This document shows, one piece after another, positions 1 to 64,000 of a stretch of DNA of 64,000 nucleotides. The stretch's first letter is position 1. Each line of letters opens with the position of its first letter. Source of the DNA: Gammaproteobacteria bacterium (GTDB lineage Bacteria; Pseudomonadota; Gammaproteobacteria; GCA-001735895). The stretch is taken from assembly GCA_030066085.1 (NCBI GenBank), contig JASJCI010000032.1, positions 62,001-126,000 on the forward strand. The letters are read 5' to 3'. The position numbers and the translations under genes are program-made. The notes below the pieces were generated by a model that was not told where the DNA came from, made no database searches, and worked only from the letters and a program-made list of their open reading frames with translations.

Positions 1-952
1 GGAAGGCGAGCAGGCCGACGAAGATACCGGCGGTGTAGTGGCGCGCGCGTTCACCCGAGCTGCTGATGATCGCGTTGGTCGGCCCCGTCAGGCAGGTGTT
101 GACCCCGCCGACCGCTGCCACCGCGAGGCTGCCGAGACCGCAGGCGGCGGTGATCGCGTTGACCGGCGGCTGGTGGCCGACCGCGCGCAGTACCGTGATG
201 CCCTGGCCGTTTTGCACTACCAGCACCGTGATCGCGAGGGGTACCACCAGCTCGATCGCGGCCGCCAGCGACCAGGCCGGCACCTGGATGACCGGGCGGA
301 TGATTTCGAGCGCGGCAAAGGTGTCGGCGTCGAAGCGCTCGCCGAATAGCGCCGCCGCAACCCCGACCAGCAGTGCGCCGATGATCGGCGGCATGCGCCG
401 GCCGAGCGCCGGCAAGGCGCTCAGCAGGATCCAGGCGATCACCATCGGTCCCGCGATCCACAGGTCCTGGTGCAGTGCGCGCACGACGTCGAGGCCGAAA
501 CGCAGGAACACGCCGGCAACCATGCCCATTACGATCGGCATCGGCACCGCCGCCATCGCGCGCTTGACCCAGCCGGTAACGCTCAGCACGAACATTAGCA
601 GCCCGGTCAGGTAAAACGCCCCGACCACCTCGGCGAAGGACAGGTGCGCGAGTGCCGGGCCGACCAGCACCGTGCCGGGGATGGTCCAGAAGAACACTAG
701 CGGTTGTCGGTAAAGCCAGCAGAACGCGATCGAGATCAGGCTGTTGATACACAATACACCGAATACCCAGGACGCGATTTCGGCTTCGGACAGGCCGCCG
801 CTGCGGCCCACCGACAGGATGATCGCGACCGGTGCGGTGACCGAAAAAAGCCAGCCGATGAAGCCATTGGCGGCATAGGTTGGACCGAAGTCGCGCCACA
901 GCTCGGCCAGGCCGGGGCGCGTGGCGGGAGGCCGCTCCAGCGGACCGATCAA
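1..952 (-). CDS. benE: BenE-family benzoate/H+ symporter, C-terminus beyond window
   Basis: Inner-membrane secondary carrier likely importing benzoate by proton symport. The minus-strand frame gives an unbroken hydrophobic protein of about 317 residues with many membrane segments. It contains stretches typical of BenE, such as FGPTYAANGFIGWLFSVTAP near the N-terminus, then WTIPGTVLVGPAL, VPMPIVMGMVAGVF, and the GGVNTCLTGPTNAIISSSGE region. The 3' end runs off the window. There is no ATG in frame; TTG at 952, 28 bp after the stop of the MaoC-like gene, is the best visible start but is uncertain. It is the last visible gene of the minus-strand box operon, so benzoate is the probable substrate. 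Overlapping frames here are arginine/proline-rich shadows. Confidence 0.85.
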   Translation of the reverse strand, partial: MIGPLERPPATRPGLAELWRDFGPTYAANGFIGWLFSVTAPVAIILSVGRSGGLSEAEIASWVFGVLCINSLISIAFCWLYRQPLVFFWTIPGTVLVGPALAHLSFAEVVGAFYLTGLLMFVLSVTGWVKRAMAAVPMPIVMGMVAGVFLRFGLDVVRALHQDLWIAGPMVIAWILLSALPALGRRMPPIIGALLVGVAAALFGERFDADTFAALEIIRPVIQVPAWSLAAAIELVVPLAITVLVVQNGQGITVLRAVGHQPPVNAITAACGLGSLAVAAVGGVNTCLTGPTNAIISSSGERARHYTAGIFVGLLAF

Positions 953-980
953 GCGTCGTAACCCCGGGTCGGCATGGACA

Positions 981-1427
981 TCAAGCCGGATCGACGGCCA
1001 GGTCGAAAAAACTGGTGGCGACGAGATCGAGTACCTCGCCGTCCTGCTGGTTGAACAGCTGCCAGCGCCAGCGCAGGATACCGAGGTCCGGGTTGTTGCT
1101 CGCGCGCCGCGTGTCGAGCACCTCGGCGCGCAGCCGCAGCTGATCGCCGGGACGAACCGGGGCCGGCCACCTGACGTACTCCAGCCCTGGCGAAGCAAAG
1201 GATTCGGAGCCGGCGAGCGCGTTGTCCACCAGCAGGCGCATCGCGATGCCGCAGGTATGCCAGCCGCTCGCGATCAGGCCGTCGAAGCGTCCCGTGCAGG
1301 CCCGTTCCGGATCCGCGTGGAACCACTGCGGGTCGTATTGGCCGGCAAACTCGACGATTTCGGCTTCGCTCACCGGGTAAGGACCGGCTTCGATGATGCG
1401 CCCCGGGGTGAAATCGCCGAAGCGCAT
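981..1427 (-). CDS. MaoC-like (R)-specific enoyl-CoA hydratase family protein
   Basis: Predicted 148-residue hot-dog-fold hydratase. It opens with MRFGDFTPGRIIEAGPYPVS and carries the family's AGQYDPQWFHADPE stretch, where the D-x(4)-H pair resembles the MaoC catalytic Asp/His. GLIASGWHTCGIAMRLL and the WPAPVRPGDQLRLRAEVL block follow. The start at 1427 lies 2 bp after the stop of the upstream dehydrogenase gene, which implies translational coupling; the longer frame reaching 1601 only adds an arginine-rich shadow. In this operon it may hydrate an enoyl-CoA intermediate below BoxC, but its exact substrate cannot be read from sequence. Confidence 0.85.
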   Translation of the reverse strand: MRFGDFTPGRIIEAGPYPVSEAEIVEFAGQYDPQWFHADPERACTGRFDGLIASGWHTCGIAMRLLVDNALAGSESFASPGLEYVRWPAPVRPGDQLRLRAEVLDTRRASNNPDLGILRWRWQLFNQQDGEVLDLVATSFFDLAVDPA

Positions 1428-1429
1428 GT

Positions 1430-2941
1430 TCAGGCATGCCCGCCTGTGTCGGACCAGGCGCGCTGGCGCAGCCACGGGCTGACGCGGTAGCGCTCGCCGC
1501 GGTAGGCGGCATCGAGCGCATCGACCAGGCGAATGACGGCCGCCGGTCCCCAGCTCGCTAGCCATTCGAACGGTCCGGCGGGGTAGTTGACGCCGAGACA
1601 CATCGCGCGGTTGGCGTCGACTTCGCTACAGACGCCCTGCTGGACCGCGTCGGCGGCCTCGTTGATCAACATCGCCAGCGTGCGTGCAACCACCAGCCCC
1701 GGCGTATCCTCGACCTGTTGCGGCGCGAAGCCGAACAGCGCGAGCCAGCGCGGCGCCTGCTCCACCCAGTTCGCCGAAGCCCGCTCGGCGTGACTCCACG
1801 CGAGCGCGCTACCGGGTTCGTGCACCAGCGGCAGGTCGAACACGGCGATATCGCGCCCGAGTTCGGCCGCGGTGCGGCCGTCGGTAAGCCGCAGGCGGGC
1901 GCTGTCGACCTGCAGACCGATCCACTTGCTGTCGTTGATGCGCTCGAAGCGGCAGTTGTGTTGTTGCAGGATAGCGGCCATGTGCTCGGCCACCGGGCCT
2001 TGGCCGCGCACGCCGATGTTGTCACGCGACGGTGGGGCGTCGGGCGGGCGGAATCCGGACGTGTCGCCCGCGCCGGCGGCGGGATAGTCGTAAAAGCCGC
2101 GGCCGCTCTTGCGCCCGAGGTGACCGGCCTCGACCAGCGCCTGCTGCACCAGCGACGGCTGGTAGCGCTTGTCGAAAAAGTTGGCTTCGAACACCGAGCG
2201 GGTAACGGCAAAATTGACGTCGTGGCCGATCAGGTCCATCAGTTCGCAGGGGCCCATGCGAAAGCCGGCACCGCGCAGGCAGGCGTCGATTTCGGCCGCC
2301 TCGGCGGCGCGCTCCTGCAGCAGGTTGAGCGCCTCGGCGTAAAACGGGCGCGCGATGCGGTTGACGATGAAGCCGGGCGTGGAGCGCGCATGCACCGCGG
2401 TTTTGCCCCAGTGCCCGGCCAGCGCGAACACGCGCGCGGCGCTGTCGCTGTCGGTTTGCAGGCCCGAGACCACTTCGACCAGGCGCATCAGCGGCACCGG
2501 GTTGAAAAAATGCATGCCGACCAGGCGTTCCGGTTGCGTCATGCCGCGGGCAATGGCGTCGATCGACAGCGACGAGGTGTTGCTCGCGAGCAGGGCATCG
2601 GCCGGCAGGATTCGCTCGAGCTGGACGAACAGCCTGTTCTTGGCCTCGCGATCCTCGACGATTGCCTCGATGGCGATACCGGCATCGCCGGCAGCGGTCA
2701 GTTCGGCAATCGGCGTGATGCGTTCCACTGTCGCGGTAACTTCATCGCCGGTCAGCTTGCCGCGTTCGACCAGGCCGGCCAGCGTCGCGGCCAGCCGCTC
2801 GTGCGCGTCGGCGGCCGCGCCCGCACGGCTATCGTAAAGTGAAACCCGGTGGCCCGCCTGGGCCGCAACCTGGGCGATACCGCTGCCCATGACGCCGGCG
2901 CCGATCACGAGCACGTCGGCGGTTTGATCGTTATGCCTCAT
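1430..2941 (-). CDS. paaH: 3-hydroxyacyl-CoA dehydrogenase, PaaH/PaaC type
   Basis: 503-residue NAD-dependent L-3-hydroxyacyl-CoA dehydrogenase, probably acting on 3-hydroxyadipyl-CoA. The N-terminal Rossmann domain has VIGAGVMGSGIAQVAA (about 12-27). The family signature FNPVPLMRLVEVV and the ARSTPGFIVNRIARPFYAEA stretch follow, then a first C-terminal domain to about residue 290. A second partial copy of that domain ends the protein (PGLVVARTLAMLINEAADAV to the end), the layout of the roughly 500-residue PaaH/PaaC group rather than the roughly 285-residue Hbd group. The start overlaps the upstream hydratase stop by 4 bp. In a box operon this fits the step after ring opening, when dehydroadipyl-CoA is oxidised towards 3-oxoadipyl-CoA. 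Confidence 0.88.
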   Translation of the reverse strand: MRHNDQTADVLVIGAGVMGSGIAQVAAQAGHRVSLYDSRAGAAADAHERLAATLAGLVERGKLTGDEVTATVERITPIAELTAAGDAGIAIEAIVEDREAKNRLFVQLERILPADALLASNTSSLSIDAIARGMTQPERLVGMHFFNPVPLMRLVEVVSGLQTDSDSAARVFALAGHWGKTAVHARSTPGFIVNRIARPFYAEALNLLQERAAEAAEIDACLRGAGFRMGPCELMDLIGHDVNFAVTRSVFEANFFDKRYQPSLVQQALVEAGHLGRKSGRGFYDYPAAGAGDTSGFRPPDAPPSRDNIGVRGQGPVAEHMAAILQQHNCRFERINDSKWIGLQVDSARLRLTDGRTAAELGRDIAVFDLPLVHEPGSALAWSHAERASANWVEQAPRWLALFGFAPQQVEDTPGLVVARTLAMLINEAADAVQQGVCSEVDANRAMCLGVNYPAGPFEWLASWGPAAVIRLVDALDAAYRGERYRVSPWLRQRAWSDTGGHA

Positions 2942-3732
2942 TCGGGTATCCAGCTGGCGGGTCGCTTGGCGAAAAACGCGGCAAACCCCTCGCGCGCCTC
3001 GTCGCTGGCGCGTACGCGGCTGATCGTCTGTGCGCTGCGCTCGCGCACCGCCTCGGTCACCGGTCCCGCTGCCATATCGGCGAAGTAAAGCTTGATCTCG
3101 CGTTGTGCGTTGGGGCTGCCGGCCAGCAGATCGGTCACCGTCGTGTCCACCGCCGCGTCCAGCTCGTCCGCCGCCACCACCGCGTGCACCAGGTCGATGT
3201 TGTGCGCTTCGCCGGCACGAATTCGCTCGGTGGTCAGCGCGAGCCGCCGCGCCTGGCGCTTGCCGACCGCGTTCAGCAGGTAAGGGCCGATGGTGGCCGG
3301 CAAGATGCCGAATTTCGCTTCGCTAACCGCGAAGCTGGCGTTGTCGGCGGCGATTGCGATGTCGCAGGCGCAGACCAGGCCGACACCGCCGCCGAGTGCG
3401 GCACCCTGTACGCGCGCTACCACGGGCTTGGGGCAGCCGTCGATGCGCGCCAGCATCGCGGCGAGCTTGCGCGCATCCTCGAGGTTCCATTCCAGCGAGG
3501 CTTCGCTGGCGCGTTTCATCCAGTCCAGGTCGGCGCCGGCGCTGAAATGCTTGCCCGCGCCGGCGAGTAAAACGATGCGCACGTCGTCATCGGCGGCGAG
3601 AATTTCGAAGGCCGCGTCGAGCTCGGCGATCATGGTTTCGTCGAAGGCGTTGAACACCTCGGGGCGGTTCATCGTCACGCGCGCGACGCCGGCGCGCGGG
3701 CGGTCGATCTCGAGTGTTTCGAAGTTGCTCAT
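2938..3732 (-). CDS. Enoyl-CoA hydratase, methylglutaconyl-CoA hydratase (LiuC)-like
   Basis: 264-residue crotonase-fold protein. It has the oxyanion-hole stretch HFSAGADLDWMKRASEAS (about 63-80) and GAALGGGVGLVCACDIAIAA (about 111-130). FAVSEAKFGILPATIGPYLL carries the expected catalytic glutamate region. The AGADLDWMKR signature and overall pattern resemble LiuC proteins more than generic hydratases. Its operon position between boxB and paaH suggests a job in hydrating dehydroadipyl-CoA. However, the leucine operon near 50-58 kb has no liuC, so this gene could serve that pathway instead or as well. The start at 3732 has upstream GGAGACTGG as ribosome-binding site. Confidence 0.87.
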   Translation of the reverse strand: MSNFETLEIDRPRAGVARVTMNRPEVFNAFDETMIAELDAAFEILAADDDVRIVLLAGAGKHFSAGADLDWMKRASEASLEWNLEDARKLAAMLARIDGCPKPVVARVQGAALGGGVGLVCACDIAIAADNASFAVSEAKFGILPATIGPYLLNAVGKRQARRLALTTERIRAGEAHNIDLVHAVVAADELDAAVDTTVTDLLAGSPNAQREIKLYFADMAAGPVTEAVRERSAQTISRVRASDEAREGFAAFFAKRPASWIPE

Positions 3733-3958
3733 CGTCCAGTCTCCCGCGGAGCGATCGGCATATTACCAGGTAGCCGGTTGCAGGGTTATTGCAGAGGTAG
3801 CCGAATCAATCATCGACCAGTCCAGGCCGGGCAGATTACTTCGCTGCGCTCTTGTGCCCCTTGGGTATTTAGGCCCTTCAGGGTCCGCAATGACGCCAGT
3901 GGTTGCATTGCTCGGGCCCAGACGACCCGTCGGTAACGGTGCCGATGGTAAACGGGAA

Positions 3959-3981
3959 GCCCGGGCCTTGTCGACCCGGGC
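3959..3981 (-). terminator. GC-rich hairpin downstream of boxB
   Basis: A 7-bp perfect inverted repeat (GCCCGGG / CCCGGGC) with a 9-nt loop begins 17 bp after the boxB stop on the minus strand. No strong T-run follows, so it may be a weak terminator or an RNA-stabilising hairpin separating boxCB from the downstream beta-oxidation genes. The rest of the 3733-3997 gap shows only degenerate repeat-like sequence. Confidence 0.35.
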
Positions 3982-3997
3982 CTGCCGCAAGCGCATT

Positions 3998-5425
3998 CTA
4001 GTTGAAGCGCACGTAGTCGAAGTCGACCGGCTGGCCGTTGATGCCGAGCGCGGGCGGTGCGATCCAGTTGGCGAACTTGCCGGGTTCGACGCAGCGACCC
4101 ATCAGGCTCGATACGAACGCGCGGTCCTCTGCGCTCGGTAACCACTGGTCGCGCTTCGCTTCCCACTGTTGCTCGGTGATGACCGTGCCGTCGGGTGCGA
4201 TCGAGGTGCCTGCCAGCGCACCGATCTTGCGGTGGAACCCCTTGTGCGGTACCTGCAGGCGAAACGGCAGGCCGGCTTTTTCGATCACCCGGTTCCAGCG
4301 CTTGACGCCGGACGCGGCTTCGCGGATGTAATCGTCGCGCAGGACTTCGTTCAGTGCGTTGAGCATCGGCACCTGTTTTTCCACCAGCTTGCCGTCGCGT
4401 AACTCGAGCACCGGGTAACTGTCGTTCTTGAGCACGTGGTCGTCCTTGCGCTTGCCCTCGGCATAACGTCCCTTGAGGCCGGTCGAGTAGTAGATCGCCG
4501 CGTTGCTCGATTCGTCGGCGCCAAACAGGTCGACGGTGACGCTGAAGTGAAAATTGAGGTAACGCTGGATCGTCGGCAGGTCGATCACGCCGGCGTTGCG
4601 CAGCGTGGCGACGTCGTCGGTTTTCAGCTGGTTCATGACGTCGCAGGTGCGTTCTATTACGCGTGAAACACCGGTTTCGCCGACGAACATGTGATGCGCC
4701 TCCTCGGTCAGCATGAAGCGCGTGGTACGCGCCAGCGGATCGAAGCTCGATTCGGACAGCGCGTGCAGCTGGTACTTGCCGTCGCGGTCGGTGAAGTAGG
4801 TGAACATGTAGAACGCGAGCCAGTCCGGTGTCTTTTCGTTGAACGCCTGCAGGATACGCGGGTTGTCTTCCTCGCCGCTGCGTCGCTCCAGCAGCGCCTC
4901 GCCTTCTTCGCGACCGTCGCGGCCGAAGTACTTGTGCAGCAGGTAAACCATCGCCCACAGGTGGCGGCCTTCCTCGACGTTGACCTGGAACAGGTTGCGC
5001 AGGTCGTACAGGCTCGGCGCGGTCAGGCCGAGGTGGCGCTGCTGCTCGACCGACGCCGGCTCGGTGTCACCCTGGGTGACGATGATGCGGCGCAGGTTGG
5101 CGCGGTATTCGCCGGGCACGCTCTGCCAGGCGTCTTCGCCCTTGTGGTCGCCGAAGTGAATCTTGCGGTCTTCCTTTGCCGGGTTGAGGAAAATTCCCCA
5201 GCGGTAATCCGGCATCCTGACGTGGCCGAACTGCGCCCAGCCCTCCTTGTCGACGCTGATCGCGGTGCGCAGGTAAACCTCCATGTCCTGCGATTCCTCC
5301 GGCCCCATGTCCTGCCACCAGTCGAGGTAGTTGGGCTGCCAGTGTTCGAGCGCGCGCTTGAGCGCACGGTCCTCGGCGAGGTTGACGTTGTTCGGGATCT
5401 TTTCGTTGTAGTCGATGGATGACAT
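3998..5425 (-). CDS. boxB: Benzoyl-CoA 2,3-epoxidase (BoxB)
   Basis: 475-residue non-haem diiron oxygenase that converts benzoyl-CoA and O2 to 2,3-epoxybenzoyl-CoA, the committed step of aerobic benzoate breakdown via CoA thioesters. Length matches the family. All six expected iron ligands are visible: Glu122 (QGDTEPAS), Glu152 and His155 (VEEGRH), Asp213 (YFTDRDGKY), and Glu242 and His245 (EEAHHM). The assignment is therefore strong and the enzyme looks intact. It lies directly downstream of boxC on the same strand, separated by an inverted-repeat element. Its usual electron-supplying partner BoxA is not encoded in the window. Confidence 0.97.
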   Translation of the reverse strand: MSSIDYNEKIPNNVNLAEDRALKRALEHWQPNYLDWWQDMGPEESQDMEVYLRTAISVDKEGWAQFGHVRMPDYRWGIFLNPAKEDRKIHFGDHKGEDAWQSVPGEYRANLRRIIVTQGDTEPASVEQQRHLGLTAPSLYDLRNLFQVNVEEGRHLWAMVYLLHKYFGRDGREEGEALLERRSGEEDNPRILQAFNEKTPDWLAFYMFTYFTDRDGKYQLHALSESSFDPLARTTRFMLTEEAHHMFVGETGVSRVIERTCDVMNQLKTDDVATLRNAGVIDLPTIQRYLNFHFSVTVDLFGADESSNAAIYYSTGLKGRYAEGKRKDDHVLKNDSYPVLELRDGKLVEKQVPMLNALNEVLRDDYIREAASGVKRWNRVIEKAGLPFRLQVPHKGFHRKIGALAGTSIAPDGTVITEQQWEAKRDQWLPSAEDRAFVSSLMGRCVEPGKFANWIAPPALGINGQPVDFDYVRFN

Positions 5426-5448
5426 GTTTTCGTCTCTTGGTTAATTAC

Positions 5449-5516
5449 GTCGTCCCCGCGCAAGCGGGGATCTCGTGCAGTCGTGGCAAGATCCCCGCTT
5501 GCGCGGGGATGACGGG
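5449..5516. repeat. Dispersed inverted repeat, CGTCATCCCCGC family
   Basis: Two oppositely oriented arms (5450-5473 and 5490-5514) carry the core CCCCGCGCAAGCGGGGATC, each arm itself palindromic, separated by 16 nt. The same family occurs at 39251-39330, 40263-40386 and 51061-51212. It lies between boxC and boxB and would form a long hairpin in the transcript. Confidence 0.85.
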
Positions 5517-5559
5517 GAGTTTTCAGAAAAAGCCTGTGCGCCTGATGTCTTTGTGTTCA

Positions 5560-7212
5560 TCACACCCGGTCCCAGTCGAAGCGGGCCTTGTCGCCACTGC
5601 CGTAGACCTTCAGCGCACCCTGTTCGCCAACCGCGTTGGGGCGCTGGAAGATCCAGTTCTGCCAGGCCGTCAGGCGGCCGAAGATGCGGCTCAACATGGT
5701 TTCGCGACCGTTGAAGCGCAGGTTGGCCTCCATGCCGGTGAGCGCGTCGGGCGATAGCGCGACGCGTTCCTCGAGCGCGATGCGGACTTCGTCTTCCCAG
5801 TCGAGGTCGTCGGGATTGCTGGTGACGAGGCCGAGCTCCAGCGACGCGTCGGCGTCGAGTGGCTGGCCAATGGCCGCGCGCACGGCGTCGAGCGCGGCCT
5901 GCTCGTGGTAAAAGCGCCGTTCGAGCCGGCTTTCGCCGGTGACCATCGGGTACAGCTCGAAGTTGGCATCGCCGACGACCAGCGTGGGTGCCGCGTCCGG
6001 TTCGTCGGGCAGCGCAAGGTGGTAGCTGCGGTCGCAGGCGAGCGCGAGTTCGAGCAATGTGCCGGCGAAACAGGAGCCCTCGTCGATCAGCGCAAACAGG
6101 CTGCGCGACGATACGTCAAGTCGCTGCAGGCTGCGGCGCAGGAAACCGATGGTTTCGCGCACGAACCAGTGATCGCGATGGGCCAGCAGGGTCGCGTCCA
6201 TTGCCAGCACCGCGTTGGCATCACCCTCGGTGCGCAGGATCCAGGTGCCGAGATCGAGTTCGTTGGTGCGCATCGTCAGGATGGCATCGTCGAGATCGCG
6301 CGCCAGGCGCAGGGCATACCAGTCGGCGCCGGCGGCCTCGATCGCGCCGGGTTCGGTCGGCTGTTCACCCTCGGGTGCGCCGATGACGAAGGTTGCGGTG
6401 CGCGCGGCTCGGTCCATCTCGATACGCAGGGTCGAGTAGTGCAGGGCGTCAGCCTCGGCGCGACGCTCGATCGGCGCCAGTTCGACCCCGCTCGTTGTGG
6501 TCGAAGGAATACCGGCCGCCGCGAGCGCCAGCGCGTGTTCGCGCACGGTGTCGTCGAACGCGGCCGGTTTGGCGATATCGTCGACCAGGCGCCAGTCTTT
6601 CGCGCGCTGGCCGCGCACACCCTCGGTGGTGGTACAAAAGATATCGGCGAGATCGTGGCGCACGTGGCGCTTGTCGGTTACGCGCGTGAGGCCGCCGGTG
6701 CCGGGCAGGACCCCGAGCAATGGCACCTCGGGCAGGCTCACCGAGCTCGAACGATCGTCGACCAGCAGGATCTCGTCGCAGGCGAGCGCGAGTTCGTAGC
6801 CGCCGCCGGCGCAGGCGCCATTGATCGCGGCGAGAAACTTGAGGCCGTCGTGGCGCGACGAATCTTCCATGCCGTTGCGGGTCTCGTTGGTGAACTTGCA
6901 GAAATTGACTTTCCAGGCGTGACTGCTGAGACCGAGCATGAAGATGTTCGCGCCGGAGCAGAAAATGCGCTCCTTGTTGCTGGTTATCACGACGCAGCCC
7001 ACCTCGGGGTGCTCGAAGCGAATGCGGTTGAGCGCGTCGTTGAGCTCGATGTCGACGCCGAGGTCGTAGCTGTTGAGCTTGAGCTTGTACCCCGGACGCA
7101 GGCCGCCGTCCTCATCGAAGTCGGCGTGCAGTGTCGCCACCGGGCCGTCGAACGTCAGCTGCCAGTGTCGGTAGCGAGACGGATCTGTGCGGTAGTCGAC
7201 GGGATCGGTCAC
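5560..7212 (-). CDS. boxC: 2,3-epoxybenzoyl-CoA dihydrolase (BoxC)
   Basis: 550-residue ring-cleaving enzyme of the crotonase superfamily. It hydrolyses 2,3-epoxybenzoyl-CoA to 3,4-didehydroadipyl-CoA semialdehyde plus formate. The first crotonase-like half holds ERIFCSGANIFMLGLSSHAW (about 81-100) and INGACAGGGYELALACDEIL (about 129-148), followed by SLPEVPLLGVLPGTGGLTRV. The second, degenerate half ends in WQNWIFQRPNAVGEQGALKV. Length and these blocks match BoxC. The start overlaps the boxR stop region by 4 bp, so boxR, boxC and probably boxB form one transcript and the regulator is autoregulated with its targets. Confidence 0.96.
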   Translation of the reverse strand: MTDPVDYRTDPSRYRHWQLTFDGPVATLHADFDEDGGLRPGYKLKLNSYDLGVDIELNDALNRIRFEHPEVGCVVITSNKERIFCSGANIFMLGLSSHAWKVNFCKFTNETRNGMEDSSRHDGLKFLAAINGACAGGGYELALACDEILLVDDRSSSVSLPEVPLLGVLPGTGGLTRVTDKRHVRHDLADIFCTTTEGVRGQRAKDWRLVDDIAKPAAFDDTVREHALALAAAGIPSTTTSGVELAPIERRAEADALHYSTLRIEMDRAARTATFVIGAPEGEQPTEPGAIEAAGADWYALRLARDLDDAILTMRTNELDLGTWILRTEGDANAVLAMDATLLAHRDHWFVRETIGFLRRSLQRLDVSSRSLFALIDEGSCFAGTLLELALACDRSYHLALPDEPDAAPTLVVGDANFELYPMVTGESRLERRFYHEQAALDAVRAAIGQPLDADASLELGLVTSNPDDLDWEDEVRIALEERVALSPDALTGMEANLRFNGRETMLSRIFGRLTAWQNWIFQRPNAVGEQGALKVYGSGDKARFDWDRV

Positions 7213-8135
7213 GATGGGTTCTCCTCGGGGTGCAGGTGTTGCCGGATGAGCATGTGCAGGCTTGCGAAAGTGTCGGCCAGCGGCGCCGTGCTGGTGTCGA
7301 GGCGGTAGCTGGCCTTGGAGTAAAAGGGTTCACGCGCCGACAGTATGCTCCTGAGGTCGGACATGGCTTCGTCGCTGCCGGCCATCGGCCGAAAGTCACC
7401 CTGTTCGATCACGCGCAGCATGTGATCCTCGGGCCGTGCCTGCAGCCAGACCGTCGCGGTACCGGCGAGCAGCAGGTTGAAGGTTGCGGCCTCGGACACC
7501 AGGCCCCCGGGCGTCGCGATCACGACCTCCCGGTGATTATCGATGACCTGCTCGAGCGCGCGCCGCTCGTGCCGGCGGTAGGCGCCCGCGCCGTAAAGGG
7601 CCTGGATCTCGCCGATGCTGCAGCCGGCCAGCGCCTCGATCTCGCGGCTCAGTTCGACGAATTCGAAGCCCAGTTCGCGCGCGAGCATTTGTCCCAGGGT
7701 CGACTTGCCGGCGCCGCGCAGGCCGATCAGCGCGATACGGCGGACGCTGCTGTCGGCCGGTGCTTCGTCGAGCAGGTCGGCGATCGCGATGCGCACGCGG
7801 CGCAGCGTCGCCTCGTCGCGGTGTTGCAGCAATGATCGCAGCAGTAACCATTCCGGCGAACGGGTCGTGACATCGCCGGTGAGTTCGGCCAGCGCGCAGT
7901 CCAGCGCGTCGGCAACCTGCTGCAGCACCAGTACCGACGGGTTGCCGTCACCATACTCGAGATTGGCCAGGTGACGCTCGGATACACCGGTGCTGGCGGC
8001 CAGCGACTTGCGCGTAATGCCGCGGCGTTCGCGCAGCGCTCGTACCCGCTCGCCCAGCGTCACGAGCACCGGGTTGGGCGCTCGCTGCCGCGGGGAGGAC
8101 GAATCTGCGGCTGTCGATTTGGTCAAACCGATCAC
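7209..8135 (-). CDS. boxR: BoxR/BzdR-type regulator: HTH fused to shikimate-kinase-like domain
   Basis: About 308 residues. A Cro/CI-type helix-turn-helix (GERVRALRERRGITRKSLAA ... VSERHLANLEYGDGNPSVLV) is followed by a shikimate-kinase-like domain with Walker A GLRGAGKST. This is the architecture of BoxR/BzdR, repressors that release DNA on binding benzoyl-CoA. A longer frame starting GTG at 8177 is possible, but its extra 14 residues come from AT-rich operator/promoter sequence containing TGCA motifs, so GTG 8135 is preferred; neither start has a clear ribosome-binding site. It is transcribed with boxC (4-bp overlap) and divergently from the DUF4863-bclA operon, a position allowing control of both arms. 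Confidence 0.93.
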   Translation of the reverse strand: MIGLTKSTAADSSSPRQRAPNPVLVTLGERVRALRERRGITRKSLAASTGVSERHLANLEYGDGNPSVLVLQQVADALDCALAELTGDVTTRSPEWLLLRSLLQHRDEATLRRVRIAIADLLDEAPADSSVRRIALIGLRGAGKSTLGQMLARELGFEFVELSREIEALAGCSIGEIQALYGAGAYRRHERRALEQVIDNHREVVIATPGGLVSEAATFNLLLAGTATVWLQARPEDHMLRVIEQGDFRPMAGSDEAMSDLRSILSAREPFYSKASYRLDTSTAPLADTFASLHMLIRQHLHPEENPS

Positions 8136-8143
8136 GTTGTAGA

Positions 8144-8190
8144 TGCAATATAATGCAGTAGTTGAAATTTTGTGCACAATAATTCATATT
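8144..8190. promoter_or_regulatory. Divergent promoter region with TGCA operator motifs (putative BoxR sites)
   Basis: Three TGCA motifs occur at 8144-8147, 8154-8157 and 8173-8176. The last is the centre of a perfect 10-bp palindrome TTGTGCACAA (8170-8179). A plus-strand promoter fits TTGAAA (8162-8167), a 17-bp spacer and CATATT (8185-8190), with the palindrome inside the spacer. On the minus strand TTGTGC (8179-8174), an 18-bp spacer and CATTAT (8155-8150) is possible. BzdR/BoxR regulators are known to recognise TGCA repeats, so repression of both divergent transcripts is inferred. Confidence 0.65.
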
Positions 8191-8240
8191 GCGTCAAATA
8201 ACAAGGGGCCGCCGCGCCCGATCGTCGGGGGAGGACGAAC

Positions 8241-8705
8241 ATGAGCGAAACAGACTTACGCCAGCAAATCAGCGACCTGACCGCCGCCATCGCCGGTCGC
8301 GCGCTCGATGCAAACCTGCAGGACTGGCTCAATGACAATCACGGAACCGGCAGCGAGACTTTCGAGCGCCTGCGCAACAGCTGTCGCCAGGGTGTCGCCG
8401 AGGGCTGGCTGTGTCAGTACGAGGCCGGCGGTATCCGCTACGGCCGCGTGTTCAAACCGGCGGACGACCTGCAGGGTTTCTCGGTCGACGTGGTCGACAT
8501 GAACGAGGTTGTCGGCCCACATCACGCGCACCCCAACGGCGAGATCGATCTCGTCATGCCGAGCGAGGGTGACGCGCGTTTCGATGGTCATGGCGCCGGC
8601 TGGGTCGTGTATCCACCCGGCAGCGCGCACCATCCGACCGTGTCCGGCGGGCGCGCATTAGTCCTGTACCTGCTGCCCGCAGGCAGCATAGAATTCACCC
8701 GCTAA
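8241..8705 (+). CDS. DUF4863 family cupin-like protein of the box locus
   Basis: 154-residue soluble protein. The N-terminal helical part (1-85) precedes a small cupin-like region with GPHHAHPNGEIDLVMP (about 92-107), whose His-x-His-x(4)-Glu spacing could bind a metal, and WVVYPPGSAHHPTVSGG (about 117-133) supplies a further histidine pair. I recognise it as DUF4863, a family repeatedly seen next to benzoyl-CoA epoxidation genes; its biochemical role is unknown to me. It is the first gene of the plus-strand operon, 53 bp ahead of bclA. A role in handling a reactive ring-opening intermediate is possible but only inferred from the neighbourhood. Confidence 0.8.
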   Translation: MSETDLRQQISDLTAAIAGRALDANLQDWLNDNHGTGSETFERLRNSCRQGVAEGWLCQYEAGGIRYGRVFKPADDLQGFSVDVVDMNEVVGPHHAHPNGEIDLVMPSEGDARFDGHGAGWVVYPPGSAHHPTVSGGRALVLYLLPAGSIEFTR

Positions 8706-8758
8706 CAAATACGAATCGGCAGTCGCGTACACCACGCGCGACTGCAGCGGAGGAGACC

Positions 8759-10330
8759 ATGAGCGACGCAAACCCGGCCGCACCGGCCGAGCGTTTCAAC
8801 TACGCCGCGCACCTGTTCGAGCTCAACCGGGGCAGGGCCGACAAGACCGCCTACATCGACGACGACGGCAGCCTGACTTTCGGCCAACTGGACGACAACG
8901 CGCGGCGACTGGCCGCCGGCCTGCTCGCGGCGGGCATCCGCCGCGAGGAACGCGTGCTGCTGCTGATGCACGACAATAACGACTGGCCGGTGGCGTTTCT
9001 CGGTGCGATGTACGCCGGCATCGTGCCGGTGGCGGTCAACACGCTGCTGCCGGCCGACGATTACCGTTACATGCTGAAGCACAGCCGCGCTCGCGCCGCA
9101 CTGGTATCGAATGCACTGATGCCGGTGCTGCGCGAAGCCATGGCTGCCGGTGAGCACGAAGTCGAAACCGTGGTCGTGTCGCACGCAGACGACAGCCTTG
9201 CCGATGGTGAACAGGCTTTCGATGCGTTCCTTGCCGCCAGTGATCCACTGGCCGCCGCGGCGGATACCCATCGCGACGATCCCGGCTTCTGGCTGTACTC
9301 GTCCGGCTCGACCGGCAAGCCCAAGGGCACGGTGCACACGCACGCCAATCCCTACTGGACCAGCGAACTCTACGGGCGCGGCGTGCTCGGCATCGGCGAG
9401 GACGATGTCTGTTTTTCCGCCGCCAAGCTTTTCTTCGCCTACGGGCTTGGCAACGCGCTGACCTTTCCATTGATGGTCGGCGCCACCAGCGTACTGTACG
9501 CGGGCCGGCCGACACCCGACGCGATCTACCAGCGCCTGCTCGCGCACCGGCCGACGCTGTTCTTCGGTGCGCCCACCGGTTACGTCGCGATGCTTGCCAG
9601 TGCCGATATCCCGGCCAACGAACAGCTCGCGCTGCGGCTCGCGGTGTCCGCCGGTGAAGCACTGCCGGCCGATCTTGCACAGCGTTTCAGCCAGCAGTTC
9701 GGGGTCGACGTGATCGACGGTATCGGTTCGACCGAGATGCTGCATATCTACATTTCGAATCGTCCCGGCGAGGTCCGTTTCGGGTCGTCGGGTTACCCGG
9801 TGCCGGGCTACGACATCGAGTTGCGCGGTGACGACGGTCAACCCGTGGCCGATGGCGAAATCGGCGAACTCTACGTGCGTGGCCCGAGTGCGGCGCTGAT
9901 GTACTGGAGCAACCGCGCAAAAAGTCGCGATACCTTCCGCGGCGACTGGACCCGCAGCGGTGACAAGTACGTGCGCAACGACGACGGCAGCTACACCTGC
10001 TCCGGGCGCAGCGACGACATGCTGCGCGTCAGCGGCATGTACGTTTCGCCGTTCGAGGTCGAAGCCACGCTGCTGGAGCATGCGGCGGTGCTGGAATCGG
10101 CGGTCATCGGCAAGACCGATGCCGATGGCCTGGTCAAGACCAAGGCGTTCGTGGTGCTCGCGCAGGGCGGGCAGGCCAGCGCCGAGGAGCTGCAGGCGTT
10201 CGTCAAGCAACGCCTGGCACCGCACAAGTATCCGCGTTTCATCGAGTTCGTCGACGAGTTACCGAAGACCGCAACCGGCAAGATCCAGCGTTTTCGCCTG
10301 CGCGAACGCGAGGCAGCGGCCGGCGAGTGA
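8759..10330 (+). CDS. bclA: Benzoate-CoA ligase
   Basis: 523-residue adenylate-forming enzyme that activates benzoate to benzoyl-CoA with ATP and CoA. Visible motifs are the P-loop YSSGSTGKPKGTVHTH (about 181-196), FFGAPTGYVAML, the adenine-binding GIGSTEMLHIYISN and SGRSDDMLRVSGMYVSPFEV. The catalytic-lysine stretch PKTATGKIQRFRLRE is at the C-terminus. FNYAAHLFELNRGRADKTAY at the start and the TEMLHIYISN segment are characteristic of benzoate-CoA ligases rather than long-chain synthetases. A GGAGGAGACC-like ribosome-binding site precedes the start. It lies in the operon divergent from boxR and overlaps the next gene by 4 bp. Confidence 0.95.
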   Translation: MSDANPAAPAERFNYAAHLFELNRGRADKTAYIDDDGSLTFGQLDDNARRLAAGLLAAGIRREERVLLLMHDNNDWPVAFLGAMYAGIVPVAVNTLLPADDYRYMLKHSRARAALVSNALMPVLREAMAAGEHEVETVVVSHADDSLADGEQAFDAFLAASDPLAAAADTHRDDPGFWLYSSGSTGKPKGTVHTHANPYWTSELYGRGVLGIGEDDVCFSAAKLFFAYGLGNALTFPLMVGATSVLYAGRPTPDAIYQRLLAHRPTLFFGAPTGYVAMLASADIPANEQLALRLAVSAGEALPADLAQRFSQQFGVDVIDGIGSTEMLHIYISNRPGEVRFGSSGYPVPGYDIELRGDDGQPVADGEIGELYVRGPSAALMYWSNRAKSRDTFRGDWTRSGDKYVRNDDGSYTCSGRSDDMLRVSGMYVSPFEVEATLLEHAAVLESAVIGKTDADGLVKTKAFVVLAQGGQASAEELQAFVKQRLAPHKYPRFIEFVDELPKTATGKIQRFRLREREAAAGE

Positions 10331-11151
10331 GCGACGAGGTCGAATTCGTTGCGCTCGAGTTCGACGGGCGCCGCGTCAGTATCGAGTACCAGTGGATCGG
10401 CGACGCCGCGGGTCATGCGCCGCTACTCGTGTTTCTGCACGAGGGTCTCGGATCGCGCGCGATGTGGAAGGATTTTCCCGCGCGCCTGTGCGCGCGCTGC
10501 GGTTTTCGGGGGCTGGTTTACTCGCGCCCCGGCTACGGCCGCTCGACGCCGCGCGCGCCCGACGAGCGCTGGGGCGTCGATTTCATGCACCGCCAGGCCC
10601 ACGCGCTGCTGCCCGCACTGTTCGCCGAACTCGGTGTAGATAGCGGCGTGACGCCGCCGTGGCTGATCGGTCACAGCGACGGCGGCTCGATCGCATTGCT
10701 GTACGCCGCGCGCTACCCGGCCGCGGTTGCCGGGCTGATCGTGCTGTCGCCGCATATCATGGTCGAGGACCTGTCGATCGCGAGTATCGAAAAAGCGCGC
10801 GATGCCTGGCGGGATACCGACCTCGGGCAGCGTCTCGCGCGTTACCACGATAATCCGGACTCGGCGTTTCGCGGCTGGAACGAGATCTGGCTCGATCCCG
10901 CATTCCGCGCGTGGTCGATCGAGGCCGAACTCGAGGCAATCGAGTGTCCCGTGCTCGCGCTGCAGGGGATCGACGACGAGTACGGCACGCTGGCGCAGGT
11001 GCACGGCATCGCCGCGCGCGTACCGACGGCCCGCGTGGTCGAAATCCCCGACTGTGGCCATTCCCCTCAGCGCGACCAGCCCGCGCGGCTGCTGGACGAG
11101 GTTGTCGACTTCGTCGGCGCGAACAGGGCACGGGTGGTCGGAGCCGAATGA
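10327..11151 (+). CDS. Alpha/beta hydrolase of the box locus
   Basis: 274-residue alpha/beta-hydrolase-fold protein. The nucleophile elbow is GHSDGGSIAL (Ser near 117), the oxyanion region is LLVFLHEGLGSRAMW, a late acid lies in LALQGIDDEYGT, and the catalytic His is in IPDCGHSPQRDQP. The GTG start overlaps the bclA stop in GTGA, so the genes are translationally coupled. Homologous hydrolases accompany box genes in other bacteria. A thioesterase or lactonase role protecting against dead-end products (for example trapped CoA or ring-opened lactones) is plausible but unproven. Confidence 0.88.
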   Translation: MSDEVEFVALEFDGRRVSIEYQWIGDAAGHAPLLVFLHEGLGSRAMWKDFPARLCARCGFRGLVYSRPGYGRSTPRAPDERWGVDFMHRQAHALLPALFAELGVDSGVTPPWLIGHSDGGSIALLYAARYPAAVAGLIVLSPHIMVEDLSIASIEKARDAWRDTDLGQRLARYHDNPDSAFRGWNEIWLDPAFRAWSIEAELEAIECPVLALQGIDDEYGTLAQVHGIAARVPTARVVEIPDCGHSPQRDQPARLLDEVVDFVGANRARVVGAE

Positions 11152-11318
11152 CCGATTCAGGCAGTGTTTTCGCCGTGTTTTCAGGTAAGATATGGCGCGT
11201 TGGACGTCGCGGGTGCTGGGCCCGCGCGTAAAAAAAACAGCAATCCCCTGCATACCCGGGAATGACTTTAGAAGTGGCGCAGGCTGTTTGCCGCCACCAA
11301 CCGAAGAGGAGATAAACG

Positions 11319-12506
11319 ATGTTACGAAAAACAATGGTTTCCGCACTGATCGCCGGCGCCGTCGCGACTTCCGGCGTGGCGCAGGCCGACAGCGTCAAGA
11401 TCGGTTTCGTTACGACGCTGACGACGCCGGCCGCGGTTATCGGCGAGGACATGAAGAACTCGGTCGAGCTCGCGCTGGAGCACATCGGCAACAAGATGGG
11501 CCCGCTCGACGTCGAGCTGATTTTCGAGGATGACGGCTTCAAGCCGGATATCGGCAAGACCAAGACCGACAAGCTGGTCAAGCAGGATGACGTCGATTTC
11601 GTCACCGGCTTCATCTGGTCGCACGTGCTGCTGGCCTCGGCCAAGTCGGTGCTCGATGCCGACAAGTTCCTGATCAGCGCCAATGCCGGACCCTCGCAGA
11701 TCGCCGGTAAACGCTGCCACCCGAATTTCTTTTCCTCGTCCTGGCAGAATGACCAGACACCGATGGCGATGGGTGAGCATCTCAACCAGACGGGCGTCAA
11801 GTCGCTCTATGTCATGGCGCCGAACTACGCCGCGGGCAAGGACATGGTGCGCGGGGTCGAGTCGACCTTCAAGGGCAAGGTTCTCGGCAAGGACATGACC
11901 AAGTGGGGCGCCGATGCGCAGCTCGACTTCTCCGCCGAACTGGCCAAGGCCAAGTCATCCGGCGCGGATGCACTGTTCGTGTTTTACCCGGGCAAGGCTG
12001 GCGGGGCGTTCATCAAGCAGTACCAGCAGGCCGGCCTGCAGGGCGTGATGGACCTCTACACCGTGTTCACCGTCGACTCGATTGCGCTGCCCAAGCTCCA
12101 GGCCGGCGGCCTGTCCGGCGTGCTCGGCTCGAAGAACACGCAGCAGTGGTCGCCGGATATCCTCAATGCCGCCAACCAGCGTTTCGTCAGCGAATACCTG
12201 GCGCGCCACGGCAAGTACCCGTCGTTCTACGGTGCACAGTCCTACGACGCGATCATGCTGATCAAGAGCGCGGTGGAGAAGGTCAACGGCGACCTGTCCG
12301 ACAAGGACGCGGTGCGGGCTGCCCTGAAGCAGGCCGACTTCGACTCGGTGCGCGGCAAGTACAGCTACGGCAACAACCACATGCCGATCCAGAACTTCTA
12401 CCTGCGTGAAGTCGTCGAGGACGGTGAGGGTCGCTGGACGACCAAGATCGTGTCCACGGTGCTGACCAACCACCAGGATCCCTACGCCAAAGACTGCAAG
12501 ATGTAA
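11319..12506 (+). CDS. Liv-type ABC transporter periplasmic binding protein
   Basis: 395-residue type I periplasmic binding protein. A Sec signal peptide with cleavage near VAQA/DS (residue 23-24) precedes KIGFVTTLTTPAAVIGEDM. The ligand domain shows DDGFKPDIGKTKTDKLV, SANAGPSQIAGKRCHPNFF and GAQSYDAIMLIKSAVEK. A GAAGAGGAG ribosome-binding site lies just before the ATG. It heads the importer encoded to 16028 and directly follows benzoate-activation genes, so benzoate or a related aromatic acid is the likely ligand rather than leucine. A strong terminator follows immediately, probably giving more binding protein than permease. Confidence 0.92.
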   Translation: MLRKTMVSALIAGAVATSGVAQADSVKIGFVTTLTTPAAVIGEDMKNSVELALEHIGNKMGPLDVELIFEDDGFKPDIGKTKTDKLVKQDDVDFVTGFIWSHVLLASAKSVLDADKFLISANAGPSQIAGKRCHPNFFSSSWQNDQTPMAMGEHLNQTGVKSLYVMAPNYAAGKDMVRGVESTFKGKVLGKDMTKWGADAQLDFSAELAKAKSSGADALFVFYPGKAGGAFIKQYQQAGLQGVMDLYTVFTVDSIALPKLQAGGLSGVLGSKNTQQWSPDILNAANQRFVSEYLARHGKYPSFYGAQSYDAIMLIKSAVEKVNGDLSDKDAVRAALKQADFDSVRGKYSYGNNHMPIQNFYLREVVEDGEGRWTTKIVSTVLTNHQDPYAKDCKM

Positions 12507-12513
12507 GTCGAAC

Positions 12514-12548
12514 GGACGCCCGGCTCCTGCCGGGCGTCCTGTTTTTTT
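12514..12548 (+). terminator. Intrinsic terminator after binding-protein gene
   Basis: A perfect 10-bp stem (GGACGCCCGG 12514-12523 with CCGGGCGTCC 12530-12539), a 6-nt loop and a T-run at 12542-12548 begin 8 nt after the stop. Its position inside the transporter operon suggests partial termination that reduces permease and ATPase expression. Confidence 0.9.
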
Positions 12549-12571
12549 GCCCCGGGAATTCCCGACACCTA

Positions 12572-12658
12572 TCGTCATTGCGAGCGCAGCGAAGCAATCT
12601 CCATGAACCAGGCAGTTTCGAAACGATTGCTGCGTCCCTGCGGGCCTCGCAATGACCG
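12572..12658. repeat. Dispersed inverted repeat, TCATTGCGAG family
   Basis: Left arm TCGTCATTGCGAGCGCAGCG (12572-12591) followed by AAGCAATCT is mirrored by a right arm ending in CTCGCAATGACC (12647-12658), with a GATTGCTGCG block inside. This is a different family from the CCCCGC elements and the only clear copy in the window; it lies between the binding protein and permease genes. Confidence 0.75.
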
Positions 12659-12700
12659 GGGATGGTGTCCTTGCCAACGCAATGACGACAGTTAGTTGAC

Positions 12701-13624
12701 ATGGACTGGAGTCTGCTGATCACGCAATTGCTGAACGGGCTGCAGCTCGGGCTGCTGCTGTTCCTGCTCGCCTCCGGCCTGACGCTGATCTTCGGCATCA
12801 TGGACTTCATCAACCTGTCGCACGGCTCGTTCTACATGATCGGCGCCTATTTCTGCGGCACGGTGGTAGCGATTACCGGTTCGTTTTTTATCGGCGTGGT
12901 GTTCGGCCTGGTCGGCATATTCATCGTCGGTGCCGCGGTCGAGTGGTTCATTGCCCGCCGCCTGTACCGCTCGGACCATCTCGATCACGTGCTCGTGACC
13001 TTCGGCCTGATCCTGATCTTCGACACGCTGGTGCACCTGCTGTGGGGCGCGCAGGGTATGGCGATCCCGCTGCCGGATATGCTCAATGGCCAGATTCGCA
13101 TCGGCGAGCTGGTGCTGCCGACCTACCGCATGCTGATCATCGGCTGCGGTCTCGGCGTGGCCGCGCTGCTGTACGTGCTGGTAGTTCGCACCCGGCTCGG
13201 CATGCTGATCCGCGCCGGTGCGTCCAACCGCACCATGGTCGAGGCGCTCGGCATCAACATCAACCGCCTGTTCCTGGTCGTGTTCGCGCTCGGCGCCGCC
13301 ATGGCCGGTTTTGCCGGCATGCTGATCGCGCCGATTACCGAGGCCAGCATCGGCATGGGCAATGACATCATTATCGTCGCCTTCGTCGTTGTCATCGTCG
13401 GCGGCATCGGCTCGGTCAAGGGCGCGTTCTACGCCGCGCTGATCCTCGGCATGATGGATACGCTGAGCCGCTCCTACCTCGACGTGGTGCTCGGCTGGTT
13501 CATGCCGGTGACCTACGCCGAAACCGCCGCGCCGGCGCTGTCGGCAATGCTGATCTACATCCTGATGGCGGCGGTGCTCGCGTTTCGGCCGCAGGGGCTG
13601 TTTCCGCCCGCGGGTGCAAAATGA
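12701..13624 (+). CDS. Liv-type ABC transporter permease (LivH-like)
   Basis: 307-residue inner-membrane permease of the LivH family with about eight hydrophobic segments. It includes LLNGLQLGLLLFLLASGLTL (10-29), the conserved GIMDFINLSHGSFYMIGAY block, GASNRTMVEALGININRLFL (the cytoplasmic EAA-like loop) and VVIVGGIGSVKGAFYAALIL. The ATG overlaps nothing upstream, while the stop overlaps the next permease start (ATGA). It forms the importer channel with the LivM-like protein; substrate probably an aromatic acid given the box neighbours. Confidence 0.93.
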   Translation: MDWSLLITQLLNGLQLGLLLFLLASGLTLIFGIMDFINLSHGSFYMIGAYFCGTVVAITGSFFIGVVFGLVGIFIVGAAVEWFIARRLYRSDHLDHVLVTFGLILIFDTLVHLLWGAQGMAIPLPDMLNGQIRIGELVLPTYRMLIIGCGLGVAALLYVLVVRTRLGMLIRAGASNRTMVEALGININRLFLVVFALGAAMAGFAGMLIAPITEASIGMGNDIIIVAFVVVIVGGIGSVKGAFYAALILGMMDTLSRSYLDVVLGWFMPVTYAETAAPALSAMLIYILMAAVLAFRPQGLFPPAGAK

Positions 13625-14589
13625 AGGCCTGGCTGCCGCAAACCTGGTCCGGCCGGATCTACGCCTTGCTGCTGTTGTCGCTCGCGCTGGCGCCGTTTGT
13701 GCTCGACTGGATGAAACAGCCGTTTTACCTCGACCTGTTGACCCGTGCGCTGATTTTCGCCATTGCGGTGATCAGCCTGAACCTGATCCTGGGCTACGGC
13801 GGTATGGTCAGTCTCGGGCACGCGGCCTATATCGGCATCGGCGCTTACTGCGTGGGAATTCCGTCCTACTACGACTATTACAACGGCTGGCTGCACCTGG
13901 CTTTGGCGCTGGGTGTCGGCGGCGGGTTCGCGCTGATCACCGGCGCGATCAGCCTGCGCACGAAGGGCGTGTATTTCATCATGATCACGATGGCCTTCAG
14001 CCAGATGGCGTTTTTCCTGTTCGTCAGCATGGAGGAATACGGCGCCGATGACGGGCTCGTCATTTACTCCCGCAGCGAGTTCCCGCAGTGGATCAGCCTC
14101 GACAGTGCTTTCGGCCTGTATTACTGGATATTCGCCGTTTTGCTGCTGGCGCTGTTTTTCATTCACCGGCTGGTGCACGCGCATTTCGGTCGCGTGATCG
14201 TCGGCTCGAAATTCAACGAAGAGCGTATGATGGCGCTCGGCTTCAATACCTATCGCTACCGGCTCGCCTGTTACGTGCTGTCGGCGATGCTGTGCAGCGT
14301 GGCCGGCATGCTGCTCGGCAACTTCGCCGGTTTTATCAGCCCGGACATGATGAGCTGGGCGCGTTCCGGTGAACTGATTTTCATGGTCATCATCGGTGGT
14401 GTCGGCACGCTGTTCGGGCCGTTGATCGGCACCATGGTGTTCGTATTGCTGGAAGAGATCCTGTCGGCGATCACGGTTTACTGGCACCTGATATTCGGCA
14501 TTATGCTGGTGGCGCTGGTGCTGTACGGCAAGGGCGGTATTCACGGCTGGCTCAGCCTGCTCGACCGGGGGGGAGGTGGACGTGGCTGA
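13621..14589 (+). CDS. Liv-type ABC transporter permease (LivM-like)
   Basis: 322-residue LivM-family permease. Conserved landmarks are AVISLNLILGYGGMVSLGHA (55-74), IGAYCVGIPSYY, SLRTKGVYFIMITMAFSQMA, VIVGSKFNEERMMALGFNTY (the cytoplasmic loop) and FMVIIGGVGTLFGPLIGTMV. The start overlaps the LivH-like stop by 4 bp and the end overlaps the ATPase gene by 8 bp, so stoichiometric coupled translation is expected. Confidence 0.93.
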   Translation: MKAWLPQTWSGRIYALLLLSLALAPFVLDWMKQPFYLDLLTRALIFAIAVISLNLILGYGGMVSLGHAAYIGIGAYCVGIPSYYDYYNGWLHLALALGVGGGFALITGAISLRTKGVYFIMITMAFSQMAFFLFVSMEEYGADDGLVIYSRSEFPQWISLDSAFGLYYWIFAVLLLALFFIHRLVHAHFGRVIVGSKFNEERMMALGFNTYRYRLACYVLSAMLCSVAGMLLGNFAGFISPDMMSWARSGELIFMVIIGGVGTLFGPLIGTMVFVLLEEILSAITVYWHLIFGIMLVALVLYGKGGIHGWLSLLDRGGGGRG

Positions 14590-15334
14590 ACCGCTGCTGA
14601 CGGTTAACTCGTTGTACAAGCACTTCGGCGGAATCGTTGCCACCGACAACGTCAACCTCGCGGTCGAGCAGGGCGGCATCCATGCAGTCATTGGCCCCAA
14701 CGGTGCCGGCAAGACCACGCTGATCGCGCAACTGTCGGGACAGCTGCGTCCCGACAGCGGCGAAATCGAGTTCGCCGGCCACAGCATCGTCGACTACAGC
14801 GTCGCGCGGCGCGCGCGCGAGGGACTGGCGCGCTCGTTCCAGATCACCAGCGTGGTCATGCCGCTGACGCTGCTGGAAAATGTCATGCTGGCGGTGCAGG
14901 GCACCGGTGGACATTCGTTTCGATTCTGGGCGCCGGTGAAAAACGACCGCGCGATGCGTGACGCGGCGCTCGCCAGTCTTGCCGAGGTCGGTCTCGACGA
15001 TCGCGCCGAGCGCATCGCCGGGCAGGTATCGCATGGTGAACAGCGCCAGCTCGAGGTGGCGATGGCGCTGGCGATGAAGCCGCGCATGCTGCTGCTCGAC
15101 GAGCCCATGGCCGGCATGGGCAAGGAAGAAACCGCGCGCATGATCGAGATCCTCGGCGGCCTGCGCGGCGACAAGACCATCCTGCTGGTCGAGCACGACA
15201 TGGACGCGGTCTTCAGCCTCGCCGATCAACTGTCGGTCATGGTTGATGGCCACGTGATCGCAACCGATACGGTGGCGGCGATACGCGATAACGACGCGGT
15301 ACAAAAGGCGTACCTCGGGGACAGCCATGCTTGA
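14582..15334 (+). CDS. Liv-type ABC transporter ATPase (LivG-like)
   Basis: 250-residue nucleotide-binding subunit. Walker A is GPNGAGKTTLIAQLSG, the signature is VSHGEQRQLEVAMAL, and Walker B is MLLLDEPMAGMG. The C-terminal EHDMDAVFSLADQLSVM switch region is typical of LivG. GTG at 14582 is preferred over GTG at 14576 because GGGAGG at 14571-14576 is then correctly spaced. It overlaps the permease gene by 8 bp and the second ATPase gene by 8 bp. Confidence 0.93.
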   Translation: MAEPLLTVNSLYKHFGGIVATDNVNLAVEQGGIHAVIGPNGAGKTTLIAQLSGQLRPDSGEIEFAGHSIVDYSVARRAREGLARSFQITSVVMPLTLLENVMLAVQGTGGHSFRFWAPVKNDRAMRDAALASLAEVGLDDRAERIAGQVSHGEQRQLEVAMALAMKPRMLLLDEPMAGMGKEETARMIEILGGLRGDKTILLVEHDMDAVFSLADQLSVMVDGHVIATDTVAAIRDNDAVQKAYLGDSHA

Positions 15335-16028
15335 GCTGCGCGGCGTCGAAACCTTCTACGGTACGATCCAGGCGCTGTTCGGCATGACGCTGGAGTGCGC
15401 CGAGGGCGAGGTGACCACGCTGATCGGCCGCAACGGCATGGGCAAGACCACGACCGTGGGTTCGATTCTCGGCACGGTGCCGAGCCGTGCCGGCGAAATC
15501 CGTTTCGGCGGCGAGACTGTCAGCGGACTGCCGGCCTACGAGGTCGCGCAGCGCGGCATCGGCCTGGTGCCGGAAGGGCGGCAGGTATTCCCGAACCTGA
15601 GCGTACGCGAAAACCTGGTTGCGACCGCGGCCAACTACAGTGACAGCGACGACCCGTGGACGCTGGAGCGGGTGCTGGATTTTTTTCCGCGGCTCGGTGA
15701 GCGGCTCGACAACCAGGGCTCGCAGCTATCCGGCGGCGAGCAGCAGATGCTTGCGATCGGGCGCGCGCTGATGCTCAACCCGCGCCTGCTGATACTCGAC
15801 GAAGCCACCGAGGGTCTCGCGCCGCTGATTCGCCAGGAAATCTGGCGCCGGCTCGAGCAGCTCAAGTCCGGCGGGCTGACTATCCTGTTGATCGACAAGA
15901 ATATCGACGAGTTTGCGCACATCGCGGACCGACACTACATCGTCGAAAAAGGCCAGGTCGTCTGGCACGGCGAGTCGGAATCCCTGCTCGGCGACAGCAG
16001 CCTCAAGTCGCGTTACCTCGGCATTTAG
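15327..16028 (+). CDS. Liv-type ABC transporter ATPase (LivF-like)
   Basis: 233-residue second ATPase of the importer. Walker A is GRNGMGKTTTVGSILG, the signature is LSGGEQQMLAIGRAL, and Walker B is RLLILDEATEGLAP. VPEGRQVFPNLSVRENL and the C-terminal HYIVEKGQVVWHG are typical of LivF. It completes a five-gene importer (binding protein, two permeases, two ATPases) and is the last gene of the plus-strand benzoate operon. Confidence 0.93.
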   Translation: MLELRGVETFYGTIQALFGMTLECAEGEVTTLIGRNGMGKTTTVGSILGTVPSRAGEIRFGGETVSGLPAYEVAQRGIGLVPEGRQVFPNLSVRENLVATAANYSDSDDPWTLERVLDFFPRLGERLDNQGSQLSGGEQQMLAIGRALMLNPRLLILDEATEGLAPLIRQEIWRRLEQLKSGGLTILLIDKNIDEFAHIADRHYIVEKGQVVWHGESESLLGDSSLKSRYLGI

Positions 16029-16089
16029 CTTCGGGGCGTCATCCCGTGCCCGGGTTTTGCTGACACGCAGGTCTCTGCACCACCTGCGC

Positions 16090-16153
16090 TTCACAAGATC
16101 TCGACATCTTTCACAATATCTTCACATCTGCTTGACGGTTTCTCCACACGGGC
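16090..16153 (+). promoter_or_regulatory. 11-bp direct-repeat array upstream of fasciclin lipoprotein gene
   Basis: TTCACA or close variants begin at 16090, 16110, 16121, 16132 (TTGACG) and 16143 (TCCACA); the last four are spaced exactly 11 bp. Helix-phased 11-bp repeats are a common layout for OmpR/PhoB-type response-regulator sites. The TTGACG unit could double as a -35 element, but no well-spaced -10 was found, so the promoter itself is uncertain. Confidence 0.4.
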
Positions 16154-16214
16154 AGCCTTACTATGCGCGCTCCGATTACAGGTCCCGAATCTTTCAAATC
16201 TTACGGAGAATCCA

Positions 16215-17621
16215 ATGAAAGCCTTTTTCAGAATGCTGTCTGTAACGCTGCTCGCGACCGCGCTGGTGGCCTGCGGATCCAGCAGTGACGACGACGATGA
16301 CATCATCGGCACCGTTGACGCGCGCAACGTCGTTGAAGTCGCCAGAGCCAGCGGATCGTTCACGATCCTGACCGCCGCACTCGAGACTTCGGGTCTCGAC
16401 ACCGTGCTTGCCGACGAATCCCGCGAGTTTACCGTTTTTGCCCCGACTGACGCCGCCTTTACGGCTGCCCTGACCGACCTGGGCATAACGGCCGGCGACT
16501 TGCTTGCATCACCAAACCTGCAGGACATCCTGTTGTACCACGTGATCCTCGACGCAACAGTCGATTCCACCGCGGCGATTGCCGCCGCCGGCACCACGGT
16601 TACCATGGCAAATACCGACGAAGTCGGCATTTCGCTGCGGGGCGCGGACCTGTTTGTCAACGCGTCACGGGTAGAAACTCCCGACATCGGGGCCAACAAC
16701 GGCGTGATCCACGTGGTGGACGCGGTACTGCTGCCGACCGAGGACGATCCGGCCGCCGGGTCGATCACCGCCGTGGCTGCCGGTAACGCGAGTTTCAGTA
16801 CGCTGGTGGCCGCGCTGCAGATGGCACACCTCGACTCGGTACTCGATGACGCCACTGGCAAGTTCACCGTTTTTGCGCCGACTGATGCGGCCTTCGGTGC
16901 CTACCTTGCCAAGCAGGGTATCGACGCCAACGACTTGCTGATGTCGCCGCAGCTGGCGGACATCCTGCTTTACCACGTGATTCCGGGCATAGAAGTCAAC
17001 GCCGCCGCGGCAACCGCGATCGCGGGCAACAGCGTAGTGATGGCCAACGGTGACGACATGGCGCTGTCCCTGAGCGGGATGGACCTGTTTGCAAACCTGT
17101 CGAAGGTCGAGGCGCCGAACGTGGACGCCAGTAACGGCATCATCCACGTTATCGACACCGTCCTGACGCCGCCGGCAGATGTCGTGGCGCCGACCCAGAC
17201 CATCGCGGAGATCGCCCTGGGTAATGCCGACTTCTCGATCCTGGTGGCTGCGCTGCATACGACCGGTCTCGACGCCACGCTGAACGACCCGACCCAGAAC
17301 CTCACGGTATTCGCGCCGACCAATGCCGCCTTCGCGGCACTGTTGGCCAACCTCGGGATTACCGATACGCAGCTGCTGGCGAACCCGGACCTCGCGAAGA
17401 TCCTGCTCAAGCACGTGGTCGGTGGATCTGTCGATTCGGTGACTGCGTTTACCCTGAACGGTGCCGAGGCCGCGACTCTGAATCCCGACGGCGAGACGAT
17501 AACGCTCGCAATCGATTCCGACGCGTTCACGGTCGACGGAGCCGAGGTTATCGCCTTTGATATCCGTGCTACCAACGGCATCATTCACGTCATCGACGCG
17601 GTTATCACGCTCGACCCGTAA
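16215..17621 (+). CDS. Lipoprotein with three fasciclin (FAS1) domains
   Basis: 468 residues. An N-terminal lipobox (signal ending LVAC at Cys20) is followed by an acidic Ser/Asp linker, so it is a membrane-anchored lipoprotein. Three tandem FAS1 domains follow at about 37-175, 180-318 and 325-466. Each has the H1 motif TVFAPTDAAF (TVFAPTNAAF in the third), an ILLYHV or ILLKHV stretch and an NGIIHVIDAVL-type H2 motif. FAS1 domains mediate adhesion or binding of hydrophobic or polymeric ligands; the particular ligand is unknown. It is monocistronic, with an ACGGAGAA ribosome-binding site before the ATG and a strong terminator after the stop. Confidence 0.93.
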   Translation: MKAFFRMLSVTLLATALVACGSSSDDDDDIIGTVDARNVVEVARASGSFTILTAALETSGLDTVLADESREFTVFAPTDAAFTAALTDLGITAGDLLASPNLQDILLYHVILDATVDSTAAIAAAGTTVTMANTDEVGISLRGADLFVNASRVETPDIGANNGVIHVVDAVLLPTEDDPAAGSITAVAAGNASFSTLVAALQMAHLDSVLDDATGKFTVFAPTDAAFGAYLAKQGIDANDLLMSPQLADILLYHVIPGIEVNAAAATAIAGNSVVMANGDDMALSLSGMDLFANLSKVEAPNVDASNGIIHVIDTVLTPPADVVAPTQTIAEIALGNADFSILVAALHTTGLDATLNDPTQNLTVFAPTNAAFAALLANLGITDTQLLANPDLAKILLKHVVGGSVDSVTAFTLNGAEAATLNPDGETITLAIDSDAFTVDGAEVIAFDIRATNGIIHVIDAVITLDP

Positions 17622-17648
17622 ACAACGGCGACGAAAACCCGAACCGAA

Positions 17649-17676
17649 GCAGGCCCCTCGTGGCCTGCTTTTTTTT
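17649..17676 (+). terminator. Intrinsic terminator after fasciclin gene
   Basis: A 7-bp GC stem (GCAGGCC 17649-17655 with GGCCTGC 17662-17668), a 6-nt loop and eight T residues (17669-17676) lie 27 bp beyond the stop. Confidence 0.92.
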
Positions 17677-17935
17677 GCCCGGGACTGCCGGTCTGCACCA
17701 AATCGTTGGTCAGGATCGAGTCGTTCGCAATGTCGAGTTCTCCTGGTCGTTCATCGACTGCGGTCGAATGTCCGTTACCATCATATCCAACCTCGTTGTC
17801 AGACCACGCGGCAGGATTGGTCGAACTGCCGGTGGATATCAACCGGCCATTCCGGATCGGCTGTTGCAATCGAGCAGGGCGGATTTACCCCGTTTGGGTG
17901 ATGTTTTCTCGAGCGAACGCGCATAGCGTTAAGAT
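17677..17935. other. Intergenic stretch without recognisable gene
   Basis: Short open frames here overlap one another and lack ribosome-binding sites or recognisable motifs. GC content begins to fall compared with the flanking operons. No repeat or promoter is convincing. Confidence 0.5.
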
Positions 17936-18163
17936 GTGAATCGAGATATTGCGCGAGGCTTCGGGCTGTTGTTCAAGAGACTCCTGAAAAAAATCAGGAA
18001 CGAGATAGTTCAGGATGTTCCGAGCGAACTGGAGGAGTGCCTGGTTTGTGGAAAAATCGAATGCCCCAATGAGAAATGGCTACACTGTAAAAACAGGATC
18101 TCGCATATGAAAAAAAGAAACGCGCACAGGGAGTGTCCCGGGAAGTCCGATACGAAAGCCTGA
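17936..18163 (+). CDS. Small Cys-rich hypothetical protein
   Basis: 75 residues from a GTG start. A basic N-terminal half (LLFKRLLKKIRNEI) is followed by EECLVCGKIECPNEKWLHCK, whose C-x2-C-x4-C-x8-C spacing could bind zinc, and a basic tail. I do not recognise the family. The start has no good ribosome-binding site. The sequence is much less GC-rich than its neighbours. It could be a real small DNA/RNA-binding protein or a chance frame. Confidence 0.35.
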   Translation: MNRDIARGFGLLFKRLLKKIRNEIVQDVPSELEECLVCGKIECPNEKWLHCKNRISHMKKRNAHRECPGKSDTKA

Positions 18164-18321
18164 TCGAGTTCAGGGGTACCTGGATGATCTACGGACTTAA
18201 CGGGTATGCTCTGGTCTTACCGCTTGGGACGGTTTTCCCGGAAGGTCGAAATAAACCGGCCGTCATAGCCACGCAAACACAAACGAGTTCTCATTAGCGA
18301 GACTAAAACCGGAAACACCTT

Positions 18322-18618
18322 ATGTACCTCCTTATCAGCATCGACGGTGAGATATCACTGGAAGAAAGCGACAACATGCGCGCTTTTTCTATCGCCGAGG
18401 AAGCGCAAGGCCTGGCTGCGAAGCATCTTTCCGCTATCGCGACCCCTGCCGAAGATAATCACTTCTGGCTCGATGCCGAGGCCGTCATCGACCTTTCCGG
18501 GCGAGCAGATGACCGGCAATGGGTCGACGGTTTCTGGGATATGCTGACAAAAGTCGAAGCTTACGGCTATTCCGACATGGAAAAGAGGCGAGTCAAGGCG
18601 CATCTCGAACAGAGCTAG
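18322..18618 (+). CDS. Small hypothetical acidic protein
   Basis: 98 residues from an ATG preceded by GGAAAC. Soluble and acidic, with no signal peptide or membrane segment; it shows two aromatic-rich patches (NHFWLDAEAVIDLS about 46-59 and WVDGFWDMLTKVEAYGY about 67-83) and a basic C-terminal helix. No family recognised. It stands alone between two non-coding gaps of 158 and 237 bp in the low-GC stretch. Confidence 0.5.
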   Translation: MYLLISIDGEISLEESDNMRAFSIAEEAQGLAAKHLSAIATPAEDNHFWLDAEAVIDLSGRADDRQWVDGFWDMLTKVEAYGYSDMEKRRVKAHLEQS

Positions 18619-18855
18619 GGTCAATACAGACCTGGCCGTAAACCTCCTGCCGCGTTACCTGGTAGCATTACAAAACTGCCCGGAAATTCCTGCCTGTCGC
18701 AACCCGCGAACGGCCCGCTGCCTGTCGATCAGGCGACAAATCGATGTTCCGCGGCGAAAAAGGGTTCTTGACTTAGTGTGATTGGTTTCTCGCTGTAAGC
18801 GCATCTATTTGGCTAAGCTGCTGAGGAATCTAACAAAAAAAGCCTGTCCACAGTC

Positions 18856-19167
18856 ATGAATCGAGCAGTTTCAAAAACCACGACGCCCGCGATAACCAAG
18901 TCGGAACTGACAAAAATCCTGTACCGGAAACAGGAGCATTTGGCCAAAAAAGACGTCGAACTGGCGGTCAGAAGCCTGATCAACCTGATGACCACGAGCC
19001 TGTCAGCGGGTGAGCGTATAGAAATCAGGGGATTTGGCAGTTTCAACCTGCACTACCATTCACCACGTACCGGCAGAAATCCACGCACCGGCGAACCGGT
19101 CAGTCTCTCGGGCAAATACGTTCCCTACTTCAAGCCGGGCAAGGAACTGCGCAAAAGGGTCTTTTAA
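18856..19167 (+). CDS. IHF-beta/HU-like DNA-bending protein
   Basis: 103 residues. After a 13-residue N-terminal tail the HU/IHF fold is complete: [20 protein letters not shown], the [20 protein letters not shown] beta-arm entry, [10 protein letters not shown] at the arm tip with the intercalating proline, and [15 protein letters not shown] at the end. Several features ([21 protein letters not shown]) match the IHF beta subunit rather than HU. It is monocistronic. The A/T-leaning codon use and a Lys/Thr-rich N-terminal extension suggest a diverged paralogue, not necessarily the housekeeping ihfB. Nucleoid binding and DNA bending are the expected activities. Confidence 0.85.
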
Positions 19168-19301
19168 GCGCTTGCGTGCGCTGTCGACCGCCGCGCGCAA
19201 TCCGGCCGAAATCCTTAAGCGGTATATCCAAGGAAACAGCGCAGGGGATCGATTATCCGCGCCGTCCCCGGTTTGGCTGGAGTGCCTTGCCGGTGATGCG
19301 A

Positions 19302-19739
19302 CTAGGATCTCGTCACGACCGTCGCGGACAAGTGCGTCGAGCCGGACAGGGAGTTCGTGATCAGGCAACCGGCCTCGGCTTTTTGCAGCAGCCGCTGTGC
19401 CTTCTCTTCATTCGTATCCCCGGGCACGTAAAGCGTGGCCTTGATTTCGTAGGCGGTGAAACGGGTCGTGCCTTCGCTGCGTTCGAGCCTACCCTCGACA
19501 TGACACTCCATCGATAGCCAGGAAAGCCTCGAAGCCTTGGCGATACCGCGGAAGCTCAGAATGAAACAGTCCGCGATGGCGGCAACCAGCAGGGTTTCCG
19601 GTGACCAGAGATCTCCGGGTCCATCGAACTCTGCCGGCGGCGCTGACAGGATCGGATCCAGCCCGGGGCTGGCGAGGTTGACGTTGCCTTCGGCTTCGGC
19701 GCTGGCCGCAACCCGGTAATGATGGGGATATTGTTGCAC
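19302..19739 (-). CDS. OsmC/Ohr-family protein
   Basis: 145-residue OsmC-like protein from a GTG start preceded by GAGGGTACAGG. The family's first redox cysteine lies in LLVAAIADCFILSFRGIAK (Cys near 58) and the second in AEAGCLITNSLSG (Cys near 124). The SPETLLVAAIADC stretch is typical. Members reduce organic hydroperoxides using thiols in the cytoplasm; which subfamily this is cannot be decided. It is monocistronic, convergent with the IHF-like gene. Confidence 0.85.
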   Translation of the reverse strand: MQQYPHHYRVAASAEAEGNVNLASPGLDPILSAPPAEFDGPGDLWSPETLLVAAIADCFILSFRGIAKASRLSWLSMECHVEGRLERSEGTTRFTAYEIKATLYVPGDTNEEKAQRLLQKAEAGCLITNSLSGSTHLSATVVTRS

Positions 19740-19924
19740 CCTGTACCCTCGATCTTAAATCGGGTATTACAACACCGGCTGCAGGAGAGACTATGACGTG
19801 GATCATATTCACTCCACGGCTGTCGTCCGGATGCGGCCACAAGCAGCTCTCCGGGTGAGAAGGTGGCTGGACACTCGGAGCGGTTTTCGTCGCCCGTTCG
19901 CCACGGGTACGATTTTATGACGGG

Positions 19925-20779
19925 TCAACCGATCCGGGCGCAGACGCGGCGGAAGAGTTCGCTGCCGGGATCGGCGAGACGATTTACCAGGTCGAAATGA
20001 TCGACGCCTGGTTCGTCGTAACGCTCGATCTGTTGCATGTCGTTCGACCAGGCCCTGACGAGCTCGTCGGCCTGCACGAAGAACTGTTCACTCTCGGCAC
20101 CGCCGACGACAACAAGGGTCGGGGTGGTCGCGGGCGCAGGTGCCAAAACCGGGCTGAGTTGCGTGATCTCTGCTTCGGTGAGATGCAGTGCCGCGCTGAT
20201 CGAGGTCGGCAGCAGCGGCTGCAGTCGGAACAGGCCGCTGAGCGCGATACCGCTCTTGAGCAGGTCGGCGGGCAGATCGCCGGCCAGCAACGGCCAGTCG
20301 GTGACCAGTCCCATCGCGGTGAGATGCCCGCCGGCGGAATGGCCGGACAGGTTGATGCGTTGTCGATTGATCCCGAGCTGCCCGGCGCTGCGGTAGAGCC
20401 AGGCCAGCGCGCGGCGAATCGAATCGGTCAGGGCGCTCATCGAGACCTCGGGACACAGGGGGTAACCGACCACCGCGACGTCGATGCCGGCGGCGTTGAA
20501 TGCTTGCGCAACGAAGCTGTACATCGACTTGTCGCCACGCTGCCAGTAACCGCCGTGGATGTAGACCAGTAGCGGCGCGTCGCTGCGGCCCGAACGGAAC
20601 AGGTCGATACGCTCGCGTTCGTGCTCGCCGTAGACCTGGTCGAGGGCTGCATCGGCATGCGCGCGACAGTCCGCACTGCGCTCGATCCAGTCCTGCAGCA
20701 CGTCACCGACGTCGGGTCGCCGGGCCACGTTGTTGTACTGGGCTTCGAGTTCGGGATCTGTGTAATGCTCGCCGGTCAT
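19925..20779 (-). CDS. Kynurenine-formamidase-like alpha/beta hydrolase
   Basis: 284-residue alpha/beta hydrolase. LVYIHGGYWQRGDKSMYSF (about 71-89) has the HGGYW oxyanion motif of arylformamidases and related esterases. The nucleophile is in LSGHSAGGHL (Ser near 146) and the catalytic His in EPGVDHFDLVNRL. Transcribed 13 bp after the second phnE and apparently the last gene of the phn operon. No other tryptophan-catabolism gene is near, so it more likely cleaves an ester or amide of an imported phosphonate-type substrate, or is an unrelated passenger. Substrate unknown. Confidence 0.85.
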   Translation of the reverse strand: MTGEHYTDPELEAQYNNVARRPDVGDVLQDWIERSADCRAHADAALDQVYGEHERERIDLFRSGRSDAPLLVYIHGGYWQRGDKSMYSFVAQAFNAAGIDVAVVGYPLCPEVSMSALTDSIRRALAWLYRSAGQLGINRQRINLSGHSAGGHLTAMGLVTDWPLLAGDLPADLLKSGIALSGLFRLQPLLPTSISAALHLTEAEITQLSPVLAPAPATTPTLVVVGGAESEQFFVQADELVRAWSNDMQQIERYDEPGVDHFDLVNRLADPGSELFRRVCARIG

Positions 20780-20792
20780 GCAGGCGGAACCT

Positions 20793-21608
20793 TCAGATGA
20801 TCGCGTGCCGAATCTTGGCCGATACCCACTCGCTGACGATGACCGTGGCGAGAATCACCAGCAGGATCAGCGACACCTGGGTCCAGGCAAGGGTGGAGAT
20901 GGACGAGTCGAGTTGCAGACCGATGCCGCCGGCGCCGACCAGGCCGAGCACGGTCGACTCGCGGATATTGATGTCCCAGCGGAACACGGTGATGCCGGCG
21001 AAGGCCGGCATGATCTGCGGCACGATACCGAAGCTGAGCTGCTGGCTGCGTTTGGCGCCGGTGGCGACGATGGCCTCGACCTGGGTTTCGTCTATCTCCT
21101 CGATCGCCTCGTACAGCAGCTTGGCGCAGAACCCGATCGACCGCAGGCCGATCGCGATGACGCCGGCGAGCACGCCGGGGCCGATCATGGTGACCAGCAT
21201 CAGCGCCCAGATCAGCGAGTTGATCGAGCGCGACGAGACGATGATGAACAGCGCCACCGGGCGCACGAAGTGTCTGCTCGGCGTGGTGTTGCGCGCCGCG
21301 CAGAAGGCCACCGGTACCGCGATGATGATCGCCATCAGCGTGCCGAGCGTGGCGATGTTGATCGTGTCCCATACCGGGATCCACAGCTCGTTCATGTAGG
21401 ACCATTTCGGCGGCACCATGCGCTCGGCCATGTCGGCGGCCTGGTTGGGCGCGTCGGTGACGAAGAACCAGATGGTCTTGTCCGAGATCAGGCGCCAGCA
21501 GTAAACGAAAATGGCAACCCCGAGCAGCCAGCCGAACCAGACCGCGAACTGCATGCGCGTGGTGCGCCGCTGCCAGACTTTCTGCCCCGCGATTTCCTTT
21601 ACCGGCAT
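20793..21608 (-). CDS. phnE: Phosphonate-type ABC transporter permease, second copy
   Basis: 271-residue PhnE-family inner-membrane permease with about six hydrophobic segments. An N-terminal membrane segment precedes TINIATLGTLMAIIIAVPVA. The C-terminal EAA loop is FGIVPQIMPAFAGITVFRWD, followed by NIRESTVLGLVGAGGIGLQL. The start lies 1 bp after the stop of the upstream permease gene. The pair forms a heterodimeric channel with PhnC as ATPase. Confidence 0.93.
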   Translation of the reverse strand: MPVKEIAGQKVWQRRTTRMQFAVWFGWLLGVAIFVYCWRLISDKTIWFFVTDAPNQAADMAERMVPPKWSYMNELWIPVWDTINIATLGTLMAIIIAVPVAFCAARNTTPSRHFVRPVALFIIVSSRSINSLIWALMLVTMIGPGVLAGVIAIGLRSIGFCAKLLYEAIEEIDETQVEAIVATGAKRSQQLSFGIVPQIMPAFAGITVFRWDINIRESTVLGLVGAGGIGLQLDSSISTLAWTQVSLILLVILATVIVSEWVSAKIRHAII

Positions 21609-21609
21609 C

Positions 21610-22413
21610 TCACTGCACCCACTTGCGAATGTAGCCGGAGGTATACTCCAGCACCATCACGATGCCGATAATGACCAGCAGGATGGCCGCCGCCGAATCG
21701 AACTCGTAGCGATCGAAAGCGGTCAGCAGCGTCGCGCCGATACCGCCGCCGCCGACGATACCGACGACCGCGGATTCGCGGAAGTTGATATCGAGGCGGT
21801 AGATGCCGAGCCCGATCATGCGCGGCATGACCTGCGGCTGCACCGCGTAGTTCAGCCACTGCAGCCAGCGCGCGCCGACCGACTTGATCGCCTCGGCCTG
21901 TACCGGGTCCATGTCCTCGATATCCTCCGCCAGCAGCTTGCCGTAAAAGCCGATGGTGCCGACGCTGAGCGCGAGAAAGCCGGCAAAGGGGCCGAAGCCG
22001 AACAGCTTGACGAAGAAGATCGCGAGAATGATCTCGGGAAAGGTGCGCGATACCGCGAGGATGCCGCGACAGAACAGGTACACCGGCCGCCAGGCGAGGT
22101 TGCGCGCGGCGCCGAGCCCGACCGGGATCGACAGGATGATGCCGACCACGGTCGACGTAATCGTCATCCACATGCTTTCGAGGATGCCTTCGAGGATGGA
22201 GTCCCAGCGCGAGGTAAAGTCGGGCGGAAAAAACGAGGCCAGGAAACGCTGGCCACGCTCGGTGCCCTCGGCCACCCGCTGCCAGTTGACTTCCATGGTG
22301 CCGAACGCGAACGCGAGGTAAATCGCGGTGCCAACCCACAGCGTCCAGCGCAGGGTCGGGTTCGCGATCAGCGGCGGCCGTTTCCAGCGCCGAGTGGCCT
22401 TACCCTCGTTCAA
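21610..22413 (-). CDS. phnE: Phosphonate-type ABC transporter permease, first copy
   Basis: 267-residue PhnE-family permease. Landmarks are [40 protein letters not shown], the EAA loop [20 protein letters not shown], and [20 protein letters not shown]. The start overlaps the phnC stop by 4 bp (ATGA). It is only moderately similar to the next gene, so the two subunits are old duplicates. Confidence 0.93.
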
Positions 22414-23240
22414 GAAACCGGCTTCAGTTCGGTGACGTTGTCGGCGAGTCCCGCATCACCATTGTCGTCCTCGTCCTTGACGCGCTCGATCGTGGCTTCC
22501 CAGTCTTCTTCGCCGTAAATCTGCGTCAAAACATCCGGGTTCAGGTCCTCCGGCGGGCCGTCGTAGACGATAGTGCCGTGTTGCAGGCCAACGATGCGGC
22601 GCGCGAACATCTGCGCCAGCAGCACGTCGTGGATATTGATGATGGCCGCCAGCTGGCGTTCTTCGCACAGTTCGCAGATCAGGCGCATGATCTGGCGCGA
22701 CGTCTTCGGGTCGAGGCTGGCGGTGGGTTCGTCGACCAGCAGTAACTCGGGATTCTGGATCAGCGCGCGGCAGATGCCGACCCGCTGGCGCTGGCCGCCG
22801 GACAGTTCGTCGGCGCGCTTGTCGGCCATGTGATCGAGGCCGACGCGCTCGAGCAGCTCGAAGGCCTGGTCGATGTCCGACTGCGGAAACTTGCGCAAAA
22901 AACTGCGCCAGAAACCGACGTAACCGAGCCGGCCCGAGAGCACGTTTTCCATCACGCTCAGGCGCTCGACCAGCGCGTACTCCTGGAAGATCATGCCCAT
23001 GCGCGAGCGCGCGTGGCGCAGATCGCTGGAACCCAGCCGGGTGAGGTCGATGTCGCCGAGGAAAACGGCGCCGGACGAGGGTTCGACCAGGCGGTTGACG
23101 CAGCGGATCAACGTGCTCTTACCGGCGCCCGAGGGGCCGATCAGCGCCATCACCTGGCCGCGCGGAATCTCCAGGTGCACGCTCTTGAGCGCGTGGTCGC
23201 CCGTCGGGTAAAACTTTTCCAGGTTTTCGATGCGCAGCAT
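22410..23240 (-). CDS. phnC: Phosphonate-type ABC transporter ATPase
   Basis: 276 residues from ATG 23240, preceded by a good GGAGG; a longer frame upstream is an arginine-rich artefact. Walker A is [17 protein letters not shown], the signature is [15 protein letters not shown], Walker B is [13 protein letters not shown], and [20 protein letters not shown] is typical of PhnC. A C-terminal extension of about 30 residues is acidic ([12 protein letters not shown]). It would energise import of phosphonate, phosphite or a phosphate ester. Confidence 0.94.
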
Positions 23241-23273
23241 ATCCACGACCTCCGGAATAATTAAGGCATGGTG

Positions 23274-23311
23274 CCCGGCCGGGACCGACAGCGGTATCGG
23301 TCCCGGCCGGG
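23274..23311 (-). promoter_or_regulatory. 15-bp perfect hairpin between phnD and phnC
   Basis: Arms 23274-23288 and 23297-23311 are perfectly complementary over 15 bp (core GGCCGGGACCGA) around an 8-nt loop, starting 9 bp after the phnD stop. No T-run follows, so it probably stabilises the phnD mRNA 3' end or causes partial termination, raising binding-protein levels over the membrane subunits. Confidence 0.7.
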
Positions 23312-23320
23312 TGCTAACGC

Positions 23321-24292
23321 TTACTTGCAGTCGTAGGTCACGCCGTTGGCCGTGTCGATCTTGCGAATCACGTCCCAGTCGGACTTGTGATCGATCGCGA
23401 TGAACATGCCTTCCTTCTTGAACTCCTTCTGCAGGTCGGAACCTTCCCACTCGAAGGTGAAGAAAGCCTGCTTGATCTTCGCCGCGACTTCGGGATGCAG
23501 GTTGTGCGCATGGCCGTAGCCGGTGGTCGGGAAGGTGGCCGACTTGTAGATCGAGTCGAACTGCGAGGTATCGACCACGCCGCGGTCGATCATGCGGTTC
23601 AGCACCGAGTTGGCCACCGCGGCGACCTCGTAGTCCTTGTTGGCGATGCCGAGCACGGAATTGTCGTGCTTACCGGAAAAGGTGGTCTTGAAATCGCTGT
23701 CCTTGACCAGGCCGAATTCGGACTTGAGCAGCGCCGACGGCGCCTTGTTGCCGGAATTCGAGGTCGGCGAGGTCAGCGCCAGCGTGCGTCCCTTGATGTC
23801 CGACGGCGACTTGATGTCGCTGCCCTTGGGTACGATGATTTCCATCTCGTAACCGAAGCTGCCGTCCTTCGACGCCATCATCGCGAACGGCACCAGGCCG
23901 GCGCAGGACACCGCTACCGGGTTGCCGCCGGTGTTGACGCCGGCGATATGCAGGCGGCCGGAGCGCATGGCCTCGTACTGCGCGGCGTAAGACTGTACCG
24001 GGAAGAATACGACTTTCTTGCCGGTCACCTCGGACATGTGCTGGATGAAACCGTCCCATACCTTGGCGTAGATCGCCGGGTCTTCGACGGGCGTGTAGGA
24101 AAAGATGATCGTGTCGGGATTGACCCACTCGGAGGGGTCCAGCGGCAGGTCGGCAACCAGGTCGCGGTTGCGGTCGCAGTACTGATCGTCGAGGGTTCCG
24201 CGGAAACAGTCTTCGGCCCACGCATTGCCGGCGACGCACAGGGCGAGCAACAGGCCGAAACGCATGAACTGGGTCTTGATGGCTTTAGTCAT
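23321..24292 (-). CDS. phnD: Phosphonate/phosphate-ester periplasmic binding protein
   Basis: 323 residues from ATG 24292, preceded by CCGGAGGATTATA. Signal peptide to about residue 25 ([10 protein letters not shown]). The PhnD-like fold is shown by [56 protein letters not shown] and [20 protein letters not shown]. Between the signal peptide and the first strand is an unusual stretch of about 30 residues with two Cys ([20 protein letters not shown]), perhaps a disulfide-closed loop. No C-P lyase or phosphonatase is in the window, so the ligand class cannot be fixed. Confidence 0.92.
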
Positions 24293-24443
24293 TATAATCC
24301 TCCGGGTGTTGTTATATCGGCCGCCGGCCTTCCTCAACGCGTTGATCGCGGTGGTCGGCGTCGACGCATTATCTGCCCAGTTACTACCCGATGCAACCGA
24401 ACCCGACATCAAACAGCGACCGCCTCCGCAACGGAAAACCGAC

Positions 24444-25286
24444 ATGATCGAGATCGATGGACTGGCTGCGCTGGCCGACACCTACGATGCCCTGCTGGTC
24501 GACGTCTGGGGCGTGTTACACGAGGGCGAGGGAGTATACCCGGCTGCGCGACAATGCCTGGCGCGGCTTGCCGCCGCGGGCAAGCCGGTGATACTGGTAT
24601 CGAATGCCGCGCGCAGGCTGGACGCGTTGCGCGCGGAACTGGACGCGAGCGGCGTGACGCGCAACCTGTACCACGACCTGGTGGCCTCGGGCGAACTGAC
24701 CTGGCGCGCGCTGGCGGCGGGTGAAATCGAATTCGCACGCGGCGCGGACGGTTATTTCTTCGGCCCGCCGCGCAGCCGCGGACTGTGCGAGGGCCTGTCG
24801 CTCGAATGGTGCGAGGAACCGGAGCAGGCGACGTTCGTGTTGACCACCGGTTCACCGCGGGGCAATCCCGCGTCGGCGGCTGCCTGGGATTCCTGGCTCG
24901 AGCGCATGGCCACGCGCGGACTGCCGATGATTTGCGCCAACCCCGACCAGGTGGCGATGCGCAGCGGTGAGCTCGGAATTTCAGCCGGTGCGATTGCGCG
25001 CCGCTATCGCGATCTCGTCGACGCCCCGGTGCGCTTTTTCGGTAAACCCGATCCGGCGGTGTTCGAATACGCGGGCTCGCGCGTGCCGAACGGGCAAGGA
25101 GGACGCTTGCTGGTAGTCGGCGATGGCCTGATAACCGATATTGCCGGTGCCAATGCCGCCGGACTGGATTGCCTGTTCATCACCGGCGGCATCCATGCCG
25201 ATGAATGCGCCGATGCGGGGGTTGCGGCGGTTGCCGCGCGCTACGGTGCCCGCCCGAACTGGTTTTGCCGGGAGCTGCGCTGGTGA
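24444..25286 (+). CDS. HAD-superfamily hydrolase, subclass IIA (TIGR01459-like)
   Basis: 280 residues from ATG 24444. Motif I is ALLVDVWGVLHEG, motif II lies in KPVILVSNAARR, motif III in RFFGKPDPAVFEYA, and motif IV in VVGDGLITDIAGANAAGLD. This is the NagD-like IIA arrangement with a C2 cap. Probably a cytoplasmic phosphatase. It is divergent from phnD and coupled by a GTGA overlap to the following histidine phosphatase, so a function on an imported phosphorylated compound is a reasonable inference. A longer frame starting at 24225 antisense to the phnD signal peptide is rejected. Confidence 0.88.
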   Translation: MIEIDGLAALADTYDALLVDVWGVLHEGEGVYPAARQCLARLAAAGKPVILVSNAARRLDALRAELDASGVTRNLYHDLVASGELTWRALAAGEIEFARGADGYFFGPPRSRGLCEGLSLEWCEEPEQATFVLTTGSPRGNPASAAAWDSWLERMATRGLPMICANPDQVAMRSGELGISAGAIARRYRDLVDAPVRFFGKPDPAVFEYAGSRVPNGQGGRLLVVGDGLITDIAGANAAGLDCLFITGGIHADECADAGVAAVAARYGARPNWFCRELRW

Positions 25287-25912
25287 CGGTATCCGCCAAT
25301 CGCCTGCTGTCGCTGGGGCCGCTGGTCAACCGCTACCACGCGCTGCGGCACGGCCACAGCCGCGCCAATCAACAGGGCATCATCGTCAGCGATCCCGCCA
25401 ACGGCTGCCGCGGTTTCGGCCTCAGTGCGCTCGGTCGGGCCCAGCTGCGGGAAACGCTCGACGCCTGCGACTGGCTGCCGCCGGACACCATCATCATCAG
25501 CTCGGATTTCACCCGCGCACGCGAAACGGCGGAAATGGTATGCAGCTGGATCGGCTGTGATTTGCTGCCGCAGCTTGACGAGCGCCTGCGCGAACGTTTT
25601 TTCGGCGTGTTCGAACTGGCGGCGGACTCGGCCTACGCCGATATCTGGCAGGCGGATGCGCGCGATCCGGAGCAGGAGACTCACGGTGTCGAGAGCCCGA
25701 ACGCGGTCATGCGCCGAGTTACCGAAGTTGTCGCCGAATGCGAGCACGACCACCGTGACCGCGATATCCTGCTGATTTCGCATGGCGATGCGCTACAGAT
25801 ACTGCAGGCCGCCTTCCACCGGCTGGATGCGTCGCGGCACCGGGAATTGCCGCACCTGCAAACCGCGGAAATCCGCGGACTGTCGCTGACGTCGGAATCG
25901 TCATCGGATTGA
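25283..25912 (+). CDS. Histidine phosphatase family protein
   Basis: 209 residues from GTG 25283, overlapping the HAD gene stop. The catalytic RHG motif is in YHALRHGHSRANQQGI; SSDFTRARETAEMV and the second histidine in LLISHGDALQIL complete the phosphoglycerate-mutase-like active site. Cytoplasmic phosphomonoesterase, substrate unknown. Two different phosphatase folds in a coupled pair next to a phosphonate-type importer suggest sequential removal of phosphate from an imported ester. A terminator follows at 26090. Confidence 0.88.
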   Translation: MTVSANRLLSLGPLVNRYHALRHGHSRANQQGIIVSDPANGCRGFGLSALGRAQLRETLDACDWLPPDTIIISSDFTRARETAEMVCSWIGCDLLPQLDERLRERFFGVFELAADSAYADIWQADARDPEQETHGVESPNAVMRRVTEVVAECEHDHRDRDILLISHGDALQILQAAFHRLDASRHRELPHLQTAEIRGLSLTSESSSD

Positions 25913-26089
25913 AACACTGGCGAGCTATTCTGGCCGCCAGTTGCCGAACGCACTCATCCCGAGACAGCAGCGGCACACCCGCCCCGACGATGGGCCGTGG
26001 TCCCGCACGGCCAACCCCCGGCGAAACCCGCAGCGCCGAGGGCATCGCCGGCAAACAGGTTGAACACAACCTGACCCTCGTCCCGACTG

Positions 26090-26113
26090 CCCTGCCTCGG
26101 CAGGGTTTTTTTT
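26090..26113 (+). terminator. Intrinsic terminator after histidine phosphatase gene
   Basis: Stem CCCTGC/GCAGGG (26090-26105) with a CTCG loop is followed by eight T residues (26106-26113). It lies in the convergent gap with the Na/Pi cotransporter gene, whose stop is at 26127. Confidence 0.85.
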
Positions 26114-26126
26114 ATGCCTGGATCGG

Positions 26127-27719
26127 TCAGCTGGACTGGCCGCGAAGCGGATTGGCGGTGCGGTCGAGGTAAAAACAGATGCGGCTGATATGGCGGCTGA
26201 CACGGGTCAGCCAGCGCAGCGCCTCGGCGCACTCGGTGGCATAACGCAGGCCGATCTCGTCGCGCGCGGCCGCCGCGTACAGATTTTCCCGCTGGGGATC
26301 TTCCAGCGCGACGATCCGGCTGCAGGTCTCGGCGGCCACCTGCCTGGCTTGCTCGAATTCCTCGCCCTGGACCGCGGCGATGATCTCGTCGATCTGCTGG
26401 TCGAGTACTTCTTCCACCGACCGGATTTCCTGGCGGCTGCTGGCCACCACCGCGCGCTGCAGGTCTTCGTCGCAACGCTCGTGCAGGCGCCGCATGTGGT
26501 CGATAGCATGCAACAGCGCGATCAGCACGCGTGCATCCCGGCCGTCGGGATTGCCGACCTCGATGCGGTCGAGGAAGTCGTGCAGTTGATCCAGGTTTTG
26601 CCCGAGACGCGTCATGTCAGCGCGGATGACGTGTTCCTTCTCCTCGAGAATCAGGTTGATATTGATCATCAGTGTCAGGAATTCGCTGCGGATCACGCGC
26701 TCGACCGCCAGCAGCGCAACGCCGGGCTCACGCAGCATTGCCGGGTCGATTGCCGGGTGGATCGCATCGACGTCTTCCGGCACCAGGCGATACATCAGGT
26801 TCGCAAAATGATGCGTGACCGGCAGCACGATGATCGCCCCGAGCAGGTTGAAACTGCTGTGGAACGCGACCAGCCCGATTTCCGGGTTGGTTGCCAGCGG
26901 GCCGATCAAGGTTTCCCAGGTCAGCACGAAGGGTGCGATCAGCAACAGCGCGCCGAGCGCGGTCAGGCAGTTGTAGATCACGTGCGAAAAGCCGGTACGC
27001 CGGGCGCTGCGGGTGCCGCCGATGGTCGCGATGGCAGCAGTAATGGTGGTCCCGACATCCATGCCGATGACCAGCGCCGCAGCCTGTTCGAAGCTGATCG
27101 CGCCGGCGTTGATCGCGACCAGTGCCGCGGCGACACCTGCACTCGATGACTGCGTGATCACGGTGATCAGGATACCGATCAGCACCAGTCGGATGCGGCC
27201 AAACCAGCTGTCGGCCGGCAGCATCTGCATGTCGACCAGGTCCGCGTGGTCGGCGGCCGCCGCCTGCAGCAGGTCGATGCCGAGAAAGATCAGGCCGAAG
27301 CCCGCCAGCGCAAGGCCGACTTTTGCCGTGCGCTCCGATGCGAAGATACGCAGCATCACGCCGACGAAGATCAGCGGCAACAGCAGGCTGCCAAGCTTGA
27401 GCTTGAAACCGACCAGCGCGACCATCCAGCCGGTGATCGTGGTGCCGAGATTGGCGCCGAAGATGATCCCGAGCGACTGCGAAAAGGTCAGGATACCGGC
27501 GCCGACGAAGCCTACCGCGGCCACCGTGGTGGCACTGGAGGATTGCAGGATGGCGGTGCCGATGGCGCCGGTAATCGCGCCGCTGGCGGGGCTGCGCGTG
27601 GCATCCGCGAGCCACGCGCTGATGCGTGCGCCGGCGAGCGACCTGAGGCCCTCGGTCATAACTACCATGCCGAGCAGAAATACACCGATGCCGCCCAGCG
27701 CGGTTATCAGATCATGCAT
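26127..27719 (-). CDS. Na/Pi cotransporter family protein with PhoU-like C-terminus
   Basis: 530 residues. Two inverted Na/Pi cotransport repeats are marked by ILQSSSATTVAAVGFVGAG (about 59-77) and VITQSSSAGVAAALVAINAG (about 162-181), with ALVIGMDVGTTITAAIATIG between the halves. The cytoplasmic C-terminal part (about 335-515) is helical and PhoU-like (MININLILEEKEHVIRADMT ... EEVLDQQIDEIIAAVQ). Sodium-driven phosphate transport or export is expected, as in YjbB/NptA relatives. Monocistronic, next to the phosphatase pair, consistent with a phosphorus-handling neighbourhood. Confidence 0.9.
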   Translation of the reverse strand: MHDLITALGGIGVFLLGMVVMTEGLRSLAGARISAWLADATRSPASGAITGAIGTAILQSSSATTVAAVGFVGAGILTFSQSLGIIFGANLGTTITGWMVALVGFKLKLGSLLLPLIFVGVMLRIFASERTAKVGLALAGFGLIFLGIDLLQAAAADHADLVDMQMLPADSWFGRIRLVLIGILITVITQSSSAGVAAALVAINAGAISFEQAAALVIGMDVGTTITAAIATIGGTRSARRTGFSHVIYNCLTALGALLLIAPFVLTWETLIGPLATNPEIGLVAFHSSFNLLGAIIVLPVTHHFANLMYRLVPEDVDAIHPAIDPAMLREPGVALLAVERVIRSEFLTLMININLILEEKEHVIRADMTRLGQNLDQLHDFLDRIEVGNPDGRDARVLIALLHAIDHMRRLHERCDEDLQRAVVASSRQEIRSVEEVLDQQIDEIIAAVQGEEFEQARQVAAETCSRIVALEDPQRENLYAAAARDEIGLRYATECAEALRWLTRVSRHISRICFYLDRTANPLRGQSS

Positions 27720-27799
27720 GACTTGCCCATTCGCGGAAACACTTGGCTGTGTCGGCCGAGCGTTTATACTGCACCAGTCTGGCTGCGAGCGACTTGACC

Positions 27800-28585
27800 A
27801 TGGACAACTTCGAGACGATCCGATTTACGCGCGACGATCGCGTTGCAACCATCGAGCTCGACCGCCCCGATGCCGCCAACGGCCTGACGTCACAGATGGC
27901 CGCGGAGCTGAAACGGGCGGCCCGGCTGTGCGATACCGCGCCGGGCCTGAAGGTGGTGGTACTGACCGCGGCGGGCCGGTTTTTCTGCGCCGGCGGCGAT
28001 ATCAAGGAGATGGCCGCGCATGGCGATGCGGTCGGCAGCGCGGTCAAGTCGCTGGCGGACGACCTGCACCACGCGATCTCGACCCTGAGCCGGATGCAAC
28101 CCGCACTGATCGTCGCGGTCAACGGCGTTGCCGCCGGTGCGGGCTTCAGCCTGGCGCTGGTCGGCGACATCGTGCTGGCGGCCGAATCGGCCAGTTTCAC
28201 GATGGCCTACACCCGTGCCGGCCTGTGCCCGGACGGCAGTTCGAGCTATTTCCTGCCGCGCCTCGTCGGCCTGCGCAGGGCACAGGAACTGATGCTGCTC
28301 AACCCGACCCTGGACGCCGACCAGGCGCGCGATCTCGGGCTGGTGACGCGCGTGGTCGCGGACGATGCACTGCGCGCGCAAGCGGACGCGCTCGCGGCCG
28401 AGCTCGCACTTGCATCGCGCGGGTCCACCGCGCGCGTCAAGCAGCTGCTGCTCGCGAGTTTCGACAACAGCCTGGAGACGCAGATGGAACTGGAGGGCCG
28501 GTTTGTCTCGCAATGCGCCGCATCCGCCGACGGCCAGGAGGGCATCCAGGCCTTCATCGCAAAACGCACCCCGGAATTCGACTAG
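27800..28585 (+). CDS. Enoyl-CoA hydratase/isomerase, PaaG-like
   Basis: 261 residues from ATG 27800. Crotonase motifs are GRFFCAGGDIKEMAAHG (about 62-78), VNGVAAGAGFSLALVGDIVL (about 106-125), then MAYTRAGLCPDGSSSYFLPR, whose Asp occupies the PaaG-type active-site position. AKRTPEFD at the end also matches PaaG-like proteins. It may isomerise or hydrate an unsaturated acyl-CoA. It is followed after 3 bp by an SDR, suggesting a two-gene operon; substrate unknown. Confidence 0.88.
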   Translation: MDNFETIRFTRDDRVATIELDRPDAANGLTSQMAAELKRAARLCDTAPGLKVVVLTAAGRFFCAGGDIKEMAAHGDAVGSAVKSLADDLHHAISTLSRMQPALIVAVNGVAAGAGFSLALVGDIVLAAESASFTMAYTRAGLCPDGSSSYFLPRLVGLRRAQELMLLNPTLDADQARDLGLVTRVVADDALRAQADALAAELALASRGSTARVKQLLLASFDNSLETQMELEGRFVSQCAASADGQEGIQAFIAKRTPEFD

Positions 28586-28588
28586 AAC

Positions 28589-29347
28589 ATGAACGATTCA
28601 ACCAGCGTGGCCGTGGTCACCGGCGCGGGCAGCGGCATCGGCCGCGCGGTCTGCCGCGCGCTGCTGGACAATGGCTACGCCGTTGCGCTCGCCGGGCGCC
28701 GCCTGGAGGCGCTGGAAGAAACAGCAAGGCTTGCCGGCGCGGACGATTCGCGTGTGCTGTGTGTACCGACCGATGTCGGCAAACCGGAACAGGTGCGCGC
28801 GCTGTTCGAGCGCGTCGAGCAGGCTTTCGGTCGACTCGACCTGCTGTTCAACAATGCCGGCAGCTACACTCCCGGCGTGCCAATGGAAGAGCTGACCTAC
28901 GAGCAGTGGCAGGCGACCGTCGACGTCAACCTGACGGGTCCTTTCCTGTGTGCGCAGCAGGCGATCCGGATCATGAAGGCGCAGCAGCCGAAAGGCGGAC
29001 GGATCATCAACAACGGCTCGATCTCGGCGCACGTGCCGCGGCCGCGCTCGGCGCCCTACACCGCGACCAAGCATGCCATTACCGGCCTGACGAAATCGAT
29101 TTCGCTGGATGGTCGCGATCACATGATCGCCTGCGGGCAGATCGACATCGGCAACGCGGAAACGCCGATGACCGAACCCATGCCCAAAGGCGTGCCGCAG
29201 GCCAGCGGCGAACGGGTGCCGGAACCGGTCATGGACGTCGAACACGTCGCGCGCGCGGTGCTGCAGATGGCGTCGCTGCCGCTCGATACCAACGTACTGT
29301 TCATGACCATCATGGCCAATCGCATGCCCTACGTCGGCCGGGGCTAG
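28589..29347 (+). CDS. Short-chain dehydrogenase/reductase
   Basis: 252-residue classical SDR. Cofactor motif TGAGSGIG near 11-18, NNAG in [11 protein letters not shown], catalytic Ser in [10 protein letters not shown] and YTATK (Tyr-x3-Lys) in [17 protein letters not shown]. The Arg-Arg after the second strand (AGRRLEA) suggests NADP preference. Transcribed with the PaaG-like gene. It probably oxidises or reduces a hydroxyl/keto group of a CoA ester or other small molecule; not assignable further. Confidence 0.9.
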
Positions 29348-29681
29348 GTAAGCAGAACACCCCGGCGGCAGTCGGTATGGCCAGGGTCGGCTGCCGCTGC
29401 TCGAACACGGAATCATCGAGCACTGGCAAAACCTGTCGAACTCACGCGAACCGTGCCGCCGCGGAGCCGGTGGCTGCGCTATGCCGGCCTCGGCTTCTTG
29501 CTGGCGGTAACCAGTATCGTATGCCAGTACCTTTAAACGAAACCCGGGCTTTGGCGCATCCTCAGGTTGCAGGCAAACCGCGCTGATCGCCAAAACTGTT
29601 ATCCAGTTCGCATGACCGGGCCGGTTCAGGCCGTAGACTTTTGAAGCCCCGAAGGGGTATCAAACAGACCGTGGACGAGCC
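29348..29681. other. 334-bp gap before the MotB-like gene
   Basis: No convincing gene. A plus-strand frame ending at 29536 encodes a short membrane-like tail (RYAGLGFLLAVTSIVCQYL) but lacks a start and ribosome-binding site. A small hairpin (GAAGCCCC/GGGGTATC region, about 29644-29661) lies 20-40 bp upstream of the coiled-coil gene. No clear promoter was identified. Confidence 0.4.
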
Positions 29682-32330
29682 GTGAGCTTCGATTACAAAG
29701 AGATAAGGGCGCGCCAGCAGGCCAGCGGAACCCAGTGGGCTTCGTACAGCGACCTGTTCATGGTGCTGGCGTTCATTTTCCTGCTGATGTACATGGTATC
29801 GAGCCTGCGTACCGGCATGATCTCGGTGACGTCGCACGCCAGGATCCAGGAAGCCAGGCAGGAACTGGAAATCTACGAAACCATCAAGGACCAGTACCTG
29901 ACCCAGCAGAGCTCCGCGCAGGAAAAACGGATGTACGAGGAAATCATCGAGCAGATAGCGCTGCTCGAAGACGAGGCCTCGGCCAGGAAGCGCCGGCTGC
30001 AGCAGCAGGTCGAAGCCCAGGGGGAGCGCGAATCATCGCTGAACCGTTACCAGCAGATGATCGTTGCGATGATGAACGCCAATACCGCGGCCCGTGCCGA
30101 GGCCGCAGAAACGCTCCAGCAGCAGCAGCGCGAAAACCTCGAACTGGAGCAGGAGATTGCCGAGCGCGGCGCGGCCGTCGAGACCTTGCAGTCGCGCCTG
30201 CAACAGGAAGAAAACGAACTCGAGCAGATGCGCGAGCGTCACGCCGAGGAAGTGCGCCAGCAGGCGCAGCAAATCACCGCCCTGGAAGCCGTCTACACGC
30301 AAAGCAGCCAGGTCGTGGCGCAACTCGAGCGCGACATGGAAGCCGCCCAGCGTGAACGCGAGGCGCTGCGACGGGGACATGCGCAGGAAAAGCTGGCGCT
30401 GGCGGATCGCTACCAGGAATTACGTTCGCAGCACGAAGCCGGGCAGAGCCGGGTTGCCAGCCTCGAGGAAACCCTGCAGTCAGAGGCCGAACAGCGCGAG
30501 GCGCTGGAACAGCAGCATGCGCGGGAAACGCGTGCAATCGAGCAGCGCTACCAGTCGCTGTCGGACGCCTACGATCGCAGTCTCGGTGACATGGCCTCAC
30601 TCGAGGGCCAGATCGAGCAGGAGAGCCGCGAGCGTGAACAACTCGAGCAGACGCATGCCGATCAGACCCGCGAGCTGCAGCAGCAGCTGCAGCAGCTGGC
30701 CGGCGAATACGGCAAGAACCAGACAAAACTCGCGAGCCTGGAGCAGCAACTGGAGCAGCGCGCCAGCGAAAAACAGGCGCTGGAAGCCACCCTGATCGCG
30801 CAGACGGAATACCTCGAGGGACAGATCTCCGACCTGTCGTCGCAGTACCGGCAGAGCCAGGATCAACTGGGCGAGCTCGAATCCACGCTGGCGCGCGAAG
30901 CAGCGGAAAAACAGGCCCTGCAGGCGACCCTGGTTCGACAAAGCGCAAATCTCGAGGGCAAGATTACCGAGCTGACGCAGCGCCAGGGACAAAGCCAGGC
31001 GGAACTGCGGGAGCTTGCCGGGCAACTCAGTCGCGAAACGGCCGAAAAGGAAGCGCTGCAAAGCGCCAACGCGGCCCAGCTCGCCGAACTCGAGCAACGC
31101 TACCGGACACTGCAGGGTGACTACGACCGCAAGCTCGGCGAGCTCGAATCGCTGGAGGACAGGAGTCGTGCCGAGCTGGCCACACTCGGCGAACAACTGG
31201 GCAAGCAGGCTGCCGAGAAGGAAGCCCTGCGTAATGCCAGCAGCGCCGAACTCGAAGCGCTGGAAAACAAGTATCGCGGGCTGCAGCAGGAATACGATGC
31301 CAAGCTCGGCGAACTCGAGGATCTGGCGGCGCAGCGCCAGGGCCAGCTGGAGGGGCTTGCGGGCGAGCTGGCGCGTGAAGCGGCGGAAAAAGCGGCGCTG
31401 CAGGACGCCAGCGCGGCCAGGCTCGGTGAGCTGGAGGGCAAGTACCAGGACCTCGAGAGCGACTACCAGCAAAAACTGGATGAGCTGGCAGATCTCGCCG
31501 GTGATATCGACCGCAGCCGCGAGCAGATGGCCGGGCTCGAGGAGAACTACCAGGGGCAACTCAGTGATCTCGAGGATCGCTACCAAGGCCTGAAACAGGA
31601 GTATGCCGGCAACCAGGACCGGATCGCCCAGCTCGAGCAGGACCTCGCCGGCGCCCGGCAAAACCTCGAGGATACCGCCGAGGAACTGGGTCGGACCGAG
31701 GCTGACCTGGCCGCCACTTCGGGTGAACTGCAAAAGGCGCTGGAACTCGCCAGGAACCGCCAGGAGGTCGCCGAACGGCTCGCCCAGGGGTTCGCCGAGG
31801 CCGGCATCGATGCCGAGGTGGATCCGGGTACCGGCGACGTGGTCATCGATTTTGGCAAGGAATACTTCGATACCGACAGCGCGCGGCTCAAGCCGGGCAT
31901 GAAACGCACTATTCGCGAAGCGATGCCGGTATACGCCGAAAGCCTGTTCGGTAACTCGACCATGACCGCCGACATCTCGGCGGTCGAGATCATCGGCTTC
32001 GCTTCGCCGACTTTCGGCGGCAAGCCCGTCAACCCGCGCTCGTTATCGGACACCAACCGCCGCGCGGTCAATTACAACCTGGATCTCAGCTACGAGCGCG
32101 CGCGATCGATCTTCAAGTACGCCTTCAACCCGCGCACGGTCGAGTTTCGCCACCAGGAAACCATGCTGCCGTTGATCAAGGTCACCGGTCGCAGTTTTTT
32201 CACCGAGGAAGTCAATCCGGAGGACACCGGCAACCTGTCACGCGAGGATTTCTGCCGGCTCTACGATTGCTTCGGATCGCAACGGGTCATCATCAAGTTC
32301 GACCTGGAGCAAGAGGAGGTTAGCTCGTGA
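29682..32330 (+). CDS. MotB/OmpA-like giant coiled-coil membrane protein
   Basis: 882 residues. Cytoplasmic N-terminus, then one membrane segment (about 22-42, SYSDLFMVLAFIFLLMYMVS) with Asp24 at its start, the position of the ion-binding Asp in MotB-type stators. A continuous, Gln/Glu-rich, Cys-free coiled coil follows (about 52-705), including ten tandem 46-residue units (176-657). The C-terminal domain (about 708-875) resembles OmpA/MotB peptidoglycan-binding domains: DVVIDFGKEYFDTDSARLKP, VEIIGFASPTFGGKP, LSDTNRRAVNYNLDLSYERA. Probably energised by the MotA-like protein encoded 4 bp overlapping downstream. Start is GTG 29682. Function not known; the arrangement suggests a force-transmitting envelope machine. 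Confidence 0.85.
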   Translation: MSFDYKEIRARQQASGTQWASYSDLFMVLAFIFLLMYMVSSLRTGMISVTSHARIQEARQELEIYETIKDQYLTQQSSAQEKRMYEEIIEQIALLEDEASARKRRLQQQVEAQGERESSLNRYQQMIVAMMNANTAARAEAAETLQQQQRENLELEQEIAERGAAVETLQSRLQQEENELEQMRERHAEEVRQQAQQITALEAVYTQSSQVVAQLERDMEAAQREREALRRGHAQEKLALADRYQELRSQHEAGQSRVASLEETLQSEAEQREALEQQHARETRAIEQRYQSLSDAYDRSLGDMASLEGQIEQESREREQLEQTHADQTRELQQQLQQLAGEYGKNQTKLASLEQQLEQRASEKQALEATLIAQTEYLEGQISDLSSQYRQSQDQLGELESTLAREAAEKQALQATLVRQSANLEGKITELTQRQGQSQAELRELAGQLSRETAEKEALQSANAAQLAELEQRYRTLQGDYDRKLGELESLEDRSRAELATLGEQLGKQAAEKEALRNASSAELEALENKYRGLQQEYDAKLGELEDLAAQRQGQLEGLAGELAREAAEKAALQDASAARLGELEGKYQDLESDYQQKLDELADLAGDIDRSREQMAGLEENYQGQLSDLEDRYQGLKQEYAGNQDRIAQLEQDLAGARQNLEDTAEELGRTEADLAATSGELQKALELARNRQEVAERLAQGFAEAGIDAEVDPGTGDVVIDFGKEYFDTDSARLKPGMKRTIREAMPVYAESLFGNSTMTADISAVEIIGFASPTFGGKPVNPRSLSDTNRRAVNYNLDLSYERARSIFKYAFNPRTVEFRHQETMLPLIKVTGRSFFTEEVNPEDTGNLSREDFCRLYDCFGSQRVIIKFDLEQEEVSS
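30207..31652 (+). repeat. Ten tandem 138-bp (46-residue) coding repeats, two extended to 171 bp
   Basis: Unit starts by protein residue: 176, 222, 268, 314, 360, 406, 452, 509, 566, 612. Eight units are 46 residues; the seventh and eighth are 57, exactly one 11-residue hendecad longer. Each shows an E-x-AL (or similar) near position 5-8, often H-A-x-E four residues later, an E-x-R/K-Y pair near 21-23 and a LASLE-like block near 40. The DNA is diverged, so this is protein-level repetition. Confidence 0.8.
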
Positions 32331-33226
32331 ATGCCGCTATCGTGGACCTGATCAACGTCGTCGTCGTGTATGCGACCGACTACCTGATGCCGCTGCTGTT
32401 GTGCGGTTTCATACTCGCCGTCATCCTGCGCCTGCTGATTACCGTTACGATTCATCGGCAAAAGCGATTCGTCAAGGAGTTCACCAAGCGGGTGCACCAG
32501 GAGATCCTGTCCAGTCCCGAGCCCAGGGGCTCCTTCTACCTGCATATCAAGCGCATGCTGACCCGGACCTACTTCGAGACCTTCGAATTGCGTGCCCGTC
32601 ACAAGCGGCGCAACGATGATCGCATCATGACCGTCGGCGATCGAATGTTCCTGATCCAGGATGGTGTCATCCGCCTGATCGACGATTTCCTGCAACAGGT
32701 GCGTTACCTCGATCGCAACGGCGGTCGCCAGCCGGATTTCCAGGGTATTTCCAACAGCGTGTTCGGCTCCAACCCGGTCTTCAACCGCGTGCTCGGTATT
32801 TTCTCGCTGAGCCGCACCAATGACGTACTCAATATCCTGCCGAGCATCTTCATCGTGGCCGGTATCTTCGGCACTTTTCTCGGCATCATGCGGGCGCTGC
32901 CGGAACTGACCGCGATGGACATCACCGATGCCGAGGCCAGCAAGCTCGTAATCGACAGTTTCCTGATCAAGATTTCATTCGCGCTGTCGACCTCGATTCT
33001 CGGCATCGTGCTGTCGATCCTGATGAGTTTCATGAACACGCTGCTTTCGCCCACCAGTACCTACGTCGAGATCGTGGATACGCTCAATTCGGCCGCGGAA
33101 ATCCTGTGGAACAAGTCGGAATCCAACGATGTCGCTGGCGCAAGCGACCGGCAGAACGAGCACGAAGCCGAGGCCGAGCAGGTATTCGATCTCGCCATTG
33201 CCAATCTCTATGCCAGGCGGGCGTGA
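32327..33226 (+). CDS. MotA/TolQ/ExbB-like proton-channel protein
   Basis: 299 residues. TM1 about 17-40; a cytoplasmic domain about 41-165; TM2 about 168-190 (NILPSIFIVAGIFGTFLGIM, the GxFGTxxGI signature of the family); TM3 about 208-240; a short acidic tail. The start overlaps the coiled-coil gene stop in GTGA. The pair corresponds to an ion-driven MotAB/TolQR-type 5:2 motor, but with gene order B-A and a very long B subunit. No flagellar, Tol, Ton or Zorya genes adjoin. Confidence 0.88.
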   Translation: MNAAIVDLINVVVVYATDYLMPLLLCGFILAVILRLLITVTIHRQKRFVKEFTKRVHQEILSSPEPRGSFYLHIKRMLTRTYFETFELRARHKRRNDDRIMTVGDRMFLIQDGVIRLIDDFLQQVRYLDRNGGRQPDFQGISNSVFGSNPVFNRVLGIFSLSRTNDVLNILPSIFIVAGIFGTFLGIMRALPELTAMDITDAEASKLVIDSFLIKISFALSTSILGIVLSILMSFMNTLLSPTSTYVEIVDTLNSAAEILWNKSESNDVAGASDRQNEHEAEAEQVFDLAIANLYARRA

Positions 33227-33309
33227 GGTAGCGGTCCAGCGTCGCTGGTTTCAGCTGACGCGCGTCGATCGCAGGTAAATATCTGCCTGGACGCTGCACC
33301 GGGACCGGT

Positions 33310-34398
33310 CTATGCGCGATCGTGCCAGCCGGGCGGCTCGCCCGGAGCGAGTTCATCGACCCGGGTATCGGCGGGGACGGGTTCGCCGTCGATGCGTCCG
33401 GGGTAGCCCGGCCCTGATTGCGGATCGAATCCCAGCGTGCGAATGTAGCCATGCCCGGCCAGTTCCAGCGGGTGGAGCAGCGGCGCGTAGCAGCAGTCGA
33501 TCGAATCGAGACGGTCGTGCCAGTCACTGCCGCTGCGGCTTTCGATCTCGGCGCCGACTTCGGCAATCAGCTCCGCCTGCGGCATCGATTCGAACTGCCG
33601 CTCGATCCAGTCCGGCCGTTCCAGCGCGGTACAAAAGTTGCTCCAGAACTGCGCTTCGATGGCGCCGATACTGATGAAGGCGCCATCGGCACAGCGGTAG
33701 ATGTTGTAGCAGGCGGCGCCGCCGGTCAGGATCGACGCGGCGCGCTCGGTTTCGCGGCCGAGGCTGGGCAGGTATTGCCAGGCCAGGATCGATTCGGTGA
33801 TGCTGATATCGAGGAAGACACCACCCGGGCGCCGTGCGCGGCCATGCAGCGCGGCCAGCATCGCCACCGCGGCCTGCATCGCGCCGGCGTGGTCGGCGAT
33901 CGGCGGATAGGCGATGACCGGTCGTTCGGCGGTACCGCTGACCAGCGATTGCCCGGCCACCGCGCAGTAGTTCAGGTCGTGTCCGGCGCGCTGCGCCCAG
34001 GGGCCGGCCTGGCCGAAGCCGGACAGGGCGCAGTGGATCAGGCCTGGATTGAGTTCGTCGAGGCGTTCGCGCGGGAATCCCAGCCGGTCGAGCACGCCCG
34101 GGCGGAAGGATTCGAGCAGGATATCGGCGTCGCGCAGCAGGTCGGCGAAGATCCGCTTGCCGTCCTCGTGCTTGAGATCCAGGCGGCAGACCCGCTTGCC
34201 GCGGTTGAGGTGACGATAAATCGCGGATGTACCGGCCTCGCCGCTCGCCATGAAGTGCCGCATCGGGTCGCCGCCCGGCGGTTCGATCTTGATCACGTCG
34301 GCGCCGAGATCGGCGAGCTGACGGGTGGCGAAGGGGCCGGGGATATACTGCGACAGGTCGACGACGCGCACGCCGTCGAGCAGGGGTTGCGTCGGCAC
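33310..34398 (-). CDS. CaiB/BaiF family CoA-transferase
   Basis: 362 residues from GTG 34398, 7 bp after the upstream ligase stop; a longer frame to 34551 is a shadow. Family III CoA-transferase features: LLDGVRVVDLSQYIPGPFAT, LADLGADVIKIEPPGGDPMR, LDLKHEDGKRIFADLL, LLESFRPGVLDRLG (the region of the catalytic Asp in family members) and CALSGFGQAGPWAQRAGHDL. It would move CoA between carboxylic acids, or racemise acyl-CoAs as the related AMACR enzymes do. It is the last gene of the minus-strand transporter cluster, so probably acts on the imported acid or a downstream intermediate. Confidence 0.88.
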   Translation of the reverse strand: MPTQPLLDGVRVVDLSQYIPGPFATRQLADLGADVIKIEPPGGDPMRHFMASGEAGTSAIYRHLNRGKRVCRLDLKHEDGKRIFADLLRDADILLESFRPGVLDRLGFPRERLDELNPGLIHCALSGFGQAGPWAQRAGHDLNYCAVAGQSLVSGTAERPVIAYPPIADHAGAMQAAVAMLAALHGRARRPGGVFLDISITESILAWQYLPSLGRETERAASILTGGAACYNIYRCADGAFISIGAIEAQFWSNFCTALERPDWIERQFESMPQAELIAEVGAEIESRSGSDWHDRLDSIDCCYAPLLHPLELAGHGYIRTLGFDPQSGPGYPGRIDGEPVPADTRVDELAPGEPPGWHDRA

Positions 34399-34405
34399 GG
34401 CGCGC

Positions 34406-35641
34406 CTACTCGTACTTGCGGATATCGTCGATGATCTTGCCGTCGTTCGGCAGGCTGCCCGGCGCAACCAGGTCGACTTCGCCGCGCACCTTGCAGATAG
34501 AGCGCAGGCTTTCGGCAATCGCGCCGCCGAGCGATTCGTCGAAATCGGCAACCTCGCAGCGCAGCGTGACCTGGTCGGCCTCGTCGACCCAGTCTACCAG
34601 CAGGCGCGCGCGGGTGATTTCGGCGTGGCGCTCGACTACCCTCGCGACCTGTTCCGGGTGCACGAACATGCCGCGCACCTTGGCGGTCTGGTCGGCGCGG
34701 CCCATCCAGCCCTTGACCCGCAGGTTGGTGCGGCCGCAGGGACTGTTGCCGGGCAGTACCGCCGACAGGTCGCCGGTAGCGAAACGGATCAGCGGATACT
34801 CGCGGCCGAGATTGGTCACGACCACTTCGCCGACTTCGCCTGCGTCGACCAGGTCGCCGGTGCCGGGGCGCACGATTTCGACGTAGACACCCTCGTCGAT
34901 GATCAGGCCCTCGCGCGCGCTGGATTCGTACGCTATCAGGCCGAGGTCGGCGGTAGCGTAACACTGCGATACGTCGACGCCGCGCGCGGCAAAACCGTCG
35001 CGCAGTGGCGGCGGCAGGGCTTCGCCGGTAACCATGGCTTTCGCGAGCGAACCGACGTCGCTGCCGAGCTCGTCCGCCTTTTCCTGGATGATCTTCAGGA
35101 AAGACGGGGTGCCGACGTAGGCGTTGGGTTTCAGGTCCGCGATGGTCTGCACCTGCAGTTCGGTCTGGCCTACACCGGCCGGTATTACCGCGCAGCCCAG
35201 CGCGCTGGCGCCGCTGTCGAGCATCTGTCCCGCCGGCACGAGGTGATAGCTGAAGGTGTTGTGGACCAGGTCGCCGGGACGAAAACCGGCGGCGAACAGC
35301 GAGCGCGCGAAGCGCCAGAAATCGGTGCTGGCGAAGCCGGGCTCGTAAATCGGTCCGGGCGATGCGTAGACGTGACTCGGCTGCGGCAGGTTGTCCGCGG
35401 TGTAGCCACCGAACGGGCGCGCGCGCTGCTGCAGTTCGATCAGCTCGGATTTACGCGTCAGCGGCAGGCGACTGAAACTCGCGGCGTCGACGATTGTCGC
35501 GGCGTCGACGTCTTTAAGGGATTCTGCATAAGCAGCGGTATTTTGCTGCACGTGTTCGACCTGTTCACGCAGGGACGCGAACTGCGCAGCGGCGCGCTCG
35601 TCGTCACTGCGGGTTTCCAGGCTATCGTAGTATTCAGTCAT
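34406..35641 (-). CDS. Phenylacetate-CoA-ligase-like adenylate-forming enzyme
   Basis: 411 residues from ATG 35641 (the alternative ATG 35656 falls in repeat-like GGGATGACGG). It opens with YYDSLETRSDDERAAAQFAS, then SHVYASPGPIYEPGF, where the usual Ser/Thr-Gly-rich P-loop of phenylacetate-CoA ligase is altered, then VGTPSFLKIIQEKADELG, QCYATADLGLIAYE (adenine site) and RFATGDLSAVLPGNSPCGR, with KVRGMFVHPEQV at the hinge. It resembles PaaK, but its P-loop deviates. It probably forms an aryl- or acyl-CoA from the substrate brought in by the neighbouring importer. Confidence 0.85.
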   Translation of the reverse strand: MTEYYDSLETRSDDERAAAQFASLREQVEHVQQNTAAYAESLKDVDAATIVDAASFSRLPLTRKSELIELQQRARPFGGYTADNLPQPSHVYASPGPIYEPGFASTDFWRFARSLFAAGFRPGDLVHNTFSYHLVPAGQMLDSGASALGCAVIPAGVGQTELQVQTIADLKPNAYVGTPSFLKIIQEKADELGSDVGSLAKAMVTGEALPPPLRDGFAARGVDVSQCYATADLGLIAYESSAREGLIIDEGVYVEIVRPGTGDLVDAGEVGEVVVTNLGREYPLIRFATGDLSAVLPGNSPCGRTNLRVKGWMGRADQTAKVRGMFVHPEQVARVVERHAEITRARLLVDWVDEADQVTLRCEVADFDESLGGAIAESLRSICKVRGEVDLVAPGSLPNDGKIIDDIRKYE

Positions 35642-35786
35642 GGCTAATACCGTCATCCCTCGCGTGAGACTGCGTGTCTGCGCCAGAGTCCTGTAGAAGT
35701 GTATAGATGAATAAATTTCGGTGCATCGAGGCTAACCGGGTTCGGCAGGCTTGCCAGTTCTGCAGAATGGAATGCTTCCCGGCTTC

Positions 35787-35852
35787 TGTCACCCCGCGGC
35801 TTGACCGCGGGGTCCAGAACCTGGATACCGCGGTCAAGCCGCGGTATGACAA
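35787..35852. repeat. Dispersed inverted repeat, CACCCCGCGGCTTGACCGC family
   Basis: Arms 35787-35814 (TGTCACCCCGCGGCTTGACC ...) and 35823-35851 (ending GCGGTATGACA) mirror each other, each arm itself palindromic around CTTGACC/GGTCAAG. Relatives at 45330-45410 and 45493-45522. The rest of the 35642-35922 gap shows no gene. Confidence 0.8.
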
Positions 35853-35922
35853 GTTAGTAATAGGCATGCCTGAATGATTCCGGAAAGTAAGACGCCGATG
35901 CCGGCACCACGGCAAGACTGGC

Positions 35923-36756
35923 CTAGGTCAGCCATCGCTTGCGGCGGCGGTAATGCTTGACGTCGCGGAAGCTCGAGCGTTCGCCGCCGCTGATGCCGAG
36001 GTAAAACTCCTTGACGTCGGTGTTTTCGCGCAGCTCCGCCGCGCTGCCGTCGAGCACGACGCGGCCGTTCTCGAGAATGTAGCCGTGGTGGGCATAACGC
36101 AACGCGATGTTGGTGTTTTGTTCGGCGAGTAGAAACGTGACGCCTTCCTTCTGGTTCAGGCGTTCGACGATCTCGAAGATTTCCTCCACCAGCTGCGGTG
36201 CAAGACCCATCGACGGTTCGTCCAGCAGCATGATCTTGGGTCGCGACATCAGCGCGCGGCCGATCGCGACCATCTGCTGCTCGCCGCCCGAGGTGTAACC
36301 GGCCTGCGCCTTGTAGCGCTTCTTGAGCCGCGGGAAATAGTTGTATACCAGGTCGAGATCCTGCTGGATCGCGGCACCCCCGTCGCGACGGGTATAGGCG
36401 CCGGTGAGCAGGTTTTCCTCGACGGTCAGGTGTTCGAAACAGTGGCGTCCCTCCATGACCTGGATGACGCCCTGGCTTACGAGTTCGGCCGGGGTGAGCG
36501 CGTCTATACGCTCACCCCGGAACTCGATGTTGCCCTTGGTGATATCGCCGCGCTCGGCGCGCAGCAGGTTCGAAATCGCTTTCAGCGTCGTGGTCTTGCC
36601 GGCGCCGTTGGCGCCGAGCAGGGCAACGATACCCTGCTCGGGAACCTCCAGCGAAACACCTTTCAACACCAGGATGACGTGATCGTAGATCACCTCGATG
36701 TTGTTGACCGACAGCATCGGTTGTTGCTCGGTCATGACGGCGGTTTCACTGCTCAC
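35923..36756 (-). CDS. Liv-type ABC transporter ATPase (LivF-like), second system
   Basis: 277 residues. Walker A is GANGAGKTTTLKAISNL, signature YTSGGEQQMVAIGRALM (Ser/Gly-Gly motif preceded by YT), Walker B KIMLLDEPSMGLAP, and VMEGRHCFEHLTVEENLLTG. The start is taken as GTG 36756, 14 bp after the binding-protein stop; ATG 36735 is an alternative. It has a C-terminal extension of about 25 basic residues (RDVKHYRRRKRW), unlike the LivF-like protein near 15.3 kb. Confidence 0.9.
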   Translation of the reverse strand: MSSETAVMTEQQPMLSVNNIEVIYDHVILVLKGVSLEVPEQGIVALLGANGAGKTTTLKAISNLLRAERGDITKGNIEFRGERIDALTPAELVSQGVIQVMEGRHCFEHLTVEENLLTGAYTRRDGGAAIQQDLDLVYNYFPRLKKRYKAQAGYTSGGEQQMVAIGRALMSRPKIMLLDEPSMGLAPQLVEEIFEIVERLNQKEGVTFLLAEQNTNIALRYAHHGYILENGRVVLDGSAAELRENTDVKEFYLGISGGERSSFRDVKHYRRRKRWLT

Positions 36757-36770
36757 GTTGCGGGCCCCGC

Positions 36771-38078
36771 CTAGCAGTCGCGCGGGGTGACGTTGTTTTC
36801 GCTCGCGTACTGCGAGGAATCCTCGTCGATCAGCGGGCCGGTGATATCACGCAGCGGCTCGTAGAAGTCGGTCACGAGCTTCCACTGCTTGGCGCTGGCA
36901 TCCCACTGCTGCAGGGCGACCTTGCCGGGGCCCTCGTGGTTCTCGCAGCTGATCTTGACCGGGATGGTAAAGCCTTCCATGCCGAGCTCCTTCAGGCGCG
37001 CCTCGTCGACGTCGAGTGCCTCGAAACCGTCGCGCACGTGCACACCGCGGACCTCGTTGGTGCCGTGGATTTCCATCGCCTTGCGAATCGCCTCGGAAGA
37101 CCACATCGCCGCGACCATGCCGCGGTTGTAGAGCACCTCGCCGATACGGTCACGGTCGCCGAGACCCATGCCCTTGTCGTAGACGTACTTCTTGATGTCG
37201 TCGTGTACCGGGAAACCGTCGCCGGGCTGGTGGAAGGCGCCGGACAGGTAGCCATCGGCGGCATCACCCGCGGGCAGCACGTCGTTCTCGGAACCGGACC
37301 ACCACACGCCGATGAACTTGTCCATCGGGAAGCGGATCGACGCGGCTTCGCGAATGGCGACCTGGTTCATAACCCCCCAGCCCCACATCATGACCCAGTC
37401 GGGACGCTCGCGGCGAATCTGCAGCCAGGTGGCTTTCTGTTCCTGGCCCGGGTGATCAACCGGCAGCTGCATGAATTCGAAGCCGTACTTCTCGGCCGCT
37501 TTTTCCAGCGTGCGAATCGGTTCCTTGCCGTAAGCGGAGTTGTGGTAAACCAGCGCAATTTTCTTGCCCTTCAGGTTTTCCATGCCGCCTTCCTGTTCGC
37601 CGATGTACTGCACGAACACGGTGGCCTGGCTCCAGTAGGTCGCCGGGAAGTTGAATACCCACGGAAAGACCTTGCCGTTGGCGGCCGAGGTACGACCGTA
37701 ACCCATCGAAAAGATCGGGATCTGGTCGACGCTGGCCTTCGGAATCAGCTGGTAGGTAATACCGGTCGACAGCGGCTGGTAAACCAGCGCACCCGACTGG
37801 CCTTCCGCCTTGGTGTTTTCGTAACACTCGACACCGCGCTTGGTGTTGTAACCCGTTTCGCAGGGCACGAGGCTGATGCGCGCGCCGTTGATGCCGCCGT
37901 CACGCTCGTTGAGCATGTTGAGATAATCGCCGTAGCCGTTGGCGAATGGGATACCGTTCGGCGCATAGGGCCCGGTACGGTAGTCCAGGGTCGGCATGAC
38001 CAGCTCGTAGGCCATGGCCGTGCCGGACAGCAGCGTGGCCAGTAGCGCCGCGGTCATGGTTTTTATCGATCTTGTCAT
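36771..38078 (-). CDS. Liv-type periplasmic binding protein, second system
   Basis: 435 residues with a Sec signal peptide (cleavage near TAMA/YE, residue 23). The mature protein shows LDYRTGPYAPNGIPFANGYG, GARISLVPCETGYNTKRGVE, VFNFPATYWSQATVFVQYIG and VALVYHNSAYGKEP-like ALVYHNSAYGKEPIRTLEKA, a type I binding fold. It differs clearly from the box-linked binding protein, so a different ligand is expected. Neighbouring acyl-CoA and phenylacetate-CoA-ligase-like genes point to an aromatic or aliphatic organic acid. Confidence 0.92.
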   Translation of the reverse strand: MTRSIKTMTAALLATLLSGTAMAYELVMPTLDYRTGPYAPNGIPFANGYGDYLNMLNERDGGINGARISLVPCETGYNTKRGVECYENTKAEGQSGALVYQPLSTGITYQLIPKASVDQIPIFSMGYGRTSAANGKVFPWVFNFPATYWSQATVFVQYIGEQEGGMENLKGKKIALVYHNSAYGKEPIRTLEKAAEKYGFEFMQLPVDHPGQEQKATWLQIRRERPDWVMMWGWGVMNQVAIREAASIRFPMDKFIGVWWSGSENDVLPAGDAADGYLSGAFHQPGDGFPVHDDIKKYVYDKGMGLGDRDRIGEVLYNRGMVAAMWSSEAIRKAMEIHGTNEVRGVHVRDGFEALDVDEARLKELGMEGFTIPVKISCENHEGPGKVALQQWDASAKQWKLVTDFYEPLRDITGPLIDEDSSQYASENNVTPRDC

Positions 38079-38163
38079 TTTAGTTACTTCCTCCGCTTTT
38101 CGATTGAAACTTCGTTTTATGCCCCAGGCATTTTATGTGATGCACCGTCCGGCCCGCCACCCG

Positions 38164-39240
38164 TTAGTAGGGGAATGGCCAGAGACGCAGTTTTTCCTTG
38201 GCGATCCGCCACAGGCGCGCGAGCCCGTGCGGTTCGACAATCAGGAAAAAGATAATCAGCGCGCCAACGATGATGAACTCGATGTGCGTCGCCAGCGCGC
38301 TGTCGGTACCCATGACGTCGACCATCAGGTTTTTCAGCATGATCGGCAGAATGACCAGGAACGCCGCGCCGAGGAACGAGCCGAGGATCGAGCCCAGCCC
38401 GCCGATGATGATCATGAACAGCACCAGGAATGACTGGTTGATGTCAAAGGCCTCGGTCGCCTCGGCCGAGCCCAGCCAGACCGCGAAATACAGCGCGCCG
38501 GCCATGCCGATATAAAAGGACGACACCGCAAACGCCGACAGCTTCGCCATCAGCGGGCGCACGCCGATCAATTCGGCGGCGATGTCCATGTCGCGAATCG
38601 CCATCCAGTTGCGGCCGATGCGTCCGCGCGCGATGTTTTTCGCGGCCAGCGCGAACACCGCGACTATTGTCGCGACCAGGAAATACTGCGCGTACATGTT
38701 GGCCTGCGGGCCGGTGATGATGAAGCCGAAGATCTCCATCGGCGGCGCATTGATCATGCCCGAGGCGCTGTTGTTGTAAAACCAGCCGACCTTGTTGAAC
38801 ATCCAGACCAGGAAAAACTGTGCCGCCAGCGTTGCCACCGCGAGGTAAAAGCCCTTGATCCTGAGCGACGGCAGGCCGAACACGACGCCGACCGCGGCGG
38901 TGATCAGGCCGGAAACGATCACCAGCGGAATAAACCCGACCTCGGGAAAGGCCACCATCAGCTTGTAGATCGAGTAGGCGCCCACCGCCATGAAACCACC
39001 GGTGCCGAGCGATACCTGGCCGCAGTAGCCGGTCAGGATGTTGAGCCCGATGGCCGCCAGCGAGTAGATCAGGAACGGCAGCAGGATCGCGTTCAGCCAG
39101 TATTCGTTCAGCAGGTAGGGGACCACGAGAAAGGTGACCGCGAGCACGCCGAAAATGACGTAGCGATCCTGGTCGATCGGGAACAGCGCCTGGTCGTCGG
39201 TGTAGTTCGCCTTGAACTGGCCTGTTTCGCGGTACAGCAT
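38164..39240 (-). CDS. Liv-type ABC transporter permease (LivM-like), second system
   Basis: 358-residue LivM-like permease. Landmarks: LAAIGLNILTGYCGQVSLGT (family-typical), GGFMAVGAYSIYKLM, LRIKGFYLAVATLAAQFFLV, IGRNWMAIRDMDIAAELIGV (cytoplasmic loop), FMIIIGGLGSILGSFLGAAF. An N-terminal extension (LYRETGQFKANYTDDQALFP) precedes the first membrane segment. It pairs with the LivH-like permease upstream. Confidence 0.92.
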   Translation of the reverse strand: MLYRETGQFKANYTDDQALFPIDQDRYVIFGVLAVTFLVVPYLLNEYWLNAILLPFLIYSLAAIGLNILTGYCGQVSLGTGGFMAVGAYSIYKLMVAFPEVGFIPLVIVSGLITAAVGVVFGLPSLRIKGFYLAVATLAAQFFLVWMFNKVGWFYNNSASGMINAPPMEIFGFIITGPQANMYAQYFLVATIVAVFALAAKNIARGRIGRNWMAIRDMDIAAELIGVRPLMAKLSAFAVSSFYIGMAGALYFAVWLGSAEATEAFDINQSFLVLFMIIIGGLGSILGSFLGAAFLVILPIMLKNLMVDVMGTDSALATHIEFIIVGALIIFFLIVEPHGLARLWRIAKEKLRLWPFPY

Positions 39241-39250
39241 GACTTACAAT

Positions 39251-39330
39251 CCGTCATTCCCGCGCAAGCGGGAATCTTTCAGATTAAACTTGAGCCTCTC
39301 GATTGGATCCCCGCTTTCGCGGGGATGACG
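39251..39330. repeat. Dispersed inverted repeat, CGTCATCCCCGC family
   Basis: Left arm GTCATTCCCGCGCAAGCGGG (39253-39272) and right arm GATCCCCGCTTTCGCGGGGA (39306-39325) followed by TGACG, inverted about a 33-nt centre. Lies between the two permease genes of the second importer. Confidence 0.85.
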
Positions 39331-39347
39331 ACTACATACAATCATCG

Positions 39348-40244
39348 CTAGACCCGTTCTATGATCTTTTCGCCGAACAGGCCCTGCGGCCTGACCAGCA
39401 GGAACGCGAGAGCGAGCATGTAGGCGAACCAGTTTTCGATTGCGCCGCCGACGAAGGGGCCGAGATAAACCTCGGCGACTTTTTCACCGACGCCGATGAT
39501 CATGCCGCCGATGATCGCCCCGGGTACCGAGGTGAATCCGCCGAGGATCAGCACCGGCAGCGCTTTCAGTGCGATCAGCGACAGCGAGAACTGGACGCCC
39601 GACTTGGACCCCCACATGATGCCGGCGACCAGCGCCACGATGCCGGCTACCGACCAGACGATGACCCAGATCGTGTGCAGCGAGATGCCGACCGACAGCG
39701 CCGCCTGGTGATCGTCGGCGACCGCGCGCAGCGCGCGACCGATGCGGGTTTTCTGGAAGAAGATCGCGAGCACGGTAACCAGGATCGCGGCGGTGACCGC
39801 GGCGAAGATCTCGAGCTTCTCGAGATAGAGATTGAAGTTATCCAGCAGCCAGTCCGACGCGCCCTGCGGGATACCGATATCGAGTACCTTGACGTCGGAA
39901 CCCCACAGGATGTCGCCCATACCCTCGAGCACGTAGGCGAGGCCGATGGTGGCCATGAACAGGATGATCGGTTCCTGGTTGACGAGGTGGCGCAGCATCA
40001 GGCGCTCGATCAGCCAGGCGAGACCGATCATGACCGCGATGGTGCCGATGATCGCAAGCCAGATCGGGAAACCGAACTTTTCCATCAGGCCGACCAGCGT
40101 CAGGGCCGCGAACAGCGCCATGACACCCTGGGCAAAGTTGAAAATGCCGGACGCCTTGAAGATCAGCACGAAGCCGAGCGCCACCAGCGAGTACATGATG
40201 CCGGCCATCAGCCCGGAGAGCGCAACCTCGATGAAAAACAGCAT
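39348..40244 (-). CDS. Liv-type ABC transporter permease (LivH-like), second system
   Basis: 298-residue LivH-like permease with about eight membrane segments. IMYSLVALGFVLIFKASGIF and NFAQGVMALFAALTLVGLME replace the NLSHG block with NFAQG, common in this subgroup. AVADDHQAALSVGISLHTIW is the cytoplasmic EAA-like loop, and VLILGGFTSVPGAIIGGMII completes the fold. It is separated from the ATPase gene upstream by a repeat-filled gap. Confidence 0.92.
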   Translation of the reverse strand: MLFFIEVALSGLMAGIMYSLVALGFVLIFKASGIFNFAQGVMALFAALTLVGLMEKFGFPIWLAIIGTIAVMIGLAWLIERLMLRHLVNQEPIILFMATIGLAYVLEGMGDILWGSDVKVLDIGIPQGASDWLLDNFNLYLEKLEIFAAVTAAILVTVLAIFFQKTRIGRALRAVADDHQAALSVGISLHTIWVIVWSVAGIVALVAGIMWGSKSGVQFSLSLIALKALPVLILGGFTSVPGAIIGGMIIGVGEKVAEVYLGPFVGGAIENWFAYMLALAFLLVRPQGLFGEKIIERV

Positions 40245-40262
40245 TACGCGGTCTCCTCGCTG

Positions 40263-40386
40263 AGTCTACTCGTCATTCCCGCCAGTCTACTCGTCATCCC
40301 CGCCAGTCTACTCGTCATCCCCGCGCTAGCGGGGATCTCCCCGGGGAGCCACCGATACAAGATCCCCGCTTGCGCGGGGATGACGG
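40263..40386. repeat. 21-bp tandem triplication joined to a CCCCGC inverted repeat
   Basis: AGTCTACTCGTCATCCCCGC plus one base is repeated three times head to tail (40263-40283, 40284-40304, 40305-40325), the first with one T for C change. The third copy runs into a complete inverted-repeat element (arms near 40314-40338 and 40360-40385). Further degenerate repeat sequence continues to about 40512, so the 40245-40551 gap is repeat-derived and holds no gene. Confidence 0.85.
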
Positions 40387-40551
40387 TGGATTTCAGTCTT
40401 GTCGCCCCGCGGCTCGGACCCATAGGGCCTAAAAACCGCGGTGCCCAGGGGGCCTGCAGGGTATCGTGGATCCCGCCGGTCCGACGCATCGGGTCAAGCC
40501 GCGGGATGACATTTGAAGGCAGTGTGACCACGGGGTAAGGATGTCCAGTCA

Positions 40552-41349
40552 TCACGCGGTCTCCTCGTGCGGAACCCCGAGATAGGCGTCGATGACGTCC
40601 TGGTTGCCGCGTACCTTGTCGGGCACGTCGTCGGCCAGCTGCTTGCCGTAGTCGAGCACCAGCACGCGGTCGGACAAATCCATGACCACGCCCATGTCGT
40701 GCTCGATCAGCGCGATGGTGGTGCCGAATTCCGAATTGACGTCGAGAATGAAGCGGCACATGTCCTCTTTTTCCTCGGTATTCATGCCCGCCATGGGTTC
40801 GTCGAGCAATAACAATTCAGGCTCGGCGGCGAGCGCGCGGCCCAGTTCGACCCGCTTCTGCATGCCGTAGGGCAGTTTGCCTACCGGCTTCTTGCGGATC
40901 GCCTGGATACCGAGAAAGTCGATGATCTTTTCCGCCGCCTCGCGGTTCTCCAGTTCCTCCGCGCGCGCCGGTCCAATGTGCAGCGCCTGCCAGAACAGGT
41001 TGGTTTTCATCTTGAGGTTGCGCCCGGTCATGATATTGTCGAGCGTCGACATGCCCTTGAACAGCGCGATGTTCTGGAAGGTGCGCGCGATCCCCGAGCT
41101 GGCGGCGCGATATGGCGCCATCTGCTTGCGCGTCTCGCCCTTGAAGGTAATCGTGCCTTCCTGCGGATGATAAAAACCGTTGATCACGTTCAGCATCGAG
41201 CTCTTGCCGGCGCCGTTGGGGCCGATGATCGAGCGGATCTCGCCCTGGCGCACGTCGAAACTGATGTTGTCGAGCACCTTCATCACGCCGAACGACAGGC
41301 TGATGTTGTCGACCTTGAGGACGACGTCGCCGAGCTCGCGTTCGCTCAT
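40552..41349 (-). CDS. Liv-type ABC transporter ATPase (LivG-like), second system
   Basis: 265 residues. Walker A GPNGAGKSSMLNVINGF, signature LPYGMQKRVELGRALA, Walker B ELLLLDEPMAGMN, then IEHDMGVVMDLSDRVLVLDY. GIARTFQNIALFKGMSTLDN is the LivG-type insert. The start overlaps the upstream ligase gene by 4 bp, so activation enzyme and importer are co-translated. Confidence 0.93.
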   Translation of the reverse strand: MSERELGDVVLKVDNISLSFGVMKVLDNISFDVRQGEIRSIIGPNGAGKSSMLNVINGFYHPQEGTITFKGETRKQMAPYRAASSGIARTFQNIALFKGMSTLDNIMTGRNLKMKTNLFWQALHIGPARAEELENREAAEKIIDFLGIQAIRKKPVGKLPYGMQKRVELGRALAAEPELLLLDEPMAGMNTEEKEDMCRFILDVNSEFGTTIALIEHDMGVVMDLSDRVLVLDYGKQLADDVPDKVRGNQDVIDAYLGVPHEETA

Positions 41350-43319
41350 GCCGCGGCTTCCCGGCTGGCCGACCTGACGGGGTGCACGTGTGCGTTCCAG
41401 ATCTTGATGTCGGCCGCGAGCACGCCGGTGCGGCCGTCCTCGAAGGTAACCTCGGTTTCGACGTGGCAGCGGTTGAGGTCGGAGTAGAGTGCATCCACCA
41501 GCACCTGGTAGCGTTCGCCGACCGTGCCGCGTCGTACCTTGCGCGTGCGCGTCAGTTCGCCGTCGTCGGCGTCGAGCTCCTTGTGCAGGATCAGGAAGCG
41601 ATGCACCTGCGAATTACCGAGGTGGCTGTCGTGCGACAGGTCCTCGTTGACCTGGTCGACGCAGTCCTTGATCAGGTGATACACGTCGTCCTGGCTGGCG
41701 AGATCGATATAGCCGGTGTAGGCGAGGCCGCGGCGCTCGGCCCAGTTGCCGACCGCCTCGAGATCGATATTGATCATCGCCGTGCTGTTGTCTTTCTGGT
41801 TGCCGAACACCACGGCTTCCTTGACGAAGGAAAAGAACTTGAGCTTGTTCTCGATGTACTTCGGCGCGAACAGGGTGCCGTCGTTGAGCTTGCCGACATC
41901 CTTGGCGCGATCGATGATCTTGAGGTGGCCGTTGTCGTCGTCGAAGAAACCGGCGTCACCGGTATGCACCCAGCCGTCGTCGGTCTTGGTGCTCGCGGTC
42001 GAGTCCGGGTTCTTGTAATACTCCTGGAACACGCCCGGGCTGCGGTACATGATTTCGCCGTTGTCGTCGATACGCACCTCGACGTCGATCGCCGGCGTGC
42101 CGACCGTATCCGCGTAGACCTCGCCGTCGGGCTGCACGCAGACGAATACCATGCACTCGGTCTGGCCGTAGAGCTGCTTGATGTTGATACCGAGCGAGCG
42201 ATAGAAATCGAACAGCTCGGGGCCGATGGCCTCGCCAGCGGTGTAAGCGAGGCGCGTGCGGCGCAGGCCGAGGACGTCTTTGAGCGGTTCGTAGACGAGC
42301 ATATTACCGAGCGCATACTTGAGACGGTCGAACAAACCCACCGCTTCGCCGTTCAGTATATGGACGCCGACCTTGCGCGCGTGCGCCATGAAGTAATGAA
42401 ACATGCGCTGCTTGATTTTGGCCGCGTCTTCCATGCGGATCATCACTTGCGTCAGCATGTTTTCGTAAACCCGCGGCGGCGCGAAGTAATAGGTCGGTCC
42501 GATTTCGCGCAGGTCGTGGGCCACGGTGCTGCCGTCTTCAGGGCAGCTCACGCAAAAGCCGGCGACGTAGGACTGCGCGTAGGAAAACAGGTTGTCGCCG
42601 ACCCAGGCCATCGGCAGGTAGGCGAGTACTTCCTCGCGATCGGTCAGCTGTTCGCGCAGGATGCCGTTGCGCGCGGTGACGATGACATTGTCGTTGGACA
42701 GCACCACGCCCTTGGGATTACCGGTAGTGCCCGAGGTGTAAAGCATGATGCCGGTGTCGCTGCCCTTGCCGGCGGCGACTTCACGCTCGTAAAAGTCCGG
42801 ATTTTCGCGGTCGAAGGCAAGGCCTGCCTCCTGCAGCTTTTCGAACTCGTGCAGGAACTCCTGCTCGTAGTAGCGCAGGCCGCGGTCGTCGTCGTAGATG
42901 ACATGCTCGACCTTCGGGCAGCGGTCACGCACCTCGAGCATCTTGTCGACCTGCTCCTGGTCTTCCACCAGCGCGATCTTGACGTCCGCATTGTCGAGCA
43001 CGTAGGCCATCTCGTCGGCGACCGAGTCCTGGTAAAGCGGAACCGGCACCGCGCCGAGCGCCTGCGCCGCGGTCATGCCCCAGTAGAGCCGCGGGCGATT
43101 GTCGCCGATGATCGCGAGCTTGTCGCCGCGGCCGAGCCCGAGGCTGGCGAGTCCGCAGGCCAGCGCGCGGATTTCGGCGGCGGCCTCGGCCCAGGTCCAG
43201 GACTGCCAGATGCCGAGATCCTTCTCGCGCATCGCGTCCCGGTTTGGACGAAGCCTGACGTGGTGTTGCAACAGCTTCGGGAAGGTATCCAGGCTGTCGC
43301 CGCTTTCCTCTGATTTCAT
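41346..43319 (-). CDS. Long-chain-type acyl-CoA synthetase (AMP-forming)
   Basis: 657 residues from ATG 43319 (an in-frame TTG at 43334 is less likely). Adenylation motifs: MLYTSGTTGNPKGVVLSNDN (P-loop), YTAGEAIGPELFDFYRSLGI, YGQTECMVFVCV (adenine site) and DDGWVHTGDAGFFDDDNGHL, with IDRAKDVGKLNDGTLFAPKY near the hinge. The long C-terminal domain and no membrane segment fit the FAA1-type group. First gene of the second importer operon. It probably traps the imported acid as a CoA ester, though the chain length cannot be inferred. Confidence 0.92.
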   Translation of the reverse strand: MKSEESGDSLDTFPKLLQHHVRLRPNRDAMREKDLGIWQSWTWAEAAAEIRALACGLASLGLGRGDKLAIIGDNRPRLYWGMTAAQALGAVPVPLYQDSVADEMAYVLDNADVKIALVEDQEQVDKMLEVRDRCPKVEHVIYDDDRGLRYYEQEFLHEFEKLQEAGLAFDRENPDFYEREVAAGKGSDTGIMLYTSGTTGNPKGVVLSNDNVIVTARNGILREQLTDREEVLAYLPMAWVGDNLFSYAQSYVAGFCVSCPEDGSTVAHDLREIGPTYYFAPPRVYENMLTQVMIRMEDAAKIKQRMFHYFMAHARKVGVHILNGEAVGLFDRLKYALGNMLVYEPLKDVLGLRRTRLAYTAGEAIGPELFDFYRSLGINIKQLYGQTECMVFVCVQPDGEVYADTVGTPAIDVEVRIDDNGEIMYRSPGVFQEYYKNPDSTASTKTDDGWVHTGDAGFFDDDNGHLKIIDRAKDVGKLNDGTLFAPKYIENKLKFFSFVKEAVVFGNQKDNSTAMINIDLEAVGNWAERRGLAYTGYIDLASQDDVYHLIKDCVDQVNEDLSHDSHLGNSQVHRFLILHKELDADDGELTRTRKVRRGTVGERYQVLVDALYSDLNRCHVETEVTFEDGRTGVLAADIKIWNAHVHPVRSASREAAA

Positions 43320-43616
43320 AGTTATTATCAACAATTACATCTTGTTGCCTGCCAACAAAGACCAATGCAGCGGCGAATTGGTTCGCTTGTCGACAATTCG
43401 ACGCGACGATTACGTCTTTACTGACGTTCGGTCGGCGCCGGGAACCTGCCGCGCGGCCGTGCTGCGGCCCGGGCGGGTCCGCGTATTAGAGCGTTAAATG
43501 CCTGAACTGACAAATTTATTTATGATTACTGCTCTATAGCGGCACTATCACGGCATTCGAACCGGTGCCTGCCAGCGCGGTATTGCAGGGCAACGCCGCC
43601 CCGTGGCGACGCGTCT
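43320..43616. other. 297-bp divergent-free gap upstream of the ligase operon
   Basis: It should contain the promoter of the ligase-importer operon. AT-rich patches occur next to the start (about 43320-43345) and at 43495-43545, but no unambiguous -35/-10 pair or operator was identified. No open frame here is supported. Confidence 0.4.
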
Positions 43617-44471
43617 TCAGGCGTCGTAGACGTAGAAACCGCGGCCCGTCTTGCGCCCGAGATAGCCGGCGTCTACCAGCTGTTGCCAGATCGGGCAGGG
43701 GCGGTACTTGGAGTCGCCGAAACCCTCGTGCAGCACCTTGATGACCGCGTAACAGGTATCGAGGCCGATCAGGTCCGCGAGCGCGAGGGGGCCCATCGGA
43801 TGGGCCATGCCGAGTTTCATGATCTCGTCGATACCCTCGGCGCTGGCGAGGCCCTCGTAATAGACGTAGGCCGCCTCGTTGATCATCGGGATCAGGATCC
43901 GGTTGGCGACGAATCCCGGGCTGTCCTTCGCTTCGATCGGCACCTTGCCGATGAACTCGGACAGTTCGTGCACTACCCGGCAGGTTTCGTCGGTGGTCTG
44001 CAGCGCGCGAATCACTTCGACCAGCGCCATCATCGGTACCGGGTTCATGAAGTGCATGCCGATTACGCAGTCGGCGCGTTCGGTCACGCCGGCAATTTTA
44101 GTCAACGAGATCGACGAGGTATTGCTGGCGAGTATGGCCCCGGGCTTGCAGACGGCATCGAGCTGACGGAAAAGGTCCAGCTTGAGCGCTTCGTTTTCGG
44201 TCGCGGCCTCGATCACGATATCGACGTCGGCCAGGTCCGCCAGCGCAGTCGTGGTAGCAATGTTCGCCAGTGTCGCCTGCTTGTCGGCTGCGGCGATCTT
44301 TTCCTTCTTGACCAGGCGGTCGAGACTGCCGGCCACGGTCGTGATACCGCGCTCGAGCTGTGCCTCGCCGATGTCCTGCATGACGACCTGCAGTCCGGCG
44401 GCCGCGCAGACCTGCGCGATGCCGTTACCCATGGTGCCGGCGCCGACGACGCCTACGGTTTTGATATTCAT
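43617..44471 (-). CDS. 3-hydroxybutyryl-CoA dehydrogenase
   Basis: 284 residues from ATG 44471; upstream in-frame sequence is non-coding in character. Rossmann motif VVGAGTMGNGIAQVCAAAGL (7-26), signature GMHFMNPVPMMALVEVI with the catalytic-His stretch, KDSPGFVANRILIPMINEAA, and FYVYDA at the C-terminus. Length and layout match single-unit Hbd/PaaH-short enzymes. It oxidises (S)-3-hydroxyacyl-CoA with NAD. Monocistronic between the ligase operon and a divergent metalloprotein gene; could serve butyryl-CoA produced by IcmF, encoded 1 kb away. Confidence 0.92.
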   Translation of the reverse strand: MNIKTVGVVGAGTMGNGIAQVCAAAGLQVVMQDIGEAQLERGITTVAGSLDRLVKKEKIAAADKQATLANIATTTALADLADVDIVIEAATENEALKLDLFRQLDAVCKPGAILASNTSSISLTKIAGVTERADCVIGMHFMNPVPMMALVEVIRALQTTDETCRVVHELSEFIGKVPIEAKDSPGFVANRILIPMINEAAYVYYEGLASAEGIDEIMKLGMAHPMGPLALADLIGLDTCYAVIKVLHEGFGDSKYRPCPIWQQLVDAGYLGRKTGRGFYVYDA

Positions 44472-44677
44472 GTTGCTCCTGCCTGAATTGGTGCCGAATC
44501 CGCGAGGGTCGGTAGAAAAGAGGGCGATTCTAGCGCAAAAACCCTGCCGTTCGCTCGCTTTGCAAGATCCATGATGCCCTCCGCGTGCGTAGGGTAGGGT
44601 ACAGTCCCCGGGTGACAGCGCTTGAATCGACTGCCGGGGAGTGTTTTCATCGTCTTTACCGAAATCGCAAACCACGC

Positions 44678-45259
44678 ATGTCCGACAGCGCCAGACACTC
44701 GATACATCGAATCGCCGAACTGTGCCGCGAATACCTGGCGAGCGTCGTCGATGTCGAGTACTACGAATTTGCGCCCTGTTACCTCTGGTACGATCGGCCG
44801 CTATACGATTGTTTCGGCGAGCCGATCCGCCAGCTGCGCGGCGATACCATATACCTGCACGAGCAATCGTCGACGCCGGCGCGCGACCTGTTCCACGAGC
44901 TGGGACACGTCGTCGGTCGCAAGTGTAACCAGGTCGGGCATTCGGAGAACGGGTATCGCGGTGACTGGGAGCAGCAAAACGCGCGCCTGATCGGCCTGGT
45001 CAGCGAGCGTCGCCACTGGAGTGGTTACCTCAACCTGTTGCCGCTGAACCACGGGGATTTCAAGACCAACGCCGCCAGCGAAGTCTGGGCCGAGCTGTTC
45101 ATGCTGTGGCACCTGCACCCTGAATCGGCCGAGGCGCGCCTGCTGGATAACGCGATGGCCAGGCTCGCGCAGACCCCGGTATGCGCCGCTATCGCCGGCC
45201 TGGCGCGCGAACTGCACCTGCCGTTCGCCGACGACCGCAAGGGCCGGGAAGCGGGCTAG
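44678..45259 (+). CDS. HExxH putative zinc metalloprotein
   Basis: 193 residues from ATG 44678. His73-Glu74-Leu-Gly-His77 (LFHELGHVVG) forms a gluzincin zinc motif, and Glu135 or Glu139 in ASEVWAELFMLWHL could be the third ligand. There is no signal peptide or membrane segment, so cytoplasmic. Four cysteines are scattered in the first half. I do not recognise a named family. It may be a small peptidase or an ImmA/ArdC-like metalloprotein. It stands alone, divergent from the dehydrogenase gene. Confidence 0.7.
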   Translation: MSDSARHSIHRIAELCREYLASVVDVEYYEFAPCYLWYDRPLYDCFGEPIRQLRGDTIYLHEQSSTPARDLFHELGHVVGRKCNQVGHSENGYRGDWEQQNARLIGLVSERRHWSGYLNLLPLNHGDFKTNAASEVWAELFMLWHLHPESAEARLLDNAMARLAQTPVCAAIAGLARELHLPFADDRKGREAG

Positions 45260-45329
45260 TCTCGATCCCGTTATTCGGGCGCCAGTTGTGCGCTGGTCAC
45301 CCCGCGGAAGCGGCCGTAATTCTGAAATC

Positions 45330-45522
45330 CTGTCATCCCGCGACTTGATCGCGGGATCCAACTGAGGTGCAAGGCTTCTGGACCCCGCGATCAAGTCGCG
45401 GGGTGACAGATGCTGGTTTTTTCTGCCGTTTCGAATGGTCCGAGGGTCGCGGGATCGACTAAGGCCTGCAATCGGTTCTGGATCCCCGTTTCTGGATCCC
45501 GCGGTCAAGCCGCGGGATGACA
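45330..45522. repeat. Dispersed CCGCGACTTGATCGC inverted repeats
   Basis: A complete element has arms 45331-45359 (TGTCATCCCGCGACTTGATC ...) and 45381-45409 (GACCCCGCGATCAAGTCGCG ... GTGACA). A half element follows at 45493-45522 (GGATCCCGCGGTCAAGCCGC ... GATGACA). These fill the 45260-45564 gap, in which no gene is seen. Confidence 0.8.
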
Positions 45523-45567
45523 AATGGCTGGATTTATGGCGGTTGCCACAAATCCAGCCATTTGTCA
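45518..45567 (-). terminator. 18-bp perfect hairpin spanning the icmF stop
   Basis: TGACAAATGGCTGGATTT (45518-45535) is perfectly inverted at 45550-45567 around a 14-nt loop. The distal arm contains the icmF stop codon. No T-run follows, so mRNA 3'-end protection is as likely as termination. Confidence 0.6.
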
Positions 45568-48500
45568 CATATTTCTGCGGTACTGGCCGCCGACTTCGAA
45601 CAGCGCGTTGGTGATTTCGCCGAGCGAGCAGTGACGCACCGCGTGCACCAGCTCGGCGAAGATGTTGCCGTTTTCGATCGCGGCCGCGCGCACGCGCTCG
45701 AGTGCCGCCTCGCGCGTGTCGGCGTGGGTCGCGTGGAACTCGCGCAGGCGGCTGATCTGGCTCTGTTTTTCTTCCCCGGTAGAGCGCGCGAGCTCGATCT
45801 CGTACTCCTCGTCACCGTCCGGGTTGCGAAAGGTATTGACGCCGATGATCGGCAGCGAGCCGTCGTGCTTGCGATGTTCGTAGAGCATCGATTCGTCCTG
45901 GATCTTGCCGCGCTGGTAACCGGTCTCCATCGCGCCGAGCACGCCGCCGCGTTCCGAGATGCGCTCGAATTCCTGCAGCACGGCTTCCTCGACCAGGTCG
46001 GTGAGCTGCTCGACGATGAACGAACCCTGGTTCGGGTTCTGGTTCTTCGCCAGCCCCCACTCGTTGTTGATGATCAGCTGGATCGCGAGTGCACGGCGTA
46101 CCGAGTCGCCGGTCGGCGTCGTAATGGCCTCGTCGTAGGCATTGGTGTGCAGGCTGTTGCAGTTGTCATAGACCGCGATCAGCGCCTGCAGCGTGGTGCG
46201 AATGTCGTTGAACGACATTTCCTGCGCGTGCAGCGAGCGGCCCGAGGTCTGGATATGGTACTTGAGCTTCTGGCTGCGCCCGTTGGCGCCATAACGATCG
46301 CGCATCGCGGTTGCCCAGATACGGCGCGCGACGCGTCCCATCACCGTGTACTCGGGATCCATGCCGTTGGAAAAGAAAAACGACAGGTTGGGCGCGAAGT
46401 CGTCGATGTGCATGCCGCGCGCGAGATAAGCCTCGACGAAGGTGAAGCCGTTGGCCAGCGTGAACGCGAGCTGCGAGATCGGGTTGGCGCCGGCCTCGGC
46501 GATGTGGTAGCCGGAGATCGACACCGAGTAAAAATTGCGGATGCGATGATCGATGAAATACTGCTGGATGTCGCCCATCATCTTGAGCGCGAACTCGGTG
46601 GAAAAAATACAGGTGTTCTGGCCCTGGTCCTCCTTGAGGATATCGGCCTGCACCGTGCCGCGAATGTTTTCCAGCGCCCAGGCCGAAATCCGCTCGACGT
46701 CCTCGCCGCCGGGTTCGCTGCCGTTATCGGCGCGGTACCTGTCGAGCTGCTGCTCGATCGCGGTATTCAGGTACATCGCGAGGATGATCGGCGCCGGGCC
46801 GTTGATCGTCATCGACACCGACGTCGACGGGTTGCACAGGTCGAAACCGTCGTACAGCGCTTTCATGTCCGCCAGCGTGGCGATCGATACCCCCGAGTTG
46901 CCGACCTTGCCGTAGATGTCCGGCCGCTCGTCGGGATCGCAGCCGTAGAGCGTGACCGAGTCGAACGCGGTCGACAGGCGCTTGGCATCGGAATGCTCGG
47001 ATAATTGCCTGAAACGCCGGTTGGTGCGAAACGCGTCGCCTTCGCCGGCAAACATGCGCGTCGGATCCTCACCCTCGCGCTTGAACGCGAACACGCCGGC
47101 GGTGAACGGAAACTTGCCGGGCAGGTTTTCCTTCAGCAGCCAGCGGAGGAGTTCGCCATGATCTTCGTAGGCCGGCAGCGCAACCTTGGGAATACTGTTA
47201 CCCGACAGGGTCTCATAGCGCAGCTCGGTGCGTACTTCGCGAGCGCGAATCTGCTCGACGTATTCGTCGCCAGCGTAGCGCTCGCGCACCGCGGGCCACT
47301 GTTCGAGAAGTTGCCGTGCCCCGGTATCGAGGCGGTTCTCGCGCTCGGCGATCAGCGCCTCCAGTTCGTCGGCGCTGGCAAGACCGCTTTCGTCCTGCAG
47401 CATGCGATGCGCGGCGGAAAGTTGCTGGTGCTCGCGCGCGATCCGGGCCTGTATCTCGGCATGGCGGTGATAATCGCGCACCGTGCTGGCAATTTCGGCG
47501 AGGTAACGCACCCGGTCGGGCGGCACGATAACCGTCGCACCGGTAGACTTGCGCGTGTCGACCCGCGGCAGGCGCGGATCTTCGACTGGCAGTCCCTTAG
47601 CCTGCAGCTGTTGCAGGATTGCCTGGTACAGCGCGGTCGTGCCGTCGTCGTTGAAGCGCGACGCGATGCTGCCGAACACCGGCATATCCTCGGGTTTCCG
47701 GGCAAAGGCCTCGCGGTTGCGCTGCACCTGCTTGCAGACGTCGCGGTAGGCATCCTCGGCGCCCTTGCGGTCGAACTTGTTGATCGCGACGATATCGGCG
47801 AAGTCGAGCATGTCGATTTTCTCGAGCTGGCTCTGCGCGCCGAACTCGGGCGTCATCACGTACAGCGACACGTCCGCCAGCGGCACGATCGCGGCATCAC
47901 CCTGGCCGATGCCGGGAGTTTCGACGATCACCAGGTCGAAGTCGCACAGCTTGCAGGCGGCAACCGCGTCGCCGATCACCGGCGGGACTTCGCCGACCGC
48001 GTCGCGCGTCGCGATCGAGCGCATGTAGATGTTGGGATGGCCGATCGCGTTCATGCGGATGCGGTCGCCGAGCAGCGAGCCGCCGGTCTTGCGCCGGGTC
48101 GGGTCGACCGCGACGATCGCGATCTTGAGCGCGTCGGCGTGGTCGAGGCGGAAGCGGCGGATGATTTCATCGGTCAGCGACGACTTGCCCGAACCGCCGG
48201 TGCCGGTAATGCCGAGCACGGGCACCTTGCATGCGCTGGCAGCCGCGCGAATGTCGTCGACCAGGGCCTGCGGCAGGGTCTGGTTTTCCAGTGCCGTGAT
48301 CAGGCTCGCCAGGGCCAGCGTGTCGTGCGCGCGCAGCGGTTCGAGCGAAGTCGGCGCGCGTGCACCGGGATCGAAGTCGGAGCGCGCGAGCATGTCGTCG
48401 ATCAGGCCCTGCAGGCCCATGGCCTGGCCGTCCTGTGGCGAGTAGATGCGGGTAACGCCGTATTCCTCGAGCTCGCGGATCTCGGCCGGTACGATCACGC

Positions 48501-48831
48501 CGCCGCCGCCGGCGAACACGCGAATATCGGCCCGCTCTCGTTGCTTCAGCATGTCGACCATGTATTTCAGGTACTCGACGTGGCCGCCCTGGTAGGATGA
48601 CAGCGCGATCGCGTGGGCGTCTTCCTGTATCGCGGCATCGACGATCTCGGCCACCGAACGGTTGTGGCCGAGATGAATGACCTCGGCGCCCGAGCCCTGC
48701 AGGATCCGGCGCATGATGTTGATCGCCGCGTCGTGACCGTCGAACAGGCTGGCGGCGGTGACGAAACGGAGCTTGCCGCGTGCCTTGGCGGCGGCGGGAA
48801 GGTCGATAACCTGGTCCGGGGCGGAACTCAT
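45565..48831 (-). CDS. icmF: Fused isobutyryl-CoA mutase (IcmF)
   Basis: 1088 residues from ATG 48831 (the longer frame to 48879 is less likely). Order: N-terminal B12-binding domain (about 15-150) with [17 protein letters not shown] carrying the D-x-H-x2 base-off histidine; a MeaI-type G-protein chaperone (about 200-420) with Walker [29 protein letters not shown] and NKFD; then the catalytic TIM-barrel half with [20 protein letters not shown] and [20 protein letters not shown]. It interconverts isobutyryl- and n-butyryl-CoA using adenosylcobalamin; members can also act on isovaleryl-/pivalyl-CoA. Divergent from the leucine operon across a shared LiuR-like operator. Confidence 0.96.
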
Positions 48832-48866
48832 CTGTCGTTCTCGTTGATTGATCGGGCTGGCGAAAC

Positions 48867-48921
48867 TTGCGGCTTGCAATTCGAAGCGCTATAAATTACC
48901 TTACGTTTACGTTAACGTCAA
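48867..48921. promoter_or_regulatory. LiuR-type operator with divergent promoters (icmF / liu operon)
   Basis: The palindrome TTTACGTTAACGTCAA (48906-48921) matches the known LiuR box pattern with one mismatch between halves. Plus strand: TTGCGG (48867-48872), 17-bp spacer, TATAAA (48890-48895), placing the operator at the transcription start. Minus strand: TTGACG (48921-48916), 17-bp spacer, TAATTT (48898-48893), so the operator covers the icmF -35 and spacer. Dual repression by LiuR is inferred. Confidence 0.8.
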
Positions 48922-48970
48922 CTTGTTCAAACACAGGACAGTCAGCCTCCGCAAGCCTCTTATCCAGCCG

Positions 48971-49417
48971 ATGTCGAGCCCGTTTACGCCCAGTGATCCC
49001 GATTTTGCGCGCCGCGTGCAGCAGAGTTTTGCCGCGCAGGCCATCATGCAGACGATTGGCGCCCGGCTGGCCGAGGTCGACGTCGGCAGGGTGGTGATCG
49101 AATTGCCCTACGCAACGGGCCTGACCCAGCAGGACGGATTCGTGCACGCCGGAGTCTCGGCGACGATCATGGACAGTGCCTGCGGCTATGCCGCTTTCAC
49201 GCTGATGCCGGCCGATGCTCGCGTGCTTACGATCGAATTCAAGACCAACCTGCTGGCGCCGGCCGCGGGCGATTGTTTTCGCGCCGTGGGGCAGGTGCGC
49301 AAGCCTGGACGCAGCGTGACCGTGGCCGAGGCCGACCTGTTTGCGGTGAGCGGGGATGATCAAAAGCTGGTAGCGACGATGACCGGCACCCTGATGACCG
49401 TGTTGCCCAGGGATTGA
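48971..49417 (+). CDS. PaaI-family hot-dog thioesterase
   Basis: 148 residues from ATG 48971. Hot-dog-fold PaaI motif GFVHAGVSATIMDSACGYAA (about 56-75) with the catalytic Asp in MDSACG, then LTIEFKTNLLAPAAGD. It hydrolyses acyl-CoA thioesters; in this operon it could relieve CoA trapping in branched-chain intermediates. First gene of the liu operon, 10 bp before liuR. Confidence 0.88.
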   Translation: MSSPFTPSDPDFARRVQQSFAAQAIMQTIGARLAEVDVGRVVIELPYATGLTQQDGFVHAGVSATIMDSACGYAAFTLMPADARVLTIEFKTNLLAPAAGDCFRAVGQVRKPGRSVTVAEADLFAVSGDDQKLVATMTGTLMTVLPRD

Positions 49418-49427
49418 ATTGAAAACG

Positions 49428-49850
49428 ATGAGCGAAACCGATTCCCGCAAGCAATCCTATGCCATCGGCGAGCTCGCCGAGGAATTCGGCGTGACCTCGC
49501 GCGCGCTCAGGCTGTACGAGGAAGAAGGCTTGCTCGATCCGCGTCGCGAGGGCACCCGCCGCATCTACTCGGAGCGTGATCGCGTCCGCCTGCGCCTGGT
49601 CCTGCGCGGCAAACGCCTGGGCTGGTCGCTGTCCGAGATCCGCGAATCCTTCGACCTTTACGATTCCAGTCTCGGCGAAGAAGCGCAGCTCGAACAGATG
49701 CTGGCGAAACTCGCCGAGCGCCGCGCGAACCTGCACGAACAGCGCCAGGATATCGATCACGCGCTCGAAGATCTCGAAACTATCGCCGCCAACTGCCAAT
49801 CGGCGCTGGCGGAAATCCGTGCCGGCAAGCGCCGGGTGCGCCACGGATAA
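49428..49850 (+). CDS. liuR: MerR-family leucine-degradation regulator
   Basis: 140 residues from ATG 49428 (a TTG at 49419 is less likely). MerR helix-turn-helix YAIGELAEEFGVTSRALRLY (about 11-30) with the wing EEEGLLDPRREGTRRIYSE; then a dimerisation coil rich in Glu/Arg. No metal-binding cysteines (only one Cys near the end), as in LiuR. Controls branched-chain acid catabolism; its likely operator is 520 bp upstream at 48906. Followed 15 bp later by liuA. Confidence 0.92.
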   Translation: MSETDSRKQSYAIGELAEEFGVTSRALRLYEEEGLLDPRREGTRRIYSERDRVRLRLVLRGKRLGWSLSEIRESFDLYDSSLGEEAQLEQMLAKLAERRANLHEQRQDIDHALEDLETIAANCQSALAEIRAGKRRVRHG

Positions 49851-49865
49851 GCCCCGGAGCCTGTC

Positions 49866-51029
49866 ATGATTCATTATCCCTCGCTCAATTTCGATCTCGG
49901 TGAGACCACCGACTTGCTGCGTGACGCGGTTCAGGCCTTCGCGCAGGAAGAAATTGCGCCGCTGGCGGCCGAAATCGATCGCAGCAACGAGTTTCCGAAC
50001 GAACTGTGGCCGAAACTCGGCGACATGGGCCTGCTCGGCATCACCGTGCCCGAAACCTACGGCGGCAGTGACCTGGGATACCTCGCGCACATCGTCGCGA
50101 TGGAGGAAATCAGCCGCGCTTCGGCCTCGGTGGGTCTCAGTTACGGTGCGCATTCCAACCTGTGCGTGAACCAGATCAACCGCAACGGTAGCGACGCGCA
50201 GAAGCACAAGTACCTGCCGAAACTGGTCAGCGGCGAACACATCGGCGCACTGGCGATGTCGGAGCCGGGCGCCGGTTCGGACGTGGTCAGCATGCAGATG
50301 AAGGCCGAGAAGACGGCCTCCGGTTACCTGCTGAACGGCACCAAGATGTGGATTACCAACGGCCCCGACGCGGACCTGATCGTGGTCTACGCCAAGACCG
50401 ATCCGACCGCGGGCTCGAAGGGCATTAGCGCGTTCCTGGTCGAGCGCGAGTTCGGCTTTACCACCGCGCAGAAACTCGACAAGCTCGGCATGCGCGGCTC
50501 GAACACCGGTGAACTGGTGTTTGCCAACGTCGAGGTCCCCGAGGAAAACGTGCTCGGCGAGATCGGCCGCGGTGCCGCGGTGCTGATGAGCGGGCTCGAC
50601 TTCGAACGCGCGGTGCTGGCGGCCGGTCCCACCGGCATCATGCTGGCCTGCATGGACGCGGTCGTACCCTACATCCACGAGCGCAAACAGTTCGGCCAGG
50701 CGATCGGCGAATTCGAGCTGATGCAGGGCAAGATCGCCGACATGTACACCACGATGAATGCCACCCGCGCCTACGTCTACGCGGTGGGCAAGGCCTGCGA
50801 CCGTGGCGAGACCACGCGCAAGGATGCTGCCGGTGCGATCCTGTACGCCGCGGAAAAGGCGACCTGGATGGCGCTCGAGGCGATCCAGGCGCTCGGCGGT
50901 AACGGTTACACCAACGATTACCCGGTCGGGCGCCTGCTGCGCGACGCCAAGCTGTACGAAATCGGCGCCGGCACGTCGGAAATCCGGCGCATGCTGATCG
51001 GGCGCGAACTGTTCAACGAAACGGCATGA
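49866..51029 (+). CDS. liuA: Isovaleryl-CoA dehydrogenase
   Basis: 387-residue FAD enzyme oxidising isovaleryl-CoA to 3-methylcrotonyl-CoA. Acyl-CoA dehydrogenase motifs: [58 protein letters not shown] and [20 protein letters not shown]. The end is [20 protein letters not shown], where YEIGAGTS replaces the usual YEGTS catalytic-Glu motif, as in isovaleryl-CoA dehydrogenases, whose base is instead the Glu of LDFER (helix G, present here as [10 protein letters not shown]). This makes the substrate call firm. Confidence 0.95.
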
Positions 51030-51060
51030 ACTCACACGTCAATGCGAGCGAAACTACCCA

Positions 51061-51212
51061 CCGTCATCCCCGCGAAAGCGGGGATCTTGTAACGATGGCA
51101 CCGTCTGGAGATCCCCGCTTACGCGGGGATGACGATGTGGCTTTAGCGCGGACGTATGGTCCGCACAAGATCCCGATACGTCGGACCGCCGCTTGCGCGG
51201 GGATGACGATGT
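51061..51212. repeat. CCCCGC inverted repeats inside the liu operon
   Basis: A complete element has arms 51062-51088 (GTCATCCCCGCGAAAGCGGG ...) and 51110-51133 (GATCCCCGCTTACGCGGGGA ...). An incomplete second element follows (51171-51212, right arm GCCGCTTGCGCGGGGATGAC). They fill the gap between liuA and the thiolase gene. Confidence 0.85.
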
Positions 51213-51272
51213 GGGTTTAGTGAGGGCGTGCGGGCGTCGCGATGACGAGGGAACATTAAGAGGACAAACATC

Positions 51273-52454
51273 ATGAACGAAAACATAGTCATTACTGCCA
51301 TTGCGCGCACGCCGATGGGCGGATTCCAGGGCGTGCTCGCGGATGCGCGCGCGGCCGAGCTCGGCGCCGCCGCGATCAGGGCCGCGGTCGAACGCAGCGG
51401 GCTCCAGGGCGAGGATATCGACGAGGTCATCATGGGCAACGTGCTGCCGGCCGGGCAGGGCCAGGCGCCGGCGCGCCAGGCGAGCCTCGGCGCCGGTCTG
51501 CCGCTCGGCACCGGCTGCACCACGATCAACAAGATGTGCGGCTCGGGCATGAAGGCCACCATGTTCGCGCACGACCTGCTGAAGGCGGGGACTAACCAGG
51601 TCATGGTTGCCGGCGGACTCGAAAGCATGACCAATGCACCGTACCTGTTGACGAAGGCGCGCGGAGGCCTGCGCATGGGTCACGGCCAGGTGCACGATCA
51701 CATGTTCCTCGACGGACTCGAGGACGCCTACGACAAGGGCAAGCTGATGGGTGTATTCGCCGAGGCGACCGCCGACCAGTACGGTTTCACCCGCGAGCAA
51801 CAGGACGAGTTCGCGATCGCGTCGTTGACGCGCGCGAAGGCCGCGATCGAAAGCGGCGCCTTTGCCAGCGAAATCACGCCGGTCACGATCAAGACGCGCA
51901 AGGGTGAAGTCACGGTCGATACCGACGAACAGCCGTTCAACGCCAATATCGAAAAAATCCCGTCGCTGCGGCCGGCGTTTCGCCAGGATGGCACGGTCAC
52001 TGCAGCCAACTCGAGCTCGATCTCGGACGGCGGCGCGGCGCTGGTGCTGATGGGCGAGGGTGAAGCAGCCCGGCGCGGTGTGACGCCGCTGGCGGTGATT
52101 CGCGCACATTCAACCCACGCACAGGAACCGGCCTGGTTCACCACCGCGCCGGTCGGTGCACTGCAGAAGGTGCTCGAGGCGGCCAACTGGTCCGGTGACG
52201 AGGTCGACCTGTACGAAATCAACGAGGCCTTTGCCGTGGTGACGATGGCGGCGATGCAGGACCTCGACCTCGATCACGCGAAGGTCAACGTCAATGGCGG
52301 CGCCTGCGCGCTCGGCCACCCGATCGGTGCTTCCGGCGCGCGGATCATCGTGACATTGATTGCCGCGCTGCAAAACCGCGGCCTGAAGAAAGGCGTCGCC
52401 GGGCTGTGCATCGGCGGCGGCGAAGCCACCGCGATCGCGGTCGAGTTGCTGTAG
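51273..52454 (+). CDS. Acetyl-CoA C-acyltransferase (thiolase)
   Basis: 393 residues. Catalytic Cys near 90 in [19 protein letters not shown], His in [14 protein letters not shown], second Cys in [18 protein letters not shown]. Thiolase family I, catalysing cleavage of 3-oxoacyl-CoA or acetoacetyl-CoA condensation. Inside the leucine operon it is most useful for cleaving acetoacetyl-CoA made from the HMG-CoA lyase product. Clearly distinct from the PhaA-like thiolase at 60111. An AAGAGGAC ribosome-binding site precedes the ATG. Confidence 0.92.
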
Positions 52455-52461
52455 GCCAGGC

Positions 52462-53601
52462 ATGCAGCTGAGCGACGAACAGCGCCTGATCCGCGACAGC
52501 GTGCGCGATTACGTGCAGGAACGGGTCGCGCCGTTTGCCGCCGACTGGGACCGCGACGGCACTTTTCCCGCCGAGCAATTGCGCGAAATGGCCGAGCTCG
52601 GCCTCTACGGCATGTTCATCCCCGAGGAATGGGGCGGTGCCGGCGCCGACTACCTGTCATTCGCGCTCGCGATCGAGGAAGTCGCCGCCGGTGACGGCGC
52701 CTGTTCGACCATCCTGTCGGTCAACAACTCGGTGGTCTGCAGCGTGCTGCTGCAGTCGGGCAGCGATTTCCTGAAACAGAAGTACCTGCGGCCGCTGGCG
52801 TCAGGTGACATGCTCGGTTGTTTCTGCCTGACCGAACCGCACGCGGGTTCCAACGCGGCCGCGCTCAGGACCCGCGCGCAAAAAACCGATGGGGGCTACG
52901 TCCTGAACGGCAGCAAGGCGTTCATCACCTCGGGAGCCAACGCCGACGTCGCGATCGTGTTCGCGGTGACCGACCCGCAGGCCGGCAAGCGCGGCATCAG
53001 CGCTTTCGTCGTACCGACCGACAATCCGGGTTACGAGGTCGGTGGCGTCGAGCGCAAGATGGGACAGCACGCCTCCGATACCGCGTCGATCTTCCTGAAC
53101 AATTGCCACATTCCGGCGGACCACCTGATCGGCGACGAAGGTGGCGGCTACAAGATCGCGCTGATGAATCTCGAGGGCGGACGCATCGGTATCGGCGCGC
53201 AGTGCGTCGGCATGGCGCGCGCAGCTTATGACTGCGCCCTTGCCTATGCAAAAGAACGCGAAAGCTTCGACAAACCGCTGGTCGAACACCAGGCGGTGGC
53301 GTTTCGCCTCGTCGACATGGCCACGCAGCTCGAGGCATCGCGCCAGCTGGTGCACAACGCCGCGCGCCTGCGCGATGCCGGTGAGCCCTGCCTCAAGCAG
53401 GCCAGCATGGCCAAGCTGTTCGCGTCGGAAGCCGCGGAAAAAATCTGCTCGGACGCGATCCAGGTACTCGGCGGCTACGGTTACCTCGGCGATTTCCCGG
53501 TCGAACGCATCGCGCGCGACGTACGCGTGGCGCAAATCTACGAGGGTACCAGCGACATCCAGCGTATCGTCATCGCGCGCGAGCTGGTGGCGGGCAAATG
53601 A
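52462..53601 (+). CDS. Acyl-CoA dehydrogenase, short/branched-chain type
   Basis: 379 residues. [58 protein letters not shown] and [20 protein letters not shown] are standard. The C-terminal catalytic Glu motif is normal ([18 protein letters not shown]), unlike LiuA. Likely a short-chain or isobutyryl/2-methylbutyryl-CoA dehydrogenase acting beside IcmF products. Its stop overlaps the liuB start in ATGA. Confidence 0.93.
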
Positions 53602-55208
53602 GTATTCTCGAATCGCGTATCAGCAGCCGCAGTGCCGAGTTCGGCGAAAACCGCGCGGCGATGTTGGCGCTGGTCGACGACCTGCGGGCGCAGGCGCAAG
53701 CCATTTCACAGGGCGGCGGCGAGCGCGCGCGCGAGAAACATCTCGGCCGCGGCAAGCTGCTGCCGCGCGAACGCATCGACCGCCTGCTCGATCCGGGTGC
53801 GCCGTTTCTCGAAATCGGCCAGTTCGCCGGTTACGGCATGTATGGCGACGACAATGTGGCCGCTGGCGGGCTGGTGACCGGTATCGGCCGAATTCGCGGT
53901 CATGAATGCCTGGTGGTGGCCAACGACGCGACCGTCAAGGGCGGCACCTATTACCCGATCACGGTCAGGAAACACCTGCGCGCGCAGGCGATCGCGGCGG
54001 AAAACAACCTGCCCTGCATCTACCTCGTCGATTCGGGCGGCGCGCACCTGCCGAGCCAGGACGACGTGTTCCCGGATCGCGAGCACTTCGGCCGGATTTT
54101 TTTCAACCAGGCCAACATGTCCGCGCGCGGCATCCCGCAGATCGCCGTGGTCATGGGTTCCTGCACCGCCGGCGGCGCATACGTGCCGGCGATGTGCGAC
54201 CAGTCGATCATCGTGCGCAACCAGGGCACGATTTTTCTCGGCGGCCCGCCGCTGGTGAAAGCCGCCACCGGCGAAGTCGTCAGCGCCGAGGATCTCGGCG
54301 GCGCCGACGTGCACGCGCGCATATCCGGCGTGGCCGATCACTACGCGCAAAACGACGAGCATGCGCTGGCGATGGCGCGCGACATCGTCGCCGGCCTGAA
54401 CCGGGTCAAGCGGCCCGACATCGCGCTGCGCGAACCGGTCGAGCCGCGTTACCCTGCGGAGGATCTGTACGGCATCGTGCCGTCGAGCCTGCGCAAGCCG
54501 TTCGATATACGGGAAATCATCGCGCGCCTGGTCGACGACAGTGCGTTCGACGAGTTCAAGCAACTCTACGGTACGACGTTGATCTGCGGCTTCGCCCACC
54601 TGCACGGTATCCCGATCGGCATCGTCGCCAACAATGGCATCCTGTTTTCCGAATCCGCGCTGAAAGGTGCTCATTTCGTCGAACTCTGTGCGAAGCGCCG
54701 TATCCCGCTGGTGTTTCTGCAGAACATCACCGGTTTCATGGTCGGGCAGAAATACGAACACGGCGGCATCGCGCGCGACGGCGCCAAGATGGTCACCGCG
54801 GTGGCCTGTGCGCGCGTGCCGAAACTCACGCTGGTGGTCGGCGGCAGTTTCGGCGCCGGCAACTACGCCATGTGCGGTCGCGCCTACGGCGGCCGTTTCC
54901 TGTGGATGTGGCCGAATGCGCGCATCTCGGTCATGGGCGGCGAACAGGCCGCCACCGTACTGGCGCAGGTGCGTCGCGACGGCCTCGAGGCGCGCGGCGA
55001 AGCCTGGAGCGAGGCCGACGAGGAAGCCTTCAAGACGCCGATTCGTGACCAGTACGAAACCCAGGGGCACCCGTATTACGCGTCCGCGCGCCTGTGGGAC
55101 GACGGCATCATCGATCCGGCGGATTCGCGCCGGGTGCTCGGGCTCGGCCTGTCGGCGGCGCTGAACGCGCCGATCGAGGACACCGAGTTCGGCATCTTCC
55201 GCATGTGA
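53598..55208 (+). CDS. liuB: Methylcrotonoyl-CoA carboxylase, carboxyltransferase subunit
   Basis: 536 residues. Two crotonase-like carboxyltransferase halves: N-terminal part with [40 protein letters not shown] and [21 protein letters not shown]-terminal part with [40 protein letters not shown] and [40 protein letters not shown] is specific to the methylcrotonyl rather than propionyl enzymes. Works with LiuD to carboxylate 3-methylcrotonyl-CoA. Confidence 0.96.
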
Positions 55209-55224
55209 TCCGGGGGCAGAGGAC

Positions 55225-57204
55225 GTGTTCGACAAGATCCTGATCGCCAACCGCGGAGAAATCGCCGCCCGCGTCGCGCGCAGCGCGCGGCGCCTCGGAA
55301 TCGTCAGCGTCGCGGTTTATTCCGAGGCCGATCGCGGCGCGCTGCATGTCGAGGCCTGCGACGAGGCTTATGCCATCGGCGGCGCCACGGCCGCCGAAAG
55401 TTACCTCGACGCGGAGCGAATCCTCGATGTCGCGCGCCAGTGCGGCGCGCAGGCGATCCATCCCGGTTACGGCTTCCTGTCGGAAAATGCCGGCTTCGCG
55501 CGCGCCTGCGCAGCGGCCGGCATCGTGTTCATCGGTCCGCCGGCGAGCGCGATCGAGGCGATGGGATCGAAAAGCGAGGCCAAGGCGCTGATGGCCAAGG
55601 CCGGTGTGCCGCTGGTGCCTGGCTATCACGGCAGCGAGCAGGGTGACGAGCTGCTGACGACCGAGTCGAAAAAGGTCGGTTACCCGCAGCTGATCAAGGC
55701 CAGCGCCGGTGGCGGCGGCAAGGGTATGCGGCTGGTCGAAAGCGAGACCGAATTCGCCGCCGCGCTCGCGGCCGCGCGACGCGAGGCGAGCGCCGGCTTC
55801 GGCGACGACCGGGTGCTGCTCGAACGTTACCTGCGCAGACCCCGTCACGTCGAGCTGCAGGTGTTCGGCGATACCCACGGCAACTACGTCCACCTGTTCG
55901 AGCGCGACTGTTCGATCCAGCGCCGCCACCAGAAGGTCATCGAGGAAGCCCCGGCACCGGGCATGACCGACGAGTTGCGCGCGCGCATGGCGCAAGCCGC
56001 GCTCGATTGCGCCGCCGCGATCGATTACGTCGGCGCCGGCACGGTCGAGTTCCTGCTCGACGAGGACGGGTCGTTTTACTTCATGGAGATGAATACCCGC
56101 CTGCAGGTCGAGCATCCCGTGACCGAGATGATCACCGGTCTCGACCTGGTCGAATGGCAGCTGCGCGTCGCCGCCGGCGACAGGCTGCCGCTGGTGCAGC
56201 AGGATATCGGTATCCAGGGGCACTCGGTCGAGGCGCGCATCTACGCCGAAATGCCGGAACGCGATTTTCTGCCGGCTTCCGGCCGCATCGAGTACCAGCA
56301 GCTGCCGCCGATCGGGCCCGGCGCACGCCTCGAGCTCGGCGCACGCCAGGGTGACTCGATCGGCATTTACTACGACCCGATGATCGCCAAGCTGATCGTG
56401 CACGCGCCCGATCGCGAACAGGCGCTGGCGCGACTGGCGCAGCTGCTGCGCGAATACCACCTGCTCGGGCCGGCCACCAACATCGGCTTTCTCGAGCGAC
56501 TGGCCACGCACCCCGCGCTGATCGCGGCTGACCTGGATACCGGGTTTATCGAGCGCCACCGGGACGAGCTGTTTGCCGGGGACCCCGCCGAACAGACCCG
56601 CGCACTGGTATTCGCGGGCGCGGCCTGCGTGCCGGTATTCGATGTCGCCGAGCAGACGGACGATATCTGGAGCGATCGCGGCGGCTGGCGCATGAACCTG
56701 CCGGCGCTTTTCCGTGTCCGGCTCGTGCACGACGGCGAAGCGCATGAGGTCGAGTTCGAGCACGCTGACGACGGCTGGCGCTGCCGCTGTCGCGGCGAGT
56801 TGATGCACGTCAACGTGGAACGGCGCGATCGGCACCGCTTGCGAGTCGAGATCGATGATGAAATCTTCGAAGTGGCCGCGGTGAGAATGGCCGAACGGGT
56901 GCTGCTCGCGCAGCAGGCGCGGACCTGGAGTTTCGATTTGCCCGACCCGGCGCAGGCGCGCGGCAGCGACGAAGCGGATGCCGATCATCCGCGCGCACCC
57001 ATGTCCGGCGCGGTTGTTGCGCTGCCGGTAGCCGTCGGGGATACTGTCGCCGCCGGCGATACCCTGGTCGTGATCGAGGCGATGAAAATGGAGCATGCCG
57101 TGACCGCCCGGGTTGCGGGCCGGGTTGGCGAAATCCTGTTCGCGGTCGGCGACCAGGTCGACGAGGGGGATGCGCTGGTGACGCTGGAGGTCGGAGACAC
57201 ATGA
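55225..57204 (+). CDS. liuD: Methylcrotonoyl-CoA carboxylase, biotin carboxylase/carrier subunit
   Basis: 659 residues from GTG 55225 with AGAGG upstream. N-terminal biotin carboxylase (1-445) with ILIANRGEIAARVARSARRL, AIHPGYGFLSENAGFARACA, ATP-grasp loop SAGGGGKGMRLVES and EEAPAPGM. A linker domain precedes the biotin carrier domain (about 590-659), whose biotinylated lysine is in VVIEAMKMEHAV. It overlaps liuE by 4 bp. Notably, no liuC lies between liuB and liuD, where it is often found. Confidence 0.96.
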   Translation: MFDKILIANRGEIAARVARSARRLGIVSVAVYSEADRGALHVEACDEAYAIGGATAAESYLDAERILDVARQCGAQAIHPGYGFLSENAGFARACAAAGIVFIGPPASAIEAMGSKSEAKALMAKAGVPLVPGYHGSEQGDELLTTESKKVGYPQLIKASAGGGGKGMRLVESETEFAAALAAARREASAGFGDDRVLLERYLRRPRHVELQVFGDTHGNYVHLFERDCSIQRRHQKVIEEAPAPGMTDELRARMAQAALDCAAAIDYVGAGTVEFLLDEDGSFYFMEMNTRLQVEHPVTEMITGLDLVEWQLRVAAGDRLPLVQQDIGIQGHSVEARIYAEMPERDFLPASGRIEYQQLPPIGPGARLELGARQGDSIGIYYDPMIAKLIVHAPDREQALARLAQLLREYHLLGPATNIGFLERLATHPALIAADLDTGFIERHRDELFAGDPAEQTRALVFAGAACVPVFDVAEQTDDIWSDRGGWRMNLPALFRVRLVHDGEAHEVEFEHADDGWRCRCRGELMHVNVERRDRHRLRVEIDDEIFEVAAVRMAERVLLAQQARTWSFDLPDPAQARGSDEADADHPRAPMSGAVVALPVAVGDTVAAGDTLVVIEAMKMEHAVTARVAGRVGEILFAVGDQVDEGDALVTLEVGDT

Positions 57205-58109
57205 GTTTTCCCGAACGGGTTCGGATCGTCGAAGTCGGGCCGCGCGACGGGCTGCAGAACGAGGCGCAGACGGTGCCGGCCGAGGTCAAGGTCGAACTGG
57301 TCGAGCGGCTCGCCGATGCCGGGCTGAAGACGATCGAATGCGGCGCCTTCGTGTCACCCAAATGGGTGCCGCAAATGGCGACCAGCGCCGAGGTATTCCA
57401 ATCGATCACGCCGCGCGACGGCGTTGCCTACCCGATGCTGGTGCCCAACATGAAAGGGTTCGAGCTTGCGCTCGAGGCAGGCGTCAGGGAAGTTGCGCTG
57501 TTCGCCGCCGCCAGCGAAACCTTTTCGCAGAAGAACACCAACTGCTCGATAGAAGAGAGCATCAAGCGCTTTAACGAGGTCACCCGCGAAGCGCTGGCGC
57601 AGGGCCTGCGCGTGCGTGGCTACATCTCCTGCGTGCTGGGTTGCCCCTACGAGGGCGAGGTGTCGTTCGACACGGTCCTGATGCTGACCGAGACCCTGCT
57701 CGAGCAGGGCTGTTACGAGGTGTCGCTCGGCGACACTATCGGCGTCGGCACCGCGGGCCAGGCGCAGGCACTGGTCGAAGGGCTGACGCGGCGGGTGCCG
57801 GTGGAACGCCTCGCGGCGCATTTTCACGACACCTACGGCCAGGCGCTGGCCAACCTGCACGCGGTGCTGCAGTGCGGCATCCACGTGGTCGACAGTTCGG
57901 TCGCGGGACTCGGCGGCTGTCCCTACGCAAAGGGTGCCACCGGTAACGTTGCTACCGAGGACGTGGTGTACATGCTCGACGGCATGGGCATCGACACCGG
58001 CGTCGACATGGACAAGCTGCTCGAAGCCGGCCGTTACATCAGCGATTTCCTCGGCCGCGAACCGGTATCACGCGCCGCTACCGCGCTGCTGCGCAAAAAG
58101 GCGGGTTGA
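57201..58109 (+). CDS. liuE: Hydroxymethylglutaryl-CoA lyase
   Basis: 302 residues. Catalytic-metal motif VEVGPRDGLQNE at 10-21, AFVSPKWVPQMA, GYISCVLGCPYEGEV (Cys), EVSLGDTIGVGTA, HFHDTYGQALAN (metal histidines), and the flexible-loop signature SVAGLGGCPYAKGATGNVAT with the reactive cysteine. Cleaves HMG-CoA to acetoacetate and acetyl-CoA, the last step of leucine breakdown. ATG overlaps the liuD stop. Confidence 0.96.
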   Translation: MSFPERVRIVEVGPRDGLQNEAQTVPAEVKVELVERLADAGLKTIECGAFVSPKWVPQMATSAEVFQSITPRDGVAYPMLVPNMKGFELALEAGVREVALFAAASETFSQKNTNCSIEESIKRFNEVTREALAQGLRVRGYISCVLGCPYEGEVSFDTVLMLTETLLEQGCYEVSLGDTIGVGTAGQAQALVEGLTRRVPVERLAAHFHDTYGQALANLHAVLQCGIHVVDSSVAGLGGCPYAKGATGNVATEDVVYMLDGMGIDTGVDMDKLLEAGRYISDFLGREPVSRAATALLRKKAG

Positions 58110-58111
58110 AG

Positions 58112-58690
58112 ATGCCGCTGCCAACACCCGCCGAACGCGAAAAGAAGCACCACCGTAAAATCGACTGCGAGGGTTACAAGCGCGCCGACGGCCTGTGGGA
58201 TATCGAGGTGCACATGGTCGATACGCGCACCTACGACTGTACCTACGACCAGTACCATCGTGACGGCCTGATCCGCGCCGGCGAGCCGGTGCATGATATG
58301 TGGCTGCGATTTACCATCGATCTCGATTTCAAGGTCCACGACGTCGCCGCGGTATCCGACCAGACGCCGTTCGGCATCTGCCCGCGCGCGGCGGAGGCCA
58401 TGCGCGATATCGTCGGCCTGCAAATCGGCTGGGGCTGGATGAAGCAGGTGCGCCAGCGCATCGGGCCGGAACGCAGCTGCACGCACCTGATGGACCTGCT
58501 CGGCCAGCTCGCCGCAACCGCTTACCAGACCCTGCATGCCGAACTCGAGGCGCGCGAACGGGAGCGGGCGTCGCGCGAAAAGCCGCCGATCCTCGATACC
58601 TGCCTCGCGCTGTCGAGCAGCGGCCCGGTGGTGAAGAACCTGTGGCCGGAGTTCTACACCCCGCCCGCCGACGACGAGACCGGGTTGTGA
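58112..58690 (+). CDS. DUF2889 family protein
   Basis: 192 residues from ATG 58112 (TTG 58106 is possible). Mostly beta-rich N-terminal half starting with KKHHRKIDCEGYKRADGLWD and VHMVDTRTYDC, then AMRDIVGLQIGWGWMKQVRQ and RSCTHLMDLLGQLAATAYQT, a conserved stretch of DUF2889. Soluble, no signal peptide. Function unknown; members often sit beside acyl-CoA metabolism genes. It sits between liuE (2-bp gap) and a HAD gene (4-bp overlap), so it is co-expressed with leucine degradation. Confidence 0.85.
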   Translation: MPLPTPAEREKKHHRKIDCEGYKRADGLWDIEVHMVDTRTYDCTYDQYHRDGLIRAGEPVHDMWLRFTIDLDFKVHDVAAVSDQTPFGICPRAAEAMRDIVGLQIGWGWMKQVRQRIGPERSCTHLMDLLGQLAATAYQTLHAELEARERERASREKPPILDTCLALSSSGPVVKNLWPEFYTPPADDETGL

Positions 58691-59364
58691 GCGTCGCGCT
58701 GGCTTTCGATATCTACGGCACGCTGATCGATCCGCACGGCGTCGTCGGCGAGCTGCAAAAACACGTCGGTGAGCAAGCGCCGGAATTCTCCCGTACATGG
58801 CGCGAAAAGCAGCTCGAGTACACCTGGCGCCGGGGCCTGATGGGTCGCTACGCCGATTTCGGCGTGTGCACCGCGCAGGCGCTGGACTATGCCGATACGC
58901 TACTCGCGACCGGGCTGGCAGACGACGTCAAGGCATCGCTGCTGCAGGCCTACCGCGTATTGCCGGCCTTCGACGACGTTGCCGCCAGCATGCAGGCCCT
59001 GCGCGCCACCGGCTGCAAACTCTACCCGTTTTCCAACGGCACCGAGGACATGGTCGACGCCGTGCTTTCGCACGCCGGCATCGCGGAATACTTCGAGCCG
59101 GTCATCAGTGTCGATACGCTGCGAACCTTCAAGCCCGATCCGCGGGTCTACCGTTACGTCGTCGACGTGACCGGCGTCGAGCCTGACAATTGCTGGCTGG
59201 TGTCGAGTAATCCCTTCGACGTGATCGGCGCCGTATCTGCCGGGATCAACGCGGCCTGGCTGCAGCGCAGCGCGGCCGCGGTGTTCGACCCGTGGGAAAT
59301 CCGGCCCACCGCGGTGATCGGCGGACTCGCCGAATTGCCCGCCTTACTCAATCAAACGTCCTAA
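58687..59364 (+). CDS. Haloacid-dehalogenase type II-like hydrolase
   Basis: 225 residues from GTG 58687 overlapping the DUF2889 stop. HAD motif I is ALAFDIYGTLIDPHG (nucleophile Asp), motif II is LYPFSNGTEDM, motif III is TFKPDPRVYRYVVD, motif IV is WLVSSNPFDVIGAVSAG. The YGTL and SSNPFD forms match (S)-2-haloacid dehalogenase-type proteins. Likely acts on a 2-halo-alkanoate or small phosphate; not proven. Last gene of the liu operon. Confidence 0.88.
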   Translation: MSVALAFDIYGTLIDPHGVVGELQKHVGEQAPEFSRTWREKQLEYTWRRGLMGRYADFGVCTAQALDYADTLLATGLADDVKASLLQAYRVLPAFDDVAASMQALRATGCKLYPFSNGTEDMVDAVLSHAGIAEYFEPVISVDTLRTFKPDPRVYRYVVDVTGVEPDNCWLVSSNPFDVIGAVSAGINAAWLQRSAAAVFDPWEIRPTAVIGGLAELPALLNQTS

Positions 59365-59484
59365 ACCCGCGGCTGGCGCCGCAGTTTCGATTGCCAGCCG
59401 ACACCCTGGCGGCTGTCCTGCTGCCAGTCTCTGGAACTTTAACATGAATAAATTCAGCAGCTTATCGATCTTCAGGGGATTATT

Positions 59485-59559
59485 TTGTTGCGGCGCACAA
59501 AAAAACTTGACATATGCTGCAGTGCACCATATATTTATCACCATGTTGCACCGCAACAA
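59485..59559 (+). promoter_or_regulatory. Phasin promoter with flanking palindromes
   Basis: TTGACA (59507-59512), a 17-bp spacer and TATATT (59530-59535) form a near-consensus sigma-70 promoter. A perfect palindrome TGTTGC-ACC-GCAACA (59544-59558) lies over the expected start site, and TTGTTGCGG (59485-59493) is the inverted copy of CCGCAACAA (59551-59559) on the other side of the promoter. This looks like a two-site operator, plausibly for a PhaR-type repressor. Confidence 0.75.
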
Positions 59560-59601
59560 AGACTTTTAACCGTCAAATCTGGACAATTCAAGGTGAAAAA
59601 C

Positions 59602-59988
59602 ATGTACGAAGAATTCGTAAAACTCGCTCAGGACAGCCTCAAGCCGATGATGAAGCTGGCCGAAAACAACACCGCCCTGGCCGTCAAGCTGATGCGTGCA
59701 CAGTCAGACAGCGCTGCTGAACTGATGGAAAGCAACCTGGCGCACATGCAGGCGCTGGCCAAGACCAAGGACCTGAATGCCGCGGTCGAAATGCAGCAGA
59801 AGTACGTCGAAGCGCTGAACGACAAGCTCGTCGTCGCCGCCAAGGAAAACGCGGCCGCGATCGAAGCAGCTGTCACCGAAGCGGGCAAGATTTTCGAAGG
59901 TTCAATGGCCGAAGTGCAGGCTCAGGCCAAGAAGACCGTCGAAAACATCGAGAAGGAAATGACCAAGGCCGGCAAGAAAGCCGCTTGA
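59602..59988 (+). CDS. Phasin family protein
   Basis: 128 residues from ATG 59602, preceded by AAGGTG; a longer frame from 59485 would translate the promoter. Alanine- and lysine-rich, all-helical, no Cys: YEEFVKLAQDSLKPMMKLAE, then amphipathic heptads to KEMTKAGKKAA. Phasins coat polyhydroxybutyrate granules. It is adjacent to phaA and phaB; expression is probably very strong given the promoter and ribosome-binding site. Confidence 0.9.
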   Translation: MYEEFVKLAQDSLKPMMKLAENNTALAVKLMRAQSDSAAELMESNLAHMQALAKTKDLNAAVEMQQKYVEALNDKLVVAAKENAAAIEAAVTEAGKIFEGSMAEVQAQAKKTVENIEKEMTKAGKKAA

Positions 59989-60057
59989 TCGCTCCTCCTC
60001 GGGGGTTACCTTGATTCAGGTCAACGTGATTCCTTAGTTTTACTCCTCCAATGTATT

Positions 60058-60093
60058 AGCCCGGGTGGTATGATTATCCCCGGGCTTTTTTTT
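60058..60093 (+). terminator. Intrinsic terminator after phasin gene
   Basis: Stem AGCCCGGG (60058-60065) / CCCGGGCT (60079-60086) with a 13-nt loop and a T-run to 60093. It separates the highly expressed phasin from phaA, 18 bp before the phaA start. Confidence 0.9.
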
Positions 60094-60110
60094 AAGCAGG
60101 ACATCGAATT

Positions 60111-61289
60111 ATGACCAACGTAGTGATTATTGACGGGGTACGCACCCCGATCGGCTCGTTCGGCGGAACGCTTGCGGGTACGCCGGCGAGCAAGCTGGGC
60201 GCCGTCGTGATCAAGGCCTTGCTGGAGCGTAACAACCTTGCGCCCGACCAGGTCGACGAAGTGATCATGGGACAGATTTTAACCGCCGGCACCGGGCAGA
60301 ACCCGGCGCGCCAGGCAGCGATGGAGGCGGGCCTGCCGCAGGAATGCCCGTCGATGTCGATCAACAAGCTGTGCGGCAGCGGCCTCAAGGCGGTCCATCT
60401 CGCGGCGCAGGCGATCAAGTGCGGCGACGCCGACATCGTCATCGCCGGCGGCCAGGAAAACATGAGCATCGCACCGCACGTGCTGCCGAAGTCGCGTGAC
60501 GGCCAGCGCATGGGTGACTGGAAACTGGAAGACACGATGCTGAAGGACGGCCTGATGTGCGCCTTCAACGACTACCACATGGGCGTTACCGCGGAAAACA
60601 TCGCCAAGAAGTGGGGCTTCAGTCGTGACGACCAGGACGCTTTTGCCGCCGCGTCACAGCAGAAATGCGAACAGGCGCAGGCGGATAACCTGTTCGCCAA
60701 CGAAATCGTCGCGGTTGAAGTACCGCAACGCCGGGGTGACCCGGTCGTGTTCGACCGGGACGAATACCCGAAGGCGGGTGTCACCGCCGAGGGCCTGGCC
60801 AAGCTGCGTCCGGCATTCGATCGCGAGGGCACGGTTACCGCGGGTAACGCGTCGGGCATCAACGACGGCGCTGCCGCGGTACTGGTCATGAGCGAAGACA
60901 AGGCGAAGGAACTGGGTCTTACGCCGATGGCGACGATCATGTCTTATGCCAGCGCGGGCGTAGATCCGGCGATCATGGGTACCGGTCCGATTCCGTCGAC
61001 CCGCAAGGCCCTTGAAAAGGCGGGCTGGAACGTCGACGACCTCGACCTGATCGAATCCAACGAGGCTTTTGCTGCACAGTCCATGTCGGTCAATACCGAA
61101 CTCGAATTCGATACCAGCAAGGTCAACATCAGCGGCGGTGCAATTGCCCTCGGCCACCCGGTCGGTGCATCCGGCGCGCGCGTGCTGGTCACGCTGTTGC
61201 ACGGCATGCAGCGCACCGACGCGAAGAAGGGTCTCGCGACCCTGTGTATCGGCGGCGGCCAGGGTGTTGCGCTGACGGTCGAACGCTAA
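60111..61289 (+). CDS. phaA: Acetyl-CoA acetyltransferase (PhaA-type thiolase)
   Basis: 392 residues. [20 protein letters not shown] start, catalytic Cys in [15 protein letters not shown] (near 88), GALALGHP-type [15 protein letters not shown] with the catalytic His, and [17 protein letters not shown]. Biosynthetic-type thiolase condensing two acetyl-CoA to acetoacetyl-CoA. Followed after 29 bp by phaB. No PHB synthase (phaC) is in the window. Confidence 0.92.
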
Positions 61290-61318
61290 CAACATAAAAC
61301 CAGAGTGGAGACGTAATA

Positions 61319-62041
61319 ATGAGTCGAGTTGCATTAGTAACCGGCGGTACTCGCGGTATCGGCGAGGCGATCAGCGTGGCGTTGAAGGACGCCGGCTACA
61401 CGGTGGTCGCCAACTACGCCGGCAACGACGAGGCCGCCAAGAAATTCACCCAGGAAACCGGCATTGCGACCTACAAGTTCGATGTCAGCGATTACGATGC
61501 CTGCCAGTCCACGGTAGCCCAGATCGAAAACGACTTCGGTCCGGTCGAGGTGTTGATCAACAATGCCGGCATTACCCGCGACGGCACCATGCACCGCATG
61601 AACTTCGAACAGTGGAACGCGGTCATCCAGACCAACCTGACCTCGTGTTTCAACATGTGCCACGCGGTATTGAACGGTATGCGTGAGCGCGAGTTCGGAC
61701 GTATCGTCAACATCGGTTCGGTCAACGGCCAGGCCGGCCAGTACGGCCAGGTCAACTATGCCGCGGCCAAGTCGGGGATCCACGGCTTCACCAAGGCGCT
61801 GGCGCAGGAAGGCGCGGCCAAGGGGATTACCGTCAACGCGATCGCGCCGGGCTACATCGCCACCGACATGGTGCGCGCGGTGCCGGAAAACGTGCTCGAA
61901 AAGATCATCCAGCGGATCCCGGTGGGCCGGCTCGGCGAGGCGCACGAAATTGCGCGCGGCGTGCTGTTCCTGGTGTCGGACGACGCCGGCTTCGTTACCG
62001 GTTCGACCATGTCGATCAACGGCGGTCAGCATATGTACTAG
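61319..62041 (+). CDS. phaB: Acetoacetyl-CoA reductase
   Basis: 240-residue SDR. TGGTRGIGEAIS (cofactor), NNAGITRDGTMHRMNFEQWN (typical of PhaB), catalytic Ser in NIGSVNGQAGQYGQVNY and Tyr-x3-Lys in YAAAKSG, C-terminal STMSINGGQHMY. Produces (R)-3-hydroxybutyryl-CoA with NADPH for PHB. Ribosome-binding site GGAGA upstream; terminator follows at 62064. Confidence 0.94.
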   Translation: MSRVALVTGGTRGIGEAISVALKDAGYTVVANYAGNDEAAKKFTQETGIATYKFDVSDYDACQSTVAQIENDFGPVEVLINNAGITRDGTMHRMNFEQWNAVIQTNLTSCFNMCHAVLNGMREREFGRIVNIGSVNGQAGQYGQVNYAAAKSGIHGFTKALAQEGAAKGITVNAIAPGYIATDMVRAVPENVLEKIIQRIPVGRLGEAHEIARGVLFLVSDDAGFVTGSTMSINGGQHMY

Positions 62042-62063
62042 GCCGCGAGGCCAATCCCTGAAA

Positions 62064-62089
62064 GCCGGAACCCCGTTCCGGCTTTTTTT
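62064..62089 (+). terminator. Intrinsic terminator after phaB
   Basis: Perfect 8-bp stem GCCGGAAC (62064-62071) / GTTCCGGC (62075-62082), 3-nt loop and seven T residues. Confidence 0.93.
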
Positions 62090-62165
62090 CGCCTGCTCCC
62101 GGCCTCATCGAGTGCCCCGGTGTTCGCCGAGTCGGATTGCGGGCAGCAATCCGACGAAGCCAGAC

Positions 62166-62202
62166 GTCATCCCGGAAACGGCGAAGCCGTTATCCGGGAT
62201 CT
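62166..62202. repeat. Small GTCATCCCGGA inverted repeat
   Basis: GTCATCCCGGAAACGGC and GCCGTTATCCGGGAT are inverted with one bulge around GAA. A member of a third dispersed-repeat type, in the 62090-62311 gap, in which no gene is seen. Confidence 0.6.
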
Positions 62203-62311
62203 GCCGACCGTGGCAGGTCCCTCGTTTCCCCGTCGCGTTGTTGTCTGACTCCCGGGTGGCGCAATGACGTACTGGTGGTCGGGTACCCGACGTGGTTAAA
62301 ATGTCCCTGCA

Positions 62312-63085
62312 ATGAACTCACCGAATCCATCTCCCCGGGTGGGGCTGTTCGTGACCTGCCTGGTGGACCTGTATCGCCCGAACGTCGGCTTTGCCGCGGT
62401 CAAGCTGCTCGAGGACGCGGGTTGCCGGGTCGAGGTACCGCGCGCGCAAACCTGCTGCGGTCAACCGGCCTACAACAGCGGCGACAACGAACATGCCCGT
62501 CAGCTCGCGCTGCAGGTGCTCGAAGCCTTCGAGGATTTCGACTACGTCGTCGGTCCTTCCGGGTCCTGCCTCGGCATGATCCGCTGTCATTATCCGGACC
62601 TGTTTGCCGACGATGCCGGGCTCAAGCCGCGTTTCGACGCGCTGTGCGGCAAAACCCACGAGCTGATGAGTTTTCTCGTCGACGTGATGCAGGTCGAAAC
62701 CGTCGACGCCAGCTTCAGCGGGCGGGTGACCTACCACGACTCCTGCTCGAGCCTGCGTGAACACGCGGTCAAGGCGCAGCCGCGCCAGCTGCTCGCCAGT
62801 GTCGATGGTCTCGAACTGAGCGAACTCGAAGGCACGGACGTTTGCTGCGGTTTTGGCGGTACATTTTGCGTCAAGTACCCGGACATCTCCGGGCGCATGG
62901 CCGCCGACAAGGTCGCCGCGGTCGAGGCCTCCGGCGCCGACACGCTGCTGGCCGGCGACCTCGGTTGCCTACTCAACCTGGCCGGCAAGCTGCGGCGCGA
63001 GGGTAAATCCCAGCGCGTGTATCACGTCGCCGAAGTGCTCGCCGGCATGACCGATATCAAGTCGATTGGCGAGGGAGAACGCTGA
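62312..63085 (+). CDS. lutA: Lactate-utilisation Fe-S protein (LutA/YkgE-like)
   Basis: 257 residues. Two CCG domains: QTCCGQPAYNSGD (about 48-60) and DVCCGFGGTFCVKYPDISGR (about 185-204), with RVTYHDSCSSLREH between. This is the LutA-type component of the three-subunit L-lactate oxidase. TGATG overlap with the next gene (lutB), implying coupled translation. Confidence 0.92.
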   Translation: MNSPNPSPRVGLFVTCLVDLYRPNVGFAAVKLLEDAGCRVEVPRAQTCCGQPAYNSGDNEHARQLALQVLEAFEDFDYVVGPSGSCLGMIRCHYPDLFADDAGLKPRFDALCGKTHELMSFLVDVMQVETVDASFSGRVTYHDSCSSLREHAVKAQPRQLLASVDGLELSELEGTDVCCGFGGTFCVKYPDISGRMAADKVAAVEASGADTLLAGDLGCLLNLAGKLRREGKSQRVYHVAEVLAGMTDIKSIGEGER

Positions 63086-64000
63086 TGCAGCCGAATTCGC
63101 AACACTTCAAGGCCAACGCGACGGCGGCGCTGCATCAACCGAACCTGCAGGCGGCGCTGAAGCAGCTCGAACTCGGATTCGTCGCCGGTCGCGCGCGCTG
63201 TTACGAGGGCCTGCCCGAATTCGAAGCGCTGCGCGAGCGCGCCGAATCGGTGCTCAATCATACCCTGGAAAATCTCGACGCCTACCTGCTCGAGTACGAG
63301 GCACGCGTAGTCGAGGCCGGCGGCCAGGTGCACTGGGCGAGTACGCCGCAAGAGGCGCGCGAGATCGTGCTCCGGATCTGCCGCGACGCCGACGCCAGAT
63401 CGGTCATTCGCGGCAAGTCGATGATCGGCGAGGAAATCGGCATCAACGACGCGCTCGAGGGTGCCGGCTTCGAGGTCACCGAGTCGGATCTCGGCGAGTA
63501 CATCCTGCAGCTGGGCAAGGAACCGCCGAGTCATATCGTCGCGCCGGCGATTCACAAGACCAAGGACGAGATCTCGGACCTGTTTTTCGATCATCACCAG
63601 GCGCTCGGATTCAGCGAAAGGCTGACCGATCGCAGCGCGCTGGTGGCCGAGGCGCGCCAGGTGCTGCGCACCAGGTTTCTCGACGCCGACGTGGGCATGA
63701 CCGGCGCCAATTTCCTGATCGCCGAAACCGGCAGCAACGTCATCGTCACCAACGAGGGCAACGGCGATCTCAGCTGCACGCTGCCGCGGGTGCAGATCGT
63801 CACCGCCGCGATCGACAAGGTGGTACCGACGCTGGAAGACGCGTCGATGCTGCTGCGCCTGCTCGCGCGCAGCGCCACCGGCCAGGAAATTACCGCCTAC
63901 ACCACTTTCAGCACCGGCCCGCGGCGCGAACCCGATGCCGACGGCCCGCGCGAGTACCATGTCGTTTTGATCGACAACCAGCGCAGCGAAATGCTGGGAT
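63085..64000 (+). CDS. lutB: Lactate-utilisation Fe-S protein (LutB/YkgF-like), truncated by window end
   Basis: At least 305 residues, open at the 3' end. N-terminal LUD domain: VRGKSM-type ARSVIRGKSMIGEEIGINDA, FEVTESDLGEYILQLGKEPP, HIVAPAIHKTKDEISDLF and GMTGANFLIAETGSNVIVTN. The cysteine clusters expected near the C-terminus lie beyond the window. Acts with LutA (and LutC, not visible) in L-lactate oxidation to pyruvate. Confidence 0.92.
   Translation, partial: MQPNSQHFKANATAALHQPNLQAALKQLELGFVAGRARCYEGLPEFEALRERAESVLNHTLENLDAYLLEYEARVVEAGGQVHWASTPQEAREIVLRICRDADARSVIRGKSMIGEEIGINDALEGAGFEVTESDLGEYILQLGKEPPSHIVAPAIHKTKDEISDLFFDHHQALGFSERLTDRSALVAEARQVLRTRFLDADVGMTGANFLIAETGSNVIVTNEGNGDLSCTLPRVQIVTAAIDKVVPTLEDASMLLRLLARSATGQEITAYTTFSTGPRREPDADGPREYHVVLIDNQRSEMLG

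Follow-up and report, generated by a model that had tools for sequence, protein, structure and literature searches.

Two probable docking sites for the repressor BoxR lie unusually close together in a boxR/DUF4863 spacer of a gammaproteobacterial genome

Introduction

The operators of the repressors BoxR and BzdR were described to contain TGCA repeats 1, 6 or 15 nt apart, usually within longer palindromes, the main form being ATGCACTATAGTGCAT (PMC6449761). In the box divergons of Betaproteobacteria, the BoxR sites were reported to be almost always multiple and to be separated mainly by three to five DNA turns (Suvorova and Gelfand 2019, PMC6449761). The PN promoter of Azoarcus sp. CIB, which is controlled by BzdR, was described to carry three operator regions (OR1-OR3) over about 177 bp (-146 to +31), occupied by four dimers, as well as an AcpR site; with OR1 alone the promoter was repressed without release by benzoyl-CoA, for which OR2 and OR3 were needed (PMC6678401). 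The BoxR of Azoarcus sp. CIB is a paralogue of BzdR that represses the box genes and responds to benzoyl-CoA (cited in PMC4424350); its description by Valderrama et al. (2012) is known here through citing papers, and its likeness to the present locus is given at the level of the repressor only. In the published model, BoxR dimers occupy the TGCA sites and leave them when benzoyl-CoA binds (PMC6449761, PMC6678401, PMC4424350). BoxR, its TGCA sites, their multiplicity and their separation by several turns are already in print (PMC6449761). The papers given by PMC number are cited from excerpts of their text throughout.

The stretch analysed here, referred to as the window, comprises 64,000 nucleotides and contains a box divergon in which boxR-boxC-boxB is set against DUF4863/bclA and boxA is absent. 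The gene order is that of the betaproteobacterial box loci in the excerpted text of PMC6449761. As in the BoxR operators of that paper, a TGCA-N6-TGCA arrangement and multiple sites were found between the boxR-boxC arm and the DUF4863 (pfam16155)/bclA arm. An earlier note on this DNA had pointed to three TGCA words in the spacer, to a 10-bp palindrome formed around one of them, and to a promoter on either strand. Judged by analogy with the published operators, BoxR would most likely dock at two places in this spacer, which lie unusually close together.

Materials and Methods

Ninety regions upstream of boxR homologues were collected, consisting of the window, nine loci of the same genus and 80 loci of named records, the latter being the best 80 of 577 confirmed relatives, by which the sample leans to close relatives. 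One region of 60 nt only (L092) and ten near copies were dropped, leaving 79 distinct regions, in which related species (e.g. of Cupriavidus) were retained; L015, L016 and L017, which show 40-44% identity and lack such sites in their upstream DNA, were excluded from the 79 before counting. The sites were scanned with the published BoxR consensus only, and a distance of 20-70 bp was allowed within a pair. The BoxR tree was built from 26 of the 74 rows with a site pair, chosen by the authors.

Results

Genes of the box divergon

The regulator was found to contain the Pfam domains HTH_3 (32-86) and SKI (141-284), i.e. an XRE helix-turn-helix fused to a shikimate-kinase-like domain, and matched NF006015 with 422.4 bits against a cut-off of 204, in agreement with the earlier identification as BoxR. 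The TTG start of boxR is proposed from the alignment to the MTK start of the relatives, and a GTG at 8138 is possible as well. The left arm was found to contain boxR followed by boxC, boxB, an enoyl-CoA hydratase-family gene and a 3-hydroxyacyl-CoA dehydrogenase gene, and the right arm the DUF4863 (PF16155) gene followed by genes for a benzoate-CoA ligase, an alpha/beta hydrolase and an ABC transporter (Table 1).

Table 1. Coordinates of the genes, putative operators and putative promoter elements of the box divergon in the window
Feature	Position	Strand	Remarks
boxB	3998-5425	-	TIGR03225, 892 bits
boxC	5560-7212	-	TIGR03222, 939 bits
boxR	7209-8126	-	Pfam HTH_3 and SKI; NF006015, 422 bits; TTG start at 8126 by alignment
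Putative operator O_B, ATGCAATATAATGCAG (+)	8143-8158		TGCA-N6-TGCA, the published layout; 13/16 to the published BoxR consensus
Putative rightward -35, TTGAAA	8162-8167	+	17-bp spacer to CATATT
Palindrome TTGTGCACAA	8170-8179		Real, unique in the genome, not conserved (present in 1/74 loci)
Putative operator O_A, GTGCACAATAATTCAT (+)	8172-8187		TGCA-N6-TTCA; 12/16 to the published consensus
Putative boxR -10, TATTGT	8176-8181	-	Inside O_A; at that place in 63/74 loci
Putative rightward -10, CATATT	8185-8190	+	Hexamer at the same place in 17/74 loci
Putative boxR -35, TTGTTA	8199-8204	-	17-bp spacer; TTG at the same offset in 73/74 loci
DUF4863 / PF16155 (PnbB-like) gene	8241-8705	+	First gene of the rightward operon; E 5.9e-55
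bclA, benzoate-CoA ligase family	8759-10330	+	TIGR02262, 782 bits

The two putative operators

The spacer was found to contain the three TGCA words (8144-8147, 8154-8157 and 8173-8176), with a gap of 6 nt between the first and the second and of 15 nt between the second and the third, both of which are among the published BoxR/BzdR spacings; a 6-nt spacing alone is not rare, being present three times in the window with 1.05 expected. The first two words, which had been taken to flank a minus-strand -10, were found to be both halves of a canonical operator, O_B. The second putative operator, O_A, includes the third TGCA and most of the TTGTGCACAA palindrome. That TGCA is the core of a BoxR operator is borne out by the published operators (PMC6449761). 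With a matrix made from the other 73 loci, O_B scored 18.2 bits, against a median of 29.1 in the relatives, and the runner-up elsewhere in the window reached 8.0. O_A scored 28.6 bits, against a median of 28.3, the next best position in the window being O_B with 12.5. No third BoxR site was found in the 64-kb window, where only O_A and O_B reach 12/16 to the consensus. The pattern TGCANWATAWTKCAW, composed after both sites had been seen, was found at four places in the genome, two of which are O_A and O_B.

Conservation of the site pair among boxR loci

A pair of 16-bp BoxR-like sites was found in 74 of the 79 distinct boxR upstream regions, which derive from the window, the same-genus loci and the best 80 of 577 relatives. 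The start-to-start spacing was found to be 49 bp in 61 loci, 48 bp in three, 50 bp and 51 bp in two each, 52, 54 and 45 bp in one each, 41 bp in two, and 29 bp in the window alone, which is the shortest among the 74 and lies outside the 49-bp layout of the relatives. The 61 loci with 49 bp could be aligned without gaps and were found to contain islands of conservation mainly at O_B and the -35 that overlaps it, at the -10, at O_A and at the boxR -35. At least one of DUF4863, bclA and boxC was present in the fetched DNA of 72 of the 74 paired loci, the exceptions being L080 and L101, which contain weak pairs (54 and 52 bp, respectively) and none of the three genes in their fetched DNA. Of 12 same-genus regions inspected, that of the window included, 10 were found to contain GAATTATTGTGCA; the other two, L016 and L017, are distant homologues at 40-42% identity.

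No site pair was found in five of the 79 regions (L093, L102, L107, L108 and L109), three of which have boxC nearby. In a held-out check, two Mycetohabitans plasmid loci were found to contain an O_B-like site with TTGAC (14/16) and a weak second site (10/16) 51 bp off on the boxR side; O_A was not found at +49 in either, with 4 and 5 of 16 matches. In the loci sampled, the 49-bp layout is common and not universal, since the Mycetohabitans loci lack O_A and five of the 79 regions show no pair. These two loci (L141 and L142) place a box divergon on records of megaplasmid size and deviate from the common layout in a second, different way.

A class-wide pattern search in 369 genomes, which fixes one variant of O_A and undercounts for that reason, returned only the genome of the window and one other (G109), the latter with 49-bp spacing. 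Among the relatives, no compact spacing was found other than in L011, L012 and L018, and the 29-bp spacing, i.e. the shortening by 20 bp, is represented by one assembled genome.

The putative rightward promoter

The operator consensus alone was used to choose the sites, and the promoter elements were still found at fixed places. The usual rightward promoter of the relatives contains TTGAC from O_B+14 in 66 of 74 loci, which makes one half-site of O_B AGCA instead of TGCA, followed 17 bp on by a -10 of the form TAnnnT just before O_A. As positioned from the hexamers, the relatives would have two overlapping divergent promoters whose starts lie within a few bases of each other. The window was found to lack the TTGAC overlapping O_B; its O_B+14 reads AGTAGT, and the usual promoter is left with 3/12 matches.

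The TTGAAA-17-CATATT promoter proposed earlier was found again, with 9/12 consensus matches, and from its sequence it is likely to be the replacement rightward promoter of the window. The shifted -35 starts 10 bp before O_A, compared with 35 bp in the usual case, which is a shift of 25 bp, and the spacer and the -10 cross O_A. The hexamer CATATT was present at this place mostly alongside an intact usual promoter, so the hexamer alone means little. In L011 (41 bp) TTGCAA-17-CATATT and in L012 (41 bp) the weaker GAGAAA-17-CATATT, whose -35 has only 3/6 matches, were found at the same place relative to O_A, and in both loci the TTGAC at O_B was lost as well. In the BoxR tree of 26 rows, L011 and L012 group with the window at a support of 93/92, which lies under the program's starred level. 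L010 (49 bp), which stands outside this clade, was found to contain a degraded usual promoter (6/12) and a shifted one scoring 9, and L018 (45 bp), a separate case, keeps TTGATC at O_B. A shifted promoter of at least 7 was found in four of the six loci whose usual promoter has 6/12 or less and in two of the 68 others (Fisher p 0.0002, kinship ignored); three of the four loci with a lost usual and a strong shifted promoter belong to one clade, and the counts are not phylogenetically independent. By these sequences, the start signal of one gene set has apparently moved to lie under a repressor site.

The loss of the usual TTGACA/TAnnnT promoter, together with a substitute of only 9/12, would also be expected if the operators were real and the window had no working rightward promoter of its own, in which case DUF4863-bclA would be transcribed weakly or from some other place and the compact spacing would be a sign of decay. 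This is unlikely, since the genes of the right arm are complete and undamaged members of their families, O_A scores at the median of the relatives, and in L010, outside the clade of the window, a degraded usual promoter is accompanied by a shifted one scoring 9 too.

The putative boxR promoter and the palindrome

On the boxR strand, O_A reads ATGAAT-TATTGT-GCAT. Counted upstream from O_A, a TTG was found to start at a distance of exactly 17 nt in 73 of 74 loci, which gives a 17-bp spacer to TATTGT; the next best offset was found in 9 of 74. The window keeps this promoter as TTGTTA-17-TATTGT with 8/12 matches. The minus-strand -10 had earlier been placed at TATATT. On that strand, TGCACA-18-TATATT has 9/12 matches in the window, one above TTGTTA-17-TATTGT; on conservation, TATATT was rejected as the boxR -10, which is better placed at the TATTGT inside O_A.

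The palindrome TTGTGCACAA itself was confirmed, and its centre lies 1.5 bp from that of the spacer between TTGAAA and CATATT, as the earlier description of a centred palindrome had it. It is present as a single copy in the window (chance expectation 0.04) and at a single place in the 4.39-Mb genome. This uniqueness, its place within a promoter spacer and the one-match advantage of TGCACA-18-TATATT would fit a reading in which the palindrome itself serves as operator for BoxR, with the outer TGCA pair doing no more than flank a minus-strand -10, but that reading is improbable. The palindrome was present in one of the 74 homologous boxR regions, that of the window, and in the relatives ATGCACAATAATTCAT is the conserved form. 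On the boxR strand, TATATT falls at the centre of O_B, and the -35 assigned to it would stand at another distance in loci with 49 bp between the sites, whereas 73 of 74 loci conserve the putative boxR promoter in O_A. The palindrome was ruled out as a BoxR operator on the count of 1/74, and its role as a functional operator was not borne out. For related box loci, where conservation of TGCA had been named as a check, the TGCA core was found to be conserved and the palindrome was not.

The bare count of TGCA is weak evidence, since three or more words were obtained by dinucleotide shuffling in 91 of 5000 cases for 8120-8240 and in 632 of 5000 cases for the AT-rich core (8139-8195), and the whole window shows no enrichment (271 with 263 expected). 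That the sites are nothing but TGCA words in an AT-rich intergenic stretch is nevertheless the least credible reading of all, as none of the 5000 shuffles made of each stretch gave a pair scoring as close to the published BoxR consensus and the conservation is position-specific in 61 gaplessly aligned loci, so that by sequence statistics the pair of sites is already beyond chance.

Discussion

Proposed control of the two arms

On the observed sites, spacings, conservation and gene identities, the boxR/DUF4863 spacer is considered, with a probability of roughly three in four, to be a compact BoxR control module in which two sites are present, O_A lies across both promoters, and repression is released by benzoyl-CoA. 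We infer BoxR binding, the dimers per site, the use of the promoters and the induction by benzoyl-CoA, with binding and response carried over from the published BoxR/BzdR work. One BoxR dimer would occupy each 16-bp site. The dimer at O_A would cover the -10 (TATTGT) of the boxR promoter as well as the spacer and the -10 of TTGAAA-17-CATATT, and since O_A spans elements of both promoters, BoxR bound there would keep RNA polymerase off both. O_B, which directly precedes the rightward -35 and lies 3′ of the putative boxR start, should hold the second dimer. Release of BoxR by the benzoyl-CoA that BclA forms would open both arms, and boxR would be under its own control. The earlier proposal that one repressor could shut both arms is retained in that O_A overlaps both putative promoters, but through other letters and with another boxR promoter than had been proposed.

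In the relatives, the sites are 49 bp apart, the rightward -35 TTGACA overlaps O_B and the rightward start would lie at O_A. In the window, the sites are 29 bp apart and the putative rightward promoter is displaced downstream by about 25 bp with respect to O_A; by this shift, O_A would cover promoter elements and not the start site.

Comparison with described systems

Unlike the sites of PMC6449761, which are separated mainly by three to five turns in the excerpted text, the two sites of the window lie about 2.8 turns apart, and unlike in the betaproteobacterial box divergons, the putative rightward promoter is without overlap with O_B. As at PN (PMC6678401), an XRE-shikimate-kinase repressor is combined with TGCA palindromes of the N6 and N15 type and with sites over the core promoter; benzoyl-CoA, the inducer at PN, is predicted to be that of the window too. 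Whereas the PN operators extend over about 177 bp, the two sites of the window lie within 45 bp, and no third operator region of the PN type was found beside O_A and O_B at 12/16 in the window. Benzoyl-CoA releases BzdR only where the extra sites are present, and the induction threshold of the compact form may differ for that reason.

No description of the exact 49-bp layout, of the shared promoter letters or of the compact form was found in the excerpted text of PMC6449761, PMC6678401, PMC4424350 and PMC10803450 or in literature listings of openly licensed papers.

A tentative history of the spacer

Somewhat short of an even chance is given to the following history. A near-frozen module of Beta- and Gammaproteobacteria, in which the sites lie 49 bp apart and back-to-back promoters each share letters with one site, would have been rewired in the clade of the window: the rightward -35 would have left O_B, a new promoter would have arisen across O_A, O_B would have moved 20 bp closer, and its AGCA half-site would have become TGCA. 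O_B would have been free to move and to gain TGCA because it no longer doubled as a -35. The change of 20 bp corresponds to about two helical turns, by which the sites may keep roughly the same relative faces; this is arithmetic and not evidence.

If this history is true, the locus would be a natural case of how spacing is constrained when a repressor site also serves as a promoter element, and it would show how such a constraint vanishes once the promoter moves. The accepted picture of benzoate regulation is unchanged, since BoxR, TGCA operators and induction by benzoyl-CoA are known. In place of a vague palindrome, a testable map is obtained of the letters that BoxR should read and of both promoter starts.

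Further observations on the box genes

No match to boxA above the family cut-off was found in a search of the whole genome of the window. The window's boxB is present without boxA (3732-3998 and the whole genome), and another reductase may serve BoxB. Among 31 genomes of the genus, several of which are incomplete, boxB was found in 12 (E 1e-80 or better); two of these 12 (G004 and G022) contain boxA above the family cut-off. G029 was found to contain boxA without boxB, and G012 contains boxA fragments. The boxC-boxB arm seems to run on leftwards with genes for a MaoC-like dehydratase, a BenE-type benzoate transporter and an MFS transporter, at 981-1601 (-) and at G000:C45:61717-63198, the latter extending into the window. 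On the other side, immediately 3′ of the ABC transporter genes of the right arm, 16215-17621 was found to encode a protein with three fasciclin-domain stretches.

Follow-up and report, generated by a model that had tools for sequence, protein, structure and literature searches.

Ion-driven motors are known to push a flagellar rotor, the outer membrane through TonB or TolA, a gliding machine or, in Zorya, a long cytoplasmic tail. In Zorya, an Asp of ZorB-I (residue 24) is required for defence and packs against a ring of Ser and Thr residues from ZorA, and both Zorya I and Zorya II need the cytoplasmic tail of ZorA (PMC11890865). The wider family of MotAB relatives was surveyed in 2025; the survey reports that non-flagellar relatives include proteins with 'extraordinarily large periplasmic domains', that B lies directly downstream of A as a rule, and that ZorAB was left out of the tree (PMC12505986). 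It also describes generic ion transporters (GIT), in whose B subunits no OmpA homology was discerned, and assigns extra beta structure in the cytoplasmic domain to Zorya-type A subunits (PMC12505986).

We analysed a gene pair in a 64,000-nucleotide stretch of gammaproteobacterial DNA (hereafter the window). The pair consists of B followed by A and, as the original prediction had it, the two reading frames overlap by 4 bp (GTGA, 32327-32330; ORF calls, coordinates exact). That prediction also gave B a length of 880 residues; the long B subunit stands and the figure becomes 882. Most gammaproteobacterial homologues share the GTG start of B and begin VSFDY in the homologue alignment. From its short N-terminus B runs through Asp24, a membrane helix and a coil to an OmpA-like end domain (Table 1).

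Table 1. Features of the B-A pair in the window, with one example of the Bdellovibrionota gene C
Feature	Coordinates	Strand	Remarks
Gene B, ZorB/MotB-like subunit	29682..32330	+	882 aa; GTG start; TGA stop 32328-32330
B Asp24 codon, ion-binding position	29751..29753	+	Conserved in homologues with a complete N-terminus; numbered as ZorB-I D24 (PMC11890865)
B membrane helix, residues ~25-43	29754..29810	+	Hydropathy and alignment; N-in by analogy
B coiled coil, residues 45-690, 46/57-residue repeats	29814..31751	+	Predicted periplasmic
B C-terminal OmpA-like domain, residues 691-882	31752..32327	+	Nearest to ZorB
B Cys858 and Cys863 (CX4C)	32253..32270	+	Invariant in 35-sequence alignment
Gene A, ZorA/TolQ/ExbB-like subunit	32327..33226	+	299 aa; GTG start; no long cytoplasmic tail
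A Thr183 codon	32873..32875	+	Invariant GIFGTFLGIM motif; aligns with ZorA T147
A Ser223 codon	32993..32995	+	Invariant; aligns with ZorA S184
Gene C, example	L052:8959-12837		From the set of loci L047-L108; downstream of A

The pair had been described as MotAB-like. An ion-motor-type A/B pair it is, and the placing of A in the MotA/TolQ/ExbB family is borne out by Pfam (MotA_ExbB, PF01618, 24.7 bits against a cut-off of 22.9), but profile, PDB and fold searches all give ZorAB and not MotAB as the nearest family. With the PADLOC models, B matched ZorB1 (5.7e-28) and A matched ZorA2 (3.6e-8); across the homologues, A matched ZorA1 models in 28/28 cases and the B end domains matched ZorB1 in 35/35 (best 8.7e-36). 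Profile searches of the PDB placed ZorA (8qyh, 6e-7) at the top for A and ZorB (8vvi, 7e-10) at the top for B. Foldseek likewise returned ZorB first for the B domain (6e-7), ahead of OmpA, MotB and Pal, and ZorA first for A, weakly (2e-3), ahead of TolQ and ExbB. The NCBIfam ZorA and ZorB scores of A and B lie far below the curated cut-offs. Judged by sequence profiles and predicted folds, the nearest known family of A and B is Zorya ZorAB, not flagellar MotAB. With MotAB and PomAB the pair shares the motor class, a one-helix B with a membrane Asp and an OmpA-type end domain, but A has three membrane helices and no match to MotA or PomA models, and B carries a 646-residue coil where MotAB and PomAB have their plug and linker. 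A flagellar stator was rejected as an identity on the missing MotA match, PomA-like stators being encoded elsewhere in the host genome. TolQR, ExbBD and AglRQS share the three-helix A and the A/B gene pair; the end domain of the present B, however, is OmpA-like and not of TolR/ExbD type, and no TonB, TolA or Glt partner adjoins the pair. A Tol, Ton or gliding system was thus ruled out by end-domain type and neighbouring genes.

The residues of the putative ion path are strongly conserved. Asp24 stands where the single membrane helix of B begins, as had been claimed from the sequence, and is kept in every homologue with a complete N-terminus; Thr183 and Ser223 of A are invariant across 28 homologues. 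This supports a predicted ion-conducting A/B core. A ends about 60 residues past its last membrane helix, without a long cytoplasmic tail, and its AF2 model (pLDDT 82) has no strand of at least 3 residues.

B residues 45-690 are a genuine coiled coil and not a chance pattern. They contain no Pro, Trp or Cys, and their hydrophobic period of 3.54-3.545 residues has a spectral power of 69, whereas none of 300 shuffles exceeded 12.9. Internal repeats are 46 or 57 residues long, corresponding to five heptads plus one or two hendecads, so that each added unit keeps the phase. If straight, the coil would measure about 96 nm (0.1485 nm per residue over 646 residues). A periplasm is typically about 20-30 nm deep, so a coil of this length must follow the envelope, lie at a slant or double back on itself. 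The earlier expectation of some 650 coiled residues, exceeding the depth of the periplasm, agrees well with the 646 Pro-free, in-phase residues. We place the coil, by prediction, outside the inner membrane because Asp24 is near the cytoplasmic end of the helix, because of the N-terminal charges and because the end domain carries two Cys residues, which likely form a periplasmic disulfide. Coil length ranges from 439 to 737 residues in gammaproteobacterial relatives, where in-phase 46-residue repeats are seen, and from 245 to 473 residues in Bdellovibrionota. Given the spread among the gammaproteobacterial relatives, the coil does not serve to measure out one set distance; a coil that varies by in-phase repeats would suit an arm or tether better.

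An OmpA-like C-terminal domain on B had also been foreseen, and the AF2 model (pLDDT 89) upholds it, with ZorB as its best PDB match and then MotB, OmpA and Pal. The OmpA fold is present with the Arg of the LSxxRA motif. Among the peptidoglycan-binding residues of ZorB and Pal, this family retains the Ser and the Arg of LSxxRA but has Phe in the place of the His (GHTS in ZorB, GFAS here), so that the predicted attachment to the wall may be less strong or of another kind.

We favor the possibility, with middling confidence, that A and B make up an ion-driven inner-membrane motor of the 5:2 class, belonging to the ZorAB branch, that carries a long periplasmic arm and acts in the envelope. Five A subunits would surround two B subunits in the inner membrane, and ions would pass between Asp24 of B and a ring of Thr183 and Ser223 from A. 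The two coils of B would pair into a long periplasmic arm, at the tip of which two OmpA-type domains may grip the cell wall, or a target borne on it, as far as about 100 nm away from the motor. The motor would do its work within the envelope, where it would rotate or tug at the arm or the anchor of the arm, and would not act on a cytoplasmic nuclease as in Zorya. Our reasoning is that an output in the envelope is probable when A has no cytoplasmic tail and B bears a long arm; more broadly, an envelope function is suggested by topology together with the absence of Zorya effectors. Such a machine would be a ZorAB core turned inside out, in that B bears the rod, beyond the inner membrane, and A has lost its tail. 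It would offer a natural comparison for learning on which side 5:2 motors perform their work.

The same coil bears on another reading, in which B is mainly a periplasmic strut to the wall, a passive or regulated tether in which ion flow gates or tunes and does not drive rotation. Wide variation in coil length, in the gammaproteobacterial group by gain and loss of repeat units, is expected of a spacer and not of a fixed drive shaft. However, a strut would not need the conservation of Asp24, Thr183 and Ser223 and would hardly require A, and we consider this reading unlikely.

The relationship to Zorya itself deserves a closer comparison. The pair shares with the ZorAB of types I and II the homology of both subunits by profile and fold, the Asp24 with its Thr/Ser ring and the OmpA-type end of B. 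It differs in that: (i) the gene order is B-A here and A-B there; (ii) A lacks the cytoplasmic tail of ZorA, and its model is without the extra beta structure reported for Zorya-type A in the available part of the survey (PMC12505986); (iii) the long coil is on B, outside the inner membrane by prediction; and (iv) no ZorC, ZorD or ZorE effector adjoins. On the strength of the reversed order, the tail-less A, the missing effector genes nearby and the long rod on B, we conclude that the B-A pair is not a Zorya system.

The surrounding genes encode a His phosphatase, a Na/Pi cotransporter, an enoyl-CoA hydratase, a short-chain dehydrogenase, a CoA transferase and Liv-type ABC components. The ten nearest neighbours are metabolic or transport genes; in line with the original prediction, there is no Tol, Ton, flagellar, gliding or Zorya gene among them, and a PADLOC scan of these ten found no ZorC, ZorD or ZorE. 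A neighbouring ABC ATPase matched generic ATPase models in the defence scan, and no neighbour gave a meaningful match to a defence family. Genes for a HAD-type hydrolase and a phosphonate-binding protein also lie near the pair (window 24225-25286 and 23321-24481). The setting is related in several congeners, with the His phosphatase upstream in six relatives and a LivF-type gene nearby in some. Across the gammaproteobacterial loci we found no third gene constantly beside the pair and no conserved gene for an outer-membrane partner. A mobile defence gene was set aside as an identity, no plasmid or phage homologue of the pair having been found and its chromosomal place being stable in several congeners.

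These data also speak to the idea that the pair is a reduced or divergent phage defence of Zorya type, in which A and B would detect damage to the wall when a phage infects and would work together with an effector encoded elsewhere. The kinship with ZorAB, the conserved ion residues and the ZorB-type end domain are what such a system would show. Against this, A is without the ZorA tail that Zorya I and II need (PMC11890865), the gene order is reversed, no defence genes adjoin, and the pair keeps a stable chromosomal place in several congeners and is absent from plasmids and phages. We therefore give a defence role little credence.

A further alternative is that the pair powers some process at the outer membrane or cell surface, in the manner of ExbBD, TolQR or AglRQS, with ion flux making B move an outer partner and the partners encoded elsewhere. 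The tail-less, three-helix layout of A is that of TolQ and ExbB, and these two were the next-best fold matches. On the other hand, B resembles ZorB and OmpA, not ExbD or TolR, no conserved outer-membrane partner gene accompanies the pair, and TolQ and further TolQ/ExbB-like loci are already present in the host genome; we regard this reading as rather improbable. The host genome encodes two PomA-like flagellar stators as well. It also holds a second, divergent B-A pair of the same layout (577 and 350 aa; L109:6954-9779, corresponding to G000:C17, ~49953-52778), whose A is about 30% identical to the first A and has no Pfam match; this second pair is present in many congeners.

A whole or partial A gene was found in 21 of the 30 congeners searched, mostly at 63-80% identity, and in a 399-genome sample of Pseudomonadota A matched the host genome only. 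The other relatives of A in the searched contigs (34-51% identity) are almost all from Bdellovibrionota. At a cut-off of 1e-20 or better, 147 of 290 Bdellovibrionota genomes have an A homologue, 118 of the main family (E of 1e-70 or better) and 29 divergent. B lies upstream of A in 73/73 loci where the upstream gene is complete enough, the reverse of zorA-zorB.

A neighbourhood survey of homologues for a conserved third partner did find one in Bdellovibrionota. This gene, C, follows A within about 300 bp in 57/61 testable loci (L050, with no room downstream, is left out of the count; the downstream C is missing at L068, L083, L100 and L103). The description of the pair as an orphan accordingly holds for the gammaproteobacterial lineage and fails for Bdellovibrionota. 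At its N-terminus C carries an FHA domain (up to 6e-16). A long coiled coil and a single membrane helix come next, the helix lying about 155-195 residues before the C-terminal end, and the conserved C-terminal domain is one for which we found no relative in the PDB. In the 290 Bdellovibrionota genomes, main-family A occurs in 118, C in 109 and both in 105 (Fisher p 2e-58, uncorrected for ancestry), and C was found in 0/29 genomes that have divergent A only. In one genome C is unlinked, at 1.20 Mb, with the BA pair at 2.11 Mb of the same contig, about 0.9 Mb apart (G143, locus L119); in another it is a few kb from the pair on the opposite strand (G063). That C is retained although unlinked or displaced points to a functional tie that goes further than shared inheritance as one operon. 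A search with the C model found none in the host genome, 26 congeners and two other gammaproteobacterial relatives; seven Bdellovibrionota controls were positive.

C as an FHA-coil-membrane protein, neither nuclease nor helicase, is a further point against a defence role. Its FHA domain would be a phosphothreonine reader and, with a cytoplasmic coil, a membrane helix and an outer C-terminal domain, C may give the envelope motor of Bdellovibrionota a phosphorylation-dependent cytoplasmic control or output; in the gammaproteobacterial lineage the motor would work without it. We tentatively propose, with confidence somewhat below the midpoint, a non-defence third branch of ZorAB-type motors ('BA' and 'BAC') with a periplasmic arm of 36-109 nm, serving envelope mechanics in Bdellovibrionota, where C would be a phospho-signalling link, and occurring with B and A alone in one gammaproteobacterial group.

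The claim that the pair is an uncharacterised machine is in keeping with the searched literature, which holds no description of the B-A family or the B-A-C operon. The family is not described in the available portion of the 2025 MotAB survey text (PMC12505986), where GIT are likewise said to include large periplasmic domains. For a Bdellovibrio operon, the literature yielded nothing beyond the gliding genes AglRQS/Glt and Bd0474, an FHA/TPR protein; these are not the same genes and were rejected as described equivalents. The parts are of known kinds; the combination of reversed order, tail-less A, long-coil ZorB-like B and FHA partner C is undescribed in the searched papers. Bdellovibrionota are known for bacterial predators, and the family is widespread in this phylum, with a strongly co-occurring FHA partner; it is connected to predation by taxonomy only. 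Related operons occur in the genera of cultured predators, which makes the proposal testable.

In the tree of A, the gammaproteobacterial sequences form one clade (99) that is weakly sister (88-90) to two divergent, C-less Bdellovibrionota sequences. With such support and long branches meeting, the tree gives no direction for a transfer between the two groups. At L056, on a contig titled Thioalkalivibrio sp., A does not differ from that of L057 (Bdellovibrionales), which stems from the same sediment project, and the contig is probably misbinned; within the A gene at L107 (7989-8810), a stretch is masked and reads as X. L126, L127 and L128, as well as the 29 Bdellovibrionota genomes, have divergent A/B pairs and no C. 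At L126, L127 and L128, the GFAS of the main-family B is matched by GHAS, which comes nearer to the peptidoglycan-binding motif of ZorB.

Follow-up and report, generated by a model that had tools for sequence, protein, structure and literature searches.

The window, a stretch of 64,000 nucleotides from a gammaproteobacterial genome, carries on its plus strand two overlapping genes, here termed B and A. B (29682..32330) begins with GTG and encodes an 882-residue protein, assigned as a ZorB/MotB-like subunit from its open reading frame, PADLOC and a fold search. Near the N-terminus is a predicted transmembrane helix, approximately residues 22–43 with limits set by eye (29745..29810), which contains the conserved Asp24 (codon 29751–29753). 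A rod of about 660 residues, roughly residues 45–707 (29814..31802), follows and has no proline. The protein ends in a ZorB/MotB/OmpA-like domain, residues 676–882 (31707..32327), with conserved Cys858 and Cys863. Ten tandem units occupy residues 176–657 of B (30207..31652 by exact codon mapping). A (32327..33226, plus strand) encodes a 299-residue MotA/TolQ/ExbB-type subunit, recognised from PF01618, ZorA and its sequence, and its first four bases, GTGA, are also the last four of B. The surrounding genes of the window are metabolic and transport genes, and none of the neighbours scanned is a flagellar gene.

A PADLOC search matched ZorB1 to residues 685–879 of B (5.7e-28). When the PDB was searched by sequence with a profile of the C-terminal domain, neither MotB nor ZorB was found, nor any other credible match, and a fold search was therefore used instead. 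The AlphaFold2 model of residues 676–882 (pLDDT 84) matched best to ZorB 8vvi (Z 16.0, 185 residues aligned, rmsd 3.6), then to ZorB 8vvn (Z 14.7, 179 aligned, rmsd 3.5) and 8qyd (Z 14.1, 170 aligned, rmsd 2.9), with MotS and MotB ranking next. The domain has an OmpA-like fold, matching ZorB, MotS, MotB, Pal and OmpA domains at Z 9–16; the best Foldseek E was 4.8e-7, and a fold match of this kind leaves membership of other families possible. MotB_plug on the N-terminus (E 0.0044) and OmpA both scored below the Pfam cut-off. The aspartate of the OmpA-type site is not evident, as GFASPT has none at the equivalent place when compared by eye. The positions YNL-L-S--R and the cysteine pair of the domain are invariant in 35 aligned sequences. 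B has one N-terminal transmembrane segment with an acidic residue; its YSDLF motif is conserved, and the aspartate is present in every homologue with a complete N-terminus that was compared. Pfam and NCBIfam also matched the rod to families such as SMC and taxilin; these hits were discounted as reflecting coiled coils in general.

A is of the MotA/TolQ/ExbB type, with PF01618 scoring 24.7 bits (cut-off 22.9). A profile of 35 A sequences searched against the PDB ranked ZorA first (6.4e-7), and its model gave ZorA, ExbB and TolQ in Foldseek at E 0.002–0.02, that is, above 0.001. In the model about 60 residues follow the last long helix, and the long cytoplasmic tail of ZorA is absent from the 299 residues of A. 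B and A are thus homologues of the two subunits of ZorAB- and MotAB-type ion motors. The original prediction had found the repeat in a coiled-coil protein, which stands; the ZorB/MotB-like identity of that protein and the partner gene had been missed.

Segmentation of B with a cyclic profile gave ten units in residues 176–657, the number first claimed, and this is the right count because the phase of the repeat is gone before approximately residue 166 and after approximately residue 660. Eight units have 46 residues. Units 7 (residues 452–508, 31035..31205) and 8 (residues 509–565, 31206..31376) are adjacent and have 57 residues each, owing to single +11 steps at residues 493 and 551, as had been proposed. 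Offset 46 is the top self-similarity offset of residues 176–657, with a mean BLOSUM62 score of 1.28 and 32.6% identity; over the wider span of residues 61–660 the identity at this offset is 28.7%. The signal was reached in none of 1000 composition shuffles, 1000 class-preserving shuffles and 1000 local-block shuffles. In the class-preserving shuffles, which retain the pattern of hydrophobic, alanine and polar positions, the peak still fell at offset 46 in 980 of 1000, so the hydrophobic, coiled-coil pattern itself has a period of 46. Residue identity contributes to the period beyond this pattern. Neighbouring units share 26–52% amino acid and 41–61% nucleotide identity, so the copies are old, and diverged as had been described for the DNA. 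Antisense to the repeat, on the minus strand (30597–31733), lies a leucine-rich open frame of 378 residues, probably a by-product of the codon make-up of the coil.

To read the register of the coil, a unit profile was built from 145 clean units of 18 close relatives, the window's protein included and four of them cut by contig ends, and of two more distant gammaproteobacterial proteins. Positions 8, 19, 23, 26, 37, 40 and 44 are near-invariantly hydrophobic, with weaker preference at 12, 16 and 30. Our reading of this profile agrees with the division of 46 into five heptads and one hendecad, the core running 8-12-16-19 (steps 4-4-3) and then in steps of three and four up to 54; three positions counted as core in this reading carry polar residues, mainly E and K at 1 and 5 and mainly S at 33. 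The units have 46/13 = 3.54 and 57/16 = 3.56 residues per turn, both less than the 3.63 at which a helix runs straight. According to work on bacterial hendecad rods (PMC9858780), next to no supercoil is specified by a hendecad. The regular switch of handedness along the rod that had been proposed is therefore not supported, and the coil is expected to be weakly left-handed with relaxed stretches.

All isolated phase breaks found in the relatives, +11, +14, +25, +28 or a skip of 14, keep the coiled-coil register. This fits the proposed selection for periodicity, acting on the register. Of the lengths from 1 to 45, 18 can be written as 7a+11b, so that each register-keeping step has a 40% likelihood by chance, and many of the breaks are common by descent; the set of isolated breaks fits selection on the register but does not test it with independent events. 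Clustered phase breaks occur at both ends of the repeat region, and the C-terminal halves are irregular in G024 and G025. The N-terminal parts of L075 and L076 likewise have irregular phase.

The order was sampled with 41 genomes of three genera, 31 of them from the genus of the window (its own genome included) and 10 from the other two. A was matched at E 1e-69 or better in 21 of the 31, with a broken A in one further genome, and in none of the 10. The C-terminal domain of B was matched at E 1e-36 or better in 20 of the 31. Twenty regions that were analysed held 13 full-length B genes (12, and that of L050), four cut by contig ends, one split and two paralogues. With the window's B, 14 full-length proteins were available, of 767 (six proteins), 814, 824, 838, 874, 882, 902, 973 and 973 residues. 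The best period is 46 in all 14. Their ends align nearly without gaps and the differences fall in the rod, which varies mostly by whole units and by steps of 11 or 14 residues. Close pairs of unequal length (874 and 814; 902 and 767) indicate that units have been gained and lost. A broken A in G013 and a B split into two frames in G006 (L047, L051) are perhaps sequencing errors or decay. The window's own genome also contains a second, distant B-A pair (L048, G000:C17, 5954–7687 and 7727–8779); its 577-residue B has an Ala/Gln-rich helix and no 46-residue period, and similar matches occur in 16 of the 41 genomes of the order.

Beyond the genus, a scan of named genomes with the C-terminal domain gave 39 loci. 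Eighteen come from MAGs close to the window that are recorded as gammaproteobacterial or as Proteobacteria without further placement, one is from a MAG labelled Moraxellaceae, one is Spongiibacteraceae, and 19 are of Bdellovibrionota type; L078, labelled only Proteobacteria, was placed with the last by the tree, and a single MAG supplied both L087 and L094. The gene immediately after B is A at 38 of the 39 loci; the remaining locus, L086, breaks off within B, and L064 has a broken A. In a tree of 35 A proteins (the window and 34 loci) the gammaproteobacterial proteins form one fully supported branch. The two outlying gammaproteobacterial B proteins have 685 and 675 residues and best periods of 46 and 92, whereas full-length B proteins of Bdellovibrionota type have 506–615 residues and a best period that is never 46. 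Judged from these sequences, the rod seems to have been long already before the 46-residue repeat expanded it in gammaproteobacteria.

The L084 genome carries the label Bdellovibrionia; of 290 genomes in its phylum, 145 have the B domain at E 1e-10 or better. A more distant set within this phylum includes open frames of up to 1098 residues; in its 13 regions A is always present, and the best period is a multiple of 7 in every one. One Bacteriovoracaceae MAG, the L096 genome (G410), has four B-type matches in frames of 621, 802, 853 and 216 residues. Across 369 genomes of the window's class, a match at E 1e-6 or better was obtained in five. One of the five contributes L133 (4694–7432), a B of 913 residues whose repeat is 52 residues long and gives 38% identity at that offset; no combination of heptads and hendecads adds up to 52. 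Two observations speak against a period of 46 being essential: the long rods of distant B proteins of 802–1098 residues have best periods that are multiples of 7, and that of L133 is 52. Long rods have thus arisen by more than one route.

At 16 of the 19 Bdellovibrionota-type loci a third gene, C, follows A. Its products (within L077–L096) make up an uncharacterised family with an FHA domain, a coil of variable length, a transmembrane segment and a conserved C-terminal domain. Pfam FHA was found in all four of the 16 that were scanned; beyond it, by eye, come a very long coil, the transmembrane segment and the conserved domain of about 110 residues. Of the remaining loci, L086 stops within B, C of L092 is apparently divided between two frames, and L091 has a C-like gene on the other strand with no FHA match. 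In clustering no gammaproteobacterial locus was grouped with C. The C-protein domain was found in none of 41 genomes of the window's order, in a search run without a positive control, and in none of the 13 regions of the distant long-rod set; an HMM from the same alignment does match in two Bdellovibrionota-type regions (L141, L142). FHA was matched eight times in the window's genome, in no case in an open frame longer than 368 residues.

The cysteine pair bears on the side of the membrane on which the rod lies. In 32 of 32 B proteins the only two cysteines are those of the C-terminal domain, and their invariance suggests a disulfide and a domain exported from the cytoplasm. The rod lacks proline in 28 of 32. 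At a helix rise of 0.1485 nm per residue it would measure 98.5 nm in the window's B as a continuous helix, and 68–112 nm across the gammaproteobacteria and 44–59 nm in the Bdellovibrionota type. The periplasm is about 20–25 nm wide. A rod several times longer cannot stand upright in it, and we infer a course parallel to the membrane or doubled back on itself.

Taken together, A and B most likely form an uncharacterised 5:2 ion motor, and by the sequence and the model the repeat looks like the stalk of the B subunit in a ZorAB-like machine. The fuller proposal, a relative of ZorAB/MotAB anchored through an over-long periplasmic tether, is in our judgement probable. In such an A5B2-type, ion-driven inner-membrane motor, encoded by the two genes, A would make the channel ring and enclose two B helices, whose Asp24 would carry the ion. 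On the periplasmic side B would extend as a parallel coiled coil, a rod about 100 nm long with a wall-binding domain at its end. The 46-residue repeat would have arisen by unit duplication in the gammaproteobacterial lineage and, with the register kept, would work as a length module. The rod would then place the wall anchor far from the channel, and could transmit or store torque and pulling force along the envelope. Against this model we count that a rod of 100 nm is odd in a narrow periplasm; another topology or a folded-back course is possible. We also count against it the sub-threshold Pfam scores for OmpA and MotB_plug, the lack of a MotB or ZorB match to the C-terminal profile among PDB sequences, the OmpA-type aspartate that is not evident, the Foldseek values of A above 0.001 and the polar residues at unit positions read as core. 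More speculative, and offered tentatively, is a periplasmic shaft of 45–110 nm that anchors the stator of an ion-driven rotary motor and serves as a torsional spring or wall winch, with register-keeping units of 46, 57 and 60 residues tuning its length and twist and the Bdellovibrionota coupling it to a cytoplasmic FHA-coil sensor; equally tentative is the part of this reading that makes the motor class widespread in Bdellovibrionota and present in few gammaproteobacteria.

Published ZorAB is a 5:2 complex that, by the account in PMC11890865, needs Asp24 of ZorB, binding to the wall and the ZorA tail. ZorAB (8vvn, 8vvi, 8qyd) is the best match of both subunits by profile or fold, B has its aspartate at residue 24 as in type I ZorB, and B ends in a domain of the wall-binding type. 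The long coil, however, lies here on B, between the transmembrane helix and the wall-binding domain, and not in an A tail; A has only 299 residues, the order is B-A and no effector gene is recognised. MotAB and PomAB likewise pair a MotA/ExbB-type A with a B that has one transmembrane segment, an aspartate and an OmpA-type C-terminal domain. The plug and linker of E. coli MotB are about 50 residues, as given in PMC12505986, in contrast to about 660 here, and B therefore departs from the short plug and linker of a flagellar stator. FilP and Scy (PMC9858780) are likewise bacterial rods in which heptads alternate with or adjoin hendecads and which grew longer in evolution; they are DivIVA-type cytoskeletal proteins, not motor subunits, and their repeat is a different one. 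In a search of titles and the starts of abstracts, with subscription journals mostly outside its scope, no account was found of a protein resembling MotB or ZorB that has a long coiled coil in the periplasm.

That ZorA and ZorB are the best matches of both subunits, and that PADLOC and NCBIfam matches apart from generic coiled-coil families are limited to Zorya parts, raises the possibility of a variant Zorya system, in which A and B sense damage to the envelope by phage and signal to effectors that are encoded elsewhere or go unrecognised. We consider this unlikely. PADLOC found no ZorC/ZorD or ZorE effector among the six neighbours tested, A is without the tail that Zorya needs as reported in PMC11890865, and the genes are in the order B-A. 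A plasmid search gave no match, and occurrence in half of the 290 genomes of the L084 phylum exceeds what we would expect of a patchy defence system. The chromosomal neighbours are conserved in the genus: A-B is flanked to one side by phosphonate-binding and histidine-phosphatase genes and to the other by CoA-transferase, AMP-binding and ABC genes, though some of the arrangement has changed. Given these shared neighbours and the lack of a defence gene among the six, we favour an envelope motor passed on by vertical descent rather than a defence locus of Zorya type. The gene context common within the genus led us to reject an origin from a phage or mobile element.

The third gene of the Bdellovibrionota-type loci, present after A at 16 of 19, recalls the Agl-Glt gliding machine of Myxococcus, an ion motor with an FHA membrane protein, GltG, described with FHA and TonB domains (PMC3169522). 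A gliding- or secretion-type motor of this kind would have the B rod or the FHA protein move envelope cargo, and the lineage of the window would have lost the FHA gene or use another partner. This is more doubtful than the Zorya variant: no Glt-type neighbour was recognised, and the C gene was found neither in the 41 genomes of the order (in that uncontrolled search) nor in the 13 distant long-rod regions. AglQ is short, at 162 residues by the same source, and C differs in its very long coil and its C-terminal domain. That the rod is a purely structural element, a CrvA-like periplasmic skeleton for which the motor part is an anchor or inactive and the repeat number only sets filament mechanics, is very improbable: the rod is the part most variable in length and far too long for a simple linker, but conservation of the transmembrane aspartate and of the A partner over large distances suggests that ion flow is needed.

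The envelope motor formed by A and B, if it is built as proposed, departs from its relatives, for in the motors of this superfamily known to us the wall anchor is close to the channel. A rod several times as long as the periplasm is wide raises the question of how a stator could hold torque through a long, flexible shaft. Close relatives whose rods differ by repeat units provide a natural series, ready-made for testing the effect of length and twist. Finally, the B domain in half of the sampled genomes of the Bdellovibrionota-type phylum suggests that predatory bacteria and their relatives possess a motor not yet described, as does the third FHA gene at most of those loci of this type that are closest to the window's.
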